Assembly (NCBI RefSeq): GCF_004363095.1
Contig: NZ_SNYO01000012.1
Location: 62,001 to 126,000, forward strand
DNA: 64,000 nucleotides
Reading direction: 5' to 3'
DNA from: Actinomycetospora succinea
Lineage (GTDB): Bacteria; Actinomycetota; Actinomycetes; Mycobacteriales; Pseudonocardiaceae
Part shown: piece after piece, positions 1-64,000 of the stretch
Layout: every line of letters starts with the position of its first letter
Numbering within the stretch: the first letter of the stretch is position 1
Notes under the pieces: model-generated
Told to the model about the DNA's origin: nothing
The model's database searches: none
What the model saw: only the letters and a program-made list of their open reading frames with translations
Program-made: the position numbers and the translations under genes

Positions 1-55
1 CCGACCTCATCCCGGCGGGCAGGCTGGTCAGACCGTCGCCGCACCGGGAGGACCC

Positions 56-646
56 GTGCACCTCACCCCGCGCGAGCAGGAGAGAGTGCTGCTGCACAGC
101 GCGGCCGAGCTCGCGCGCCGTCGACTGGCGCGCGGTTCCGTGCTGGGCGCCGCCGAGGCCGTCGCGCTCGTCTGCGACGAGATCTGCGAGCTGGCGTGGG
201 ACGGCCACGACCTCGACGACGTGGTGCGCCGCGCCCGCGAGCTCGTGGGCCCCGACCAGCTGGTCGACGGCGTCACCGCGGCCGTCCCGTCGCTGCAGGT
301 CGAGGCGCTCTTCCCCCACGGCACGACGCTCGTGCACGTGGACCGCCCGTTCGGTCCACCGGTCCCCGACGGTCCGGGCACCGTGCGGCCGGCCGCGGGG
401 ACGATCGAGCTCGCGCCCGGACGGGACCGGCACGACGTCGTCCTGCGCAACGACGGCGACCAGGCGATCTGGGTGAGCTCGCACGTCCCGCTCGACCGGC
501 TCAACCGCCGGCTGCGGGTCGACGTCGCCGACGGCGCCGACCCCGCGCACCTGCGCCTCGACATCGCCGCGGGCACGGCCCTGCGCGTGGAGGTCGGGAC
601 GACGCGCACCGCGACCGCGGTCGGCCTCCGGGGAGGGTCCCGATGA
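56..646 (+). CDS. ureAB: Urease gamma/beta fusion subunit (divergent)
   Basis: The 196-residue protein joins a urease gamma domain (about residues 1-100, opening LTPREQERVLLHSAAELA, with the family-typical EALFPHGTTLV) to a beta domain (about 105-190, ending in AHLRLDIAAGTALRVEVG). Such fusions are known, for example Helicobacter UreA. The beta motif usually written GSHYHFFE reads SSHVPLDR here, so the subunit is divergent. The GTG start has GGGAGGA a few bases upstream. The stop overlaps the ureC start (ATGA), implying translational coupling. By family it would form the non-catalytic part of an (alpha-beta-gamma)3 enzyme in the cytoplasm. The true substrate is uncertain because both this subunit and its partner depart from canonical urease. 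Confidence 0.85.
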   Translation: MHLTPREQERVLLHSAAELARRRLARGSVLGAAEAVALVCDEICELAWDGHDLDDVVRRARELVGPDQLVDGVTAAVPSLQVEALFPHGTTLVHVDRPFGPPVPDGPGTVRPAAGTIELAPGRDRHDVVLRNDGDQAIWVSSHVPLDRLNRRLRVDVADGADPAHLRLDIAAGTALRVEVGTTRTATAVGLRGGSR

Positions 647-2331
647 CCACGATGGACCGCACCGAGTACGCCCGGCTCTACGGCCCGACCACCGGCGACC
701 GCGTGCGCCTCGGCGACACCGACCTCTGGGTGGAGGTCGACGCCGACGACACCGAGCCCGGCGAGGAGATGCTCGGCGGCTGCGGCAAGACCGCCCGCCA
801 CGGCGCGCTCGTCACCGACCGGGCGCCCCGGGACAGCGCGCTCGACCTCGTCGTCCTCGGGGTCCTGCTGCTCGACCCCGTGCTGGGTATCCGGAAGACG
901 TCGATCGGGGTCAAGGACGGGCGGATCGTGGGGGTGGGCCGCGCCGGCAACCCCGACGTGCAGGACGGCGTCGAGCTCGTCGTCGACGCCCACACCGCGA
1001 TGGTGCCGGGCGAGGGGCTGATCGCGACGCCGGGCGCCGTGGACTCCCACGTGCACCTCTCCAACGCCGACCTGGCCCCGGTCGCCCTGTCCACCGGCGT
1101 GACGACGCTGGTCGGCATGGGCATCGGCGGGGTCTGGGACGTCGGCGCCAACCCCGCACCCAACCTGCACACGCTGATGGCCTCGTGGACCGGCGCGCCG
1201 GTGAACGCCGCGTTCCTCGCCCGCGGGTCGTCCGGGTCGGCGGACCTGCTGGAGCGCGCGGTGCTCGCCGGGGCGGGCGGGTTCAAGGTCCACGAGGACT
1301 GGGGCGCCGGCCCGGACGCCATCGACACGTGCCTGGGCGTCGCCGAGCAGGCCGACCTGCCCGTCGCCCTGCACACCGACACCCTGAACGAGTCCGGCTA
1401 CCTCGACGACACCCTCGACGCGATCGGCGGGCGAACGGTGCACGCGTACCACGTCGAGGGCGGCGGCGGGCATCCCGACCTGCTGCGCATCGTCGGTCGC
1501 GCGTCGGTGCTGACGTCGTCCACCACGCCCACCCTCCCGCTCACGGCGGCGACCGTGCGCGAGCTGGGGCCGATGACGATGACCGTGCACCGCGGGCACC
1601 CCGACCTGCCCAGCGACCGCAGCATCGCCGCGAGCCGCATCCGCGAGCACGCCATCGCCGCGGAGAACCGGCTGCACGACGACGGCGCCATCGCGATCGT
1701 CAACTCCGACGCGCTCGGCATGGGCCGCATCGGCGAGACCGTGCGCCGCACCTGGCAGCTCGCCCACGTGCAGGCCCACCTCGCCGGTGAGATCGGCCCG
1801 GACGTCGCGAACAACGCCCGGGTGCTGCGCTACCTGGCGAAGCTCACCCACAACCCGGCCGTGGCGCACGGGCTCGCCGGCCACGTGGGCTCGCTGCGGA
1901 CCGGGCGGGTCGCCGACATCGTGCTGTGGTCGCCCGCGTGGTTCGGCGCGGCGCCCGAGCTGGTGATCAAGTCCGGGTTCGTCGCGTGGGGTGCGGCCGG
2001 CTCGGGGTCGGGGTCGACGCGGCTCACCCAGCCCCGACGGATGCGCGGCTTCCACGGAGCGCGCGGTGACGCGCCGGCCCGCCTCGCGCACCAGTTCGTC
2101 GCCGCCGCCTGCCTCGACGACGCCACCGCCCGCGCCGCCCTCCCGACGGGGCCGCGCTACACGCCCATCGCCGGGAGCCGCGGCCTCGGGTCGGCGGACA
2201 TGCTGTTCAACACCGCCACGCCGGACGTCGAGATCCCCGGCGAGCCGTCCCCGGTGCGCGTCGACGGCCGCGAGGTGCCGGTGCATCACGCCGACCGGCT
2301 GCCCCTGACCCGCCTGCACCACCTGGGGTGA
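643..2331 (+). CDS. ureC: Urease alpha subunit-like metallohydrolase
   Basis: The 562-residue protein matches urease alpha along its length. Compared from memory with Klebsiella UreC, the nickel ligands are all present: the HxH pair in DSHVHL, the carbamylated lysine and its histidine in GFKVHEDWG, histidines in VALHTDTLNE and YHVEGGGGH, and the aspartate in NSDALGMGR. The flap motif MVCHHLD is replaced by MTVHRGHPD, which keeps the catalytic-type His but loses the flap Cys. The stretch after HxH, normally ICPQ plus a GTHATTCTPGP-like region, is unrelated. Accessory genes ureD, ureE, ureF and ureG are not visible, although the window starts only 55 bases upstream of the operon. It is either an orphan urease matured in trans or a urease-fold amidohydrolase for another urea-like substrate. 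Confidence 0.82.
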   Translation: MTTMDRTEYARLYGPTTGDRVRLGDTDLWVEVDADDTEPGEEMLGGCGKTARHGALVTDRAPRDSALDLVVLGVLLLDPVLGIRKTSIGVKDGRIVGVGRAGNPDVQDGVELVVDAHTAMVPGEGLIATPGAVDSHVHLSNADLAPVALSTGVTTLVGMGIGGVWDVGANPAPNLHTLMASWTGAPVNAAFLARGSSGSADLLERAVLAGAGGFKVHEDWGAGPDAIDTCLGVAEQADLPVALHTDTLNESGYLDDTLDAIGGRTVHAYHVEGGGGHPDLLRIVGRASVLTSSTTPTLPLTAATVRELGPMTMTVHRGHPDLPSDRSIAASRIREHAIAAENRLHDDGAIAIVNSDALGMGRIGETVRRTWQLAHVQAHLAGEIGPDVANNARVLRYLAKLTHNPAVAHGLAGHVGSLRTGRVADIVLWSPAWFGAAPELVIKSGFVAWGAAGSGSGSTRLTQPRRMRGFHGARGDAPARLAHQFVAAACLDDATARAALPTGPRYTPIAGSRGLGSADMLFNTATPDVEIPGEPSPVRVDGREVPVHHADRLPLTRLHHLG

Positions 2332-2334
2332 GAC

Positions 2335-3996
2335 GTGCACATCGACCTGCTGCTCCGGGACGCCGACGTCCACACCCTCGACGACGCGCACCCGCGCGCA
2401 CGGGCGCTGGCCGTGCACGGCGGCCGCGTCCTGGCCGTGCTCGACGACGACGAGCTGCCCGCCGGGGTGCACGCCCGCCACGTCGTCGACGCCGGCGGGG
2501 CCACCGTGGTGCCCGGGTTCGACGACGCGCACCAGCACACCGCCTGGTTCGGGCAGTCGCTCGGCGAGATCGCGCTCGGTGCGCTGCGCGATCTCGACGC
2601 CGTGTACGACGCCGTCGCGGCGCGGGCGGCCGAGCTGCCGCCCGACGCGTTCGTGGTCGGCAGCGGCTACGACGACGTCGCCCTCGGTGGCTCGCCGGAC
2701 CGGCGCGCGCTCGACCGTGCCGGCGGCGGCCGCCCGGTGTGGCTCAAGCACCGGTCCGCGCACGTGTGCGCCGTGTCGACCTCGGTCCTGGAGCGCGCGG
2801 GGGTCCTCGACGGCAGTGCCGCGATCCCCGCCGGCGGCGTCGTGGTGCGCGACGAGGACGGCGAGCCGACCGGCGTCCTCCTCGAGGCCGCGCAGGCGCT
2901 GGCCGGCGACCTGCTGCGGCCGTACTCCGTCGAGGACCTGGCCGACGCCATCGCTGCGGCCACCGCGGTGTTCGCCCGCGAGGGCATCACCCACGTCACC
3001 GAGGCCGGCATCGCCGGCGGGTGGATCGGCCGCTCCCCGCGCGAGCTCGCCGCCTACCAGCTCGCCCGGGAGCGCGGCGACCTCGCGGTGCGCGTCGACC
3101 TCATGCCGGAGACCTCGGTCCTGCGCGACACCGACGGCGGGCCGGGCCGGGGCCTCGACCTCGGCCTGCGCCCGGGCCTCGGTGACCTCGACCTGCGCAT
3201 CGGACCCATGAAGATCTTCTTCGACGGCGCCCTGAGCTCGCGGACGGCCGCGATGCGGGAGCCGTACGCGGATCGCGACCACGCGGGCTACCTCGGCGAC
3301 GACCCGGACGTCCTGCGCCGCGCCCTCGTCGAGGCCGTGGCCGGCGGGTGGTCGGTCGCCGCGCACGCCATCGGCGACCGCGCGGTGGACGTCGCGCTCG
3401 ACGCGTTCGAGGAGGCGGGCCGGCGACCGTGGCCCGGCGTCCGCCCGCCCCGGCACCGCCTGGAGCACGCCGGGGTCGTCGACGACGCCGCGCTCGCGCG
3501 CATGGCCGCCCTCGGCGTCACCCCGGTCCCCCAGGCCCGGTTCCTGCACGAGATCGGGGACTCGATGGCCGCGGCGGTCGGCGACGACCGCGCCGACCTG
3601 CTCTACCGGCACGCGTCGTTCCTGCGCGCCGGGCTGCGGGTGCCCGCGAGCTCCGACCGGCCGTGCGTCGCCGACGGTCACCCCCTGCGCGGGATCCGGT
3701 CGATGGTGCAGCGGCGCACGGCGGCGGGCCGGGTGCTCGGCCCCGAGGAGGCCGTCGACGCCGAGACCGCCCTGCGCTCCTACACCGTCGACGCCGCCTG
3801 GGTCGCCGGTGACGAGGACGTCCGCGGGCACCTGTCCCCCGGCTTCGCCGCCGACCTCGTCGTCCTCGGCGACGACCCCCTCCGCGTCGACCCCGACCGC
3901 CTCGGCGACATCGAGGTCGTCGCCACCCTCCGGGACGGGCGCGCCACCCACGGCGCGGGCGTCCTGGGCCTGCCGCCCGACGGAGACACACCATGA
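2335..3996 (+). CDS. YtcJ-type amidohydrolase (amidohydrolase family 3)
   Basis: The 553-residue TIM-barrel metallohydrolase has the usual family landmarks: the metal-binding HQH in GFDDAHQHTAWFG, the stretch MKIFFDGALSSRTAAM, HAIGDRAVD, RHRLEHAG, and the late aspartate region SSDRPCVADGHPLRG. YtcJ/NfdA relatives hydrolyse N-formyl or other N-acyl bonds, but specificity cannot be read from sequence. The GTG start lies 3 bp after the ureC stop, and its own stop overlaps the transporter start (ATGA), so the four genes form one translationally coupled operon. I infer that it acts on the same nitrogen compound, before or after the urease-like enzyme. Confidence 0.85.
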   Translation: MHIDLLLRDADVHTLDDAHPRARALAVHGGRVLAVLDDDELPAGVHARHVVDAGGATVVPGFDDAHQHTAWFGQSLGEIALGALRDLDAVYDAVAARAAELPPDAFVVGSGYDDVALGGSPDRRALDRAGGGRPVWLKHRSAHVCAVSTSVLERAGVLDGSAAIPAGGVVVRDEDGEPTGVLLEAAQALAGDLLRPYSVEDLADAIAAATAVFAREGITHVTEAGIAGGWIGRSPRELAAYQLARERGDLAVRVDLMPETSVLRDTDGGPGRGLDLGLRPGLGDLDLRIGPMKIFFDGALSSRTAAMREPYADRDHAGYLGDDPDVLRRALVEAVAGGWSVAAHAIGDRAVDVALDAFEEAGRRPWPGVRPPRHRLEHAGVVDDAALARMAALGVTPVPQARFLHEIGDSMAAAVGDDRADLLYRHASFLRAGLRVPASSDRPCVADGHPLRGIRSMVQRRTAAGRVLGPEEAVDAETALRSYTVDAAWVAGDEDVRGHLSPGFAADLVVLGDDPLRVDPDRLGDIEVVATLRDGRATHGAGVLGLPPDGDTP

Positions 3997-5303
3997 ACAC
4001 TGCACCGCAACCGACCGAGGCCGACGCCCGCCGCGTGGCCGTCGGGGCGTTCGTCGGCACCGCGCTCGAGTGGTACGACTTCTTCCTCTACGGCACCGCC
4101 GCGTCCCTGGTGTTCAACCGCCTGTTCTTCACCACCGGCGACCCCGTCGTCGCGACCCTCGCCGCGTTCGCGTCGTTCGCGGTCGGGTTCGCCGCCCGCC
4201 CGCTCGGCGGCATCGTGTTCGGCCACCTCGGCGACCGCATCGGGCGGCGCGCCTGCCTGCTGATCACCGTGGTGATGATCGGCGCGGTCACCGGGATCAT
4301 CGGCCTGCTGCCCGGGTTCGCCGACATCGGCGTCGCGGCGCCGGTGCTGCTCACCCTGCTGCGGCTGCTGCAGGGCGTCGCGGTCGGCGGCGAGTGGGGC
4401 GGCGCGATCACCCTCGCCGTCGAGCACGCCCCGCCGGGCAAGCGCGGGCGCTACGCGGCGATGCCGCAGATCGGCTCGCCGGTGGGCACCCTGCTGTCGT
4501 CCGGGGCGTTCCTGCTGGTCGCGCTGCTGCCGCCCGAGGACTTCGACACGTGGGGCTGGCGGCTGCCGTTCCTCGCGGCGTTCCCGCTGCTCGGCGTGGC
4601 CCTGTGGCTGCGCCGGCGGGTCGAGGAGTCGCCGCTGTTCGACCGCCTGCTCGCCGAGGACGCGCGCGCGTCCGCCCCGGTCCGCGACGTCGTCGCCCGC
4701 GCATGGCCGGCGCTGCTCGTGGGCGCGGGCTCGGCGTTCCTCGGGGTCGGCGGCTTCTACCTCGCCACCACGTTCGTCATCAGCTACGCGACCGGCGACC
4801 TCGACCTGCCGCGCCCGCTGGCCCTGGGCGCGACGCTCGTCGCCGCCGTCGTCGAGATCGGCGTGCTCGTCCTGGGCGGCCGGCTCGCGGAACGCTTCGG
4901 GTCCGCGCGGGTGACGGTGGTCGGCGGGCTCGCGTCCGCCGTGGTCGCGCTGCCGATGTTCTGGCTGCTCGACACCCGCAACGCCGCCGCCGTGATCTTC
5001 GGGGTGACCCTCGGCGTCGCGGCGCTGTCGATCCCGTACGCGGTCTCGGGCGACCTGCTCGCCCGGCTCTTCCCGGCGCGCGTGCGCTACAGCGGCATCG
5101 CGCTCGCCGCCAACCTCGCCGGGATCGCGTCCGGGTTCGTGCCCCTCGCCGCGACGGCGGTGCTCGCCGCGGCCGGCGGGGCATCGTGGGCCCCGGGCCT
5201 GCTGCTGGTCGGGATCGCGCTGATCACCGTGGTCAGCGGCCTCGCGGCGCCGCGCCTCTACGTCCCGGACACCGAACTGACCACCGAGGGCGTGGCGAGG
5301 TGA
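3993..5303 (+). CDS. MHS-family metabolite:H+ symporter
   Basis: The 436-residue protein has about 12 membrane segments. The MHS (ShiA/ProP-like) signature is clear: GTALEWYDFFLYGTAAS near the N terminus, then RPLGGIVFGHLGDRIGRR, and LRLLQGVAVGGEWGGA in the fourth helix region. The family imports shikimate, proline, betaine, citrate or similar small charged metabolites with protons. Placed last in the urease-like operon and coupled to the amidohydrolase, it probably imports the substrate of that pathway. The substrate itself cannot be deduced. Confidence 0.87.
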   Translation: MNTAPQPTEADARRVAVGAFVGTALEWYDFFLYGTAASLVFNRLFFTTGDPVVATLAAFASFAVGFAARPLGGIVFGHLGDRIGRRACLLITVVMIGAVTGIIGLLPGFADIGVAAPVLLTLLRLLQGVAVGGEWGGAITLAVEHAPPGKRGRYAAMPQIGSPVGTLLSSGAFLLVALLPPEDFDTWGWRLPFLAAFPLLGVALWLRRRVEESPLFDRLLAEDARASAPVRDVVARAWPALLVGAGSAFLGVGGFYLATTFVISYATGDLDLPRPLALGATLVAAVVEIGVLVLGGRLAERFGSARVTVVGGLASAVVALPMFWLLDTRNAAAVIFGVTLGVAALSIPYAVSGDLLARLFPARVRYSGIALAANLAGIASGFVPLAATAVLAAAGGASWAPGLLLVGIALITVVSGLAAPRLYVPDTELTTEGVAR

Positions 5304-5355
5304 GTCAGCGTGGCGGCCACGCTCTCACTCAACGTCAGGAAAGCCCCCACGATCA
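5303..5355 (-). repeat. Intergenic repeat copy A (hairpin-forming)
   Basis: Read on the minus strand this 52-bp unit runs from TGATCGTGGGGGCTTTCCTG to GTGGCCGCCACGCTGAC. About 83% of its bases match copy B at 6773-6832, which is in the opposite orientation. It can fold GTGAG..AGCGTGGC against GCCACGCT.CTCAC. It lies between the convergent stops of the transporter and the flavin monooxygenase and contains the monooxygenase stop codon, so a bidirectional terminator role is plausible. Confidence 0.6.
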
Positions 5356-6576
5356 CGGCGCACCGGCGGCGATGACCGGCACCGGCGCCGGCACGTCGAC
5401 GCGGTTGCGCCGCCCCGCGTAGCGCGGGAACCCCGGGACCCGGGCGAGCGTCCGCAGCGCCGTCGGCGGCCCGGCGTCCCCCGCGTCGATCCGCTCCGCC
5501 GCGAGGCGTTCGGTGCGGACCTGCGCCCGCTGCTCGCGCTCGACACCCGGGCGGCGGGCGGCCTCGAGGCCGGCGGCGGCGTCGTCGAGCTGCGCCGGGT
5601 CGGGCGGCGTGCGGCGCAGGGGGCCGACGAGCCGGTTCGCGAGGTCGGCGGCGTCGGCGAGCGCCAGGTTGATCCCGTTGCCGCCCACCGGCGAGACGAC
5701 GTGCGCCGCGTCGCCCAGCAGCACCAGCCCGGGGCGCGTCCAGCGTTCGACGGTCGTGATCCGCACGGGCAGCAGCGTCAGGTCGGCGACGTCGCGCAGG
5801 TCGTCGAGCCGTCCCGCGAGCCACGGCAGCGCCCCCACCGCGGCGTCGCGCAGCGCGTCGATGCCGCGGGCCCTGACCTGGGCGAGCGAGCCGGCGCGGA
5901 TCGTCCAGCCGAGCTGCCAGTCGCCGCGCTGGTCGAGCAGCGCGACGCTGCCGGTCGGGGTGCCGAAGAGGTCGAGACCGGAGTACGACGGGTCGTCGGC
6001 GCGGCGTGGGAACGCGTGCCAGAGGATGTCGAGGCTCGCGCCGAGCTCGGTGGCGACGAGGCCGGACGCGGCGCGGACCTTGGAGTTCCGGCCGTCGGCG
6101 CCGACGACGAGCGCGGCGTCGAGCTGGTGCTTCTCGGCCTCGACGGTGTAGTCGACGCCGCTCACGCGGCCGGCGTCGTCGTGGCGCAGGCCCGAGAAGC
6201 GCGCGCCCATCAGCACGCGGGCGCCGTGTGCTGTCGCGCGGTCGGCGAGCCAGGGCAGGAACGCCGCCTGCGGGATCAGCGCGTAGAAGGGGAAGCGGCT
6301 GCTGGCGCCGCGGTAGTCGACGAGGGTCCAGGTGCGCTCGGCGGTGTGCCAGCGGAAGGCGTCGGACCGGGTGTGGGGCACCTCGTCGAGCAGCGGACCC
6401 GCGAGCCCGAGCGTGTCGAGGTACTCGAGGACACCCGGCGCGAGCGTGTCGCCCCGGAAGCGGCGGGCGAAGTCGTGGCGCGACTCCAGCAGCGTCACCG
6501 ACGCGCCGCCCCGCGCGAGCAGATAGGTCAGGAGCACCCCGCCCGGACCACCGCCGACCACCACCACGTCACTCAC
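5353..6576 (-). CDS. FAD-dependent aromatic-hydroxylase-type monooxygenase
   Basis: The 407-residue group A flavoprotein monooxygenase has the Rossmann GxGxxG in VVVVGGGPGGVLLTYLLA at the N terminus, the FAD/NADPH DG motif in VVGADGRNSKVR, and the second FAD motif LLGDAAHVVSPVGGNGIN. The GTG start at 6576 places the dinucleotide fold directly at the N terminus. A TATGGT hexamer 7-12 bases upstream suggests a leaderless transcript. Family members hydroxylate or epoxidise aromatic and polyketide-like substrates with NAD(P)H. The substrate is unknown. The gene stands alone, convergent with the urease-like operon, and is bounded by inverted repeat copies. Confidence 0.8.
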   Translation of the reverse strand: MSDVVVVGGGPGGVLLTYLLARGGASVTLLESRHDFARRFRGDTLAPGVLEYLDTLGLAGPLLDEVPHTRSDAFRWHTAERTWTLVDYRGASSRFPFYALIPQAAFLPWLADRATAHGARVLMGARFSGLRHDDAGRVSGVDYTVEAEKHQLDAALVVGADGRNSKVRAASGLVATELGASLDILWHAFPRRADDPSYSGLDLFGTPTGSVALLDQRGDWQLGWTIRAGSLAQVRARGIDALRDAAVGALPWLAGRLDDLRDVADLTLLPVRITTVERWTRPGLVLLGDAAHVVSPVGGNGINLALADAADLANRLVGPLRRTPPDPAQLDDAAAGLEAARRPGVEREQRAQVRTERLAAERIDAGDAGPPTALRTLARVPGFPRYAGRRNRVDVPAPVPVIAAGAP

Positions 6577-6689
6577 TCCACCACCATACCTCTCGATGAT
6601 GGAGAGATTCGGTCGATCTCTTGACCATGCCCCGACGGCACGGTGCGCAATGGCTCCGCACCCCTCGGGACCGTGGCAGGAGGACACCC

Positions 6690-6839
6690 ATGAACACCCT
6701 CGACGCGGAGCTGGCCGCCGTCATCGAGCGACTCCGGCGCCTGCGCGCCGAGGTCCAGCGAGCCCTCGACACCAATGATCGTGGCGGCTTTCCTGACACC
6801 CAACGTGAGCGTGGCCGCCAGGCTGACACGAGGACTTAG
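6690..6839 (+). CDS. Possible 49-residue small protein
   Basis: A short reading frame starts at ATG 6690 behind GGCAGGAGGA, a strong ribosome-binding site with good spacing. Residues 1-28 (MNTLDAELAAVIERLRRLRA and onward) look like an amphipathic charged helix. The C-terminal third is encoded by repeat copy B and is probably not conserved. The last 4 bases overlap the aminotransferase stop from the other strand. I do not recognise a family. It may be a genuine small helical protein whose 3' end was replaced or extended by repeat insertion, or a chance frame. Confidence 0.35.
   Translation: MNTLDAELAAVIERLRRLRAEVQRALDTNDRGGFPDTQRERGRQADTRT
6773..6832 (+). repeat. Intergenic repeat copy B (hairpin-forming)
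   Basis: The copy starts TGATCGTGGCGGCTTTCCTG and ends GAGCGTGGCCGCCAGGCTGAC-like. It is the inverted partner of copy A at 5303-5355, with about 9 mismatches over 52 bp, most of them in the middle. It sits at the 3' end of the aminotransferase gene. In one frame both copies encode similar peptides (MIVGAFLTLSESVAATLT and MIVAAFLTPNVSVAARLT), but that frame is probably incidental. Confidence 0.6.
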
Positions 6840-7957
6840 AGCTTGCGCAGACGCAGGAGCGCGTCGGCGAGGATCTCGTCGCGCTTGCAGCAGGCGAAGC
6901 GGACCTGGGTCTCCACGCCCACCGGGGAGGCGTGGAAGACCTGGTTCGGCACCGCGGCGACACCCACGCGCTCGGGGAGCGAGCGGCAGAACTCCAGGGA
7001 GTCGGTGACGCCCAGCGGCGCCACGTCGGCGGTGACGAAGTAGGTCGCCTTGGAGTGGAAGACCTCGAGGCCCAGCTCGCGCAGGCCGTCGGTGAGCAGG
7101 TCGCGCTTGCGGGCGAGGTCGTCGGCGAGGTGCGCGAGACGGTCGTCGGGGAGCTCGAGACCCGTCGCGATGCCGTGCTGCAGCGGCGTGCCGGCGGCGA
7201 ACGAGAACCACTGCTTGACGCCCAGCACCTTCGCCACGAGGTCCGCGGGTCCCGTCGCCCAGCCGATCTTCCAGCCGGTGACCGAGAACGTCTTGCCACC
7301 CGAGCCCACGGTGATCGTGCGCTCGAACATGCCGGGCAGCGTCGCGATGGGGACGTGCACGTTGTCGTCGAACACGAGGTGCTCGTAGACCTCGTCCGAC
7401 AGCACGACCAGGTCGTGCTCGACGGCGACGTCGGCGATCGACTGCAGCTCGGCGCGCGAGAGCACGGCGCCGGTCGGGTTGTGCGGGGTGTTGAGCACGA
7501 TCATCTTCGTCCGCTCGGTCACCGCCGCCCGCAGCGCGTCGGCATCCAGCGCGTAGTCCGGCGCGTGGATCCGCACGGGCACCAGCGTCGCGCCGAGCAG
7601 CGCGGCCGTCGCGCCGTAGAGGTCATAGTACGGCTCGAGCGCGATCACCTCGTCGCCCGGCGAGAGCAGCCCGGTCATCGCCGAGGACAGCGCCTCGGAC
7701 GCGCCGGAGCACACGACGACCCCGCCGTCGGCCGCGACGTCGAGCCCGTACCAGCGACGCTGGTGGTCGGCGATCGCGTGCCGCAGCGACGGGATGCCGA
7801 CCGCGGGCGGGTACTGGTTCCAGCCCTTGTGCATCGCGGCGACGGCGGCGTCGACGACCTCGCGCGGACCCGGCGTGTCCGGGAACCCCTGACCGAGGTT
7901 GATCGCGTCGTTCTCGGCCGCCAGCCGGGACATCTCGCTGAAGATCGTCTCGGCCAT
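6836..7957 (-). CDS. PLP aminotransferase, DapC/YbdL-like
   Basis: The 373-residue fold-type I aminotransferase has the substrate-loop NLGQGFPD, NPHNPTG-type NTPHNPTGAVLS, DEVYEHLVF, and the PLP lysine in GSGGKTFSVTGWKIGW. It strongly resembles the mycobacterial Rv0858c protein annotated as N-succinyldiaminopimelate aminotransferase (lysine and peptidoglycan synthesis). Related YbdL enzymes use methionine or kynurenine, so the assignment is probable rather than certain. I chose ATG 7957, with GGAGG upstream, over an earlier in-frame codon at 7999, because the earlier start would read through the guaA terminator hairpin. Confidence 0.82.
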   Translation of the reverse strand: MAETIFSEMSRLAAENDAINLGQGFPDTPGPREVVDAAVAAMHKGWNQYPPAVGIPSLRHAIADHQRRWYGLDVAADGGVVVCSGASEALSSAMTGLLSPGDEVIALEPYYDLYGATAALLGATLVPVRIHAPDYALDADALRAAVTERTKMIVLNTPHNPTGAVLSRAELQSIADVAVEHDLVVLSDEVYEHLVFDDNVHVPIATLPGMFERTITVGSGGKTFSVTGWKIGWATGPADLVAKVLGVKQWFSFAAGTPLQHGIATGLELPDDRLAHLADDLARKRDLLTDGLRELGLEVFHSKATYFVTADVAPLGVTDSLEFCRSLPERVGVAAVPNQVFHASPVGVETQVRFACCKRDEILADALLRLRKL

Positions 7958-7977
7958 CAGGAGGTGACCTCCGGTCT

Positions 7978-8019
7978 CGTGAGCACTTTCCGGTGCCATA
8001 GCACCAGAAAGTGCTCACG
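7978..8019 (-). terminator. Long palindromic terminator after guaA
   Basis: Arms of 19 bases, CGTGAGCACTTTCCGGTGC at 7978-7996 and its complement at 8001-8019, pair with one mismatch around the loop CATA. The hairpin lies 15 bases past the guaA stop codon. There is no U-run, as is common in actinobacteria. Confidence 0.75.
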
Positions 8020-8033
8020 TGCGCGCAGCGCCC

Positions 8034-9602
8034 CTACTCCCACTCGATCGTCCCCGGCGGCTTGCTCGTCACGTCCAGCACGACCCTGTTGATCTCGGCG
8101 CACTCGTTGGTGATTCGTGTGGAGATGCGTTCGAGCACGTCGTAGGGCAGGCGCGTCCAGTCCGCGGTCATCGCGTCCTCGCTGGAGACCGGGCGCAGCA
8201 CCACCGGGTGCCCGTAGGTCCGGCCGTCGCCCTGCACCCCCACCGACCGCACGTCGGCGAGCAGCACCACCGGGCACTGCCAGATCACCTCGTCCAGCTG
8301 CGCCGAGGTGAGCTCCTCGCGGGCGATTGCGTCCGCACGTCGCAACGTGGCGAGCCGTTCGGCATCGACGGAGCCGATGATCCGGATCGCGAGCCCCGGC
8401 CCCGGGAACGGCTGGCGGCGCACGATCGTCTCCGGCAGCCCGAGCTCCGCGCCGACGCGGCGCACCTCGTCCTTGAACAGCGCGCGCAGCGGCTCGACCA
8501 GCGAGAACTGCAGGTCGTCGGGCAGGCCGCCGACGTTGTGGTGCGACTTGATCGTCGCGGCGCCGGACCCGCCGCCGGACTCGACGACGTCGGGGTAGAG
8601 CGTGCCCTGGACGAGGAAGTCCGCGCCCTTGCCCTGCGCGACGTCCCGCGCCGCCCCCTCGAACGCCCGGATGAACTCGCGCCCGATGATCTTGCGCTTC
8701 TCCTCCGGGTCGACGACGCCGTCGAGCTCGCGCAGGAAGGTCTCGGCGGCGTCGACGGTGACGAGGTCGACCCCGGTGGCGGCGACGAAGTCGCGCTCGA
8801 CCTGGGCCCGCTCGCCCTCGCGCAGCAGGCCGTGGTCGACGAAGACGCAGGTCAGGCGGTCGCCGATCGCGCGCTGGACCAGTGCCGCGGCGACGGCGGA
8901 GTCGACGCCGCCCGACAGCCCGCAGATCGCCCGTCCGTCGCCGACCTGCGTCCGGATCGCCGCGACCGTCTCGTCGATGATGTTGGCGGTGTTCCAGTCG
9001 GCGGGGACGCCCGCGACGTCGCGCAGGAAGCGGCGCAGCACCTCCTGGCCGTGCGGCGAGTGCCCGACCTCCGGGTGGTACTGGACGCCGGCGAAGCGCC
9101 GGTCGACGTCCTCGAACGCGGCCACCGGCGCGCCGGGCGAGGAGGCGGTGACCGTGAAGCCCTCGGGCGCCTTCGTCACGCCGTCGCCGTGGCTCATCCA
9201 CACCGGGTGCGCGTCGGGCAGCTCCGTGTGTAGCCGCCCCGCGTCGCCCGCGACCGAGAGCTCGGTGCGCCCGTACTCGCGGTCGCCGGTGTGCGCGACC
9301 GTCCCGCCCAGCGCGCCGGCCATGAGCTGGAAGCCGTAGCAGATGCCGAACACCGGGACCCCGGCGTCGAACAGGGCGGGGTCGATGCTCGGCGCGCCCT
9401 CGGCGTACACGCTCGCCGGCCCGCCCGAGAGCACGATCGCCGCCGGATCCTTGGCGAGCATGTCGTCCACCGGCGTCGTGTGCGGCACGACCTCCGAGTA
9501 GACCTGCGCCTCGCGCACCCGGCGGGCGATGAGCTGCGCGTACTGGGCGCCGTAGTCGACGACGAGGACGGGGCGCTCCCCACTGGCGGTCACGCCGTCC
9601 AT
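8034..9602 (-). CDS. guaA: GMP synthase (glutamine-hydrolysing)
   Basis: The 522-residue protein converts XMP to GMP with glutamine and ATP. The N-terminal class I amidotransferase has its nucleophile Cys88 in FGICYGFQ and His176 in QYHPEVG. The ATP pyrophosphatase domain has the PP-loop SGGVDS at 230-235. The C-terminal dimerisation domain ends PPGTIEWE as is typical. It belongs to the same pathway as guaB2/guaB3 further right, but is separated from them by about 19 kb. It starts at ATG 9602, divergent from the padR gene with 68 bp between the two starts. It is an ordinary housekeeping copy. Confidence 0.97.
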
Positions 9603-9639
9603 TGTCGCGCTCGCCGCTCCCCGGATGCACCTTGCCCTT

Positions 9640-9662
9640 TAGTGTCGACGACACTAGTGTCG
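9640..9662. promoter_or_regulatory. Overlapping palindromic operator for PadR
   Basis: TAGTGTCG and CGACACTA alternate so that two palindromes overlap: TAGTGTCG-A-CGACACTA (9640-9656) and CGACACTAGTGTCG (9649-9662). The block ends 8 bases before the padR start codon, in the guaA-padR divergent region. PadR repressors commonly autoregulate through such sites. The link to this PadR is inferred. Confidence 0.65.
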
Positions 9663-9670
9663 CCGTCACC

Positions 9671-10285
9671 ATGACACAGCGCTCCGGACTCGCCCTCGCC
9701 GTCCTCGCCCTCGCCGCCGAGGAGCCCATGCACCCGTACCGGATGCAGCGGCTCCTGCGGGAGCGCGGCAAGGACCAGGTCGTCAACCTCGGCCAGCGCT
9801 CGCAGCTCTACAAGACGATCGACCGCCTCGTGCGCGACGAGCTGCTCGTCGCGCAGGCCACCGAGCGGGAGTCCGCGCGCCCGGAGCGCACCGTCTACGC
9901 GGTCACCGAGGCGGGCCGCGAGCTCGCCGTCACGTGGACCCTCGACATGCTCACCGCGCCGCGCCACGAGTTCGCGGAGTTCACCGCGGCGCTGTCCTAC
10001 CTGCCGCTGCTCGACCACGAGGTCGCCGCCGACGCGCTGGCCCTGCGCCTGTCCGACCGGCGCAGCGAGCTCGACCGGATGCGGCGCGAGCTCGACCACG
10101 TCCGCGACGTGCTGCCGCGCGTCGTGCTCCTCGACAACGAGTACGCGCTCGCCCACCTCGAGGCCGACGTCACCTACGTCGCCGGCCTCCTCGACGACCT
10201 GCGCTCCGGCGCCCTGCAGTGGGACCGCGCCGAGCTCCTGGACATCGCACGCCGGGTCGACGGCGGCGGGGAGGAAGCACCATGA
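9671..10285 (+). CDS. PadR-family transcriptional regulator
   Basis: The 204-residue protein has a winged-helix PadR N-terminal domain (about residues 5-90, with MHPYRMQRLLRERGKDQ and SQLYKTIDRLVRDELL) and a C-terminal dimerisation helix region with coiled-coil character (about 130-190, SDRRSELDRMRRELDHV). The ATG at 9671 fits the domain start and lies just after the tandem palindrome. Its stop overlaps the start of the following monooxygenase (ATGA), so repressor and target are probably one transcript. PadR proteins often respond to phenolic or drug-like ligands. Confidence 0.85.
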   Translation: MTQRSGLALAVLALAAEEPMHPYRMQRLLRERGKDQVVNLGQRSQLYKTIDRLVRDELLVAQATERESARPERTVYAVTEAGRELAVTWTLDMLTAPRHEFAEFTAALSYLPLLDHEVAADALALRLSDRRSELDRMRRELDHVRDVLPRVVLLDNEYALAHLEADVTYVAGLLDDLRSGALQWDRAELLDIARRVDGGGEEAP

Positions 10286-11613
10286 AGGTCATCATCATCG
10301 GCGCCGGCACCGGCGGGATGTGCCTCGCGCACGGTCTGCGTCGCGCGGGGATCGAGGTCGCCGTCCACGAGCGCGACCGGACCCGCACGAGCGGGCTGCA
10401 CGGCTACCGCGTGGGCATCTCGCCCAACGGCGCCCGCGCGCTCAAGGCCTGCCTCGACCCGGAGCTGTTCGCGACGTTCGTGGCCACCACCGCGGCGCCG
10501 TACACGACGCTCGCGATGCTCACCGAGCGGTACCGCACGCTGATCAGCATCGACTTCGCCGACCTCTCGCACACCAGCGACGGGCCCGAGGACAGCGAGC
10601 ACAACGTCAGCCGCATGACGCTGCGCCAGGTGCTGTTCACGGGCATGGAGGACGTGATCACGTTCGACCGCCGGTTCACGCACTACGAGCAGCACGCCGA
10701 CGGGCGGGTCACCGCGCACTTCGACGACGGCAGCTCCGACACCGGCGACCTGCTCGTCGGCGCGGACGGCGCGGGCTCGCGGGTGCGGCGCCAGCACCTC
10801 CCGCACGCCACGCACACCGAGACCGGGCTCGTGGCGATCGGCGGCAAGACGCTGCTCACCGAGCGGTCCGAGCAGCTCGTGCCCGAGGCCGTGCGCCACG
10901 GCTTCGGCATGTACTTCGACCGCCGCGGCCAGTTCGGGATCACGCACATGGTGCGGATGCCGTGGGGCCCCGACGGGAGTGTCGGTGGCAACGACCGCGA
11001 GCTCCTCGAGCGCTGGCCCGGCCTGCGCTTCGACAACACCACCGACTACGTCTCCTGGGCGATCACGACGTCGCGCTCGATCGCGCCCGCCGACCTCCTC
11101 GAGCGCACCGGCGCCGACGCCCTCGCGCTCGCCCGGGAGCTCAGCGCCGGCTGGGACCCCCGCTGGCTCGACCTGATCGCCACGGCCGACCCGGGCTCGA
11201 CGGTGGCCCTGGGCATCCGCACCGCCGACCCCGTCCCGGCGTGGGCGCCGAGCACGGTGACGATGGTCGGCGACGCGATCCACACCATGACCCCGGGCCG
11301 CGGGGCCGGCGCCAACACCGCGCTGCGCGACGCCCGCGAGCTGCGCGACCGCCTCGTCCGGGTCCGTGACGGCGAGCTCGGGCTGGTCGAGGCGGTCGGC
11401 GAGTACGAGGACCTCATGCGCCGCTACTCCTCGCTCGCGGTGCGCGAGTCGCTGGAGTTCATGAACGACAACGGCACCGCGCGCCGACCGGTGATCGGGC
11501 CGCTGTCGGTGATGGCGCAGCGCACGGGCATGCGCGTGATCGACCGCATCCCGCCGGCCAAGCGCCGCATGGCCCGCGGGATGCAGAAGGTGCGCGACTC
11601 CGAGCTGGTGTGA
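10282..11613 (+). CDS. FAD-dependent monooxygenase under PadR
   Basis: The 443-residue group A flavin monooxygenase has MKVIIIGAGTGGMCLAHGL at the N terminus, the DG motif in LLVGADGAGSRVRR, and the second FAD motif TMVGDAIHTMTPGRGAGAN. It is translationally coupled to padR. The family includes enzymes that inactivate antibiotics (TetX, rifampicin monooxygenase) and aromatic hydroxylases. Pairing with a PadR repressor suggests detoxification of an aromatic compound, but the substrate is not shown. The stop is followed after 11 bases by a long palindrome shared with the convergent P450 gene. Confidence 0.82.
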   Translation: MKVIIIGAGTGGMCLAHGLRRAGIEVAVHERDRTRTSGLHGYRVGISPNGARALKACLDPELFATFVATTAAPYTTLAMLTERYRTLISIDFADLSHTSDGPEDSEHNVSRMTLRQVLFTGMEDVITFDRRFTHYEQHADGRVTAHFDDGSSDTGDLLVGADGAGSRVRRQHLPHATHTETGLVAIGGKTLLTERSEQLVPEAVRHGFGMYFDRRGQFGITHMVRMPWGPDGSVGGNDRELLERWPGLRFDNTTDYVSWAITTSRSIAPADLLERTGADALALARELSAGWDPRWLDLIATADPGSTVALGIRTADPVPAWAPSTVTMVGDAIHTMTPGRGAGANTALRDARELRDRLVRVRDGELGLVEAVGEYEDLMRRYSSLAVRESLEFMNDNGTARRPVIGPLSVMAQRTGMRVIDRIPPAKRRMARGMQKVRDSELV

Positions 11614-11624
11614 GGGGCGGAGCC

Positions 11625-11670
11625 CACGTGAGTGGAATGGGTCGCCCTGGCGACCCATTCCACTCACGTG
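11625..11670. terminator. Perfect 22-bp palindrome between convergent genes
   Basis: A 22-base arm beginning CACGTGAGTGGAATGGGTCG (11625-11646) pairs perfectly with 11649-11670 across a 2-base centre. The right arm contains the P450 stop codon. The position fits a bidirectional terminator. The stem is less GC-rich than its surroundings. Confidence 0.75.
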
Positions 11671-12821
11671 CGGAGCATGAGCACCGTCGGGCCGGAGTCG
11701 ACCTCGCCGCGGTGCCACGGGATCTCGGCGACCGGGACGGCCAGGCGCAGGTGCGGGGCCCGGCGGGACAGCGCGGTCAGCGCCGCGGTGAGCTCGACGC
11801 GGGCGAGCGCCGCGCCGAGGCAGTGGTGCGGCCCGCGCCCGAAGCCGAGGTGCGGCCCCGGGCGCCCCGGGCACAGCGCCTCGGGGTCGGGGAAGCGCGC
11901 CGGGTCGTGGTTGGCGGCCTCGAGGCGCAGCAGCACCTTCTCCCCCGCCACGATCGTCACGTCCCCCAGGGCGAGGTCGGACTGCGCCCACCGCGGGAAC
12001 ACCTCGACGCCCGTCCGCCGCACGAGCTCGTCGACGAGGTCCGGGACGTCCGGACGCTCCGCCAGCCCGGGGAGCAGGTCGTCCTGCAGCAGCCGCACCA
12101 CCGCGACGGCCAGGCCGCCCCGGATCGTGATCACGCCGGCCGCGAGCAGGGCCGTGACCAGCGCGATCAGCTCGCCGTCGTCGAGGCGCCCGTCGTCGGC
12201 GTCGCGGATCCCGACGAGCGCCGAGAGCAGGTCGTCGCCCGGCCGCTCGCGGGCCGCCGCGACCAGCTCCGACGTGAACCCCATCAGCGCGCCCCACGCC
12301 CGCTCGGCCTCGGCGAGCAGCGCGGGGTCGCCGGGGTCGGCGCGCAGGGCGTCGTCGACGAGGACCCGGAAGTGCGGGTGGTCCTCCAGCGCGACGCCGA
12401 GCAGCAGCCCGAGCGACCCGACCGCGAGCGGCGCGGCGACCAGGTCCACGAGGTCCGCCGGCCCGTCCTCGGCCGCCGCCACGAACGCGGTGACGTGCTC
12501 GTCGGCGAGCTCCTCGATGCGCGGCGCGAGCTCCGCGACCCGCCGCGGCGTGAACGCGCGCGCCACGAGGCGGCGCAGGCGGGTGTGCGCCGGTCCGTCC
12601 TGGAACAGCGACGCGCGCTCGTCGACGGGGACGCCGGGCGGGGTGAGGCCGAGGTGCGGGTCCGCGAGCCCGGCCGCGACCAGCTCGTGGGACGTGACGA
12701 GCCACGCCGGCGTCCCGTCCGCGCCGGCGACGCGCGCCACCGGCTCGTGCTCCTGCAGCCACCGGTACGCCGCCGGCGGGGTCGTCGGGTCGAGTCGCTC
12801 GAGCGGCAGCGTCGTCTCCAC
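11664..12821 (-). CDS. Cytochrome P450 with atypical I-helix
   Basis: The 385-residue soluble bacterial P450 has its heme-binding cysteine (about residue 334) in LGFGRGPHHCLGAALA and the ExxR pair in DELVRRT (265-268). The I-helix oxygen-activation motif, usually AG(x)(E/D)T, reads AGVIT (228-232). The acidic residue is missing but the Thr is kept, as seen in some P450s with unusual chemistry. The GTG at 12821 is preferred over GTG 12836 because AAGGAGG lies 5 bases before it. The gene is divergent from a TetR regulator with two operators between them. No ferredoxin is adjacent. Confidence 0.87.
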   Translation of the reverse strand: METTLPLERLDPTTPPAAYRWLQEHEPVARVAGADGTPAWLVTSHELVAAGLADPHLGLTPPGVPVDERASLFQDGPAHTRLRRLVARAFTPRRVAELAPRIEELADEHVTAFVAAAEDGPADLVDLVAAPLAVGSLGLLLGVALEDHPHFRVLVDDALRADPGDPALLAEAERAWGALMGFTSELVAAARERPGDDLLSALVGIRDADDGRLDDGELIALVTALLAAGVITIRGGLAVAVVRLLQDDLLPGLAERPDVPDLVDELVRRTGVEVFPRWAQSDLALGDVTIVAGEKVLLRLEAANHDPARFPDPEALCPGRPGPHLGFGRGPHHCLGAALARVELTAALTALSRRAPHLRLAVPVAEIPWHRGEVDSGPTVLMLRT

Positions 12822-12834
12822 GGGAGCCTCCTTC

Positions 12835-12879
12835 ACGTTGCAGGTGCAACGTAACGGAGGTGGCGTTGCACGTGCAATG
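12835..12879. promoter_or_regulatory. Two TetR-type operators
   Basis: ACGTTGCA-GG-TGCAACGT (12835-12852) is a perfect 8-2-8 palindrome. CGTTGCA-CG-TGCAATG (12864-12879) is a second copy with one mismatch. They lie between the divergent P450 and tetR start codons, so one repressor could control both genes. Confidence 0.75.
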
Positions 12880-13462
12880 TGACAGGGTGGGCCCGTGCCG
12901 AAGCTGGTCGACCCCCACGAGCGCCGGACGCTGCTCGCGGACGCACTGCTGCGCGTGGCCGCCGAGCGCGGGCTGATGGACGTGAGCCTGCGCCACGTCG
13001 CCGCCGAGGCCGGGGTGACCGCGGGGATGGTGCAGCACTACTTCCGCACCAAGGACGAGATGATGATCTTCGCGCTGGACGTCGTCGCGGCGCGCGTGCA
13101 GGCCAGGTTGGAAGACGACCCGGACCCGCGCCGCCTCGTGCGCTCGCTGCTCGTCCAGCTCCTGCCGCTCGACGCCGACCGCGAGCTCGAGGGCCGGGTC
13201 GCCGTCGCGTACCACGCCTACGCGGCGACCCGCCCCGACGTCGCCGCCCGGCTGCGACAGGACACGATCGGCATGCGTGCCGCGGTCGCCGAGCGCATCC
13301 GCGCCGCCGGGCATCCCGGCCCGCTCGACCCCGACGTCGCGGCCACCGGCCTGCTCGCGCTCGTCGAGGGCCTCGCCGTGCACGTCCTGGGCGGCCACCT
13401 CGCGCCCGACGACGCGCTCGCGACGCTCGACGCCCACCTCGACCTGGCGTTCGGGACGCCGG

Positions 13463-14512
<1,050 letters not shown>

Positions 14513-14532
14513 GCCGGTCACGGTACGACCGC

Positions 14533-15492
14533 TCAGAGCCGCAGCAGCCGCTCGGCGTTCCCGTGGGCGATCTTGACCCGGTCGGCCTCGCTGATCGGGG
14601 CGGTGCGCAGGAACTCGGTGGCGACGTCCATCTCCTCGAAGGGGTAGTCGGTGCCGAAGAGGATGTGGTCGGACCCCAGCGCGAGCAACGAGCACAGCAG
14701 CGGCGCGGCGGAGCAGACGCCGCTGGTCGTGATGTAGAGGTTGTGCCGCAGGTACTCCGACGGGCGGCCGCGGGCGAGCTCGATGCCGTGGTGGGCGTGG
14801 AAGTCCCAGCGCGAGTCGAGACGCCACAGCGTGAACGGCAGCGCCTCGCCCATGTGCCCGAGCAGCAGCTTCGCCTCGGGGAAGTCGTCGAAGACGCCGG
14901 AGAAGATCAGGCGCAGGGCGTGGGACGCCGTGTCGGTGCCCCAGCTCCACATCGGCCCGATGAGCTCGGGGTGCCCGGAGAGCACGTGCGCGGCGTCGAC
15001 GCCGTTGGCGGGGTGCAGGTAGAGCGGCACGTCGAGGCCCTGCGCGTACTCCCAGACCACCCGCAGCTCGGGGTCGTCGAGGTAGCGCCCGTGGGTGTGG
15101 GCGTTGACGAGCGCGCCGCGCAGCCCCAGCTGGGTCACCGAGCGCTCGAGCTCCTTCGCCGCGGCCTGCGGGTCCTGCAGCGGCAGCGCGGCGAACCCGG
15201 CGAAGCGGGTGGGGTGCGCCTCGATGGTGGACGCGAGCAGGTCGTTGACGGCGGTGGCGCGCGAGACGGCGAGCGCGGCGTCCGGCTCGGCCTGCAGGCC
15301 CGGCGAGTTCAGCGAGAGGACCTGCACGTCGAGGCCGGCGGCGTCCATGCGCTCGAGCCGCGCGCCGGTGAGGTCGTGCAGCCGGCGCGACATCTCCTCC
15401 CAGACGTGGGGCTCCGCGATCGTCGCCGTCCCGGCGCCGTAGGGCGCGAGCTCCGGGGTCACGAAGTGCTCTTCCAGGCCGATCGTCCGCAT
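14533..15492 (-). CDS. Gamma-resorcylate decarboxylase-like amidohydrolase
   Basis: The 319-residue TIM-barrel enzyme of the ACMSD/2,6-dihydroxybenzoate decarboxylase family resembles GraF/TsdA closely: GLEEHF at the N terminus (metal ligands E7/H9), LSLNSPGLQAEPD, FAALPLQDPQAAAKEL, LYLHPANG, LLGHMGEALPF and LFGTDYPFE. Members remove CO2 from gamma-resorcylate to give resorcinol, without cofactors beyond a divalent metal. The neighbours (maleylacetate reductase, FAD hydroxylase, AAHS transporter) match a dihydroxybenzoate pathway. The exact substrate isomer is inferred. Confidence 0.85.
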   Translation of the reverse strand: MRTIGLEEHFVTPELAPYGAGTATIAEPHVWEEMSRRLHDLTGARLERMDAAGLDVQVLSLNSPGLQAEPDAALAVSRATAVNDLLASTIEAHPTRFAGFAALPLQDPQAAAKELERSVTQLGLRGALVNAHTHGRYLDDPELRVVWEYAQGLDVPLYLHPANGVDAAHVLSGHPELIGPMWSWGTDTASHALRLIFSGVFDDFPEAKLLLGHMGEALPFTLWRLDSRWDFHAHHGIELARGRPSEYLRHNLYITTSGVCSAAPLLCSLLALGSDHILFGTDYPFEEMDVATEFLRTAPISEADRVKIAHGNAERLLRL

Positions 15493-15523
15493 CCTGCCCT
15501 CGATCTCGTTTCACCATCGTGCA

Positions 15524-15552
15524 TTGACTTGCCTAATGATGAATCCTACGGT
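15524..15552 (+). promoter_or_regulatory. Candidate sigma-70-type promoter for the FAD hydroxylase operon
   Basis: TTGACT at 15524-15529, a 17-base spacer and TACGGT at 15547-15552 lie in the 93-bp divergent region, 34 bases before the hydroxylase ATG. This stretch is clearly AT-richer than its surroundings. It is a sequence match only. Confidence 0.5.
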
Positions 15553-15585
15553 TCGGCGGTGTCAAACCTCACAGGGGGAGCGCGC

Positions 15586-17154
15586 ATGGACTCGGTCGAC
15601 GTCGCGGTCGTGGGCTACGGACCGGTCGGGATGGTCACGGCCGCGCTGCTCGGCGCCGCCGGGCACCGCGTCGTCGTGCTGGAGCGCTACGCCGGGCTCT
15701 ACAACCTGCCGCGGGCGGCGATCTTCGACGACGAGACGATGCGGACGTTCGCGCGCGTCGGCATCGCCGAGGAGCTGCTCCCGAAGATCCACGTCCAGCG
15801 CAACTACGAGTGGCGCAACGCGGCGGGCGAGCTGCTGATCGAGCACGACTTCGCCGCGAGCGGCCGCAGCGGCTGGGCCGAGTGGTACATGATGTACCAG
15901 CCCGAGCTCGAGTCGGCGCTGGACGAGCGCGTCCGTGCGGCCGGGGTCGACGTCCGGTTCGAGAGCCCCGTGACGGCGCTGACCGAGCACGCGGACCACG
16001 TCGAGCTGCTCACCGGCGGCCGCCGCCCCGGCAGCGTGCGGGCCCGCTGGGTCGTCGCCTGCGACGGCGGCAACAGCTTCGTCCGCTCCGCGCTCGGGCG
16101 GACGATGGACGACTACGGGTTCTCCGAGCCGTGGATGGTCTGCGACTTCCGCTTCCGCGACCCGGCCCACCCGCCGGCGGTGCCCACCGCGCGCCAGGTC
16201 GGCGACCCGGCCGGCCCGACCTCGATCATCTCGCTCGGGCCCGCGCACCACCGGTTCAGCTACATGCTCGACTCGGTCGAGGACTTCGAGGTCGAGCGCG
16301 ACCCCGGGAAGGTCTGGGCGCGCACGCGGCGCTGGCTCTCCCCCGACGACGCCGAGCTCATCCGCGTCGCCACCTACACGTTCCGCTCGCTGGTCACCGA
16401 CCGCTGGCGGGTCGGGCGCACCCTGCTCGCCGGCGACGCCGCCCACCAGATGCCGCCGTTCCTGGGCCAGGGCATGTGCTCCGGGGTCCGCGACGCCCAG
16501 AACATCGCCTTCAAGCTCGACGCCGTCCTGCGCGGGCGCCTCGGCGACGAGGTGCTCGACACCTACCAGCAGGAACGCGAGCCCCACGTCCGCGCCGTGA
16601 TCGAGAAGGGCATCGAGCTGGGCCGCCAGCAGACGGTGCGCGACCCCGAGCGCGCCGCCGAGCGCGACCGCGTGCTGCTGGCGCGCCGCGCGGCGGACCA
16701 GCACCCCGAGAAGATCGCGTTCCCGGGCCTGGTCGACGGCCTGCTCGCCGCGGCGTCCGGTGACGGCCGCGGGGCGCTGATGGCGCAGGGCTGGGTCGAC
16801 GACGGCACCCGGCGCGACCGCCTCGACCAGGTCGTCGGCCCCGGGGCACACCTGCTGCTCGACGCGAGCCGGGTGACGCTCGACGACGACCTCGTCGCCC
16901 TGCTCGCCGACGCCGGCGTCCGCGTCGTGCCGCTGCACGACTCGGGCGCGGCCGGCGCCGCTGAACTCGATCCTGGCCACGTCGTCGACGCCGACGGCAC
17001 GCACCTCGCGTGGCTCGCGGCGCGCGGCGTCGCCGCCGCCGCGGTCCGGCCCGACTTCTACGTCTTCGGCACCGCGGCCGATCCCGCCGCCACCGATGCG
17101 CTCGCCCGCGAGCTGGCCGCCGCCCTCGGCGCGCCCGCCCTCGTCACCCGCTAG
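15586..17154 (+). CDS. FAD-dependent phenolic hydroxylase (MhpA/resorcinol hydroxylase-like)
   Basis: The 522-residue group A flavin hydroxylase has VAVVGYGPVGMVTAALLG, the DG motif in VACDGGNSFVRSALG and the GD motif LLAGDAAHQMPPFLGQGMCS, as in 3-(3-hydroxyphenyl)propionate hydroxylase. A C-terminal thioredoxin-like domain (about 390-520) is typical of this subclass. The ATG at 15586 follows AGGGGGAG. It is divergent from the decarboxylase gene. In a gamma-resorcylate route it would convert resorcinol to hydroxyquinol with NADPH and O2. That role is inferred from the neighbours, since sequence alone fits several meta-substituted phenols. Confidence 0.8.
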   Translation: MDSVDVAVVGYGPVGMVTAALLGAAGHRVVVLERYAGLYNLPRAAIFDDETMRTFARVGIAEELLPKIHVQRNYEWRNAAGELLIEHDFAASGRSGWAEWYMMYQPELESALDERVRAAGVDVRFESPVTALTEHADHVELLTGGRRPGSVRARWVVACDGGNSFVRSALGRTMDDYGFSEPWMVCDFRFRDPAHPPAVPTARQVGDPAGPTSIISLGPAHHRFSYMLDSVEDFEVERDPGKVWARTRRWLSPDDAELIRVATYTFRSLVTDRWRVGRTLLAGDAAHQMPPFLGQGMCSGVRDAQNIAFKLDAVLRGRLGDEVLDTYQQEREPHVRAVIEKGIELGRQQTVRDPERAAERDRVLLARRAADQHPEKIAFPGLVDGLLAAASGDGRGALMAQGWVDDGTRRDRLDQVVGPGAHLLLDASRVTLDDDLVALLADAGVRVVPLHDSGAAGAAELDPGHVVDADGTHLAWLAARGVAAAAVRPDFYVFGTAADPAATDALARELAAALGAPALVTR

Positions 17155-17191
17155 TCCGCCGACCCTCCCGCCAGCGCCGCCAGGAGCCCCG

Positions 17192-18448
17192 ATGACTCGT
17201 CCGCCAGCACCACCCACCCGCGCCACCGAGCGCGTCGTCCTGACCCTCTCCGCGGGCTTCGCCGCCCTCGAGGGCTACGACCTCGCCTGCTACGGCGTCA
17301 CCGTCCCCTCCCTGCTCCAGGACACCGCCATCGGCGCGGACAAGGGCTCCGCCGGCACCGTCGGCTCGCTGGTGGCGATCGGCATGCTGGTCGGCGCCGC
17401 GATCTGCGCGGCGACGATCCGGCGCGCCGGCAGCCGCCGGCTGCTGATCGGCGGGGCGGCGCTGTTCTCGGTCGGCATGCTCGTCTGCGCGATCGCCCCG
17501 GGCTTCGCACTGTTCGGCGCCGCCCGGTTCGCCGTCGGCATCGGGCTCGGCATCGTGCTCCCGACGGTGACCGCCTACGTCGCCGACCTCTCCGCGCCGG
17601 AGCGCCGGGCCCGCAACGTCGGCATCATGATGTCCGGCTACGCCGCGGGCGCCCTGCTCGCCCCGCTGCTCGGGGCGGCCCTGCTGACCGGCGGGAGCTG
17701 GCGCTGGATCTACGTCATCGGCGCGGCCCCGGCCCTGCTGCTGCTCCCGCTCGCGGTGCGGATGCTGCCGGAGAGCCCGGTGCACGAGGAGTCCGGCGGC
17801 GCGTCGGCCCGCGGCGACCTGCTCGGCCTGCGCCCCCTGCTCGCCCGCGGCGTCCGCGGTGCGACGCTGCTGTTCTGGGCGATGTCGTTCTGCGGCCTGC
17901 TGCTCGTGTTCGGCATCAGCACCTGGCTCCCGACGATCATGCAGACCGCCGGCTACTCGCTCGGCTCGTCGCTGCTGCAGACCGCGGCCATGTGGGTCGG
18001 CGCCGGGGTCGGCATGGTGCTCGGCGGGCGGATCGCCGACCGTGTCGGGATCAAGCCCGTCGTCGCCGTCGCGTTCCTGGCCGGCGCCGCGAGCCTGCTG
18101 GTGATGAGCGCCCGCCCGGCGCTGGGCTTCCTCTTCCTGCTGATGTTCGTCAGCGGCCTCGGGCTCATCGGCTCGCAGGTGCTCACCAACGCCTACATCG
18201 TCGGCCACCACCCGCCGGAGCTGCGCGGCCGCGCGATCGGCTGGGCGCTCTCGATCGGCCGCCTCGGCGCGATCGCCGGGCCGCTGCTGGGGGCGGCGAT
18301 CCTGTCCTCCGGGCTCGGCGTGGAGTGGAACTTCTACCTGTTCGCGATCCCCGGGATCCTCGGCGCGCTGCTCGCCGCCGCCGTCCCCGCGATCCGCGCC
18401 CGGGCCGCCGACACCTCGGACCCGGACGCCCCGCGCGTCAGCGCCTGA
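17192..18448 (+). CDS. AAHS-family aromatic acid:H+ symporter
   Basis: The 418-residue, 12-TM major facilitator has an AAHS-like first helix (GFAALEGYDLACYGVTVPSL), RFAVGIGLGIVLPTVTAYVA in helix 4, and APERRARNVGIMMSGYAAG. It corresponds in place and family to aromatic-acid importers such as TsdT or PcaK. The CAGGAG site precedes the ATG, 37 bp after the hydroxylase. It probably imports the dihydroxybenzoate used by this cluster. Confidence 0.85.
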   Translation: MTRPPAPPTRATERVVLTLSAGFAALEGYDLACYGVTVPSLLQDTAIGADKGSAGTVGSLVAIGMLVGAAICAATIRRAGSRRLLIGGAALFSVGMLVCAIAPGFALFGAARFAVGIGLGIVLPTVTAYVADLSAPERRARNVGIMMSGYAAGALLAPLLGAALLTGGSWRWIYVIGAAPALLLLPLAVRMLPESPVHEESGGASARGDLLGLRPLLARGVRGATLLFWAMSFCGLLLVFGISTWLPTIMQTAGYSLGSSLLQTAAMWVGAGVGMVLGGRIADRVGIKPVVAVAFLAGAASLLVMSARPALGFLFLLMFVSGLGLIGSQVLTNAYIVGHHPPELRGRAIGWALSIGRLGAIAGPLLGAAILSSGLGVEWNFYLFAIPGILGALLAAAVPAIRARAADTSDPDAPRVSA

Positions 18449-18466
18449 CGGGTCGGGGGCCACGCG

Positions 18467-19276
18467 ATGACTAGGGTCGACGTCGTGGCCCCCGCCGGCA
18501 CGGACGACGACACCGACGCTCCCGGCCCGTCCGGCGGCGCCCGTCAGGGCATCCAGTCGGTGGAGATCGCCATGACCGTCCTCGGCGCCCTCGAGCGCGG
18601 CGGCGGGCCGATGAGCCTCACCCAGATCGCGAACGCGAGCGGCATGGGGGCGAGCAAGGCCCACCGCTACCTCGTGAGCCTCGGCCGCGCCGGGATGGTC
18701 GCGCAGTCGCCCAGCTCCGGGCTCTACGACATGGGCCCGGCGCTGCGGCGCCTCGGCGCCGAGTCGCTGCGGCGCATGGACGAGGTCGGGCTCGTCTCCG
18801 AGTACATCCCCGGACTGCGCGACCGGACCGGGCACGCGGTGAACCTCGCGGTGTGGGGCGACCACGGGCCCGTGATCGTCCGCTGGGACTACGGCGCCTA
18901 CGCGCTCCCGATCACCGTGCGGGTCGGCGCGACGATGCCGCTGCTGACGTCGTCGGTCGGGCGGGTCTACCTCGCCCACCTCCCCCGCGCGCTGACCGAG
19001 CCCGTCCTGGCGGCGCAGGGGGCGGAGCCGGCGCCCGCCGAGATCGACCGCATCACCGAGGAGGTCCGCCGGCGGGGCTTCGCACCGACCTCGGGCGGCG
19101 TCATCCCCGGCATCGCGTCGGTCGCCGCGCCGGTGTTCACCACCGGCGACTCGCTGCCCCTCGTCGTCGCCCTCGCCCTGCCCGAGCGGGCCGCGTCGCC
19201 GGAGGTCCTCGAGGACGTCACCGCGGCCCTCCTCGAGGCGACGGCGGCGATGTCCGCGGAGCTCGGCGTCGCGTAA
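18467..19276 (+). CDS. IclR-family regulator
   Basis: The 269-residue protein has an N-terminal winged helix (about residues 28-90, GIQSVEIAMTVLGALE, LTQIANASGMGASKAHRYLV) followed by the IclR ligand domain (about 105-265). It lies 18 bp after the transporter in the same direction and so is probably co-transcribed. IclR proteins often control aromatic catabolism, including protocatechuate and resorcinol pathways, so it is the likely regulator of the divergent cluster. Confidence 0.87.
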   Translation: MTRVDVVAPAGTDDDTDAPGPSGGARQGIQSVEIAMTVLGALERGGGPMSLTQIANASGMGASKAHRYLVSLGRAGMVAQSPSSGLYDMGPALRRLGAESLRRMDEVGLVSEYIPGLRDRTGHAVNLAVWGDHGPVIVRWDYGAYALPITVRVGATMPLLTSSVGRVYLAHLPRALTEPVLAAQGAEPAPAEIDRITEEVRRRGFAPTSGGVIPGIASVAAPVFTTGDSLPLVVALALPERAASPEVLEDVTAALLEATAAMSAELGVA

Positions 19277-19358
19277 TTCGGGGGTGGACGGCCCGCTGCA
19301 TGGCTAGCGTCAGCTCCCGACCGCCGGCACCCGAGCCGCGGAGGGGAGACGACCAGCC

Positions 19359-20570
19359 ATGGAGAAGATCAACGACCGCTTGCTCAACTGGGCCTCGATC
19401 CTCGACGACGGCACCCGCGAGCAGGCCGAGCGGACGGCGACGATGCCGTTCATCCACCCGCACCTCGCGCTGATGCCCGACGCCCACCTGGGCCGGGGCG
19501 CGACCGTCGGCTCGGTGATCCCGACGCTGCGGGCGATCATGCCGGCCGCGGTCGGCGTGGACATCGGCTGCGGGATGGCGGCGGTGCGGACGCAGTTCTC
19601 CGTGGACGACCTCCTGCGGCACGGAGCGAAGCGGAGCTGCCGCGCCGAAGGCGGACGACCGGCCAGGGGGTCGCTGGCCCCGCTGCGGGAGGCGATCGAG
19701 CGCGCGATCCCGTTGGGCGCCGGGCACCACAACCGCAAGGTCGTCGCGACCTCCGTGCCACGGGTCGAGGAGCTGACGGCGCTCGCCGAGGAGGCCGGGT
19801 TCGACCCGTCGCGGGACAAGAAGGGGTGGGAGGCGCAGCTCGGCACGCTGGGCAGCGGCAACCACTTCATCGAGGTCACCGTCGACGAGGCCGACCGGGT
19901 GTGGCTGTTCCTGCACTCCGGGTCCCGGGGCGTCGGCAACAAGATCGCCCAGCGACACACCGCCGTGGCCCGCGAGGCGTGCGCGGGCGTCGACCTGCCC
20001 GACCAGGACCTCGCGTACCTCACCGAGGACACCGAGGAGTTCTGGACCTACATCCGCGAGCTGCGGTGGGCGCAGCACTACGCGCTGCTCAACCGCGAGG
20101 AGATGATGGACCGGGTCGTGCGGCAGACCGCGGAGTTCGTCGGCACCGACGTGGTCGAGGAGGAGCGGATCTCCTGCCACCACAACTACACGACGCAGGA
20201 GACCCACTTCGGCGAGCAGGTGTGGGTCTCGCGGAAGGGCGCCATCGACGCCGCGGAGGGCCGGGCCGGCCTCATCCCGGGATCGATGGGCACGGCGTCG
20301 TACGTGGTGACCGGCAAGGGCGAGCCCGAGTCGCTGCACAGCTCGCCCCACGGGGCGGGCCGGGCGTACTCGCGGACGAACGCCCGCAGGACCTTCACCC
20401 ACGAGCAGCTGCGGGCGGCCATGGCGGGCATCGAGTTCCGGGACACCGACGCGTTCCTGGACGAGATCCCGGCGGCCTACAAGGACGTCGACGTGGTCAT
20501 GGCCGACGCCGCCGACCTCGTCGAGGTCCGGCACACCCTGCGGCAGATCGTGAACGTGAAGGGCACCTAG
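19359..20570 (+). CDS. rtcB: RtcB-family RNA ligase
   Basis: The 403-residue protein carries the RtcB signatures: MPDAHLGRGATVGSVIP, AVGVDIGCGMAAV, LGSGNHFIEV (metal/GTP site), HSGSRGVGN, SCHHNYT, RKGAIDAAEG, LIPGSMGTASYVVTGKG and SSPHGAGRAYSR, which includes the guanylated histidine. RtcB joins 2',3'-cyclic phosphate or 3'-phosphate RNA ends to 5'-OH ends with GTP and Mn. There is no archease, rtcA or rtcR gene beside it. An Arg-rich stretch around residues 90-105 (HGAKRSCRAEGGRPARG) looks like a lineage-specific insertion. A strong terminator follows. Its physiological RNA target is unknown. Confidence 0.92.
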   Translation: MEKINDRLLNWASILDDGTREQAERTATMPFIHPHLALMPDAHLGRGATVGSVIPTLRAIMPAAVGVDIGCGMAAVRTQFSVDDLLRHGAKRSCRAEGGRPARGSLAPLREAIERAIPLGAGHHNRKVVATSVPRVEELTALAEEAGFDPSRDKKGWEAQLGTLGSGNHFIEVTVDEADRVWLFLHSGSRGVGNKIAQRHTAVAREACAGVDLPDQDLAYLTEDTEEFWTYIRELRWAQHYALLNREEMMDRVVRQTAEFVGTDVVEEERISCHHNYTTQETHFGEQVWVSRKGAIDAAEGRAGLIPGSMGTASYVVTGKGEPESLHSSPHGAGRAYSRTNARRTFTHEQLRAAMAGIEFRDTDAFLDEIPAAYKDVDVVMADAADLVEVRHTLRQIVNVKGT

Positions 20571-20595
20571 GAATACCGACGAGCCCGGCCGGGGG

Positions 20596-20630
20596 CCGGG
20601 GGACGCCCCTGGGTCGGCGGCGTCCCCCGG
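20596..20630. terminator. GC-rich terminator between rtcB and the SnoaL-like gene
   Basis: A perfect 12-bp stem, CCGGGGGACGCC at 20596-20607 and its complement at 20619-20630 with an 11-base loop, sits between two convergent stop codons. It could serve both directions. Confidence 0.8.
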
Positions 20631-20633
20631 TGC

Positions 20634-21038
20634 TCAGCCGACGGGCGCGTAGCAGTCGAAGGTCTCGAGCGACCGGATGCGCCCGTCGCGGACAGTGACG
20701 TGCGCGGCGACCTGTGCGGTCAGCTCGGTCCCGGCCGCGAGCGGCCCGCGCGCGACGCCGACGGTGCCGCGCCACGTCGCGCGGACGGCGGCGTGCTCGC
20801 CGTCGACGAGGACGTCGTGCACCTCGAACGCCTGGCGGGCCATGACCTCCCGCCCCGCGCGGCGCCCGGCGAGCGTCTGCGACCGGTCGCGCTCCGCGCC
20901 GAGGGGCGTGACGAGGTTCGGGTGCTCGACGATGCGCACGTCGGCGTCGAGCAGCGCGGCGAGGTCGTCCTCCGTCGCGTCCGGGTCCGTGGTGAGCGCG
21001 TAGAAGCGGCGCACGGTCGCCGCGACGTCCTGGGTCAT
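20634..21038 (-). CDS. SnoaL-like (NTF2-fold) protein
   Basis: The 134-residue small alpha+beta protein begins with the family-typical helix DVAATVRRFYALTTD and ends with sheet elements including AHVTVRDGRIRSLETFDCY. NTF2-like SnoaL proteins are cyclases, isomerases or simple ligand binders, and no catalytic residue pattern decides here. The ATG at 21038 places the first helix at the N terminus. It is divergent from the marR gene across a palindrome and so is a likely MarR target. Confidence 0.72.
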   Translation of the reverse strand: MTQDVAATVRRFYALTTDPDATEDDLAALLDADVRIVEHPNLVTPLGAERDRSQTLAGRRAGREVMARQAFEVHDVLVDGEHAAVRATWRGTVGVARGPLAAGTELTAQVAAHVTVRDGRIRSLETFDCYAPVG

Positions 21039-21052
21039 GCACGGCAATATAG

Positions 21053-21066
21053 ACAACCATAGTTGT
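21053..21066. promoter_or_regulatory. Likely MarR operator
   Basis: The inverted repeat ACAAC-CATA-GTTGT lies in an AT-rich spot between the divergent SnoaL-like and marR genes. It resembles MarR-family half sites with short spacers. Assignment to the adjacent MarR is inferred. Confidence 0.6.
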
Positions 21067-21097
21067 TGGTCGCCAGGGGTTGTGTAGTGTCGCCGCC

Positions 21098-21574
21098 GTG
21101 GAGGATCTCCCGGTGACCGCGGCCGTGTCCCTCGCGGGCGGCGCGGTCGACGCCCACGTCCTCGCCGCCGAGCAGGCCGCCGGCCTCACGGGCCTGCGCG
21201 TCGGGCACGGCTACGTGGTGCAGCTCCTGCTCGCCGCGCCCCACACGGTCGGCGAGATCGCGCGCCGGCTCGGCGTCACCCAGCAGGCGGCGTCGAAGAC
21301 GGTCGGCGAGCTCGTGACCCGCGGCTACGTCGCCCGCACCGACGACCCGGACGGCGACCGGCGCCGCCACCCCCTCGCCCTCACCGACGCGGGCCACCGC
21401 GCCGTCGCGACCGCCCGCGCGGCCCGCGCCGACCTCGAGGACCGCCTCACCGACCGCGTCGGCGCCGACGACGTCGCCGCGGCCCGCCGGGTCCTGGCGG
21501 CCCTGCTCGACGAGCTGGGCCTCGGCGGCCCCGTCGCCGAGCGCCGCGTGCCGCCACCCGCCGACCGGTTCTGA
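21098..21574 (+). CDS. MarR-family regulator
   Basis: The 158-residue winged-helix protein has the HTH around LLLAAPHTVGEIARRLGV and TQQAASKTVGELVTRGYV, the wing DDPDGDRRRHPLALTDAG, and C-terminal dimerisation helices. GTG 21098 was chosen over an upstream TTG at 21080. Neither has a clear ribosome-binding site, so the transcript may be leaderless. It is divergent from the SnoaL-like gene. The stop codon is embedded in the first hairpin repeat unit downstream. Confidence 0.83.
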   Translation: MEDLPVTAAVSLAGGAVDAHVLAAEQAAGLTGLRVGHGYVVQLLLAAPHTVGEIARRLGVTQQAASKTVGELVTRGYVARTDDPDGDRRRHPLALTDAGHRAVATARAARADLEDRLTDRVGADDVAAARRVLAALLDELGLGGPVAERRVPPPADRF

Positions 21575-21715
21575 GCGAAGGGCACCTTCGCTCGATCTAG
21601 GCGCCCGAAGGTGCCCTTCGCTCAGTACCGACTCGCCGCGCCCCGTTCCGGCGAAGGGCGCCCCTCGCCCGTCTCTGCGATCGACGGTGCCCTTCGCTCG
21701 GAACAGGGATCGCGG
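21569..21715. repeat. Tandem hairpin repeats between marR and the P450 fusion
   Basis: The first hairpin has perfect 18-bp arms, GAGCGAAGGGCACCTTCG at 21573-21590 and its complement at 21606-21623. A second, decayed unit has arms GCGAAGGGC (21651-21659) and GCCCTTCGC (21689-21697). Similar flanks extend beyond the arms: GGTGCCCTTCGCTC is followed by AGAACCG, AGTACCG or GGAACAG in three places. They fill the gap between convergent genes, so termination is the likely role. Confidence 0.75.
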
Positions 21716-21728
21716 TGGTGCTCCGCGC

Positions 21729-24700
21729 CTACACCACCGCGGTCTCGCCCCAGATGTCCTCGAGGTAGCGGTTCGAGGCCCGCAGGCCCGCGAGCCAGGC
21801 GTCGCCGTCGGCCTCGCCCGCCCCGGTCTTCGCGCGGAACACCGCCACCAGGGCCGCGCGCACACCGGGCGCCATGGTCGAGGCGTTGCCGCACACGAAG
21901 ATCACGGCGTCGTTCTGCATCGCCGCCCACACCTCGTCCGCGGCGCCCTCGAGCGCGTGCTGGACGTAGCGGTACGGATAGCCCGACACCCGCGAGTACG
22001 CCGGGAAGAGCGTCGCCACGCCGGCCTTCTCGAACGCGGCGAGCTCGTCGGCGTAGAGCAGGTCGTCCTCGGGGTCGCGGCAGCCGAGGAACAGCAGCGA
22101 CCGCGCGATCGGCACGCCCTTGGCCCGCAGCGACTCGCGCTCCTGCAGGAACCCGCGGAACGGCGCCATGCCCGTCCCCGCGCCGATCATGATCATCGGG
22201 ACGTGCGGGTTCTCCGGCGGGCGGAACGCGATGCTGGGGCTCCGCACGAACGTGAACACCGTGCCGCCCTCGGGGACGTCGTCGAGGTGCCCCGAGCACA
22301 CGCCGCGGTAGGTCGACCCGTCGCCCGCGCGCGCCGGGCCCTCGAGCACCCCGACGGTCAGCGCGACGTCCGACGACGCCTGTGGCGACGAGGAGATCGA
22401 GTAGAACCGGGGCCGCAGCGGCGGCAGCAGGTCGAGGAAGTCCGCGAACGTGAGCTCGCAGTCCGGGTGCTCCTCGAGCAGCTCGAGCAGCGTGCGCCGC
22501 GGCTTGGCGATCTTCTCCCGGTACGCCGCCTTGCTCTCGTCGTCGGCACCCGCGAGCATCGCCAGCTCGTCGCGCGCGGCGCCCTCGGGCATCGCCGCCG
22601 CCATCGCCGCGAGCCCGGCGCGGCTCGCCACGTCCTGCAGCTCGACGCAGCCGGCGAGGATCGCGAGCAGCGGGTAGGGCTCGCCCACCGGCAGGTGGGT
22701 CGGCGCGGCGCCGCTCGCCGTCAGCGTCGCGAACTGGCCGCCGTCGAGGCGGAAGCGCGCGATGGTGCGGTTGACCAGCCCCATCGGGTTGCGGGGCAGC
22801 ACCCCGAGGTGGTCGCCGGCGGCGTACGTGGCGCCGGCGGGCATCGCGATCTCGAGGTGGCGCACCGAGCGCCCACCCGGCGTCCCCGCGCGGGCGGTGA
22901 GCTCGCGGTTGACCCGCACCGTCGCCGCCTGCCCCCGGTAGGACTGCAGCACCGGGCTCGCGGTCCGGCGCTGCTCGAGCGACACCGCCAGGCGCGGGCC
23001 GCCCCCGGCCGTCGCGGTCGCCGACGCCGCCAGCCCGAGCGCCGCGCCGAGGCCGTCCCACAGGCCGGAGTACCAGTCCTCGAACTGCGCGTCGAAGTCG
23101 CCGCGCGCGTCGCCCTCGCCGCGCGGGTAGACGCGCGACCCGCCCTTGGCCTCGAGTCCGGCGTCGACGCGGGTCGGCACCGCCTGGTACGTCGCGGCCC
23201 AGTCGCGGTTGCCGCACCCGAAGACCGTGTACCGCACCCCCGCCGCCGAGGCGGCGTCGGAGTCCAGCCAGGCGCAGAACTTCGCGGCGTTGTCCGGCGG
23301 CTCGCCGTTGTACGACGAGGTCACGACGACCACGGCGCCCTCGGCCGGCAGCTCGCCGACGGCCTCGTCGAGCGCGGCGGTGCGGGCGGTGTAGCCCCGG
23401 TCGGTGCCGTCGCGGGCGATGCGGGTCGCGAGGTCCTCGGCCGCCCCCAGGTTGGAGCCGAACAGCACGAGCAACGGGGTGCCGTGCCGGTCGGTGGGCG
23501 TAACGGGCAGCGTCGCCGGACGGGGTTCCGCCGCGGCCACGGCCGCGGGGCGCGCGGCCGATCCCCAGGTCCGCCCCTCCCGGGGCCGCACGGTGATCGT
23601 GAGCCCTTCGGGCTTGATCGTCAGCGACTCCTTGATCTTCAGCTGGTAGTTCGCGTGGTCGACGAGGTCGAAGCGCTGCAGGACCATCCCGAGCACCAGG
23701 ACCGCCTCCTGGAGCGCGAACTGCCGGCCGATGCACGCCCGCTGCCCGGAGCCGAAGGGCCGGTAGGCGTTCGGCGGCAGGGCGTCGATGCGCTCGGGGG
23801 CCATGTGGTCGGGGTTGAACTCCCGCGCGTCGGGGCCCCACACCTCCGTGAGCCGGTGCAGCATCGGGGTCAGCGCGACGATCCCCGTCCCGGGGTCGAA
23901 CGGGCCGTACCCGCCGACGGTCTCCCCCGGGGTGCGGGCCTGGCGGGTGAACGCGGGCGCGGTGGGCCAGAGCCGCAGCGTCTCGTCGAGGATCTGGCGG
24001 ACGTAGCCGAGACGCCCGATCTGGGCCACGGTCGGCGCCGCGCCCGGGTCGGTGCCGAGCACGCGGTCGACCTCCTCCTGGGCGCGCGCGACGACGTCGG
24101 GGTTCTTGAGCAGGTAGGCGATCGCGAACGACAGCAGCCCGCTCGTGGTCTCGTGGCCGGCGATGAGGAAGGTGCCGCACTGGGCCACGATGTTGTGGTC
24201 GGGCAGCGTGTTCCCCTGCTTGTCGGTGCCGACCAGCATGTGCCCGAGCAGGTCGGTGCCGGGGTCCCCGGACGCCCGCCGCTCCTTCACGATCTTGTCG
24301 ATCGTGTCGTCCATGTACTTCGCGTTCGCGAGGAAGCGCTGCTGGGCGCCCCGGCGGACCTTGACCTGGATCGGGAGCATCTGCTGGCGCTTGAGGCTCT
24401 CCGAGAGCGACTCCATCATCGCCTCGACGAAGGGGTGCTGGGTGTCGCGGTAGAACGAGTTGAACCGGTAGCCGAAGCCGCACAGCGCGATGGTGTCGAG
24501 CGTCAGCCGGGTCATGTCGCCCGCGACGTCGATCGGCTCGTCGGGGTTGAGCCGCTCCCACTTGAGCATCAGCTGCTGCGCGATGTCGACCATCGGGTCG
24601 ACGTAGCCCTTCATCGCCCAGGTCGAGAAGCTCGGCAGCAGGATGTCGTGCGCGGACTTCCACAGCGGGTCGGCGGTGTCGGCGGTGAACAGCCCGGCGC

Positions 24701-24980
24701 TGGTGTGGGTCTTGCGGATCTCGCGCTGGCCGGTGCCGACGAGCTTGTCGAAGCGGGCGTCGTCGCAGAGGTCCTGGACCATCTCGAGGCCGGAGACGAC
24801 GTACGTGGTCCCACCGGGCGTGTGCATCTGGAAGATCGGGCCGTACTCGTCCGCGAGCTCCATGACGCTCTGGATCAGCCGGTGCGGGTCGATGTCGCGG
24901 GCGTTGCCGATGATCGGCAGCGGCTTCGGCCCCGGGATGTCGGCGAGGGACCGGGCGGGGGCGTCCGGAGTGGTGGTCAT
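21729..24980 (-). CDS. Self-sufficient cytochrome P450-reductase fusion (CYP102-like)
   Basis: The 1083-residue fusion matches P450 BM3 from Bacillus throughout. The P450 domain spans about 1-465 (PGPKPLPIIGN, I-helix LIAGHETTSGLLSFA, heme loop PFGSGQRACIGRQFA). A flavodoxin-like FMN domain spans about 490-640 (LLVLFGSNLGAAED, TSSYNGEPPDNA). The FAD/NADPH reductase spans about 670-1083 (RPRFYSISSSPQ, IGAGTGMAPFRGF, VFVCGN-like IFVCGNASTMAP). Electrons pass from NADPH through FAD and FMN to heme within one chain. By alignment with BM3, F87 is kept (F98) but the carboxylate-binding R47 and Y51 are G57 and V61, so a substrate other than a simple fatty acid is likely. It starts at ATG 24980 behind GAGGAG and overlaps the membrane protein stop. 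Confidence 0.95.
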   Translation of the reverse strand: MTTTPDAPARSLADIPGPKPLPIIGNARDIDPHRLIQSVMELADEYGPIFQMHTPGGTTYVVSGLEMVQDLCDDARFDKLVGTGQREIRKTHTSAGLFTADTADPLWKSAHDILLPSFSTWAMKGYVDPMVDIAQQLMLKWERLNPDEPIDVAGDMTRLTLDTIALCGFGYRFNSFYRDTQHPFVEAMMESLSESLKRQQMLPIQVKVRRGAQQRFLANAKYMDDTIDKIVKERRASGDPGTDLLGHMLVGTDKQGNTLPDHNIVAQCGTFLIAGHETTSGLLSFAIAYLLKNPDVVARAQEEVDRVLGTDPGAAPTVAQIGRLGYVRQILDETLRLWPTAPAFTRQARTPGETVGGYGPFDPGTGIVALTPMLHRLTEVWGPDAREFNPDHMAPERIDALPPNAYRPFGSGQRACIGRQFALQEAVLVLGMVLQRFDLVDHANYQLKIKESLTIKPEGLTITVRPREGRTWGSAARPAAVAAAEPRPATLPVTPTDRHGTPLLVLFGSNLGAAEDLATRIARDGTDRGYTARTAALDEAVGELPAEGAVVVVTSSYNGEPPDNAAKFCAWLDSDAASAAGVRYTVFGCGNRDWAATYQAVPTRVDAGLEAKGGSRVYPRGEGDARGDFDAQFEDWYSGLWDGLGAALGLAASATATAGGGPRLAVSLEQRRTASPVLQSYRGQAATVRVNRELTARAGTPGGRSVRHLEIAMPAGATYAAGDHLGVLPRNPMGLVNRTIARFRLDGGQFATLTASGAAPTHLPVGEPYPLLAILAGCVELQDVASRAGLAAMAAAMPEGAARDELAMLAGADDESKAAYREKIAKPRRTLLELLEEHPDCELTFADFLDLLPPLRPRFYSISSSPQASSDVALTVGVLEGPARAGDGSTYRGVCSGHLDDVPEGGTVFTFVRSPSIAFRPPENPHVPMIMIGAGTGMAPFRGFLQERESLRAKGVPIARSLLFLGCRDPEDDLLYADELAAFEKAGVATLFPAYSRVSGYPYRYVQHALEGAADEVWAAMQNDAVIFVCGNASTMAPGVRAALVAVFRAKTGAGEADGDAWLAGLRASNRYLEDIWGETAVV

Positions 24981-25696
24981 GGCTCGCTCCTCGGGGTCGG
25001 GACGGCGGTGGGGACGGGTGTCGGGGCCTCGGTGGACGGGACGGCCGCGCGCCGCTGCCGCCGGTCGTGGCGCAGCAGGACGACGGCGACGAGCAGCACC
25101 CACGCCGGCAGGACGAGCAGGCTCGCGGGGTGGTCGGTCGCGGTCAGCAGGAGCCAGGACGCCATGAGGTACGAGAGGACCGCGGCGCCACGGGGCATGA
25201 CGCCCGCGCCGCGCAGCATCGTCGTCGTCGTCAGCGCGAACATGCCGGCGCCGCGGACCGAGAACAGGAAGACCAGGCCGTAGCCGAGGGCCGACAGCCC
25301 GCGCGCGATGTCCGGGTCGAGCGGCGCGCCGCCGCCGATCGTCGTGAGCAGCACGGGCGTCGCGACGGCGGCGGTGCCCGCGAAGAGCAGCGCGACGAAC
25401 AGGACCGCCGACAGCAGGTTGAGGCCGTGGGCGATCGCCGGCGGGTGCGCCCCCAGGGCGTCGAGCACCGAGCGCAGCGCGACCGCGAACCAGAGGAAGG
25501 CGATCCCCGCCAGCGGCACGAGATAGATCGCGACGGCCGTGACCACCGTGTTCCCGGCGCCGCCGTAGAACGCGCCGTAGTCCGTGTCCGGCGCACTCAG
25601 GTGCGGGACGTTGTTCACGGTCAGCATCGCCGCCACGAACAGGGCGGCGAACACGATGCCCATGACCGCGGCGAAGCGCGGCGACGCGGGCTTCAC
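24977..25696 (-). CDS. Six-TM membrane protein in the P450 operon
   Basis: The 239-residue protein has about six hydrophobic segments (roughly 5-30, 48-75, 90-112, 130-153, 165-180, 182-203) and a Pro/Thr-rich cytoplasmic tail. I do not recognise a family beyond a generic DUF-type membrane protein. The GTG at 25696 overlaps the stop of the upstream 57-residue gene (GTGA), and its own stop overlaps the P450 start (ATGA). The three genes are therefore translationally coupled. It may partition a hydrophobic substrate for the P450 or act in export, but this is conjecture. Confidence 0.75.
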   Translation of the reverse strand: MKPASPRFAAVMGIVFAALFVAAMLTVNNVPHLSAPDTDYGAFYGGAGNTVVTAVAIYLVPLAGIAFLWFAVALRSVLDALGAHPPAIAHGLNLLSAVLFVALLFAGTAAVATPVLLTTIGGGAPLDPDIARGLSALGYGLVFLFSVRGAGMFALTTTTMLRGAGVMPRGAAVLSYLMASWLLLTATDHPASLLVLPAWVLLVAVVLLRHDRRQRRAAVPSTEAPTPVPTAVPTPRSEP

Positions 25697-25866
25697 GACG
25701 ACCACCGCTCGCCGGACGGTCCGGCGGGCCGCTCGGCCTGCAGGTCCTCGAGGATCCGCAGCAGATCGAGCGTGCCCGAGAAGGCCTGTTCACGGCCGGA
25801 CTCGGTGATCACGGTGCCCTCCAGACGCCCGTCGGACGTGCGGAGGAGATCGACCGACAGGTGCAT
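25693..25866 (-). CDS. 57-residue small protein heading the P450 operon
   Basis: A 58-codon frame opens with ATG 25866 behind the very strong site GAGGAGGAGG and stops at 25693, overlapping the next start. The protein begins MHLSVDLLRTSDGRLEGTV and contains the hydrophobic FSGTLDLLRILEDL. It reads like a compact beta strand-beta strand-helix domain. Similar small proteins with an FSG.LDLLR.LE ending occur in actinobacteria as far as I recall, without known function. Its strict coupling to the membrane protein and the P450 suggests a shared task. Confidence 0.7.
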   Translation of the reverse strand: MHLSVDLLRTSDGRLEGTVITESGREQAFSGTLDLLRILEDLQAERPAGPSGERWSS

Positions 25867-25928
25867 GGGGACCTCCTCCTCGACGCGTCGAGCGTGCGCC
25901 GCGGGAGGGGTCCGGCACCCCGTCCGGA

Positions 25929-25950
25929 CCTTCCAGTCCGCCTTCCAGTC
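25929..25950 (-). promoter_or_regulatory. Direct repeat upstream of the P450 operon
   Basis: GACTGGAAGG occurs twice on the minus strand (25950-25941 and 25938-25929), 12 bases apart. It lies 63 bases upstream of the small-protein start and just after the LuxR-type gene. It is a possible activator site, perhaps for the LuxR-type regulator next door. This is not demonstrated. Confidence 0.35.
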
Positions 25951-25961
25951 GGTGCTGCCGG

Positions 25962-28745
25962 TCAGGTGGCGTGCAGCCGCATGAGCTCGCGCCGGGAGGC
26001 GACGCCGAGCTTCGCGTAGACGTTGGACAGGTGGTAGGCGACGGTGCGCGGGGTGATGTAGAGGTCGCGCCCGATCTCGCGGTTGGTCAGGCCGCGGGCG
26101 ACGAGGGCGACGACGGCCTCCTCGTGCGGGGTGAGGCCGAGCGCGCCGTCGTCACTGTCCGCGCGGGCCGGTGTCAGCCCGGCGGTGTGCAGCAGCTCGT
26201 CGCACCGCGCCCGCCACGGCGCGGCGCCGAGCCGGGCGAGCGTGTCGCGGGCGCCGCGCAGCAGGTCGACGCCGGCACGCCGCTCGCCGGCCGCGAGCAG
26301 GCGGCGCCCGATCTCGGTCTCGAGCCGGGCGATCGCGTGGGGCGCCGCCACGTCGCCGACGCCGGTCTCCGCCACCGAGCGCGGCCGCCCGCCCTCGAGC
26401 GCCAGCCGCAGGCGGGCGACGTCGATCCGGTGTCGCCCGGCCGCCCGCTCCTCCAGGGCCGCGAGCGACGCGGCCGCCTCCCCGCGGCGCCCCAGGGCCA
26501 GGAGCGCCTCGGTCTCGAGCACCCGCGGCGCGAGCATCCCGAGCCCGTCGGCCAGCGCGCGCACCCCCTCGTCCCGCGTCGGCGCGAGGGCCTCGAGGAC
26601 GCCGGCCGGGTCGTCGGAGACCTCGGCCAGGCGCGCCGCCGCGATCGCCGCGCACACGTCGACCCCCCACCAGCGCGGCCCGGCCGCCGCGGCCGCCGCC
26701 AGGTGCGCGCGGGCGTCGGCGGCGCGTCCGCGGACCGCCAGGGCCTCGGCGGCGAAGGCGTGGGCGAGCGCCCCGGGCAGCGCGGTACCGCCGTCGCGGG
26801 CGAGGGTGACGGCCAGCTCGAAGCCCTCGATCACGCCGTCGGGCGCGCCGGTCCGGTCGGCGACCGCGGGCCGGAACGCGAGCGCCAGCGCCAGGCCCCG
26901 GACCGGCTCGCCGGCCCGCGCCCGCTGCACGGCCTCGTCGAGGTCCACGGCGGCCGCGGGGTCGTCGCCGGCGAGCGCCGCCAGCATGCCGCGCACGATG
27001 AGCGCGTCGACCAGGGGCGGGCGGCCGTCGGTCCCGGTGGCGCGGTCGAGGACGGCGCGCGCGTCGGCGCCCCGCCCCAGGGCGGCGAGCCCGAGCACGA
27101 GCGCGAGCCCGCCCGGGAGGCGCACGTCGTCGCCGCGGGCGCCCTGGGACAGGGCGACGCCGGCGGTGGCCACGGCGCGCTCGGGGTCGCCGTGCAGGAG
27201 GTGCAGGATCGCGAGGTGCGCGGCGGCGCCCGCCCGGGCGCGGTCGCCCGGGCGTTCCTCGCCGGACTCGTCCGGTGCGGTCGCGAGCGCCGCCTCGAAC
27301 CACTCCCGCGCCACCCCGAAGCGCCCGGTGAACAGCGCGAGCTGGCCCAGCACCGCCGAGCGCCAGGGCCCCGGCCGGCAGCCCTCCACCGCGCCGGTCA
27401 GCGCCACGGCCCGCGCGATCTCGCCGTCGCCGATGAGCCGTGACGTCGCCGCCAGGAGCCGGCGCTCGCGCTCGTCGGGGTCGGTGCTGAGGTCCGCCGC
27501 GGCGCGCAGCAGGTCGGCGGCCTCCGCGCCCGCGAGGGCGGCGCCCGGTGCGGCGACCAGCTCCTCGATCTCGGTGGCGAGCGCCGGGTCGGGCCCGGCG
27601 GCCGCGGCGATCCGGTGGTCGAGGGCGGCCCGTCCCGCCATGCGGGCGGCCGCGGCGGCGTGCAGGGCGCGGCGCCGCGTGGGCGGGAGGTCGCCGCGGA
27701 CGGCCGCGCGCACGAGGGGGTGCACGAAGCCGATCCGCACCGGCGGCCCGCCGGGGAGCTCCTCGACGAGTCCGAGCCCGACGGCCTCGTCGAGCGCGTC
27801 GGCGGGGTCGTCGAGGCCCGCGACGGCGCCGGCGAGCGCGAGCGGGGCGCTCTCGCCGAGCACGGCCGCGGCGACCACGAGCGCCTCGGTCGCCGGCGCC
27901 GCGCGCGCCAGGCGCACGAGCAGCACCGAGGGCAGGCTGCGCGGGGCGGGCAGGACGTCGGCGGTGCCCGCGAGCACCTCGGCCGGCAGCTCCTCGAGCA
28001 GCGTGCGGGCGTGCAGCGGGTGGCCACGGGTGTGGCGCCACAGCCGCTCGGCGGCCCCCGTGGAGCCCAGCGGCCGCCCGAGCGCCGCCGCCAGCTCCGA
28101 GAGCTCGCCGGGGTCGAGCCCCTCGAGGCGGACCCGGCGGATCGTCTCCCCGGTCGCGGGCAGCCGCTCCCACCAGGCGTCCTGCGCGTGGCCCGACTCG
28201 GCCGCGTCCCCCGGTCCCGCCCCCGGGTGCCGGAGCCCGGCGAGGACGAGCACGCGGTCGTGGCGCAGGCGGCGCAGCGCGAACACCAGCGCCCGCACCG
28301 ACGCGGGGTCGGCCCACTGCAGGTCGTCGAGCACCACGAGCACCGGGTCGTCGTCCGGCACCGCGCCGAGCGCCCCGAGCAGGTCCGCGCCGACGGCGAG
28401 CGGGTCGGCCCGCGGCGCACGGTCGGGGCGCAGCAGCGGGAAGCGGTCGAGGAGCCCGGGCGGCAGGCCCGCGACGAGCTGGTCGAGCAGACCGTGCGCG
28501 AGCGCGGTCTCCGCGGCGTCGCCGGTGGCGGTGAGCACGGCGGACGCGCGGCGCCCGGCGACGGCGCGCGCGAGGAACGCCGTCTTGCCCGCCCCGGCCT
28601 CGCCCTCGACCCACACCACGGCCGGGCGCCCCGCCCCCGCGTCCTCCCACGCCTGGTCGACCACGGCGAGCGGACCCCGACGACCCACGAACACCGGCGT
28701 CGTGACGGCGCGCCGCGACCACGCGGGATCCGGGCGCGACGTCAT
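25962..28745 (-). CDS. LAL-type LuxR transcriptional regulator
   Basis: The 927-residue large ATP-binding LuxR-family regulator has an AAA+ module at the N terminus with Walker A GEAGAGKTAF (about 48-57) and Walker B VLVVLDDLQWADP. A long Ala-rich TPR-like helical middle follows, then a C-terminal LuxR HTH (about 860-925, LTPHEEAVVALVARGLTNRE, ITPRTVAYHLSNVYAKLGV). LAL proteins switch on pathway genes when bound to ATP and inducer. It lies 95 bp upstream of and codirectional with the small protein, membrane protein and P450 operon, so it is a good candidate activator for that operon. Confidence 0.9.
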   Translation of the reverse strand: MTSRPDPAWSRRAVTTPVFVGRRGPLAVVDQAWEDAGAGRPAVVWVEGEAGAGKTAFLARAVAGRRASAVLTATGDAAETALAHGLLDQLVAGLPPGLLDRFPLLRPDRAPRADPLAVGADLLGALGAVPDDDPVLVVLDDLQWADPASVRALVFALRRLRHDRVLVLAGLRHPGAGPGDAAESGHAQDAWWERLPATGETIRRVRLEGLDPGELSELAAALGRPLGSTGAAERLWRHTRGHPLHARTLLEELPAEVLAGTADVLPAPRSLPSVLLVRLARAAPATEALVVAAAVLGESAPLALAGAVAGLDDPADALDEAVGLGLVEELPGGPPVRIGFVHPLVRAAVRGDLPPTRRRALHAAAAARMAGRAALDHRIAAAAGPDPALATEIEELVAAPGAALAGAEAADLLRAAADLSTDPDERERRLLAATSRLIGDGEIARAVALTGAVEGCRPGPWRSAVLGQLALFTGRFGVAREWFEAALATAPDESGEERPGDRARAGAAAHLAILHLLHGDPERAVATAGVALSQGARGDDVRLPGGLALVLGLAALGRGADARAVLDRATGTDGRPPLVDALIVRGMLAALAGDDPAAAVDLDEAVQRARAGEPVRGLALALAFRPAVADRTGAPDGVIEGFELAVTLARDGGTALPGALAHAFAAEALAVRGRAADARAHLAAAAAAGPRWWGVDVCAAIAAARLAEVSDDPAGVLEALAPTRDEGVRALADGLGMLAPRVLETEALLALGRRGEAAASLAALEERAAGRHRIDVARLRLALEGGRPRSVAETGVGDVAAPHAIARLETEIGRRLLAAGERRAGVDLLRGARDTLARLGAAPWRARCDELLHTAGLTPARADSDDGALGLTPHEEAVVALVARGLTNREIGRDLYITPRTVAYHLSNVYAKLGVASRRELMRLHAT

Positions 28746-28769
28746 GGTCCCGACGACATCGCACGCTTC

Positions 28770-28788
28770 GTGTTCTGTCCAGGAACAC
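28770..28788. promoter_or_regulatory. Inverted repeat upstream of the LAL regulator
   Basis: GTGTTC-TGTCCAG-GAACAC forms a 6-7-6 inverted repeat 25 bases upstream of the LAL ATG. It could be an operator. Its distance from the guaB3 stop also allows a role in guaB3 termination. Confidence 0.4.
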
Positions 28789-28804
28789 TTCCGAGTGGGA
28801 TCAC

Positions 28805-28830
28805 CCGGTTGCCGACCGTGGTCGGGCCGG
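28805..28830 (-). terminator. Hairpin at the guaB3 stop
   Basis: CCGG..CCGAC-CGTG-GTCGG.CCGG directly follows the guaB3 stop codon on the minus strand. It is a short GC-rich stem with a 4-base loop and a 3-base internal asymmetry. Confidence 0.5.
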
Positions 28831-29964
28831 TCAGCGACGCACGGAGAGCCCCACGCGCTGGAACTCCTTGAGGTCGGAGTAGCCGGTCTTCGCCATCGCG
28901 CGGCGCAGGGCGCCGAAGAGGTTCATCGTCCCGGCGCCGGAGCGGGCCGGGCCGGTGAGCACGGTCGCGAGGTCGGGTGCGACGGTCGGCACGCGCGTGA
29001 TGCCGCTGCGGGGCAGCGAGGGGTGGGCCGCCGACGGCGTCCAGTACCAGCCGTCGCCCGGGGCCTCTTCGGCCGCGGCGAGCTGCTCGCCGAGCATCAC
29101 CGCGTCGGCGCCGCACGCGATCGCCTTGGCGATGTCGCCGGACGTGCTCATCGCGCCGTCGGCGATCACGTGGACGTAGCGCCCGCCGGTCTCGTCGAGG
29201 TAGTCGCGGCGCGCGGCGGCCGCGTCGACCAGCGCGGTGGCCATCGGAACGCCGATGCCGAGCACGGCGTCGGTCGACGTCGCCGCCGACTGCCCGTAGC
29301 CGACGATGACGCCGGCGGCACCGGTGCGCATGACGTGCATCGCGGTGCGGTAGTCGCCCACGCCGCCGGCCACGACGGGGATGTCGAGGCCCTCGATGAA
29401 GTCCTCGAGGTCGAGCGGCGGCTCGCCGCCCTCGTCCGGCCCCACGTGCTCCGCGGAGATGATCGTGCCCTGCACGACCAGCACCTCGACGCCCGCCGCC
29501 AGCAACGTGGGCGTGAGCTCGCGGGCGTGCTGGGGGCTGACGCGGGCGGCGACCGTGGCCCCGGCGGCGCGGATGCGGTCGAGCGCCTCGGTGAGCAGCG
29601 CCGGCTGCACGGGCGCGGCGTGCAGGCGCTGCAGCTCCGCGACGGCCTCGGCCGGGTCGGTGGCGGCGCGGGTGACGACCTCGCCCAGCACCTTCTCCGT
29701 CTCGGGGTGCCGGGCCCACAGCCCCTCGGCGTTGAGCACGCCCAGCCCGCCGAGCTCGCCGACCCGCGCCGCGGTGGCCGGGCTGACGACCGCGTCGGTC
29801 GGGTGGGTCAGCAGCGGGAGCTCGAAGCGGTAGGCGTCGAGCTGCCACGCCGTCGACACCGCCGACGACGACCGGGTCCGCCGCGACGGGACGATGTCGA
29901 GGTCGTCGAAGACGTAGCTGCGCTGGGCGCTGCGGTTCCGCCCGATCTCGACCTGCTCGCGCAC
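28831..29964 (-). CDS. guaB3: GuaB3-family IMP dehydrogenase-related protein
   Basis: The 377-residue protein has the actinobacterial GuaB3 shape: it lacks the CBS pair and starts EIGRNRSAQRSYVFDDLDIV. TIM-barrel elements include FELPLLTHPTDAVVSP, VVAGGVGDYRTAMHVMRTGA and the phosphate loop region ADGAMSTSGDIAKAIACGAD. GuaB3 proteins are paralogues of IMPDH, and GMP reductase-like activity has been reported for the family, so the guaB3 name is safer than IMPDH. It starts at GTG 29964, 24 bp after guaB2, in the same operon. Confidence 0.93.
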   Translation of the reverse strand: MREQVEIGRNRSAQRSYVFDDLDIVPSRRTRSSSAVSTAWQLDAYRFELPLLTHPTDAVVSPATAARVGELGGLGVLNAEGLWARHPETEKVLGEVVTRAATDPAEAVAELQRLHAAPVQPALLTEALDRIRAAGATVAARVSPQHARELTPTLLAAGVEVLVVQGTIISAEHVGPDEGGEPPLDLEDFIEGLDIPVVAGGVGDYRTAMHVMRTGAAGVIVGYGQSAATSTDAVLGIGVPMATALVDAAAARRDYLDETGGRYVHVIADGAMSTSGDIAKAIACGADAVMLGEQLAAAEEAPGDGWYWTPSAAHPSLPRSGITRVPTVAPDLATVLTGPARSGAGTMNLFGALRRAMAKTGYSDLKEFQRVGLSVRR

Positions 29965-29988
29965 GCGGCAGTTCCCCTCTGTGGCTGG

Positions 29989-31974
<1,986 letters not shown>

Positions 31975-31993
31975 TCACGCCCGAGACACACGA

Positions 31994-32025
31994 AACGGCC
32001 CGGTCCCCTCGGGGACCGGGCCGTT
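31994..32025. terminator. Bidirectional terminator
   Basis: A perfect 15-bp stem, AACGGCCCGGTCCCC with its complement and a 2-base loop, ends in TTCGTCGTTCG. It lies between the convergent DUF5319 and rsdA genes. Confidence 0.9.
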
Positions 32026-32042
32026 CGTCGTTCGGGTGGGTG

Positions 32043-32930
32043 TCAGCCCGTGGTGGACGACGTCGAGCCGGGGCTCGAGGACATCCCGCTCGGGGTCGGC
32101 GTCGAGCCGGGCGGGTCCTCGGTGCCGCGGGTCGACGGGTCGACCGTCTGCGGCTCCGGGCTGGCCGGATCCTCGGCCGGCGGGGCCGCCGGCTCCGCGG
32201 GACTCGGCGTCGTGGCGTCCTCGGGCTGCTGCGCCGCACCCGACGAGGGCTCGGACGACCGCGGCGAGGAGCCGGACGAGGGCTCGCGGGTCGAGGGCGA
32301 CGGGTCGCTCTCGATCGACGTCTGCACCCGGTCGCGCTCGGCCACCAGCGGGGCCCGCTGCTCCGGGGCGACCTGCGGGATGGCGACGTTGGCCTGGGCC
32401 AGCTCGTTGCGCGCGGTCTGGGTGTCGCCGCGGGCGAGGGCGCCGTTGGCCGCCTCGATGCGGTTGCGGACCTCCTCGACGCGCTCGACGCCCTGCGCCC
32501 GCTCCGAGAAGAAGACCTTGGAGACGCCCCAGAGCGTGTCGCCGGGCATGGCGCCGTGCACCGCGACCGTGAGGCCCGCGCAGGCGACCGCGGCGGCGAC
32601 CGCGGCGATGGCGAACGGCATCCGCCGCCGGCCGCGGGAGCGCAGACGGTCGCGACTCTCGTGGCCCGCGGTGACGGCCTCGGCCGCCTCGTCGAGGGTC
32701 ACGAGCTCGGGCATGGGATCGGCCTCGATGTCGGCCCGCCACGCCGCGAGGATCGCCGCGAGGCGATCGTCGTCGGTGCCGCCGAAGCCGTACGCGCCGG
32801 TGTCACCAGCAGCGCCGGCACCGCCAGCGAGCGCGTCGATCAGGGCGTCGTCCGCCCGGACCGCCGCGAGGTCGACGGGGCCGTCGACGAGGTCTCCCTC
32901 GGACCCGCCCGACGCCCGGTGGCCGCCCAC
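32043..32930 (-). CDS. rsdA: Anti-sigma-D factor RsdA
   Basis: The 295-residue single-pass membrane protein has a cytosolic SigD-binding segment (about 18-70, VDLAAVRADDALIDALAGG, DRLAAILAAWRADIEADPMP), one TM helix (about 104-124, PFAIAAVAAAVACAGLTVAV), and an outer region with a helical part followed by a long Pro/Ser/Thr-rich tail from about 195. Its GTG start overlaps the sigD stop region, so the pair is coupled. Mycobacterial RsdA releases SigD after regulated proteolysis. The partner gene matches. Confidence 0.9.
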   Translation of the reverse strand: MGGHRASGGSEGDLVDGPVDLAAVRADDALIDALAGGAGAAGDTGAYGFGGTDDDRLAAILAAWRADIEADPMPELVTLDEAAEAVTAGHESRDRLRSRGRRRMPFAIAAVAAAVACAGLTVAVHGAMPGDTLWGVSKVFFSERAQGVERVEEVRNRIEAANGALARGDTQTARNELAQANVAIPQVAPEQRAPLVAERDRVQTSIESDPSPSTREPSSGSSPRSSEPSSGAAQQPEDATTPSPAEPAAPPAEDPASPEPQTVDPSTRGTEDPPGSTPTPSGMSSSPGSTSSTTG

Positions 32931-33509
32931 TCAACTCACCTCTTCCGAGATCGCGGACACCGCGGTCCGCAACTTTGACAACGCCCGGTGCTGGGCCACC
33001 CGCACCGCTCCGGGGGTGGACTCGACCGCTTCCGCGGTTTCCTCCGCCGACAGTCCAACGACGACACGCAGCACGAGGATTTCCCTCTGTTTGGGCGGAA
33101 GCGTGTCGAGCAGTTGACCCATCTGGACGGACAACGCTCCGTTGAGTGCTCGCTGCTCGGGTCCGTCCCGGGGATCGAGCTCCTCCGGGAGCTCCTCCAC
33201 GGGCTCGGACTTGCTGCGGGCGACCGAACGGTGGGCGTCGACGACCTTGTGGGCCGCGATGCCGTAGACGAAGGCGAGGAACGGACGGCCCTGGTCGCGG
33301 TATCCGGGCAGCGCGGTGAGCACAGCCAGACACACCTCCTGGGCCACGTCGTCGGCGGAGACCGATGACCGTTCCTGCCGGCCGATGCGCGCGCGGCAGT
33401 ACCGCACGACCAGCGGCCGGATGATCGCGAGAACGCGGTTGAGCGCCGAGCGGTCGCCGTCGTTGGCGGCGGCCACCAGGCCCTCGAGATCGTTCCCTGC
33501 GTCAGTCAT
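32931..33509 (-). CDS. sigD: ECF sigma factor SigD
   Basis: The 192-residue ECF sigma factor has region 2 at about 25-95 (YCRARIGRQERSSVSADDVA, QEVCLAVLTALPGYRDQ, FVYGIAAHKVVDAHR) and region 4 at about 130-185 (LPPKQREILVLRVVVGLSAE, ETAEAVESTPGAVRVAQHRA). The ATG at 33509 follows GTGGAG. A longer in-frame N terminus exists but lacks sigma homology. It is cotranscribed with rsdA and placed as in M. tuberculosis Rv3414c-Rv3413c. Confidence 0.93.
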   Translation of the reverse strand: MTDAGNDLEGLVAAANDGDRSALNRVLAIIRPLVVRYCRARIGRQERSSVSADDVAQEVCLAVLTALPGYRDQGRPFLAFVYGIAAHKVVDAHRSVARSKSEPVEELPEELDPRDGPEQRALNGALSVQMGQLLDTLPPKQREILVLRVVVGLSAEETAEAVESTPGAVRVAQHRALSKLRTAVSAISEEVS

Positions 33510-33835
33510 CGCTCCACGTGGCCCCGGTGTTACGCGGGGCGGTGGCGCCGCCGTGTGCATCGGGGTCGGGGCCACCGCCGGACGGTCCGGCACACCGGCC
33601 GAGGTGAGCGGGCCGGGCGCCGACATGGTCCGGTCAGCGTAGCGGGCAGTCTCCCGACCCGGCGCGGCCCAGGACGAAGGAGGCGCGGCGTTCGCCCGAT
33701 CCGGGCCCCGCCACCGGTCCGCGGCACGGTGGACCGCCCGCGGGATGCCGATCACCGGCGTCGGGACGTCGTCGGCGTGGCCCCCGTGGGGTGGGCCGAC
33801 CGGACCTCCCGAACGACCGTCGTTCCGATACGCGG
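33510..33835. other. 326-bp intergenic region upstream of sigD
   Basis: No reading frame here looks coding. GAACGAC-C-GTCGTTC (33811-33825), a perfect 7-1-7 palindrome, lies just past the bldM-like stop codon and could be a short terminator or an operator. No confident promoter hexamers for sigD were found. Confidence 0.5.
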
Positions 33836-34432
33836 TCAGGAGACCAGGCCCCGTCGGAAGCCGTGCGCGACGGCCTGCGCACGGTCGCGGACACCGAGCT
33901 TGCGGAACAGGCGGCGGGCGTGGGTCTTCACCGTGTCCTCGGACAGGTAGAGCTCGCGGCCGATCTGGCCGTTGCTCTTGCCCTGGGCCATTCCGCGCAG
34001 CACCTGCAGCTCACGCTCGGTGAGCTGGACGCCCGAGTCGGCGGGGGTGCGCGGCGCCGGCACCGACGTGCTGGCCAGCGTGTGCGCGAGCGCGGCGACC
34101 AGCTCGGGCCGGGAGGCGTCCCAGCGCAGGTAGCCGCGCGCGCCGCCGGCGATGGCCGCCGCGATGCTGCCGGAGTCGTCGGGGGCGCCGAAGACGATGA
34201 CGTTGGCCGTCGGGTGGGCCGCGACGAGACGCCGCGTGGCCTCCACCCCGGTGGGCACCGCGCGCTGGGTGCCGACGAGGACGACGTCGACCGTCTGCCG
34301 CGAGAAACGCGTGAGCAGTTCGTCGCCGTGGGCGACGCAGTCGATGCGGTGGACCCCCGGGACAGCGGACATCACCCTGGTGAGGCCTTCACGGACGCTG
34401 CGACGGTCGTCGCAGATCAGCACCGTGGTCAC
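33836..34432 (-). CDS. BldM-like orphan response regulator
   Basis: The 198-residue NarL/FixJ-type protein has a receiver domain (1-115) and a C-terminal LuxR HTH (about 133-195, LTERELQVLRGMAQGKSNGQ, LYLSEDTVKTHARRLFRKLG, AQAVAHGFRRGLVS) very close to Streptomyces BldM, which also sits near sigD and guaB. Residue 54, the phospho-acceptor Asp in normal receivers, is Gly here (VVLVGTQRA), so phosphorylation control is unlikely. GTG 34432 behind AGGAGCT matches the BldM start. An in-frame ATG at 34591 with AAGGAG would add 53 low-complexity residues. It is probably a developmental or stress regulator. Confidence 0.85.
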   Translation of the reverse strand: MTTVLICDDRRSVREGLTRVMSAVPGVHRIDCVAHGDELLTRFSRQTVDVVLVGTQRAVPTGVEATRRLVAAHPTANVIVFGAPDDSGSIAAAIAGGARGYLRWDASRPELVAALAHTLASTSVPAPRTPADSGVQLTERELQVLRGMAQGKSNGQIGRELYLSEDTVKTHARRLFRKLGVRDRAQAVAHGFRRGLVS

Positions 34433-34655
34433 GGGAGCTCCTTTCTGCAGCGACCCTGCAGCCGATGAGCGAGCACTCTCCCCCATCGGCGCGCCGGCCG
34501 ACGAGCTTGACCCGCCGCCCGGAGCGAATTCGGTACGGCGTCCGGCCGGTTCGCGTCCGCGGTCGGCCGGCCGCTCGACGTGCCGGTCCATGCGCTCTCC
34601 TTGTACGACGGGCGCAGGACGTGCCACGCCTCGATGGGGCCGAGGGCCTCCACGG

Positions 34656-34673
34656 CCGATCGGCGCCGATCGG
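34656..34673. promoter_or_regulatory. Perfect 18-bp palindrome upstream of the bldM-like gene
   Basis: CCGATCGGCGCCGATCGG is fully self-complementary. It lies 65 bases upstream of the alternative ATG and 224 bases upstream of the main start. It is a candidate operator, and the regulator is unknown. Confidence 0.45.
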
Positions 34674-34830
34674 TGAAACCGACCGGCCGGTGTGGCGACC
34701 CTCCCCCTGTTCAACGTGCGGGCGACCCTACGGTGACGACCGGAGATCCACCGGATTCGACCGTCCGGCGACACTCCTGTGCACTCCGCGTGCGGGGAAT
34801 GATCACGGATCGGAGCCGGTTCGGCAAGCA

Positions 34831-34846
34831 CCCCTGCATGTAGGGG
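34831..34846. promoter_or_regulatory. Near-perfect 16-bp palindrome upstream of whiB3
   Basis: CCCCTGCATGTAGGGG has one mismatched pair and lies in the AT-richer part of the divergent region. It is a candidate operator for whiB3 or the bldM-like gene. Confidence 0.4.
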
Positions 34847-35067
34847 ACCGCTCGGCGATGAATACATCGGGGAATGGCGCACGTCGCATGCCCTTGTCGG
34901 GTCGTGCACAACCGCCATAGGGTCCATCACGGTGATCGCGGTCCGCGCCGGTGCGCGTACACAGCGTGACACCGACAGGAGCACGGCGCGAGGCGGAGCC
35001 GGTCGCGGCCCCGCACGGGACGTGCGCAGGTCGGACCCGTGGGGTCCTCGCGACGTGGAGGTGGCGC

Positions 35068-35358
35068 ATGGCTGACGTCCGCCGGCTGCCGGGACCCAAC
35101 GCAGACGTGTGGGACTGGCAGCGACTCGGTGCCTGCCGTGGCATGGACAGCACGTTCTTCTTCCACCCGGACGGCGAGCGCGGCCCCGCCCGGGCCCACC
35201 GCGAGCGGCGCGCCAAGGCCGTCTGCCAGGGGTGCCCGGTCATCGAGCCCTGCCGCCGGCACGCGATCGCCGCCGGCGAGCCCTACGGCATCTGGGGCGG
35301 CATGTCGGAGTCCGAGCGCGTCGCGGCGGCCACGGGCCGCCCCCGCCGCCTGGGCTGA
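35068..35358 (+). CDS. whiB3: WhiB3-type iron-sulfur transcription factor
   Basis: The 96-residue Wbl protein has the four cluster cysteines at C23, C53, C56 and C62 (GACRGMDS; CQGCPVIEPC) and the G(I/V)WGG turn at 74-78, followed by a short basic tail that binds DNA. The N terminus LPGPNADVWDWQ and the stretch FFHPDGERGPAR match mycobacterial WhiB3 and its Streptomyces homologue WblD. WhiB3 senses redox and NO through its [4Fe-4S] cluster and works with the primary sigma factor. The ATG at 35068 follows GTGGAGGTGG. The position between sigD and groEL1 agrees with Rv3416. Confidence 0.93.
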   Translation: MADVRRLPGPNADVWDWQRLGACRGMDSTFFFHPDGERGPARAHRERRAKAVCQGCPVIEPCRRHAIAAGEPYGIWGGMSESERVAAATGRPRRLG

Positions 35359-35370
35359 GCACGCACGAGA

Positions 35371-35402
35371 ACGGGCCCCCAGCCGCTCGGCTGGGGGCCC
35401 GT
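35371..35402. terminator. Bidirectional terminator after whiB3
   Basis: A perfect 14-bp stem, ACGGGCCCCCAGCC with its complement around GCTC, sits 12 bases past the whiB3 stop and faces the convergent groEL1 gene. The 104 bp from here to the groEL1 stop hold nothing else recognisable. Confidence 0.88.
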
Positions 35403-35506
35403 CGTCGTGTACTCACGCGCTCTGGCGACCACCGGAGCGCGATGCCGCAGCCGACACGTCACGCGACGAAGGAGCGTGAGGGGTCGTGACCGGCTTGGAG
35501 CGACTC

Positions 35507-37138
35507 CTAGTGCCCGTGACCGTGGCCGTGCCCGTGGCCACCGGCGGCGGCCGCCGGCTCCTCCTCCTCGGGCTTGTCCACGATGGCGCTCTCCGTGGTG
35601 AGCACCATGCGGGCGATGGAGGTGGCGTTCTCCAGGGCGGAGCGCGTCACCTTCACCGGGTCGATGATGCCGGCGGCCATGAGGTCGCCGTACTTCTCGG
35701 TCGCGGCGTCGTACCCGCTGCCCCAGCCCGCCTCGGCGACCCGGGCGGTGACGACCGCGCCCTCGAGCCCCGCGTTGCGCGCGATGGCCTTGAGCGGCGC
35801 CGAGAGCGCCCGGCGCACGAGGGCCACACCGGTGGCCTCGTCGCCGGTGCGGCCGAGGCCGTCGGCGAGCTCGGCCGCCGCGTGCAGCAGCGCGCTGCCG
35901 CCGCCGGGGACGATGCCCTCCTCCACCGCGGCGCGGGTGGCGGCGATGGCGTCCTCGATGCGGTGCTTGCGCTCCTTCATCTCGGTCTCGGTGGCCGCGC
36001 CGACCTTGATGACCGCGACGCCGCCGGAGAGCTTCGCCAGCCGCTCCTGGAGCTTCTCACGGTCCCAGTCGGAGTCGGTCTCCTCGATCTCACGCCGGAT
36101 CTGGGTGACGCGGGCGTCCACGTCGGCCCGGGCCCCGCCGCCCTCGACGAGGGTGGTGGCGTCCTTGGTGACCACGGCGCGGCGCGCGCTGCCGAGCACC
36201 TCGGGGCCGGACTCGGCGAGCTTGATGCCGACCTCGGGGTTGACGACCGTGGCACCGGTCGCGGCCGCGAGGTCGTCCAGGAACGCCTTGCGGCGGTCGC
36301 CGAAGAACGGCGCCTTGACCGCGGCGACCTTGACGGTCTTGCGGATCGAGTTCACCACGAGGGTCGACAGGGCCTCGGCCTCGACGTCCTCCGCGATGAT
36401 CAGCAGCGGCTTGCCGGACTCGACGGCCTTCTCCAGCAGCGGGAGCAGGTCCTGGATGGAGCTGATCTTCTCGCGGTGCAGGAGGATCTGGGCGTCCTCG
36501 AGCACGGCCTCCATCGAGTCGTTGTCGGTGACGAAGTAGGGCGAGATGTAGCCCTTGTCGAACTGGAGACCCTCGGTGATCTCCAGCTCGGTCGCCAGGG
36601 TCGAGGCCTCCTCGACCGTGATGACGCCGTCCTCGCCGACCTTCTCCATGGCCTCGCCGATGAGGTCGCCGATCGTCTGGTCGCGGGACGCGACCGCGCC
36701 GACGGCGGCGATGCCCTGGCGGCCGTCGACCGGGGTGGCCTTCGACCGCAGGATCTCGGTGACCTTCTCGGTGGCGGCGACCATGCCGGCGCCGAGCGAC
36801 GTCGGGTTGGCACCCGCCGCCAGGTTGCGCAGGCCCTCGGACACGAGCGCCTGCGCGAGGACGGTGGCCGTCGTCGTGCCGTCGCCCGCGACGTCGTTGG
36901 TCTTCGTGGCGACGTTCTTCGCCAGCTGCGCACCGAGGTTCTCGAACGGGTCGTCGAGCTCGATCTCACGGGCGATGGTGACGCCGTCGTTGGTGATCGT
37001 CGGACCACCGAACTTCTTCTCCAGCACGACGTGACGCCCCCGGGGACCGAGGGTCACCGTGACCGCGTGCGCGAGCTGGTCGACACCGCGCTCGAGCGCG
37101 CGCCGGGCGGTCTCGTCGAAGGTGATCTGTTTCGGCAC
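35507..37138 (-). CDS. groEL1: 60-kDa chaperonin GroEL1 with His-rich tail
   Basis: The 543-residue chaperonin subunit has nucleotide-binding [17 protein letters not shown] and [15 protein letters not shown] at the N terminus, the apical domain in the middle, and [12 protein letters not shown] late. It ends in a run of Gly-His pairs ([11 protein letters not shown]) instead of the usual Gly-Gly-Met tail. In mycobacteria this marks GroEL1, the copy linked to groES with specialised roles (metal handling, biofilm), while a second GroEL2 elsewhere is the housekeeping chaperonin. It starts at GTG 37138. A hairpin separates it from groES. Confidence 0.95.
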
Positions 37139-37199
37139 TAGCCAACCTTTCCGGCTGAGTCTTCCTCACGGGCCCTGGACAGGCCACACAGGGGAAACG

Positions 37200-37239
37200 A
37201 CGCCGCCCCGGCGCCCCGTGGGGGCCACCGGGGCGGCGT
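37200..37239 (-). terminator. Hairpin between groES and groEL1
   Basis: A perfect 12-bp stem (ACGCCGCCCCGG and complement) encloses an inner GCCCC-GT-GGGGC stem. It lies between the groES stop and the groEL1 start on the transcribed strand, so it could lower groEL1 read-through or mark an RNA-processing site. Confidence 0.65.
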
Positions 37240-37264
37240 TCGTGTCCTGCGTGGTGCGCGGGTC

Positions 37265-37561
37265 CTAGTTGACGACCGCGAGCACGTCGCGCGAGGAGAG
37301 GACCAGGTAGTCCTCGCCGTTGTACTTGATCTCGGTGCCGCCGTACTTCGAGAAGATGACGACGTCACCCACGGCGACGTCGAGGGGGATGCGGTTCCCC
37401 TTGTCGTCCACGCGGCCCGGGCCCACGGCGAGGACCTTGCCCTCCTGGGGCTTCTCCTTGGCCGTGTCCGGGATGACGATGCCGGAAGCGGTCGTGGTCT
37501 CGGCCTCGCTGGCCTGGACCACGAGCTTGTCCTCGAGCGGCTTGATGTTCACGCTGGCCAC
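37265..37561 (-). CDS. groES: 10-kDa co-chaperonin GroES
   Basis: The 98-residue protein is nearly identical in pattern to mycobacterial Gro[20 protein letters not shown], the mobile loop [20 protein letters not shown], and [18 protein letters not shown] at the end. It caps GroEL. GTG 37561, preceded by AGGTGGAGGT, matches the family start; frames extending further upstream would run into the CIRCE site. CIRCE-HrcA heat-shock control is expected. Confidence 0.96.
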
Positions 37562-37672
37562 GTCGGTGACCTCCACCTGTCTGGAGTCGGAGCGATGCGT
37601 CCTGTTGTCTTCACGGCGCCGGTGGTCCGCCCCGTCGTCGCGGGTGCCGGGACGGCTCCGACGCCGTGCTGA

Positions 37673-37699
37673 TTGGCACTCTAGCCCCGAGAGTGCCAA
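37673..37699. promoter_or_regulatory. CIRCE element (HrcA operator)
   Basis: TTGGCACTC-N9-GAGTGCCAA is a perfect 9-9-9 inverted repeat matching the CIRCE consensus (TTAGCACTC-N9-GAGTGCTAA) except for one symmetrical change. It lies 112 bases upstream of the groES start and 4 bases past the rimI stop codon. Confidence 0.93.
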
Positions 37700-37703
37700 G
37701 CCA

Positions 37704-38192
37704 TCAACGAGGGGCGTCCGCGGGCGGGTCGCCGCCCGGGAGCCGTCGCATCGTGTGGGCGTCCGCCCCCGAAGCGTAGTAGCGCCGGCGGGTGCCGAGG
37801 ACCTCGAAACCGACGGCGCGGTAGAGCCCCAGCGCGGGCTCGTTGTCGACGCGGACCTCGAGGTAGGTGGTCGCGCCGATCGCGTCGGCGGCGGCGAGCA
37901 GGCCGTCGAGCAGCGCCCGCCCGATGCCCCGTCCCTGGTGCGCGGGGTCGACCCCGATCGTGTGGATCTCGGCCTCGGCCTGCTGCCCGAGGCGCCCGGG
38001 CAGCAGGGCCACGCCGCCGTAGCCGATCAGCCGGTCCCCGTCCCGGGCCGCGAGGTAGCGGTGGCCGGCGCGCAGCTCGTCGCGGAAGGCCCGCGCGCTC
38101 CACGGGTCGTCGCCGGGGAAGAGGATCGCCTCGAGCTCGGCGCACCGGTCGGCGTCGGCCTCGGTGAGCGCGTCGAGGACGACCGGTGTCAC
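37704..38192 (-). CDS. rimI: Ribosomal S18 N-terminal acetyltransferase RimI
   Basis: The 162-residue GNAT protein has the acetyl-CoA loop in [17 protein letters not shown] and the late [20 protein letters not shown] typical of RimI. It acetylates protein N termini, classically ribosomal S18. The start overlaps the tsaB stop (GTGA). It is the last gene of the alr-hydrolase-tsaE-tsaB-rimI run. In M. tuberculosis tsaD follows here, but in this window the CIRCE element and groES come next. Confidence 0.9.
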
Positions 38193-38848
38193 GCGCGCGT
38201 CACCGTCTTCGGCGCCCCGGGCGGCACGGCGTCGGGGCGGCGCAGGTAGAGCGGGACGAGCGGCCCGGGCTCCGTGCCCGCCCGCAGGGCCGGCGCGGCG
38301 ACGGCGACGAGCCCGTCGGGGCGGGGGCCGGGGGTGTCGGGCGGGGCGCCGACCTTGTCCGCGGCGTCGCCCACCACGCGGTCGACGGGGCCGAGGTCGC
38401 CCCCCAGCCGCGCCGCGAGCTCGGCGGGCGCGACGACCTCGGGGCCGTGGGTGCGCACGCCGTCGGCGTAGCGGCTCCAGTAGACCTCGCGGCGGCGGGC
38501 GTCGGTGACCACCAGCAGGCGCCCGGGCACGCCGACGGCGAGCGCGTCGTGGGTCGGCACGCCGTGGACCGGGATGCCGAGGCCGTCGCCCATCGCCGCG
38601 GCGGTGACCAGCCCGACCCGCAGGCCGGTGAAGGGGCCGGGGCCCAGACCGGCGACGACGGCGTCGAGGTCGGCGCGGGTGCGGCCCGCCTCGTCGAGGG
38701 CCTCGGCGATCGCGGGCGCGAGCAGCTCGGCGTGGGCCCGGGCGCCCTCGGCGTCGCGGGCGGCGAGGATCGTCGGTCCCTCGGGACCGAGTTCCACCAC
38801 GCCCGCCGTGATGCGGGCGGTGGCGGTGTCGAGGGCCAGGACGAGCAC
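38189..38848 (-). CDS. tsaB: tRNA t6A threonylcarbamoyl transferase component TsaB
   Basis: The 219-residue ASKHA-fold protein has VLALDTATARITAGVV at the N terminus and AGLGPGPFTGLRVGLVTAAA in the middle. TsaB scaffolds TsaD and TsaE when threonylcarbamoyl is placed on A37 of ANN-decoding tRNAs. GTG 38848 was chosen because it places the first beta strand at the N terminus. It lies 10 bp after tsaE and overlaps rimI. Confidence 0.93.
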   Translation of the reverse strand: MLVLALDTATARITAGVVELGPEGPTILAARDAEGARAHAELLAPAIAEALDEAGRTRADLDAVVAGLGPGPFTGLRVGLVTAAAMGDGLGIPVHGVPTHDALAVGVPGRLLVVTDARRREVYWSRYADGVRTHGPEVVAPAELAARLGGDLGPVDRVVGDAADKVGAPPDTPGPRPDGLVAVAAPALRAGTEPGPLVPLYLRRPDAVPPGAPKTVTRA

Positions 38849-38858
38849 GCCCGGAACC

Positions 38859-39398
38859 TTACGGACCCTCGCCGACCAGCCGGTCCGGGCCGTGCAGGTG
38901 GGCCACACGGCGCTCGTCGGACTCGATCTCAGGGTCGACTCCCGCTCCGCTCCGTCTCCCTGACCGGTCCAACCGGACGAGCAGGTGCTCGGTGGCCAGG
39001 TGCTCGGCGACGCCCTCGCCCCACTCGATGACGACGGCGGCGCGGGTGAGGTCGGTGTCGAGGTCGAGGTCGTCGAGCTGGGCGGCGACCTCGCGCGGGT
39101 CCGGGGTGACGGCCGTGCCGACCCCGAGCCGGTAGGCGTCGACGTGCACGAGGACGACGCCGCGCCCGCCGAGGGCCGCGGGCAGCGGCGGGTGCTCGCG
39201 CGCGATGACGAACGTCGGCGACGTGACCGGGCCCTCGACGCCCAGGCCCTCGCCGATCCCCGCGGCCAGGCAGGTCTTGCCGGCGCCGAGGGGTCCCGCG
39301 AGGACGACGAGGTCGCCCGGCGCGAGGCGTGCGCCGATCGCGCGCCCGAGCGCCGTCGTGTCGGCCGCGGTGGGCAGCTCCACGCGGCGGTCCGCCAT
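38859..39398 (-). CDS. tsaE: tRNA t6A ATPase component TsaE
   Basis: The 179-residue P-loop protein has Walker A in LAGPLGAGKTCLAAG, SPTFVI in the switch region, VHVDAYRL, and Walker B-like VVIEWGEGVAEHL. It drives the TsaB-TsaD cycle by ATP hydrolysis. ATG 39398 is preferred; GTG 39425 in frame would overlap the hydrolase stop by 8 bases. The C-terminal 35 residues are an Arg/Asp-rich extension of no known role. Confidence 0.92.
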   Translation of the reverse strand: MADRRVELPTAADTTALGRAIGARLAPGDLVVLAGPLGAGKTCLAAGIGEGLGVEGPVTSPTFVIAREHPPLPAALGGRGVVLVHVDAYRLGVGTAVTPDPREVAAQLDDLDLDTDLTRAAVVIEWGEGVAEHLATEHLLVRLDRSGRRSGAGVDPEIESDERRVAHLHGPDRLVGEGP

Positions 39399-39417
39399 CA
39401 CGTCGGGCGCGTCCACC

Positions 39418-40608
39418 TCAGGCACGGCGGCGGGGGCGGCGCAGGCCGCGGCGCGGGCGGTCGGAGGGCGTGGGGCCGCCGGGGCGCAGGCGGCGCAGGA
39501 CCTGGCTGCGGTGGGTGCACCGGCGCAGCAGCTCGAGCAGCGCGGCGTCGTACTCGCCGGGCTGCTCCAGCATCGCCATGTGCCCGGCGCCCTCGAGCGG
39601 CAGGAGCTCGGCGTGCGGCATCTCGGCGGCGATCAGCTCGGAGTGCTCGTAGGGGATCATCCGGTCGCGCGTGCCGCCGGCGACCAGCACCTCGCACTGC
39701 GAGAGCCCCGCCAGCGCCGCGCGCCGGTTGTGGGTCGACAGGGTGTTGGCGAACGACGTCAGCGCGTCGAGCGGCGTGGCGGCGATGGTGCTGTCGACGA
39801 GGTCGACCAGCGCGGGATCGGTGGAGCGGTCGCCGAACGACAGCCCCTGCACGAAGGCCCAGATGACGTTGCCGGCGGCCCGGCGCACCCGGTCGGCGAA
39901 GGCCGGCTGCCAGTGCGCGATGCGGCCGAGGACGTTGACCGTCGGGTTGCGGTGCGACAGGACGGCCTGCTTGAGGCCGCCGGCCATGACGTCGCCCGCC
40001 GACGTGCACAGCAGCGAGACCCCGACGATGCGCTCCTGGAAGAGCTTTGGGTTCCGCTCGGCCAGCGCCATGATCGTCATACCGCCCATGGAGTGGCCGA
40101 CGAGCACGACCGGCCCCTCGGGCACGACGGCGCGCAGGATCGCGTCGAGGTCGGCGCCGAGCTGGGCGATGGTGCACGACCGCGCGCTCGCCTGCGCGGA
40201 GCGGCCGTGGCGGCGCTGGTCGTAGAGGACCGTGCGCACGGTCGGCTCGGTGAGCTCCGAGAGCATGCGGCGCTGGAAGTGCCAGCACTTGCGGTCGAGG
40301 GCGAAGCCGTGGACGAGCACCACGGTGAGCTCGGGCTTCCCGCCGTCGACCGGGTCGACCTCCTCCACCGAGAGCCGCACCCCGTCGTCGGCGGCGACCG
40401 ACGACTCGCGCCCGGCCGGGACCAGCCCGAGCATCGAGGGGTGCGCCTTCTCCTCCTCGGAGAGGCGTTCGCGCTGGCGCAGGATGCGCGACCGGGCGCG
40501 GCCCGCCCCGACGGCGCCCGCCGCAGCCGCGCCGCCTAGCACGGTGCCGGCTACGGCGCCGGCGACGGCGCCCGGCGAGAGGTGGTGGTGGCGGTCCTCG
40601 CCGCTCAC
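39418..40608 (-). CDS. Alpha/beta hydrolase between alr and tsaE
   Basis: The 396-residue protein has an N-terminal hydrophobic Ala/Gly segment (about 12-36, GAVAGAVAGTVLGGAAAAGA), probably a membrane anchor. The hydrolase domain follows, with oxyanion HGFALDRKCW, nucleophile GHSMGGMT, acid GGTRDRMIP and histidine GAGHMAML. The C terminus is very Arg-rich. The GTG start overlaps the alr stop (GTGA). A hydrolase at this place in the alr-tsaE operon is common in actinobacteria. The substrate is unknown. Confidence 0.85.
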   Translation of the reverse strand: MSGEDRHHHLSPGAVAGAVAGTVLGGAAAAGAVGAGRARSRILRQRERLSEEEKAHPSMLGLVPAGRESSVAADDGVRLSVEEVDPVDGGKPELTVVLVHGFALDRKCWHFQRRMLSELTEPTVRTVLYDQRRHGRSAQASARSCTIAQLGADLDAILRAVVPEGPVVLVGHSMGGMTIMALAERNPKLFQERIVGVSLLCTSAGDVMAGGLKQAVLSHRNPTVNVLGRIAHWQPAFADRVRRAAGNVIWAFVQGLSFGDRSTDPALVDLVDSTIAATPLDALTSFANTLSTHNRRAALAGLSQCEVLVAGGTRDRMIPYEHSELIAAEMPHAELLPLEGAGHMAMLEQPGEYDAALLELLRRCTHRSQVLRRLRPGGPTPSDRPRRGLRRPRRRA

Positions 40609-41759
40609 GAGGGTGTCCCCCTCGTCCGCGTCACCCGCGGCCGGCAGCCGACGCCCGTGACGACCTCGTAGTGGATCGTGTCGAGCCAGCGCGCCCACTC
40701 GAGCGCGGTCGGCTCGCCGGCGTCGCCGGGGCCGAAGAGCAGCACCTCGTCGCCGGGGGCGACGGTGGTGGGGGCGTCGTCGGCGGGACCGAGGTCGACC
40801 ACGACCTGGTCCATGCACACGCGGCCCACGACCGGTCGCCGCCGACCGGCGAGCTGCACCGTCATCGTCCCTCCGAGCCGTCGCGGCACCCCGTCGGCGT
40901 ACCCCGTCGGCACCAGTGCCAGCACCCGGTCGTCGGGGGCCACCCACTCGTGACCGTAGGACACACCTTCCCCGGCGGCCACGCGTTTGACCAGCGCCAC
41001 GCGGGTGCGGAACGTCATGACCGGACGCAGTCCGTGATGGTCCGGGGCCTCGAGCGGGTCGAGCCCGTAGACCGCGATCCCGGGCCGGACGAGGTCGAGG
41101 TGCAGGTCCGGACGGGTGAGGGTGGCGGCGGAGTTCGCGAGGTGCCGCCACGGGCGCGGGCCGCCGAGGCGCTCGCCCGCGGCCCGCCACGCGTCGTCGA
41201 ACCGCTTGGCCTGGACGTCGATCGTGGGGTGGTCGGGGGCGTCGGCGTGCGCGAGGTGCGACCAGACGGCGGCCACCTCGACGTCGCCCGCCGCACGGGC
41301 CGCCTCGACGGCGTCGAGCAGCTCGCCCCAGGCCTCGGGCGGGCAGCCGTTGCGGCTCAGGCCCGTGTCGATCTTGAGGTGGATGCGGGCCGGCCGCCCG
41401 GCGCGCCCGGCGCCGGCGACGACCCCGTCGAGCTCCGCGCGGGACGAGACCCCGAGGTCGACCGCGTCGGCGACGGCGGGCGCGAAGTCCTCGTCGGGCA
41501 GGTGCAGCCAGGACAGCACCGGCGCGGTGATCCCGGCGCCGCGCAGCTGCGCGGCCTCCTCGAGGGTGCAGACGCCGAGCCACGTCGCGCCGGACGCGAG
41601 CGCGGTGCGCCCGGCCTCGACCGCGCCGTGCCCGTAGCCGTCGGCCTTGACCACGGCCATCGTCGCGGCGCCCGAGGCGCGGGCGAGCCCGGCGAGCAGG
41701 CCGACGTTGTGGGCGAGGGCGTCGTGGTCGACGAGGGCTTCGACGCGGGGTCTCGTCAC
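40605..41759 (-). CDS. alr: Alanine racemase
   Basis: The 384-residue PLP enzyme makes D-alanine for peptidoglycan. The PLP lysine is K38 in AVVKADGYGHG, and the catalytic tyrosine lies in EGVSYGHEW (about 272). SRNGCPPEAW and RVCMDQVVVD are typical of the fold. The GTG at 41759 overlaps the nnr stop (GTGA). It heads a tightly packed run through rimI. Confidence 0.95.
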   Translation of the reverse strand: MTRPRVEALVDHDALAHNVGLLAGLARASGAATMAVVKADGYGHGAVEAGRTALASGATWLGVCTLEEAAQLRGAGITAPVLSWLHLPDEDFAPAVADAVDLGVSSRAELDGVVAGAGRAGRPARIHLKIDTGLSRNGCPPEAWGELLDAVEAARAAGDVEVAAVWSHLAHADAPDHPTIDVQAKRFDDAWRAAGERLGGPRPWRHLANSAATLTRPDLHLDLVRPGIAVYGLDPLEAPDHHGLRPVMTFRTRVALVKRVAAGEGVSYGHEWVAPDDRVLALVPTGYADGVPRRLGGTMTVQLAGRRRPVVGRVCMDQVVVDLGPADDAPTTVAPGDEVLLFGPGDAGEPTALEWARWLDTIHYEVVTGVGCRPRVTRTRGTPS

Positions 41760-43210
41760 TGTCTGACCTCCCGGATCGCCCGTGGCAGGGCCTGCTGGAC
41801 GTACGACGCCGGCACCGGCGACCCGGGCCCGTCCGCCGCACCGGCCCCGATGTCGGCGGCCCGCGCGTGGACGAACGCCGCGCAGCCGCCCGCCCACCAC
41901 GGGTCGAGCCCGGCGGCGAGCAGGGCGCCCGCGACGCCGGAGAGCACGTCGCCCGAGCCGGCGGTGGCGAGCCAGGCGCTGCTGGCCGGGTGCACGAGGA
42001 CCCGGCCGTCGGGCGCGGCGACGATCGTCGCGTTGCCCTTGAGCAGCACGGTGACGCCGAGGTCGGCGGCGGCCCGCCGCGCGGACTCCACGCGGTCGTC
42101 GGTGAGCTCCGCGACGCGGGCGAACTCGCCGGCGTGGGGGGTGATGAGGACGGGGGCGCCTCTCGCACGATCCCGCAGCTCGGCGTGCTGCCCCAGCAGC
42201 GTCACCGCGTCGGCGTCGGCGAGCACGGGCACGCCCGCGTCGAGGACGTCGGCGAGCGTGCGCGCGCCGGCGTCGTCGGTGCCGAGCCCGGGGCCGACCA
42301 CCCAGGCCTGCACGCGCCCGGCCTCGCCGACGGTGTCGGTGGCGACGATCTCGGGCCAGGCGGCGCGGACCTCGTCGGCGGCGCTGCCCGCATAGCGGAC
42401 CATCCCGCTGGTCGCGAGGGCCGCGGCGCCGGACGCGAGGACCGCGGCACCGGGGTAGGTGGCGCTCCCGGCGGCCACGCCGACCACGCCCTGGGAGTAC
42501 TTGTCGTCGCCGGGTCCGGGCACCGGCCAGCGCGCGCCGACGTCGGCCGCCTCGAGCACGTCCACCGGGGCGGGCGGCAGCTCGGGGCCGATCCCGATGT
42601 CGATCAGCGTCACCGGGCCGCAGCGGGGCGCGGCGAGGACGTGGACGGGCTTGCGGGCGCCGAACGTGACGGTGGCCGCCGCCTGCACCGCGTCCTCGCC
42701 CGGCACGCCGGTGAGCGGGTCGACACCGCTCGGGGTGTCGACGGCGAGGATCGGGATGCCCGCGACGGCGGCGGCGTCCGCCAGCGTGGCCGCCTCCGGG
42801 CGCAGGCCCCCGCGGGCACCGGTCCCGACGATCGCGTCCAGCACGAGGTCGGCGCGCTCGACGGCGATCACGCCGGACTCGACGCGCGTGAGGACCCGGC
42901 CCTTCTGCTTGCGCAGCGCGGCGAGGCCCTCGGGGTGCGCGCGGTCCGGGCTCAGCAGCACCGCGGTGACGGCGACGCCGCGCCGGCGCAGCTCGTAGCC
43001 CGCCCAGAGCCCGTCGCCGCCGTTGTTGCCGGCGCCGGCGAGGACGACCACGCGCCGGCCGCTGACGCCCCCGGTGCGGCGCTCGAGCTCGGCCAGCGCG
43101 ACCTGGGCGACGCCGCGGGCGGCGCGGCGCATGAGCGCGCCCTCCGGGGTGCGCGCGAGCACCGGCTCCTCGGCCGCTCGCACCTGATCGGGAGTCCAGA
43201 CGCCGTACAC
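41756..43210 (-). CDS. nnr: Bifunctional NAD(P)HX epimerase/dehydratase
   Basis: The 484-residue fusion repairs hydrated NAD(P)H. The N-terminal YjeF_N epimerase spans about 1-215 (LAGAGNNGGDGLWAGYELRR, LVLDAIVGTGARGG). The C-terminal ribokinase-fold dehydratase spans about 220-484 (GVVGVAAGSATYPGAAVLA, VVGPGLGTDD, LITPHAGEFARV, ATAGSGDVLSGVAGALLA). GTG 43210 follows GGAGGAGG; earlier in-frame codons would start inside the upstream palindrome. Confidence 0.94.
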   Translation of the reverse strand: MYGVWTPDQVRAAEEPVLARTPEGALMRRAARGVAQVALAELERRTGGVSGRRVVVLAGAGNNGGDGLWAGYELRRRGVAVTAVLLSPDRAHPEGLAALRKQKGRVLTRVESGVIAVERADLVLDAIVGTGARGGLRPEAATLADAAAVAGIPILAVDTPSGVDPLTGVPGEDAVQAAATVTFGARKPVHVLAAPRCGPVTLIDIGIGPELPPAPVDVLEAADVGARWPVPGPGDDKYSQGVVGVAAGSATYPGAAVLASGAAALATSGMVRYAGSAADEVRAAWPEIVATDTVGEAGRVQAWVVGPGLGTDDAGARTLADVLDAGVPVLADADAVTLLGQHAELRDRARGAPVLITPHAGEFARVAELTDDRVESARRAAADLGVTVLLKGNATIVAAPDGRVLVHPASSAWLATAGSGDVLSGVAGALLAAGLDPWWAGGCAAFVHARAADIGAGAADGPGSPVPASYVQQALPRAIREVRQ

Positions 43211-43228
43211 CCAGCTGCCTCCTCCGCC

Positions 43229-43272
43229 ACGTGCGTGATCTTCTGAGCTATAGCTCAGAAGATCACGCACGT
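43229..43272. terminator. Perfect 44-bp palindrome after glmS
   Basis: Two 22-base arms meet without a loop; the left arm starts ACGTGCGTGATCTTCTGAGC. It begins 5 bases past the glmS stop and ends 19 bases before the nnr start. A terminator for glmS is the likely role. It is AT-richer than nearby sequence. Confidence 0.75.
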
Positions 43273-43277
43273 AGGAG

Positions 43278-45131
43278 CTACTCGACCGTGACCGACTTCG
43301 CCAGGTTGCGGGGCTTGTCGACGTCGTAGCCGCGGGAGCGGGCGACCTCGGCGGCGAAGACCTGCAGCGGGACGCTCGAGACCAGCGGCTGGAGCAGCGT
43401 CGACACCGCGGGCACCTCGATGAGGTGCTCGGCGAACGGGCGCACGGTCTCGTCGCCCTCCTCGGCCACCACGATCGTCCGCGCGCCGCGCGCCTGGATC
43501 TCGCGGATGTTGGAGAGCAGCTTCTGGTGCAGGATCGCGCGGCCCTTCGGCGAGGGCATGACCACCACGACGGGCAGGTCCTGCTCGATCAGCGCGATCG
43601 GCCCGTGCTTGAGCTCGCCCGCCGCGAAGCCCTCGGCGTGCATGTAGGCGAGCTCCTTGAGCTTGAGCGCGCCCTCCAGCGCCACCGGGAACCCGACGTG
43701 CCGGCCCAGGAAGAGCACCGCCTTCGACCCGGCGAGGTCGCGGGCCAGCTCGCGGGTCGGCTCCACGACCGCGTCGAGCACGCGCTGCACCGCGACCGTG
43801 CTCGACTCGAGCTCCGCGTACTCGCGGGCGACCTCGTCGGCGTACTTCGTGCCGAAGGTCTGCGCGAGCGCCAGCCCCACGAGGTAGCAGGCGATGACCT
43901 GCGCGGTGAACGTCTTCGTCGCCGCCACCCCGACCTCGGGACCGGCATGGGTGTAGAGCACTGCGTCGGACTCGCGGGGGATCTGCGCGCCGTTGGTGTT
44001 GCAGATCGCCAGCACGCGGGCCTTCTGGTCGCGGGCGTGGCGGACGGCCTCGAGCGTGTCCGCGGTCTCGCCAGACTGGGAGATCGCGACGACGAGCGTG
44101 GAGCGGTCGAGCACCGGGTCGCGGTAGCGGAACTCGCTCGCGACCTCGACCTCCACCGGGATGCGGCACCAGTGCTCGATCGCGTACTTCGCCAGCAGGC
44201 CCGCGTGGTAGGCCGTACCGCAGGCCACGACGAACACCTTGTCGATGTCGCGCAGCTCCTGGTCGGACAGGCGCTGCTCGTCGAGCACCACCCGGCCGTC
44301 GACGAGGTGCCCGCGCAGCGTGTCCGCCAGCGCGGTCGGCTGCTCCTCGATCTCCTTGAGCATGAAGAAGTCGTGGCCGCCCTTCTCGGCGGCCTCGATG
44401 TCCCAGTCGACGTGGAACGGGCGCGTCTTCGCGGTCTCGCCGAGGAAGTCGGTGACGACGGCGCCCTCGGCCGTCAGGGTGACGATCTGGTCCTGGCCGA
44501 GCTCCACGGCGTCGCGCGTGAAGTCGATGAACGCCGCGACGTCCGAGGCCACGAACATCTCGCCCTGCCCGACGCCCACCACCAGCGGCGACGAGCGGCG
44601 CGCGGCGACGATCTCGTCGGGCCGGTCGGCGTGGGTGAAGACCAGCGTGAACGCGCCCTCGAGCCGCGCGACGACCGCGCGCACGGCGGCGGTCAGCCCC
44701 GCGTCCGGGTCGGTGTCGAACGCCCGCGCGACGAGGTGCGCCGCGACCTCGCTGTCGGTGTCGCTGGTCAGCTCCACGCCCTCGGCCTCGAGCTCGGCGC
44801 GCAGCGCGGCGAAGTTCTCGATGATGCCGTTGTGCACGACCGCGACCCGCCCGGAACCGTCGCGGTGCGGGTGGGCGTTGCGGTCGGTCGGCGGGCCGTG
44901 CGTCGCCCAGCGCGTGTGCCCCATCCCGGTGGTCCCGGAGGTGGCGCCCTCGGGGAGCACCGCGACGAGGTTGTCGAGCGGACCGGCCGCCCGGTGCACC
45001 TCGAGCCCGCCCGCGCCGTCGGCGATCGCGACCCCCGCGGAGTCGTACCCGCGGTACTCCAGGCGCCGCAGGCCGTTGACGAGGACCTCCTGGGCACCGC
45101 GCTTGCCGACGTATCCCACGATCCCGCACAC
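43278..45131 (-). CDS. glmS: Glutamine-fructose-6-phosphate aminotransferase
   Basis: The 617-residue enzyme makes glucosamine-6-phosphate for the cell wall. The N-terminal glutaminase has nucleophile Cys2 (start CGIVGYVGKRGAQEVL) and HTRWATHGPPTDRNAHPH. Two SIS domains follow (ISQSGETADTLEAVR, PEVGVAATKTFT), and the C terminus is PRNLAKSVTVE. GTG 45131 exposes Cys2, which is required for activity. It is divergent from the Rv3438-like gene and lies upstream of nnr in the same direction, with a palindrome between. Confidence 0.97.
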   Translation of the reverse strand: MCGIVGYVGKRGAQEVLVNGLRRLEYRGYDSAGVAIADGAGGLEVHRAAGPLDNLVAVLPEGATSGTTGMGHTRWATHGPPTDRNAHPHRDGSGRVAVVHNGIIENFAALRAELEAEGVELTSDTDSEVAAHLVARAFDTDPDAGLTAAVRAVVARLEGAFTLVFTHADRPDEIVAARRSSPLVVGVGQGEMFVASDVAAFIDFTRDAVELGQDQIVTLTAEGAVVTDFLGETAKTRPFHVDWDIEAAEKGGHDFFMLKEIEEQPTALADTLRGHLVDGRVVLDEQRLSDQELRDIDKVFVVACGTAYHAGLLAKYAIEHWCRIPVEVEVASEFRYRDPVLDRSTLVVAISQSGETADTLEAVRHARDQKARVLAICNTNGAQIPRESDAVLYTHAGPEVGVAATKTFTAQVIACYLVGLALAQTFGTKYADEVAREYAELESSTVAVQRVLDAVVEPTRELARDLAGSKAVLFLGRHVGFPVALEGALKLKELAYMHAEGFAAGELKHGPIALIEQDLPVVVVMPSPKGRAILHQKLLSNIREIQARGARTIVVAEEGDETVRPFAEHLIEVPAVSTLLQPLVSSVPLQVFAAEVARSRGYDVDKPRNLAKSVTVE

Positions 45132-45224
45132 GGGCCTCAGGGTAACGACGCGCCGGACCGGGTCCTCCGGCCCGGGCGGGTCACGACGAGCTGGGACCCG
45201 GCGCCTCCGATAGGTTCCCGGGCC

Positions 45225-46106
45225 ATGGCGAGCGTGATCCCCGGGAAGGCCCTGGCGCCGAAGGCGGTGGTCGCCGAGCTGTCGAGGCCCGGCCCGTACC
45301 CCGTCCTGCGCGGCGAACTGGCGCTCGTCGGACTGCCGGGGGTCGTGTTCACCCCGGCCTCGGGCACCGCGCTGCCCGCCGTCGCCTTCGGGCACGACTG
45401 GCTCCAGCCCGCCGGGCGCTACCTCGGCCTGCTGCGCCACCTCGCGTCCTGGGGGATCGTCGCCGCGGCGCCGGACACCCAGCGCGGCCCCGTCGGCTCG
45501 CACCGCGGGCTCGCCCAGGACCTGCGCACGGCGCTCGGCGTCGTGTCCGGCGTCCGCCTCGGCGGCACGGCCCGTGGGGCCGCGGTCAGCGTCGACCCCC
45601 ACAAGCTCGGTGTCGCCGGGCACGGGATGGGCGCCGGCTCGGCCGTCCTCGCCGCCGCCGTGCCGGCCGCGGACACGCGCGTGCAGGAGGTCGGCGAGCC
45701 CTACTGGGAGGTCGGGCACGGCGTCGCGATCCAGGCCGTGGCCACCATCGCGCTCACCGACACGCAGCCCTCGGCCGTCGAGGCCGCGCGCGCGGTCCAC
45801 CTGCCCGGCATGCACCTCGGGTTCGGCCGGGACCTCGTCTCCCCGCCGGCCGCGGGCGCGGAGCTGCTCGACAAGGCCTGGGCCGGCGAGTCGTCGCTGC
45901 GCACCGTGAAGAAGGCCACCCACCTCGGGCTGCTCGAGGGCCGGCACTGGAGCGACATCCTGCTCGACGGCAAGGGCGAGCCCGCGACGCGCACGCTGGT
46001 CCGGGCCCTGCTGACCGGCTTCCTGCTGCACCGCCTCGGCGGCGACGGCCGCTACGCCGGAGCCTTCGACGGCGTGGTCAAGGGGACGGAGGAAGGCTCC
46101 GGCTGA
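45225..46106 (+). CDS. Alpha/beta hydrolase-fold protein lacking the nucleophile (Rv3438-like)
   Basis: The 293-residue protein has an alpha/beta hydrolase fold of the dienelactone hydrolase/lipase type, with the oxyanion strand VAFGHDWLQPAGRY and the nucleophile elbow VAGHGMGAGSAVLAAA. The elbow should read GxSxG but reads G-H-G-M-G, so the serine is absent. It is probably not a hydrolase, unless another residue serves. It takes the position and strand of Rv3438 between glmS and glmM. Its 3' end overlaps the convergent gene by 29 bp. Confidence 0.75.
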   Translation: MASVIPGKALAPKAVVAELSRPGPYPVLRGELALVGLPGVVFTPASGTALPAVAFGHDWLQPAGRYLGLLRHLASWGIVAAAPDTQRGPVGSHRGLAQDLRTALGVVSGVRLGGTARGAAVSVDPHKLGVAGHGMGAGSAVLAAAVPAADTRVQEVGEPYWEVGHGVAIQAVATIALTDTQPSAVEAARAVHLPGMHLGFGRDLVSPPAAGAELLDKAWAGESSLRTVKKATHLGLLEGRHWSDILLDGKGEPATRTLVRALLTGFLLHRLGGDGRYAGAFDGVVKGTEEGSG

Positions 46107-46842
46107 GCGGGTCGCCCCCGCCCGCCGCGAGCCGCTCGCGGATCCGCGCCCCGGCCTCCAGGCCGACGGCGCGACTGCGCGACGCCGCCGCGAGGAAGAG
46201 CCGCGTGCGCTCCTCGAGGTCGGCCGCCCACGCGCGGAGCGGCGCCTCCACCGTCGGGTCGGTGCGCACGCGCGCGAGCAGCGCGTCCACCTGCGCGGGG
46301 AGCAGCCCGCCGACCGGGTCCGCGGGACGGACCGCGGCCGCGCCGCCCGCGAGGTCGCGCACCGCGGCCGCCGTGTGCGCCGCGGCGACCTCGAAGACGT
46401 CGGCGGTGTCGCCGAGCTCGCCCACCAGCCCGTGCGCCGAGCGCGCGAGCGCCGACACCCGCTTCTGCACGGCGTCCGCCGACGGGCCCGCCCAGGTGTC
46501 CCACAGCGGGCCCAGGTCCTCGGCCGTGTCCACGTGCTGGCGGCGCACGAGCGTCGCGGCCTCCCGCAGGGCCTCGGCCTGCGCGGCCAGCGCGGCCGGG
46601 TGGGGCAGCTCGCGCGCCTCGGCGCCGGCGCGCCGGACCGTGGCGGGGTCGGTGTCGGGGCCCGCCGGGACGCCGCGCCAGCGCGGGGGCAGCGCCGACC
46701 ACCGCGCGAGGTGCGTGGCCAGCACGCCGACCGCGGCGTCCACGGTGGTCAGCAGCGTCGCGCGGTCCGGGCCGGCGAGGTCGACCGGTCCGGGCGCGGG
46801 CGCGAGCCGCAGCGGGCGCTCGGGGCGCACCCCGCTGCTCAC
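46078..46842 (-). CDS. WXG-like helical protein next to glmM
   Basis: The 254-residue Ala-rich helical protein has PLWDTWAGPSADAVQKRV around residue 117, flanked by two long predicted helices (about 85-112 and 121-170). That is the layout of a WXG100 domain. A second helical region ends the protein (LFLAAASRSRAVGLEAGAR). It starts at GTG 46842, overlapping the stop of the 151-residue gene upstream. In M. tuberculosis Rv3439c/Rv3440c occupy this place with unknown function. A link with the nearby ESX-4 locus is inferred, not shown. Confidence 0.65.
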   Translation of the reverse strand: MSSGVRPERPLRLAPAPGPVDLAGPDRATLLTTVDAAVGVLATHLARWSALPPRWRGVPAGPDTDPATVRRAGAEARELPHPAALAAQAEALREAATLVRRQHVDTAEDLGPLWDTWAGPSADAVQKRVSALARSAHGLVGELGDTADVFEVAAAHTAAAVRDLAGGAAAVRPADPVGGLLPAQVDALLARVRTDPTVEAPLRAWAADLEERTRLFLAAASRSRAVGLEAGARIRERLAAGGGDPLSRSLPPSP

Positions 46843-47294
46843 CCGACGTGGCGCGGCACGCCCTGCGGATCCTCGGCGCCCGACCCGTCGGCGCCGGCGG
46901 GCGCGGGGTCGTCGTCGGGTCCGGGGGCGTCCGCGCCGGTGGTGGCCGGGAGCGGCGTGGCAGTCCCGGGATCGGCGGCGGTCTGCTGGGAGGTCTGCCC
47001 GGCGTCCTGCTCGTCGCCGGCGGCCTGGAGGTGCTCGGCGAGGTCGCCGACCGCGCCCGCGTGGGCGCGCAGCAGGGCGACCGCGGACAGCGAGTCCTCC
47101 GAGCCCTGTTCGGCGCTCAGCCGGTCGGCGAGCCGGTGAAGGTCGCGCGCGCGGCCGGTGACGGCCTCGACCACCTCGGGCAGGTCGGGCGGGGGCGCGG
47201 CGTCGTCGTCGGGCCCGTCGTCGTCCGCGCCCAGATCGGCGAGCACGTCGTCGAGATCGCGGGCCGGACCGTGAACGGGCGGGACCGAGTCCAT
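46839..47294 (-). CDS. Acidic helical protein paired with the WXG-like protein
   Basis: The 151-residue protein starts MDSVPPVHGPARDLDDVLAD. Residues about 40-95 are helical (PEVVEAVTGRARDLHRLADR, VALLRAHAGAVGDLAEHL), and the C-terminal third is a Pro/Asp/Gly-rich disordered tail. ATG 47294 is preceded by GGAGG at good spacing. Its stop overlaps the WXG-like start. No known domain was recognised. It could form a helical partner for its neighbour. Confidence 0.62.
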   Translation of the reverse strand: MDSVPPVHGPARDLDDVLADLGADDDGPDDDAAPPPDLPEVVEAVTGRARDLHRLADRLSAEQGSEDSLSAVALLRAHAGAVGDLAEHLQAAGDEQDAGQTSQQTAADPGTATPLPATTGADAPGPDDDPAPAGADGSGAEDPQGVPRHVG

Positions 47295-47476
47295 CCGCGT
47301 CCTCCGCATCCGGCCCCGCGCGGGGCTGTGCCGACGTCGACGTCCCGCACTCCCCAGTGGCCCGCGGGATCGCCGTCAGGTTAACGCCTGCCGGCGCGAC
47401 GGGGGGCGGGAACCCGGTACCGGCACGCCCGGACACCGGCGACGCTCACGGCCTGCGAGCGTGCGGTGGCGCTGCG

Positions 47477-48877
47477 TCAGCGGACGGTGGAGACGAGCCC
47501 CGCGAGCCGGTCGGCGACCTCGCCCGCGACCACCTGCGTCGGCGCCTCGACCATGACGCGCACGAGCTGCTCGGTGCCCGACGGGCGCAGCAGCACCCGG
47601 CCCCGGCCGCCGAGCTCGGCCTCGGCGGCCGCGACGGCGTCGGCGACCTCGGGCGACGAGCCCACCGCGGCCTTGTCGGCGACCGGCACGTTGACCAGCA
47701 CCTGGGGCAGCCGGGTCATCACCGCGCCGAGGTCGGCGAGGGTGCGCCCGCTCTGGGCCATGCGCGCCATGAGCCGCAGCGCGGTGAGCAGGCCGTCGCC
47801 GGTGGTGGCGTGCGACGGGAGCACCACGTGCCCCGACTGCTCGCCACCGAGCGAGAACCCGCCGGCCCGCAGCTCCTCGAGCACGTAGCGGTCGCCGACC
47901 GCGGTGGTGCGCAGGGCGACCCCGGCGTCGGCCATCGCGAGGTGCAGGCCGAGGTTGCTCATCACGGTGACGACGAGCGTCGCGTCGGTGAGCTCCCCGC
48001 GCTCGAGCAGGTCGAGGGCGAGGATCGCGAGGATCTGGTCGCCGTCGACGACGGCGCCGTCGGCGGCGACCGCCAGGCAGCGGTCGGCGTCGCCGTCGTG
48101 GGCGATGCCCAGGTCGGCACCCTCGGCGACCACGGTCCGGGCGAGCGCCTCGATGTGGGTGGAGCCGACGCCGTCGTTGATGTTCCAACCGTCGGGGTCG
48201 GCGTGCAGGGCCGTGACCCGGGCGCCCGCGGCGGCGTACGCGCCGGGCGCGGCGGTCGACGCGGCGCCGTGCGCGCAGTCGACGACGACGTGCAGGCCGG
48301 CCAGCGGCGTCGGCGTCGCGGCGGCGAGGTGCTCGACGTAGCGGTCGAGGGCGTTCGGGAGGTCGCGCACGCGGCCGATCTCGCGGCCGGTGGGGCGGGC
48401 GCCGGACGAGCCCTCGGCGACCCGGGCCTCGATCGCGTCCTCGACGGCGTCGGGCAGCTTGTGCCCGCCGGCGGCGAAGAGCTTGATGCCGTTGTCGGGC
48501 ATCGGGTTGTGCGACGCGGAGATCATCACGCCGAGGTCGGCGTCGAGCGCGTCGGTCAGGAACGCGACCGCCGGCGTCGGCAGCACGCCGACGCGCAGCA
48601 CGTCCGCCCCGGCGGCGGCGAGGCCCGCGGTGACCGCGGCCTCGAGCATCTCGCCGCTGGCCCGCGGGTCGCGGCCGACGACCGCGACGGGTCGATCGGC
48701 CGCGTCACGCCGCCCCTCGGCCCGGGCGTGCTCGGCGAGCACGCCCACCGACGCCGTGGAGACCGCGGTCGCCAGCTCGGGCGAGAGGTCGGCGTTGGCC
48801 AGGCCCCGGACACCATCGGTGCCGAAGAGTCTGCGACGGACCGGGGTCGAGCTCCGCTCCGCTGCGTCTCCCGCCAT
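47477..48877 (-). CDS. glmM: Phosphoglucosamine mutase
   Basis: The 466-residue enzyme interconverts glucosamine-6- and -1-phosphate, the step after GlmS. The phospho-serine is S122 in [16 protein letters not shown], the metal loop is [11 protein letters not shown], the sugar loop is [11 protein letters not shown], and the phosphate-binding loop is [14 protein letters not shown]. It starts at ATG 48877, overlapping the rpsI stop by one base (TGATG). The 182 bp downstream, before the acidic-protein gene, hold only a weak ACGCTC..GAGCGT hairpin (about 47440-47462). Confidence 0.96.
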
Positions 48878-49509
48878 CAGCGCTTCGAGTACTGAGGAGC
48901 CTTCCGGGCCTTCTTCAGGCCGTACTTCTTGCGCTCCGTGGCCCGCGCGTCGCGGGTGAGGAAGCCGGCCTTCTTGAGACCCGGACGGTCGTCGGGGTCG
49001 ACCTCGACGAGCGCCCGCGCGAGGCCCAGGCGCAGCGCGCCGGCCTGGCCCGACGTGCCGCCACCGGTGAGGGTGGCGTAGACGTCGAACTGCTCGGTGC
49101 GCTCGGTGACCACCAGCGGCTCGCGGATGAGCTGCTGGTGGACCTTGTTCGGGAAGTAGTCCTCGAACGCCTTGCCGTTGCAGACGATGCGCCCGGTGCC
49201 GGAGACGAGGCGCACGCGGACGATGGCCTCCTTGCGGCGGCCGACCGTCTGGACGGGGCGGTCGATCCCGGCGAACACCGGCGCGGCGGTCTCACCGAAG
49301 ACGTCGGCGTCGTCGACCTCGTCGGCGTCCGAGCTGACGACGTCGGCGACGACCTGGTCGTCGGCGGGGTCGTCACCGGGCTCGTCGGTCGCGTCGACGG
49401 GCGTGCCGCCGACGGCGCCCTCGGGCAGGTCCGCCGCCTCGGCGAGCGTCTGCGCCGCGTCGTTGTCGGCGACCTCGGGGAGGTCGCTCGGGTCGTCAGG
49501 GGTGGTCAC
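48877..49509 (-). CDS. rpsI: Ribosomal protein S9 with long acidic N terminus
   Basis: The 210-residue protein carries the S9 domain in its last 128 residues ([38 protein letters not shown], and the [10 protein letters not shown] tail that reaches the P-site tRNA). The first 80 or so residues are Asp/Glu/Ala-rich and absent from most bacteria; mycobacterial S9 has a shorter extension. GTG 49509 overlaps the rplM stop (GTGA). Confidence 0.96.
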
Positions 49510-49949
49510 TGGCTCACCTGTCGAATCTCGTACGGCACCGGCTTCTGCGCGGCGTGGGGGTGCTCCGGGCCCGCGTAGACCTTGAGCTTGCTGCCCATCG
49601 CCCGGCCGAGCCGGTTCTTCGGGAGCATGCCCTTGATGGCCTTCTCGACCAGACGCGCCGGGAAGCGCTCGAGCTCCTCGCCCACCGTGCGGGCCTTGAG
49701 CCCGCCCGGGTAGCCACTGTGGTGGTAGACGAAGCGGTCGTCGCGCTTGCTGCCCGTGAGGGCGATCTTCTCCGCGTTCACGATGATCACGAAGTCACCG
49801 GTGTCGACGTGCGGCGCGTACGTGGGCTTGTGCTTGCCACGCAGCAGCGTCGCGCTCTGGCTGGCCAGACGGCCGAGCACGATGTCGGACGCGTCGATGA
49901 CGTGCCAGGCGCGGTCGATGTCGCCGGGCTTCGGACTGAACGTGCGCAC
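49506..49949 (-). CDS. rplM: Ribosomal protein L13
   Basis: The 147-residue large-subunit protein shows [40 protein letters not shown] and [20 protein letters not shown], all diagnostic of L13. GTG 49949 gives the standard length. It leads rplM-rpsI-glmM. The 147 bp upstream, to the WXG100 gene, should hold its promoter; no clear hexamers were identified. Confidence 0.97.
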
Positions 49950-50096
49950 GGAAGCTACCTCGTCACGGACGGCTGGGCGGGTCGGCGGGGGCCGAGTGTG
50001 TGGTCGAGCAGGCGCGGGACGTACACCGCGCAACGATCCTCCAGAGTACGCGTCGCCTCTCCGGCGGCACCGACCACCCCCTACCGCGGGCGGTCG

Positions 50097-50393
50097 TCAG
50101 GCCCGGAACATCGCGCTGACGCCGGACTCGGTCTCCATGTACTGCTGGGTGGCCTGGTCGGTGCGTCCGCGGATCTGCGCGAGCAGCTCCTTCAGATCGT
50201 TCCACGCCGCGTCGATCTGCTGCTGCTGCTGGCGGTAGAAGTCGGACGACGCGCCGTCCCACACGGCGAGCTGCCCCACCGCGGTGCGGACGTCCTGGAG
50301 CTGCGCCTCGATGCCCGCGTGCGTGCTGTTGATGTCCTGGCTGGCCTGCTGCAGCGCGCCGAAGCGGACCTTGATGTTGTCGGGGCTGGTCAT
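50097..50393 (-). CDS. esxT: WXG100 protein EsxT-like
   Basis: The 98-residue helical hairpin protein has the WXG turn at W45-D-G47 (LAVWDGASSD) and a C-terminal YMETE that fits the YxxxD/E secretion motif. This is the expected size and order for the EsxT subunit of ESX-4 (Rv3444c). It probably dimerises with the next gene product and is exported through EccC. ATG 50393 follows GGAGACGAGGA. Confidence 0.9.
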   Translation of the reverse strand: MTSPDNIKVRFGALQQASQDINSTHAGIEAQLQDVRTAVGQLAVWDGASSDFYRQQQQQIDAAWNDLKELLAQIRGRTDQATQQYMETESGVSAMFRA

Positions 50394-50434
50394 GGTGTCC
50401 TCGTCTCCGTCGTGTCTGTCGGTGATCCGGCCGG

Positions 50435-50803
50435 TCAGCCGAGGGCGTTCGTGATCGTGCCGCCGCCGGTGCCGCCCACGGCGCCGCCGCCGGACCCGCC
50501 CGCGTCGCCGAGGACGTTGAGCATCCGGGCCGCGTCGGCCTCGTTCGCGCCGTAGCGGCCGGCACCCGCGCGGACCCGCTCGGCGATGCCGAGCAGCGCG
50601 TCGTTGATGCGCTTCGCGTCGGTCTGCCAGCGGGCCATCGTCCCCTGGAACGCGGTCGCCCCCTGGCCCTGCCAGTCGGCGACGAGGGGCTCGAGGCGCC
50701 CCTGGAGCGACCGGAGCTGGCCCTGGAGCTCGCCGTTGATGGACTCCAGCCGGGTGGCCACGCCGACCATGACGTCGGTCTGGGTGCCGAATCCTCCCGC
50801 CAC
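50435..50803 (-). CDS. esxU: WXG100 protein EsxU-like
   Basis: The 122-residue WXG100 protein has W44-Q-G46 in VADWQGQGATAFQG between two amphipathic helices and a Gly-rich tail. GTG 50803 is preceded by GAGGAGG. It pairs with EsxT, 41 bp downstream. It is preceded by a 114-bp gap holding nothing recognisable. Confidence 0.88.
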   Translation of the reverse strand: MAGGFGTQTDVMVGVATRLESINGELQGQLRSLQGRLEPLVADWQGQGATAFQGTMARWQTDAKRINDALLGIAERVRAGAGRYGANEADAARMLNVLGDAGGSGGGAVGGTGGGTITNALG

Positions 50804-50917
50804 GCCACACCTCCTCTCCTCGCGGAGCCCGCGGGCCCCGTGTGCTCGTGACGGATCGAGCATGACGACCGCGCCGGGGGCGTGGTGGCCGTTCGGGAGA
50901 AGTCGTGGGAAGTCGGC

Positions 50918-52924
50918 TCAGCCCGTGGGCGCGAGGGTCTCGACGACCTGCTCGCAGGCGGCGAGCACGCGCCGCTCGTCGGCGGCCTCGGTGCCGTGGC
51001 GGCAGCCGACGCTGACCATCGACGGCGCGGACACCACGACGAACCAGTCGACGCGGATGCCGGGCGCGGGGTCCTGGCGGTAGCGGGCGACCTCGCGGCC
51101 GCCGAACTCCGTGCTCGCCTCGTAGCCCGACACCGGGTCGCCGCCGGCCCGCGCGGCCTCGTACTGCCCGGCGAGCTGCGCGCGGGCGCGCTCGGGGTCC
51201 GCCGCGCTCGCCGGGTCGAGCGGGTTCTCCTGGACCGCGAGGAGGTCGGTACCGCGCGGGGCACCCGCCGGGCGCAGCAGCAGGCGCCGGGCGCCGGCGT
51301 CGCCGCCCGCCTGCACCCAGCCGATCGGGGCGACGAACGTCTGCCCGCCGACGACGGCCGCGGTCCCCGACGGCCCCTGCAGGGTGCGGACCCCGAGCAC
51401 GGCGCCGGTGACGAGCGCGACGACGGCCAGCAGGGCGACGATCACCGCGCCCACGCCCACCCGGCCGCGCGGGGGGACGGGCCGGCGGGCGGGCAGCGGG
51501 CGGCGCGCGGGCAGGTGGCGGGGCTCGTCGACCTCCTCGACCGGCTCCACGAGGTCGGTGTCGTCGACGGGGTCCGCGGGCGCGGTCAGGTCGTCGTCCG
51601 GGCCCACCCTCCGGACCGGGACCTGCACGTCGGGGCGCTCCGGCGAGGTCGGGGTCAACCACACCGGGTCGTCGGCCGGCGCGCCGAGGTCCTCGGTGCG
51701 CTCCCCCACCGCCGGCGGGAGCGGGGCGGTCGGCGGGTCGAGCAGCGGTCCGGGCCGCAGCCCGGCGGACGCGAGCGCGGCGGCCGGGACCCGCACCTCG
51801 CGGGATCGCGGCCCCGCCTCCTCCCGCGCCACCACCAGCGCCCCGTGCGCGACGACCGACCGCGGCTCGGTCGCGACCGTGGCCGGCACCCCGAGCTCGC
51901 GGTGCACGAGGGCGGCGAGCAGCGGGATCCGCGCGCCGCCCCCGGTGAGCCACACGCCGTCGAGGTGCTCGGGCCCGGTGCCGGCGTCGGCGAGGGTGTC
52001 GGCGAGCAGGTCGACGACGCCGCGCAGCGCCGGGCGCAGGACCTCGGTGAGCTCGCCGCGCGAGAGCCACGCCGCGGTCACGCGCCCGGGCAGCGGGACC
52101 GCCGCCTGCTCGGCGTCCGAGAGCGCCTCCTTCGCCGCCCGCACGTCGTCGAGCAGCACCTGGCGGTGGCGCCGGTCGGCGAGCGTCGTGCCGGCGACGA
52201 CCTCCAGCACGCGGTCGGCGTCCCCCGGGTCGTCCGGGTCGTCGTGCAGCGCGGTGAGCAGGTGGCCGAGCAGCAGCTCGTCGGCGTCGTCACCGCCGAA
52301 CCGCGCGTCCTCGCGGCGGGCGAGCAGCCGCGCGCCCCCGCAGCGCCCGGCGACCGGGGCCAGCACGGCCGCCGACGCCCCGCGCGCCCCGAGGTCGAGC
52401 ACGGCGAGCGGCCGCGGGCGCGCCGAGCCCCGCGGGCGCATCCACCCCGCGTGCGCGGCCGCGGCGACCGGTTCGCAGACCAGCGTCAGGTCCTCGGCGA
52501 GCCCCGACCCGGCCCGGCGCAGCACCTCGCGGCGCCCGGCGTCCCAGCCCGCGGGGTGGGTGAGGACGAGCCGGCGCGGGCGCCCGCCGCGCAGCAGGGG
52601 GCCGGCGCGGTCGAGGACGCCGGCGAGCACCGCGCCCCACGCCTCGGACACCCCGACGACGCGGGTGCCGAGCAGCAGGTCCGGCTCGTCGACGCGCAGG
52701 CGCGGGGTGGGCTCGTAGCGCGACGGGTCGGTGGGCGCGAGGCGGCGGGCCGCGGCGCCGACGACGAGCGCGGTGCCGTCGGCGGGCGCGAACACGGCGG
52801 CGAGGTCGGCGGGCAGGTCCGTGGGGTCGAGGGACTCCACGGCGTCGTCGACCGGCCCGGTGTCGAGCGCCGCCGCCACCGTCGTCACGCCGAGGTCGAT
52901 CGCGACGACCGGGCCGTCGCTCAC
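50918..52924 (-). CDS. Hsp70-like type VII secretion-associated membrane protein (Rv3446c family)
   Basis: The 668-residue protein begins with an actin/Hsp70-type ATPase domain (about 5-330: VVAIDLGVTTVAAALD, LAVLDLGARGASAAVL, GVWLTGGGARIPLLAALV). A Pro/Asp-rich linker leads to a TM helix (about 515-537, GVGAVIVALLAVVALVTGAV) and an outer C-terminal domain (VGGQTFVAPIGWV to QVVETLAPTG) of the type named after Rv3446c in ESX-4 loci. It starts at GTG 52924, overlapping the eccC stop. It may couple ATP-driven changes inside to a periplasmic secretion component. Confidence 0.85.
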   Translation of the reverse strand: MSDGPVVAIDLGVTTVAAALDTGPVDDAVESLDPTDLPADLAAVFAPADGTALVVGAAARRLAPTDPSRYEPTPRLRVDEPDLLLGTRVVGVSEAWGAVLAGVLDRAGPLLRGGRPRRLVLTHPAGWDAGRREVLRRAGSGLAEDLTLVCEPVAAAAHAGWMRPRGSARPRPLAVLDLGARGASAAVLAPVAGRCGGARLLARREDARFGGDDADELLLGHLLTALHDDPDDPGDADRVLEVVAGTTLADRRHRQVLLDDVRAAKEALSDAEQAAVPLPGRVTAAWLSRGELTEVLRPALRGVVDLLADTLADAGTGPEHLDGVWLTGGGARIPLLAALVHRELGVPATVATEPRSVVAHGALVVAREEAGPRSREVRVPAAALASAGLRPGPLLDPPTAPLPPAVGERTEDLGAPADDPVWLTPTSPERPDVQVPVRRVGPDDDLTAPADPVDDTDLVEPVEEVDEPRHLPARRPLPARRPVPPRGRVGVGAVIVALLAVVALVTGAVLGVRTLQGPSGTAAVVGGQTFVAPIGWVQAGGDAGARRLLLRPAGAPRGTDLLAVQENPLDPASAADPERARAQLAGQYEAARAGGDPVSGYEASTEFGGREVARYRQDPAPGIRVDWFVVVSAPSMVSVGCRHGTEAADERRVLAACEQVVETLAPTG

Positions 52925-55900
52925 GCGTCCTCCGGGAGGGCCGTGATCGGCGGATCCGGCTCCCGCCAGCCGACCTGCACGAGGCGCTCCCCGTGCCGGC
53001 GCGAGACCAGCCAGCCGCGTCCCGGCGCCTGTGGCCCGGGCCGCACGGTGCCGAGCAGCACGCCCTCGTCGCGGCTGCCGCTCATGACGATCCCGGGCGA
53101 GCTGAGCTCGCGGAGCCGCGCGAGCACGGGCTCGAACACCGCCCGCGACGCCCCGCCGGTGCGCCGCGCGATCACGAGGTGCAGCCCGACGTCGCGGGCC
53201 TGGGGCAGCAGGTCGAGCAGGACGGCGAGCGGGTTGGTCGCGGCGCCGGAGACGAGGTCGTAGTCGTCGACCAGCACGAACACGTCCGGCCCGGTCCACC
53301 ACGACCGCGCGCGCAACTGCTCCGGGGTGACGTCGGGCCCGGGCAGGCGGCGCTGCAGGGAGCCGAGGAGCTCGGTCATCGCCTCGGTGAGGGCCTGCGC
53401 CGAGGACGTGTAGGAGATGAGGTGCTCGCTCGCGACGGCCCCGAGCAGCGAGCGGCGGTAGTCGACGATCATCAGCCGCGCCTGGTCCGGCCGGAACCGC
53501 GTGACGATCTGGTGGGCGAACCCGCGCAGCAGCGCCGTCTTGCCCGACTCCGCGTCGGCGAAGCAGACGAAGTGCGGGTCGGCGGCCACGTCGAGCAGTA
53601 CCGGCGCGAGGCGCTCCTCCGACAGCCCGAGCGGGAGCAGGTGCGGGCGGCCCTCGTCCGGGCCGGGCAGCGTCTCGACGCCGACGCGCTCGGGCAGCAT
53701 CCGCACCCGCGGCGCCCCGGTGCCGCCCCAGGCGGCGGCGACGCGGGCGACGAGCTCGCCGGTGGCGCGCCCGAGGTCCTCGGTGTCGGCGACGCCGTCG
53801 AGGCGCGGCAGGGCGGTGAGCACGTGCAGCTTCTCCCGCGACAGCCCCCGGCCCGGGCGCCCGGCCGGCACCACGGCGGCGGCCCGGCGGTCGACCTCGG
53901 ACTCCGCCGGGTCGCCGAGCCGCAGCTCGAATCGCGTCCCGAGCAGGTCCTTGAGCGCGGGCCGCAGCTCCGCCCACCGGCTGGCCGTGATGACGACGTG
54001 CACCCCGTACGAGAGCCCGGCGGTGGCCAGCGAGATCACCGTCTGCTCGAGCGCCTCGTGCTCGCTGCGGAACGCGTGCCAGCCGTCGACGACGAGGAAG
54101 ACGTCGCCGAGCATGTCGCTGCCACCGGTGCCGGGCAGCAGCTCGCCGCGGCGCCTGCGCGCCCGCAGGTCGGCCATCGACTCGAGCCCGGCCTCGCGGA
54201 ACCAGCGCTCGCGGCCGGCGAGCAGCGCGGCGACCTCGGCGACGGTGCGGCGCACGAGATCGGGCTCGCCACGCCCGGCGACCGTGCCGACGTGGGGCAG
54301 CCCGGCGAGCCCCGCGAGCGTGCCGCCGCCGAGGTCGACCGCGTAGAACTGCACCTCGGCCGGGGTGTGGGTGAGCGCGGCCGCGGCGACGAGCGTGCGC
54401 AGCAGCGTCGACTTGCCCGACTGCGGCCCGCCCGCCACCACGACGTGCCCGGCGGCGCCCGCGAGCTCGGCCCACAGCACGTCGCGGCGCTGGTCGTAGG
54501 GCCGGTCGACGATCCCGACGGGCACCGCGAGCGCCCCGTTGGCGGGGAAGCCGGGCGCGGTGAGCCCGCGGTCGGGCGTCGTGGTCAGGGGCGGCAGCAG
54601 CGCGTCGAGGGTGGCCGGGTCGGCCAGGGGCGGCAACCACACCTCGTGCGCGGGCGGGCCCTGCCCGCGCAGGCGTTCGACGACGACGTCGAGCACCGAC
54701 GGGGTCCCGCTGCCCCGAGATGCGTGCGGCCCGATCACCGCCGGCACGTGACCGTTGCCGTCGACGTTGCCGGGATCGTCCAGCACCGTCGGCGCGGCCG
54801 GCTCGACCCACTGCGCCGAGAACGGCCGCGGCCGCATCTCGCGGGGCAGCGGCGACGCGTCGGGCACCACACGCTCGGCGGCGCGGTACGGCGCGGACAC
54901 GTAGCCCGCCTTGAACCGGATCATCGTCGACGACTCGACCTTGAGGTAGCCCGAGCCGGGCACCGCAGGCAGCTCCGCCGCGTCCGCGACCCCGAGCGCG
55001 GCGCGGGAGTCCGACGCCGAGAACGTCTTGAGCCCGATCCGGTAGGACAGGTGCGAGTCCAGCCCCCGCAGCCGGCCCTCCTCGAGGCGCTGCGAGGCGA
55101 GCAGCAGGTGCATCTGCAGCGAGCGCCCCAGCCGCCCGATCGCGACGAACAGCTCGGCGAAGTCGGGCTTCTGGCTCAGCAGCTCGGAGAACTCGTCGAC
55201 GACGACGAACAGCGTCGGCAGCGGCTCGAGCGCGGCGCCGTTCTCCCGCGCGCGCTCGTACTCGGTGACGTTGGCGAGGTTGCCCGCCGACCGCAGCAGC
55301 TCCTGGCGGCGCTGCATCTCACCGGCCAGCGCGTCCTGCATGCGGTCGACGAGGCTCAGGTCGTCGGCGAGGTTGGTGATCACCGCCGCGACGTGCGGCG
55401 CCGGCGCCAGCCCCGCGAACGTGGCGCCGCCCTTGAAGTCGACGAGCACGAGGTTGAGCGCCTCGGACGAGTGCGTGGTGATCAGGCCCAGCACGAGCGT
55501 CCTGAGCAGTTCCGACTTCCCGCTGCCCGTCGCGCCGACGCAGAGCCCGTGCGGCCCCATCCCCTCCTGCGCGGCCTCCTTGATGTCGAGGTCGACCGGG
55601 TCGCCGTCGGCGGACACCCCGAACGGCACGCGCAGGCGGTCGCGCAGCGGACGGGGGCGCCAGGCCCCGGCGACGTCGAAGGTGTCGGGCTCGCCGTCCA
55701 CGCCGAGCAGCTCGAGGATCCCGGGGCTGGTGAGCAGCGGCTCCTCCTCGCCGCCGCCGACCACCGGGGTCCGGCACGGCGCGAGACGCCGGGCGAGGGC
55801 CTCGGCCTCCGCGGCGCCGAGCGCGTCGGGACGCCCGAACCACTCCACACCCTGGCGCCCGACCGCGCCGATGCGCCCGTCACCGTCCGGCTCCAGCACC

Positions 55901-56976
55901 AGCCCGAGGCCCCGGCGCGCGGTGAGCGTGCCGAGGGTGTCGGAGAGGTCGATCAGCGTGACGGCGGAGAGGCCCTCCTCGAGCAGGATCTGCTCGGACC
56001 CGAGGACCTCGGCGTCGTCGAGCACCACGACGACGTGCCGCGCGTCCGCCGCCGGCGCCGCGCCGCGCGTGAACCGGCCGCGCCCGGCCAGCTCCGGGGC
56101 GAGCCAGGACTCCACGCCGGCGAGCGAGGACGTCACCATCCGCACCGGCCCCGCGCCGTCGACGAGCCGCGGGTGCGCGACGTGGGGCAGCCACTTGACC
56201 CACTCCCACGCCGCGCGCGCCGGACCCGTCGCCGCGACGGCGACGACGAGGTCGTCGGGGCTGTGGAACGTGACGAGCTGCGCGACGATCGCGCGCACCA
56301 GGCCCCGCCGTGCCTCGTGGTCGCCCCCCGTGACGGTCACCGACGCGAAGGCGCGCAGCGACACCGCGGTCGGCAGGTCCGGGACGATCGAGTGGGTGCG
56401 CACGAACCGGCGCAGCGCCACCGTCGCGACCGGCTCGAGGTCGTCGACGGGGCCGGTCTGCGGCGGCACGAGCGCGGTGGCGAGGCGCTGCGAGCCGCGC
56501 CCGACCCGCACGTGCGCGAAGTCGGGGTCCGACGGCCGGCGCTCCCACATCCGCTCGCCCCGGGCGAGACCGATGAGCGCGGAGGGGTCGGGGTGCGTCC
56601 ACTCGAGGGCGCGGCGCTGGTCGACCGCCGTCTCCCGGGCCCGGCGGCGCATCTGCGCGAGGTAGCGCAGGTAGTCCTTGCGGTCCTCGTCGGACTCCGC
56701 CCGCCGCTGCGCGCCGCCCCGCGTCACGCCGCCGGCGACCATGCCCAGCGTCGAGAGCGCGAACATGCCGCCGAAGAGCCACGAGGTCGGGTTGTCGACG
56801 CCGATGACGACGATGAACCCGAGCGACCCGACGACCATGAGCAGCGGCAACAGCCGCAGCAGCGGTGAGCTGGGCGTCGCGCGGGGGATCTCCGGGGGCG
56901 CCTCGAGGTGGACCTCGCCGGAGGGCACCTCGGGCGGCGCCGGGCGCGCGGTGCGCCGGAAGACCCGAGTGCCCAC
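52921..56976 (-). CDS. eccC: ESX type VII secretion ATPase EccC (fused EccCa-EccCb)
   Basis: The 1351-residue motor protein has two TM helices near the N terminus (about 40-85, LLRLLPLLMVVGSLGFIVVI) and three FtsK/SpoIIIE ATPase domains. ATPase 1 has Walker A GATGSGKSELL and Walker B VVVDEF. ATPases 2 and 3 have GGPQSGKSTLL with VVDGW and ADAESGKTALL with LVDDY, so their catalytic acidic residues are altered, as is usual in EccC. It recognises WXG100 substrates and powers export. GTG 56976 follows GGAGG. It is divergent from eccD across 129 bp. Confidence 0.96.
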   Translation of the reverse strand: MGTRVFRRTARPAPPEVPSGEVHLEAPPEIPRATPSSPLLRLLPLLMVVGSLGFIVVIGVDNPTSWLFGGMFALSTLGMVAGGVTRGGAQRRAESDEDRKDYLRYLAQMRRRARETAVDQRRALEWTHPDPSALIGLARGERMWERRPSDPDFAHVRVGRGSQRLATALVPPQTGPVDDLEPVATVALRRFVRTHSIVPDLPTAVSLRAFASVTVTGGDHEARRGLVRAIVAQLVTFHSPDDLVVAVAATGPARAAWEWVKWLPHVAHPRLVDGAGPVRMVTSSLAGVESWLAPELAGRGRFTRGAAPAADARHVVVVLDDAEVLGSEQILLEEGLSAVTLIDLSDTLGTLTARRGLGLVLEPDGDGRIGAVGRQGVEWFGRPDALGAAEAEALARRLAPCRTPVVGGGEEEPLLTSPGILELLGVDGEPDTFDVAGAWRPRPLRDRLRVPFGVSADGDPVDLDIKEAAQEGMGPHGLCVGATGSGKSELLRTLVLGLITTHSSEALNLVLVDFKGGATFAGLAPAPHVAAVITNLADDLSLVDRMQDALAGEMQRRQELLRSAGNLANVTEYERARENGAALEPLPTLFVVVDEFSELLSQKPDFAELFVAIGRLGRSLQMHLLLASQRLEEGRLRGLDSHLSYRIGLKTFSASDSRAALGVADAAELPAVPGSGYLKVESSTMIRFKAGYVSAPYRAAERVVPDASPLPREMRPRPFSAQWVEPAAPTVLDDPGNVDGNGHVPAVIGPHASRGSGTPSVLDVVVERLRGQGPPAHEVWLPPLADPATLDALLPPLTTTPDRGLTAPGFPANGALAVPVGIVDRPYDQRRDVLWAELAGAAGHVVVAGGPQSGKSTLLRTLVAAAALTHTPAEVQFYAVDLGGGTLAGLAGLPHVGTVAGRGEPDLVRRTVAEVAALLAGRERWFREAGLESMADLRARRRRGELLPGTGGSDMLGDVFLVVDGWHAFRSEHEALEQTVISLATAGLSYGVHVVITASRWAELRPALKDLLGTRFELRLGDPAESEVDRRAAAVVPAGRPGRGLSREKLHVLTALPRLDGVADTEDLGRATGELVARVAAAWGGTGAPRVRMLPERVGVETLPGPDEGRPHLLPLGLSEERLAPVLLDVAADPHFVCFADAESGKTALLRGFAHQIVTRFRPDQARLMIVDYRRSLLGAVASEHLISYTSSAQALTEAMTELLGSLQRRLPGPDVTPEQLRARSWWTGPDVFVLVDDYDLVSGAATNPLAVLLDLLPQARDVGLHLVIARRTGGASRAVFEPVLARLRELSSPGIVMSGSRDEGVLLGTVRPGPQAPGRGWLVSRRHGERLVQVGWREPDPPITALPEDA

Positions 56977-57105
56977 CAGCCCGTCCTCCGTTCCCCCGAT
57001 CGCACCACTCCGCCCGGTTGGTCCGGCCATACTAGGGAGCCGCGGGCCACGCCGGGTCCGTCTCGAGGAACCGCACCAGGAGATCTCCCGAGCGGGAGGA
57101 GCGCA

Positions 57106-58602
57106 GTGACAGGCACCGCCCGGACCGGCCGTGACGCGGCCCTCCGCTCCGTCGGTACCGAGGACCGGCTGTCGCTGCCCGCGGGTCCCGCGGCCGTCAC
57201 CACCGCGAGCCGGGTGTCGGTCCTCGCGCCGCGCACCCGCGTCGACGTGGCGCTCCCGCCGGACGTGCCGCTGGCCGACCTGCTGCCCGTCCTCCTCGAC
57301 ATGACCGGCGAGTCGGGGGCCGGGTGGACGCTCGCGCCCCTGGGCCAGGGCCCCGTCGACGCCTCGCGCACCCTCGCCTCCCTCGGCGTCCTCGACGGCG
57401 ACCAGCTGGTGCTGCGCCGCCGCGCCGACGCCGCCCCGCCGCCGCTGTTCGACGACGTCGTCGACGCCGTGGCCGAGGCGACGCCCGCGAGCTACCGGGC
57501 CTGGGGTCCGGGGATCGCGCGCGTGCTCGGGCTGTGCGGGCTCGCGCTCGGGCTCGCGGGCGCGGTCCTCGCCCTCGTCGTCGTGGGGCGCGCGCCGGGC
57601 ACCGCGGGCGGGCTGGGCACCGCGGCCGTCGCCGGCGTCGCCGCGCTCGGCGCGCTCGCGCTCGCGGCCGTGTGCACGCGGGTGCTCGACGAGACGGGCG
57701 CCGGGTCGGTGCTCGCGGCCGGGGCGGTGGCGCTCGCCGCGGTGGCGGGCGTCGCGGCGGTGCCGTGGAGCGTCCCGGGCCCGCTGACCGCCACCTCCGG
57801 CGCGCCCCAGCTGCTGCTCGGCGCCGCGCTGGCCGGCGCCGTGGCCGCCGCCTGCCTCCTCGCGCTGGGCCGGGCCGGGCGCACCGGGGTCGCCGCGCTG
57901 CTCGGGGCGCTCACCGCCGCCGTGCTGCTCGTCGTGTCCGCGGGCGTCGCGACGGTCGTGGACGCGGGCGACGCGGCCGGTGTCGCGGCCGGGGCGGGCG
58001 CGCTGGCGCTCGTCGCCTCGGCGCTGCTGCCCCGCACGGGCATCGCGCTCGCCCGCCTCCCGCTGCCCCGCGTGCCGGGCTCGGCCGAGGAGCTCGCCGA
58101 CGACCCCGGTGTCGCCGAGCACGCCGACATCGAACGCCGCGCCGACCGCGCCCACGCCGCGCTGTCGGGGCTGGTCATGGGGTGCGGGGTGGTCACCGCC
58201 GGCGCGGTCGCGGTGCTCGCGCTGGCCCCGGTCGGCGGGTGGCGCGGCGTGGCCGGCTGGGTCCTCGCCGTGCTGCTCACCGCCCTGCTCGCGCTGCGCT
58301 CGCGCACCTACGCCAACGGCGTGCAGGCGGTCGCGCTGCTCGTGTGCGCGCTGCTCGCCGGCGCCGGCCTGGTCGTCGGCTGGCTGTTCGTCGCGCCGCC
58401 GCTCGTGGCGCTGCTCGCCGTCCCCGCGGTGTCGCTCGCGGCCGGGGCCGGCGCGCTCGTCCTGGGCGTCGTCGTCCCGCGGCGACGGTTCTCGCCGGTC
58501 GCGCGCCGTGCGGTCGACATCGCGGAGGCCATCGGGATCGCGGCGGTGCTGCCGATCGCGCTCGCGGTCATGGACCTCTACACGGCGATGCGGCTGCTGT
58601 GA
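57106..58602 (+). CDS. eccD: ESX membrane channel protein EccD
   Basis: The 498-residue protein has an N-terminal ubiquitin-like YukD domain (about 35-105, SRVSVLAPRTRVDVALPPDV, SLGVLDGDQLVLRRR) followed by about 11 TM helices of Ala/Val/Leu type. Both features define EccD, the main membrane barrel subunit of type VII secretion. GTG 57106 has GGGAGGA upstream. Its stop overlaps the mycP start (GTGA). Confidence 0.94.
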   Translation: MTGTARTGRDAALRSVGTEDRLSLPAGPAAVTTASRVSVLAPRTRVDVALPPDVPLADLLPVLLDMTGESGAGWTLAPLGQGPVDASRTLASLGVLDGDQLVLRRRADAAPPPLFDDVVDAVAEATPASYRAWGPGIARVLGLCGLALGLAGAVLALVVVGRAPGTAGGLGTAAVAGVAALGALALAAVCTRVLDETGAGSVLAAGAVALAAVAGVAAVPWSVPGPLTATSGAPQLLLGAALAGAVAAACLLALGRAGRTGVAALLGALTAAVLLVVSAGVATVVDAGDAAGVAAGAGALALVASALLPRTGIALARLPLPRVPGSAEELADDPGVAEHADIERRADRAHAALSGLVMGCGVVTAGAVAVLALAPVGGWRGVAGWVLAVLLTALLALRSRTYANGVQAVALLVCALLAGAGLVVGWLFVAPPLVALLAVPAVSLAAGAGALVLGVVVPRRRFSPVARRAVDIAEAIGIAAVLPIALAVMDLYTAMRLL

Positions 58603-59906
58603 TCGCTCGCGTCGGAGCGGCCGTGCTGAGCGCCGCGCTGCTCGGGGCCCCGCCGGCCGGCGCCGCGACGGCCCCGATCCCGCCCGCGCCCGACCCCGCC
58701 GCCCTCGCCGCGCTCGACCCCGCCCCCGACGGCGTGCCGGGCGCGCGCCGCCTCGCGCCCTGTCCCGCCGCCACCCCGCCCGCCCCGTCCGGGCTCGGGA
58801 TCGGCGACCTCCCGCCCGGCCCCGACCCGGCCGCCGCGTGGACCGACGGCCGCGGCGAGGGCCAGACCGTCGCCGTCATCGACACCGGCGTCGCGGAGCA
58901 CCCGCGCCTCGGCGGCCGGGTCGTCGACGGCGGCGACTTCGTGGCGGGTGCTGCCGGCACCGACGACTGCGACGGCCACGGCACCGCGGTCGCCGGGCTC
59001 CTCGCCGCCGCGCCCGCGCCCGGCGACCTCCTCGTCGGCGTCGCCCCCGGCGCCCGCGTGCTCGCCGTGCGCCAGACCAGCGCCTTCTACGGCGTCGACG
59101 GACAGACCGGGGTCGGCGACGTCGCCACCCTCGCCCGCGCCGTCCGGCACGCCGCCGAGACCCCCGGCGTGGGCGTGCTCTCGCTCGCCCTCGCCGCCTG
59201 CCGCACGCCCGCCGAGGTCGCCGACCCCGCCGACGCGCCGGCCCTCGGCGCCCTGCGTGCCGCGGTGCGCGACGCCGTCGACCGGGGCGTGGTCGTCGTC
59301 GCCGCCGCGGGCAACACGGGGCCCGGGTGCGCGCCCAACGCCGGCGGCGAGGTCCGCAGCGTCCCGGTGCCGGCGTGGTTCGGCGACGACGTGCTCGTGG
59401 TCGGCGCGGTCGACGACGCCGGCGCGCCCGACCGGTCCTCGCTCGCCGGCCCCTGGGTCGACCTCGCCGCCCCCGGGCGCGCCCCGTCCTCGCTCGCCGC
59501 GCGCGGCGACGGGCTCACCACCGCGCTCACCGCCCCCGACGGCGCGAACGCTCCCCTCGTCGGCACGAGCTTCGCGGCCGCCCGGGTCGCCGGCGCCGCG
59601 GCCCTGCTGCGCGCCCGCGATCCCGGAACGCCGGCCCGCGAGATCGCCGCCGCCCTCGTCCGCTCCGCCGCGCCCACGCCCGGCCTCGCCCCCGGCACCC
59701 GCGACGACGCCGTCGGCTACGGGGTGCTCGACGCGGCCGCCGCCGTGCGCGGGGGCCCGCCGCGCACCGGCCCCGAGGTGCACCCCGCGGCTGCCGCGGG
59801 GGCGCCGCCGTCGGAGGAGGCGCCGGTGGGGTGGATCGTCGGCGGGGCTCTCGTCGCGGCCATGGCGGCGGGCGTCGTGGTGCTGCGCCGGAGGACCCGG
59901 CGATGA
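58599..59906 (+). CDS. mycP: Mycosin (membrane-anchored subtilisin) MycP
   Basis: The 435-residue protease has a signal peptide (1-24, AAVLSAALLGAPPAGA), the catalytic triad D95 (VAVIDTGV), H127 (DGHGTAVAGL) and S324 (VGTSFAAARVAGAA), and a C-terminal TM anchor (about 408-428). Mycosins stabilise the ESX membrane complex and may process substrates. It is coupled to eccD upstream and to eccE downstream by 4-base overlaps. Confidence 0.95.
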   Translation: MIARVGAAVLSAALLGAPPAGAATAPIPPAPDPAALAALDPAPDGVPGARRLAPCPAATPPAPSGLGIGDLPPGPDPAAAWTDGRGEGQTVAVIDTGVAEHPRLGGRVVDGGDFVAGAAGTDDCDGHGTAVAGLLAAAPAPGDLLVGVAPGARVLAVRQTSAFYGVDGQTGVGDVATLARAVRHAAETPGVGVLSLALAACRTPAEVADPADAPALGALRAAVRDAVDRGVVVVAAAGNTGPGCAPNAGGEVRSVPVPAWFGDDVLVVGAVDDAGAPDRSSLAGPWVDLAAPGRAPSSLAARGDGLTTALTAPDGANAPLVGTSFAAARVAGAAALLRARDPGTPAREIAAALVRSAAPTPGLAPGTRDDAVGYGVLDAAAAVRGGPPRTGPEVHPAAAAGAPPSEEAPVGWIVGGALVAAMAAGVVVLRRRTRR

Positions 59907-61078
59907 CCCTGACCGCGCTCCGCCGCCCCTCCGGACCGTCGCTGGGCCGCATCCCGCTCGTCGCGATCGTCGTCGTGGAGGTCGGCCTCGCCGTCGCGGT
60001 GGCGCTGGTGGCCGTCGACCGCCGGCTCCTGCCGCTCGCCGGCGTCGTCCTGTCCGCGGGCCTGCTCGTCGGCCTGCTGCGGGTGCGCCGGCGCTGGCTC
60101 GTGCAGTGGATCGGCCTCGCGCTGCGCTTCCGGGTGCGGGTCCGCGAGCGCGAGTCCGAGCAGCTCACCGACGACGTCGACCCGCGCCTGCGCACGCTGC
60201 GGCTGCTCACCGGCGACCTCACCGTCGCGCGCACCCGCGACCACGACGGCCGCGAGGTCGGTCTGCTCGGGCACGGCGGCGGGTGGAGCGCGGTCCTCGC
60301 GCTCGACGCCACGGACGGGGACGGCGGCGCCCTGGTCCCCGGCGACGCCGCGTCCTTCCCCCTCGCGGCGCTCGCCGGGTGCCTGGCCGACCGGGGCGTG
60401 GTGCTCGACGCGGTCAGCGCGCTCTGGCACTGCCGCCCCGTCGACGACGACACCCCGGCCGCCGCGGCCTACCGCGAGGTGCTGGGCTCCCTGCCCGCGC
60501 TGTCGCGGCGCGAGGCCTGGCTCGTCGTGCGGCTCGACCCGGCGCGGTGCCCCGACGCGGTCGCCGAGCGCGGCGGCGGCGTCCTCGGCGCCCACCGGGC
60601 CGTGGTGGGGGCGCTCGCGCGGATCGGGCGGGTGCTCGCCGACCACGGCACGCCCGTCCGGCCGCTCGCCGCCGACGAGGTGCTCGACGCCGCGACGGAG
60701 GCCGCCGACACCGGCACCGCCGCCACCGACCGGCTCGTCGAGTACTGGAAGGCCGTCGTCGTCGGCGACGTCGGGCACGCCGCGTACGCCGTCACGGGCT
60801 GGCCCACCGACGGGACCCCGGACCGCCTCACCGGTCTGACCGCCACCACCGGGCGCACCTGCACGCTCGCGCTGACCCTCGAGCCCGATCCCCGGTCGGG
60901 GGACTCCGTCGGCCTGCGCGGCACCGTGCGCCTCACCGCCGACACCCCCGAGGCGCTCGAGGAGACCGGCCGCGAGCTCGTCGCCCGCGGGCACGCCCTC
61001 GGTGTCGCGCTCGACGCCCTCGACGGCCAGCACGCCGCCGGGCTCGCGGCCACGCTCCCGCTCGGGGCCCGCCCGTGA
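59903..61078 (+). CDS. eccE: ESX membrane protein EccE
   Basis: The 391-residue protein has two N-terminal TM helices (about 16-40 and 44-64, VVVEVGLAVAVALVAVD, LAGVVLSAGLLVGLL) and a soluble periplasmic region (TVARTRDHDGREVGLLGHGG to the end), the EccE layout. M. tuberculosis ESX-4 lacks EccE, but other actinobacterial ESX-4 loci keep it. It is coupled to mycP and to the following gene. Confidence 0.85.
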   Translation: MTLTALRRPSGPSLGRIPLVAIVVVEVGLAVAVALVAVDRRLLPLAGVVLSAGLLVGLLRVRRRWLVQWIGLALRFRVRVRERESEQLTDDVDPRLRTLRLLTGDLTVARTRDHDGREVGLLGHGGGWSAVLALDATDGDGGALVPGDAASFPLAALAGCLADRGVVLDAVSALWHCRPVDDDTPAAAAYREVLGSLPALSRREAWLVVRLDPARCPDAVAERGGGVLGAHRAVVGALARIGRVLADHGTPVRPLAADEVLDAATEAADTGTAATDRLVEYWKAVVVGDVGHAAYAVTGWPTDGTPDRLTGLTATTGRTCTLALTLEPDPRSGDSVGLRGTVRLTADTPEALEETGRELVARGHALGVALDALDGQHAAGLAATLPLGARP

Positions 61079-61797
61079 CCACGCCCGGCGGCTCGCCAGG
61101 ACCGATGGGCCGCACCGCGCCCACCCGCGCCGACCCCGAGCTCGCCCCGACGTTCTCGGTGCCGCCGGCCCTCGTCGACGCCCTCGGGCCCCCGGTGCGC
61201 CCGGCGGGCGTGGTGCTCGGCGCCGACCCGGACGGCGAGCCGGTCGCCGTGAGCCTCGTGCGTCCCACCCCGACGCGCGTCGTGCTGCTCGGCGGGCTCT
61301 ACCTCGCCCGGCAGGTCACGCTGCGCGCGGTCGGCACCGGGACCCGCGCGGTGGTCGTCACCGGGCGCCCGCCCGTCTGGGATACGGTGCAGGAGGCCGG
61401 CGACACCCTCGTCCGCGTCGTCGGGGAGCCCCCGCCCGACCTCGCCGCGCCCGAGGGCGACCCGCTGCTCGTCGTCCACGACCGCGGCGCCACCGCCCGC
61501 GGCCCGGCGCCGGCGCGACGCCCGCGGCAGACGACGCTCGTCGTGCTCCCGTCGCTGGTCCCGGCGGTCTCCGACCTCGCCGACGACGCCGACCTCGTCC
61601 TCATCCAGCGCCTCCCGCCCCACGAGGCCGAGCTCGCCGGCCGGCTCTGGCGCCTCACCCCCGCGATGACCGAGACCCTGCGCACGCTGCCCGACCGCGG
61701 CGTCGTGCTCCTCGGGCGCAACCTGTGGCGCCGCGTCGACCTCGTCACCGGCCCGCGCGAGACGGCGATCCTCGGACCGGTGCGCCGCGGCGACTAG
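61075..61797 (+). CDS. Unrecognised protein at the end of the eccD-mycP-eccE operon
   Basis: The 240-residue protein has no signal peptide or TM helix. It has a disordered N terminus, then alternating hydrophobic strands and helices (PAGVVLGADPDGEPVAVSLV, RVVLLGGLYLARQVTLRAVG, TLVVLPSLVPAVSDLADDAD, ETLRTLPDRGVVLLGRNLWR). The pattern recalls a P-loop NTPase core without a Walker A motif, somewhat like a degenerate EccC/FtsK domain. The GTG start overlaps the eccE stop. I do not recognise a named family. Its strict coupling makes it a candidate cytosolic ESX-4 component. Confidence 0.72.
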   Translation: MTTPGGSPGPMGRTAPTRADPELAPTFSVPPALVDALGPPVRPAGVVLGADPDGEPVAVSLVRPTPTRVVLLGGLYLARQVTLRAVGTGTRAVVVTGRPPVWDTVQEAGDTLVRVVGEPPPDLAAPEGDPLLVVHDRGATARGPAPARRPRQTTLVVLPSLVPAVSDLADDADLVLIQRLPPHEAELAGRLWRLTPAMTETLRTLPDRGVVLLGRNLWRRVDLVTGPRETAILGPVRRGD

Positions 61798-61815
61798 CGG
61801 TCCAGGCTGGGCGGT

Positions 61816-62118
61816 GTGACGGAGTTCGTCGCCGTCCTCGCCCTCGAGGACCTGCAGAGCATGCGCGCGGTGATGGCGGGCGGGCGCCGGGTGCTGCTCG
61901 TCCGCGTCGGCGACGAGGTCCGCGCCTACGACAACCGCTGCCCGCACCGCGCCTGGCCCCTCGAGCGCGGCACCCTGGCCGGCGGCGTGCTCACCTGCGC
62001 CAACCACCGCTACACGTTCGACGTCGCCACCGGCCGCGGCCTCGACCCCGGCGACTGCCACCTCGTGCCCTACCCCTGCCGCGTCGAGGGCGGGACGATC
62101 GCCGTCGCCGTCCCCTGA
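61816..62118 (+). CDS. Rieske [2Fe-2S] ferredoxin
   Basis: The 100-residue soluble Rieske protein has the cluster ligands in CPHRAWPLERG and CANHRYTFD (C-x-H and C-x2-H), similar to toluene-monooxygenase ferredoxins. The GTG start lies 18 bp after the ESX operon. No oxygenase or reductase partner is adjacent, so its electron acceptor is unknown. Confidence 0.88.
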   Translation: MTEFVAVLALEDLQSMRAVMAGGRRVLLVRVGDEVRAYDNRCPHRAWPLERGTLAGGVLTCANHRYTFDVATGRGLDPGDCHLVPYPCRVEGGTIAVAVP

Positions 62119-62122
62119 GCCC

Positions 62123-62146
62123 TTGACCTCGACCTTGCTCGAGGTC
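62123..62146 (+). promoter_or_regulatory. MerR-type promoter/operator upstream of the VOC gene
   Basis: The -35-like TTGACC overlaps the left arm of the perfect inverted repeat GACCTCGA-CCTTGC-TCGAGGTC, which ends 13 bases before the ATG. MerR-family activators (SoxR/MerR) bind such repeats between widely spaced hexamers. No merR gene is in the window. Confidence 0.6.
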
Positions 62147-62159
62147 GGACCCTCGGGGC

Positions 62160-62537
62160 ATGAGCATCGAGCTGAACCACACCATCGTCGAGTCCCCGGA
62201 CCCCGACGCCGGCGCGGCCTTCCTCACCGAGGTCCTGGGTCTGCCGGCGCCGTACCACTTCGGGCCCTTCACGGTCGTCGAGGTCGCCCACGGCACGAGC
62301 CTCGACTACATGACCGTCGCCGACCCCCACTCCCAGCACTACGCGTTCCTCGTCCCGGACGACGAGTTCGCGGTGATCGCGGAGCGGCTGCGCGAGCGCG
62401 GCGTGCCGACGTTCGCCGACCCCGGCCACCGCCGGCCCGGGCACAACACGAACGACGGCGGCCAGGGCGCCTACTTCGACTCCCCCGAGGGTCACAACCT
62501 CGAGATCCTCACCCGCCCCTACGGCAGCGGCGTCTGA
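62160..62537 (+). CDS. VOC-superfamily (glyoxalase/dioxygenase-fold) protein
   Basis: The 125-residue protein has the single VOC module: [20 protein letters not shown] at the N terminus and [20 protein letters not shown] at the end, which gives the usual His and Glu metal ligands. Members are dioxygenases, isomerases or antibiotic-binding proteins. The MerR-type site upstream suggests induction by metal, redox or drug stress. Its last 19 bases overlap the convergent truA gene. Confidence 0.83.
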
Positions 62538-63349
62538 TCCTCCTCGTCGCGCCGGCGGCGCGTGACGGCCGCGCGCGCGGCGAGGTCCGCGTCGTCGGGG
62601 TAGTCGACGCCGGTGAGCCGCAGGCCCCGGGCCGCGACCACGGTGACCTCGCTCGAGCGCTCGCGCGCCGCCAGGAGATCCGCCGGCCAGGACACCGGCC
62701 GCCGGCCCTCCCCCACGGCCAGCAGCGCGCCGACCACCGAGCGGACCATCGAGTGGCAGAACGCGTCGGCCGACAGGCGGGCGGCCAGGACGTCGGTCTC
62801 GCCGGGCTCGCGGGTCCACTCGAGACGCTGGAGCTCGCGGACGGTCGTCGCCCCCGGCCGCGGGCGGCAGTAGGCGGCGAAGTCGTGCTCGCCGAGCAGG
62901 CCCCGCCCGGCGTCGTTCATCGCGTCGACGTCGAGCGGGCGCGGCCAGCGCAGGGTGTCGCGGGCGCGCAGCGGCTCCGGGCCCCACGGGGCGGTGCTGA
63001 CGCGGTAGAGGTAGTGGCGGCGGAACGCCGAGAAGCGCGCGTCGAAGCCCGCGGGCGCCGGAGCGACCGCACGCACCCGGACATCCGGTGGCAGCATCCG
63101 CGCCAGGCGGCCGACGAGACCCGGGTGGAGGTCGACGGACGCCGGCAGGTCGACGTGGCAGACCTGCGCGTCGGCGTGCACCCCGGCGTCGGTGCGCCCG
63201 GCGACGGTGAGCGCCACGGGCGTGCGCCAGATCGTGGCGAGCGCGTCCTCGAGGACCCCCTGCACCGTGCGCAGCCCGGGCTGGCGCGCCCACCCCGAGA
63301 AGTCGGTGCCGTCGTAGGCCAGGTCGAGCCGATACCGCAGGGAAGACAC
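62519..63349 (-). CDS. truA: tRNA pseudouridine synthase A
   Basis: The 276-residue enzyme makes pseudouridine at tRNA positions 38-40. The catalytic aspartate is D54 in [10 protein letters not shown], with [14 protein letters not shown] at the start and SFCHSM-type [17 protein letters not shown] late. GTG 63349 gives the family length. It is downstream of rplQ as in M. tuberculosis. Confidence 0.95.
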
Positions 63350-63399
63350 CGCGAGCCCGCCCCCGCGGTCGGGAGCGGGCTCGCGGAGTGACTGGTCGG

Positions 63400-64000
63400 T
63401 CAGGACTTCTTCTCGTCCGCGTCGTCGTCCGACGTGTCGAGACCGGCGGCGGCCGCCGCGTTGTCGGCCATCTCCTCGGGGACGGAGTCGTCGTCCGAGG
63501 AGGTGGTGGCCGACGAGTCGGCGTCCTCCGTGGCGGTGTCCTCGGTGTCGTCGGTGACCGTGTCGGTCGCGTCGGTCGGCTCCGCCGGCTCCGGCGAGGC
63601 GTCGCTCTCGGCGGCCGCGATCGTCGCCGCGGTGGCCGCGGCACCGGTGGCGGCGCCACCGACCTCGGCGCCCGGGCCCGACGGCGTCTGCGGGGCCGCG
63701 GTGCGGGTGGCCTGCGAGGCCTCCGCGGACGCGGTCCGCTCGTTCACCAGCTCGATGATCGCCATCGGCGCGTTGTCACCCTTGCGCGGCAGCGTCTTGA
63801 CGATGCGCGTGTAGCCGCCGGGACGGTCCGCGAAGAACGGGCCGATCTCGGCCGTCAGGCGGTGCACGACGTCCTTGTCGCGGATCTGCTCCGCGATGAG
63901 ACGACGGTTGTGCAGGCCGCCCTTCTTGGCCTTGGTGATCAGCCGCTCCGCGTACGGGCGCAGGCGCTCGGCCTTGGCCCGCGTCGTGTGGATGCGGCCG
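63400..64000 (-). CDS. rplQ: Ribosomal protein L17, truncated by the window edge
   Basis: The frame runs off the right edge. Visible residues begin [20 protein letters not shown] and include [20 protein letters not shown] and [10 protein letters not shown], the L17 core. A C-terminal extension of about 115 residues, rich in Ala, Asp, Ser and Thr (ending [11 protein letters not shown]), follows. Mycobacterial L17 has a shorter similar tail. The start codon lies outside the window. The 50 bp to truA hold nothing recognisable. Confidence 0.93.

Follow-up and report, generated by a model that had tools for sequence, protein, structure and literature searches.

Urease is the textbook nickel enzyme: the structural subunits UreABC depend on a dedicated helper machinery, UreDEFG. 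The urease UreA2B2 of Helicobacter mustelae, whose small subunits are fused according to the name of structure entry 3qga, works without accessory proteins, as stated in the accessible text of PMC6737895. Gene clusters consisting of ure(AB)C alone were described for Streptomyces coelicolor and S. avermitilis in 2008 (PMC2492869), were included in a 2017 count of urease clusters (PMC5489568) and have been called urea-utilising (PMC3293853), as far as the accessible parts of these papers go; accessory-free ure(AB)C clusters are already in print. A different enzyme pair acts on agmatine: in the AguA–AguB pathway, a deiminase converts the guanidino group into a ureido group, which is then attacked by a ureido hydrolase (PMC9397018, accessible part). 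For an operon combining such a urease-like enzyme with an AH3 hydrolase and an MHS transporter, for a linkage to deiminases, or for a ureido role, no published account was found in a literature search that was thin on subscription journals.

The window analysed here comprises 64,000 bases of Actinomycetospora succinea, positions 62001-126000 of a 220,626-base contig, and the first gene of the operon starts after 55 bases (Table 1). The first-pass annotation had described a four-gene set of fused UreAB, UreC, a YtcJ-type amidohydrolase (AH3) and an MHS transporter, which the open reading frames and the Pfam and NCBIfam matches bear out. UreAB and UreC overlap in an ATGA, as do AH3 and MHS, and 3 bases separate UreC from AH3. 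The start codon of a PucR-type regulator lies about 100 bases upstream of the UreAB gene, the regulator reading away from the operon. Beyond PucR follow two permeases, named by eye, and a primary-amine oxidase.

Table 1. Features of the operon, its regulator and the altered codons of UreC
Feature	Position	Strand or orientation	Basis
UreAB, fused urease gamma/beta-like subunit, 196 aa	56..646	+	Pfam, NCBIfam
UreC, urease alpha-like subunit, 562 aa	643..2331	+	Pfam, NCBIfam, structure model
Codons of UreC loop 159-171, replaced relative to ordinary ureases	1117..1155	+	alignment
Codons of UreC flap 311-334: Val315 instead of flap Cys, His316 kept	1573..1644	+	
Codon of UreC Gly359 (Ala in ordinary ureases)	1717..1719	+	alignment
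AH3, YtcJ-type Amidohydro_3 metal-dependent hydrolase, 553 aa	2335..3996	+	PF07969
MHS-type metabolite:H+ symporter, 436 aa	3993..5303	+	MFS_1; TIGR00883 under cut-off
PucR-type regulator	L002:18709-19857 (outside window)	divergent from operon	HTH_30, 61.4 bits

All three urease domains score over their Pfam cut-offs: Urease_gamma (102.1 bits, cut-off 23.9) and Urease_beta (52.3, cut-off 25) in UreAB, and Urease_alpha (133.7, cut-off 23) in UreC. The structural model of UreC, with a mean pLDDT of 87.2, aligns with urease alpha chains at a TM score of 0.95. UreAB also exceeds the NCBIfam urease_gam cut-off (84.0 over 82.3) and stays under that of the gamma/beta fusion model PRK13192 (164.6, cut-off 243). 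UreC passes the broader subfamily model PRK13207 (659 over 354) and falls short of the urease alpha equivalog TIGR01792 (555.9, cut-off 680). AH3 belongs, by its match to PF07969 (296.6 bits, cut-off 29.7), to the YtcJ-type Amidohydro_3 family; its relatives share aligned H-x-H, Lys, His, His and Asp positions, which we take to be metal ligands by role, and its matches among solved structures are uncharacterised proteins only. The transporter exceeds the Pfam cut-off for MFS_1 (94.9 over 33.4) and lies under those of TIGR00883 (366.9, cut-off 443.45) and of a shikimate-transporter model (324.5, cut-off 538).

A search for conserved synteny of the four genes, as the first-pass annotation had suggested, found the arrangement recurring across Actinomycetota. 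UreC occurs at 71% identity or more in 16 of 200 genomes of the family, the other matches listed reaching at most 49%; among named genomes, 50 of the 80 loci kept from 204 relatives show at least 59% identity, followed by a gap to 47%, and the closest are from Actinomycetospora. Genera carrying the operon range from Actinomycetospora and Pseudonocardia to Streptomyces and Geodermatophilus, and a Streptomyces plasmid carries it too. Genes in the relatives' loci were called by custom scripts and partly named by eye. In group I of the tree described below, 58 distinct UreC rows that include loci shortened by contig ends, AH3 and MHS each lie within 6 kb of UreC (midpoint to midpoint) in 45 and PucR in 37, so that the linkage exceeds chance; AH3 is not within this distance in 13. 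Chance linkage of the four genes was ruled out by the recurrence across genera. UreC is the best conserved operon protein, with identities in loci L042-L047 of about 73-75%, compared with 65-69% for MHS, 58-60% for AH3 and about 44-45% for PucR. A scan of viral contigs returned five patterned stretches, none of them a relative. Aminotransferase-like genes lie near four of the 58 group I rows (in L104 by profile, in the rest by eye or similarity), and an amine oxidase lies near the operon in six other Actinomycetospora loci; these neighbours weakly fit an amine product.

The genome of the window holds a single UreC. Profile searches of the whole genome (assembly about 97% complete; positive controls matched) gave zero matches to UreD, UreF and UreG at E 0.001, and no accessory gene was found by eye among the open reading frames of the 20 kb upstream of the operon, where the first-pass annotation had proposed to look; its statement that no ureD, ureF or ureG is visible downstream thus extends to the genome. 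Accessory genes hidden upstream or elsewhere were thereby ruled out for these three proteins. The UreG profile also matches E. coli and other controls, probably via HypB, yet finds nothing in the window genome. Judged by its genes, the enzyme would share the independence from accessory proteins of the iron urease UreA2B2. Sixteen genomes of the same family carry this UreC; nine of them have UreD together with an over-cut-off UreG, and seven have neither, one of the seven (G058) showing a weak UreG-profile match under the cut-off. In all nine, the helper genes are found no more than 4 kb from a second, ordinary UreC (45-48% identity) and not beside the operon-type UreC. Among 21 further genomes (15 of group I, 6 of group III), 10 have both UreD and UreG and 11 have neither, with weak under-cut-off UreG matches in G602 and G604. 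From these counts, therefore, 18 of the 37 genomes keep this type of UreC with neither UreD nor an over-cut-off UreG, the six group III genomes being 84-96% complete and those reached via loci carrying no completeness figure. Missing neighbours alone were dropped as a yardstick, since 5 of 63 rows on the ordinary side of the tree (L106, L115, L116, L123, L186) likewise show no accessory gene in the available DNA; L106 is a 3.5-kb contig, and the contig of L186 ends beside UreC.

For the UreC tree, 150 loci remained after removal of duplicates and of matches shorter than 450 residues, and merging identical sequences left 139 rows. One branch divides the tree into the 58 group I rows together with 18 other accessory-free rows, and the remaining 63 rows. 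In a more careful tree of 60 hand-picked rows (36 of the 76 and 24 of the 63), this split has support of 100/99 and is present in 100% of 200 bootstrap trees; the sequences of solved ureases are not among the rows of the trees. The 76 sampled accessory-free UreC proteins are one clan apart from the 63 ordinary-side rows, and the window UreC stands outside the ordinary ureases with full support, the outcome that the first-pass annotation had anticipated for such a tree. Within the clan, group IIa comprises nine rows from eight genomes, inferred to be Streptomyces-like, and is probably the type of the Streptomyces SCO5525-5526 clusters, which share with the window only fused ureAB and ureC (PMC2492869 and PMC5489568, as far as accessible). 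Its UreC is about 48% identical to that of the window and is followed by an AguA-family gene, whereas the window has AH3, MHS and PucR. Group IIb consists of three rows on Streptomyces and Kitasatospora plasmids, two of them annotated among NRPS genes, and group III of six genomes of one family.

The metal ligands of UreC, predicted complete by the first-pass annotation, are H136, H138, K215, H244, H270 and D356, and together with the catalytic H217, D219, H316 and R332 they are invariant in all 139 aligned rows. The same alignment confirms the proposed divergence of flap and substrate loop. All 76 clan rows carry Val at the position of the flap Cys; on the ordinary side Cys is present in 58 of 63 rows, and one of the five exceptions has Val. 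A pocket Ala is replaced by Gly in 73 of 76 clan rows, the three IIb rows keeping Ala, which is also found in 61 of 63 ordinary-side rows. Loop 159-171 is nearly invariant in group I (M-G-I-G-G-V-W-D-V-G-A-N-P) and differs from that of ordinary ureases; group II shares it in part, and in group III the alignment has mostly gaps here. Within this loop the UreC model is of low confidence at 162-164. At five positions (K100R, K194R, Q206A, C315V and A359G) the clan and the ordinary side differ, with conservation of at least 90% within each. From the structure of the Klebsiella aerogenes urease, the changed positions presumably line the urea pocket. Cys variants of that enzyme are among the solved structures matched, to judge by the entry titles; such variants can be active. 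As read from the alignment, then, the two-metal, carbamylated-lysine centre of urease appears to be kept in a reshaped pocket. With nickel ureases, the window enzyme shares the subunit plan, the fold, the metal ligands and the catalytic His, Asp and Arg; it differs in the lack of UreD, UreF and UreG, in the flap Cys, the pocket Ala and one loop, and in its separate branch. UreA2B2, in contrast, hydrolyses urea and keeps an ordinary pocket in the 3qga alignment, which the window UreC does not have.

A gene of the agmatine-deiminase family lies directly downstream of UreC in all nine group IIa rows, near UreC in one of six group III rows and in none of the 63 ordinary-side rows; no AguA was found nearby in the three group IIb rows or in the other five of group III, and three of these other group III loci have PotA/PotD/PotB-like genes after UreC. 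The queries of this neighbour search came from three of the loci themselves (L178, L182, L170), and an independent profile supports the linkage. The copies inspected contain an H-C-x-T-Q motif, to which we assign a role in AguA-family deiminases. In at least five of the eight group IIa genomes this gene is the sole AguA-profile match. In G306 and G018, AguA is present without a clan-type UreC nearby. In both Nonomuraea loci of group I, AH3 is missing and a gene of the dimethylargininase/arginine-deiminase family, which likewise turns a guanidino into a ureido group, lies between MHS and UreAB. Because AH3 occupies the place of the Nonomuraea deiminase, AH3 of the window probably makes a ureido compound. 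The deiminases beside clan UreC proteins score under their equivalog cut-offs. By profile, no agmatine deiminase is found in the window genome, and it is absent from 15 of 16 group I genomes. The textbook next step after AguA belongs to AguB, a nitrilase-family enzyme; none of 31 genomes has an AguB over the cut-off, and all 31 have AguB-like nitrilases under it, the closest in G056 (403.8 against 410.25). UreC has the urease fold and is not of the AguB family, though it may work like AguB without being one. Relative to the AguA–AguB pathway (PMC9397018, in its accessible part), to which the AguA-family gene beside sister UreC genes links the clan, the proposed urease-fold enzyme would take AguB's step, and the window has AH3 where AguA stands.

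The anatomy, the conserved operon, the absence of UreD and UreG, the single clan with its kept core and changed pocket, and the deiminases of the sister groups are direct observations; the substrate class, the order of steps, the metal, the AH3 reaction and the role of the regulator are what we infer. Read most simply, the neighbourhoods suggest that the ureido product of the deiminase is the substrate of the urease-fold enzyme. For the window we propose, with a probability of roughly 0.5, a PucR-controlled uptake and breakdown of a nitrogen compound by way of a urease-fold ureido hydrolase matured without UreD, UreF and UreG. MHS would import the compound, and AH3 would hydrolyse it to a ureido (N-carbamoyl) intermediate, probably by a route other than that of a deiminase, for instance ring opening. 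UreAB-UreC would then hydrolyse the ureido group, releasing ammonia and CO2 and leaving a primary amine. The enzyme's metal, probably Fe, Zn or Mn, would be loaded without UreD, UreF or UreG, and PucR would regulate the route. In the sister groups the preceding step would fall to a guanidine deiminase, as in the conversion of agmatine to N-carbamoylputrescine. The reading of the first-pass annotation is partly supported: transport and two-step hydrolysis of something other than plain urea agrees with the altered pocket and with the deiminases that accompany related UreC genes, and has a metal-swapped urease acting on urea as its standing rival.

Under that main rival, the enzyme would resemble H. 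mustelae UreA2B2 and hydrolyse free urea with iron or another metal in place of nickel; AH3, or a deiminase in the relatives, would separately yield urea or supply the same pool of nitrogen. The urease fold and the complete catalytic set of UreC speak for it, as does the precedent of the Helicobacter enzyme, active without accessory proteins and using iron in the accessible parts of PMC6737895 and PMC11541087. It is nevertheless unlikely, though to be taken seriously: in UreA2B2 the flap Cys, the pocket Ala and the loop are those of ordinary ureases, all three of which the clan has changed, the product of a deiminase is a ureido compound and not urea, and nine of nine helper-bearing genomes of the first set retain a separate ordinary urease. 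The remodelled pocket and the guanidine-linked neighbour genes would also suit a urease-fold hydrolase of some other N-C(=X)-N compound (a guanidine, an amidine or a biuret-like substrate), acting before the deiminase or AH3 or replacing it; we consider this improbable, as the neighbouring deiminases, by family, already act on the guanidine group and nothing points to a C=N substrate specifically. That the protein is a decayed or non-catalytic urease relative, as its flap and pocket changes and missing maturation genes might suggest, is hardly credible, since no metal ligand or catalytic residue varies among the 76 clan rows and UreC outstrips the rest of its operon in conservation.

The ureido reading can be widened to the clan, for which we would give slightly less than even odds: the clan may be an enzyme class of urease-fold ureido hydrolases with a metal centre assembled without UreD, UreF and UreG that complete the degradation of guanidines or ureides. 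They would stand in for AguB-type enzymes in one group of actinobacteria and, in the window operon, make up a separate route together with a YtcJ amidohydrolase. If this is true, the helper machinery would belong to the metal and not to the fold, given a widespread clan that keeps the core and has no UreD or UreG. The clan would then be the natural comparison for asking why urease accepts only urea, and many actinobacterial genes annotated as urease and used for predicting urea use would do something else.

Near the operon, a primary-amine oxidase gene and two permease-like genes lie about 2 to 7 kb to the left of the window, and the amine oxidase stays close to the operon in six other Actinomycetospora loci. 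An open frame of 1325 codons runs antisense to three of the operon genes; it was rejected as a gene and is read as a by-product of high G+C content.

In a Streptosporangiaceae MAG (L095), a UreC of group I, the clade to which the operon's UreC belongs, has after it an allantoate-amidohydrolase gene (524 bits versus a cut-off of 372) and, on the other strand, a gene of the formamidase/acetamidase family. A second arrangement (L073 and L102) carries relatives of the MHS transporter and the YtcJ-type amidohydrolase (AH3), 42–47% identical, on the strand opposite UreC, with a thiamine-pyrophosphate enzyme encoded between them at L073.

On the ordinary side of the UreC tree, two mycobacterial UreABC loci (L116 and L123) have no detectable UreD, UreF, or UreG in the 8 kb flanking them. 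The same side holds a Helicobacter-like fused UreA plus UreB (L115), near which no accessory genes were found and which is possibly an iron urease of the UreA2B2 type.

Coordinates of the features discussed
Feature	Locus	Position	Strand
Antisense open frame	window	28-4005	minus
Amine oxidase, two permease-like genes	L002 (window's own locus)	12713-17859	
UreC, allantoate amidohydrolase, formamidase/acetamidase-family gene	L095	2589-4883	
MHS and AH3 relatives	L073	4693-7965	opposite UreC
MHS and AH3 relatives	L102	1408-6346	opposite UreC
UreABC	L116	7000-9716	
UreABC	L123	7171-9713	
Fused UreA, UreB	L115	7327-9704	

On Streptomyces and Kitasatospora plasmids (L055, L165, and L166), the accessory-free UreAB-UreC of group IIb adjoins NRPS genes, a 2OG-oxygenase-like gene, and a gene for a 528-aa protein, tested copies of which match no Pfam or NCBIfam family. 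Perhaps this UreAB-UreC is a urease-fold enzyme for antibiotic biosynthesis.
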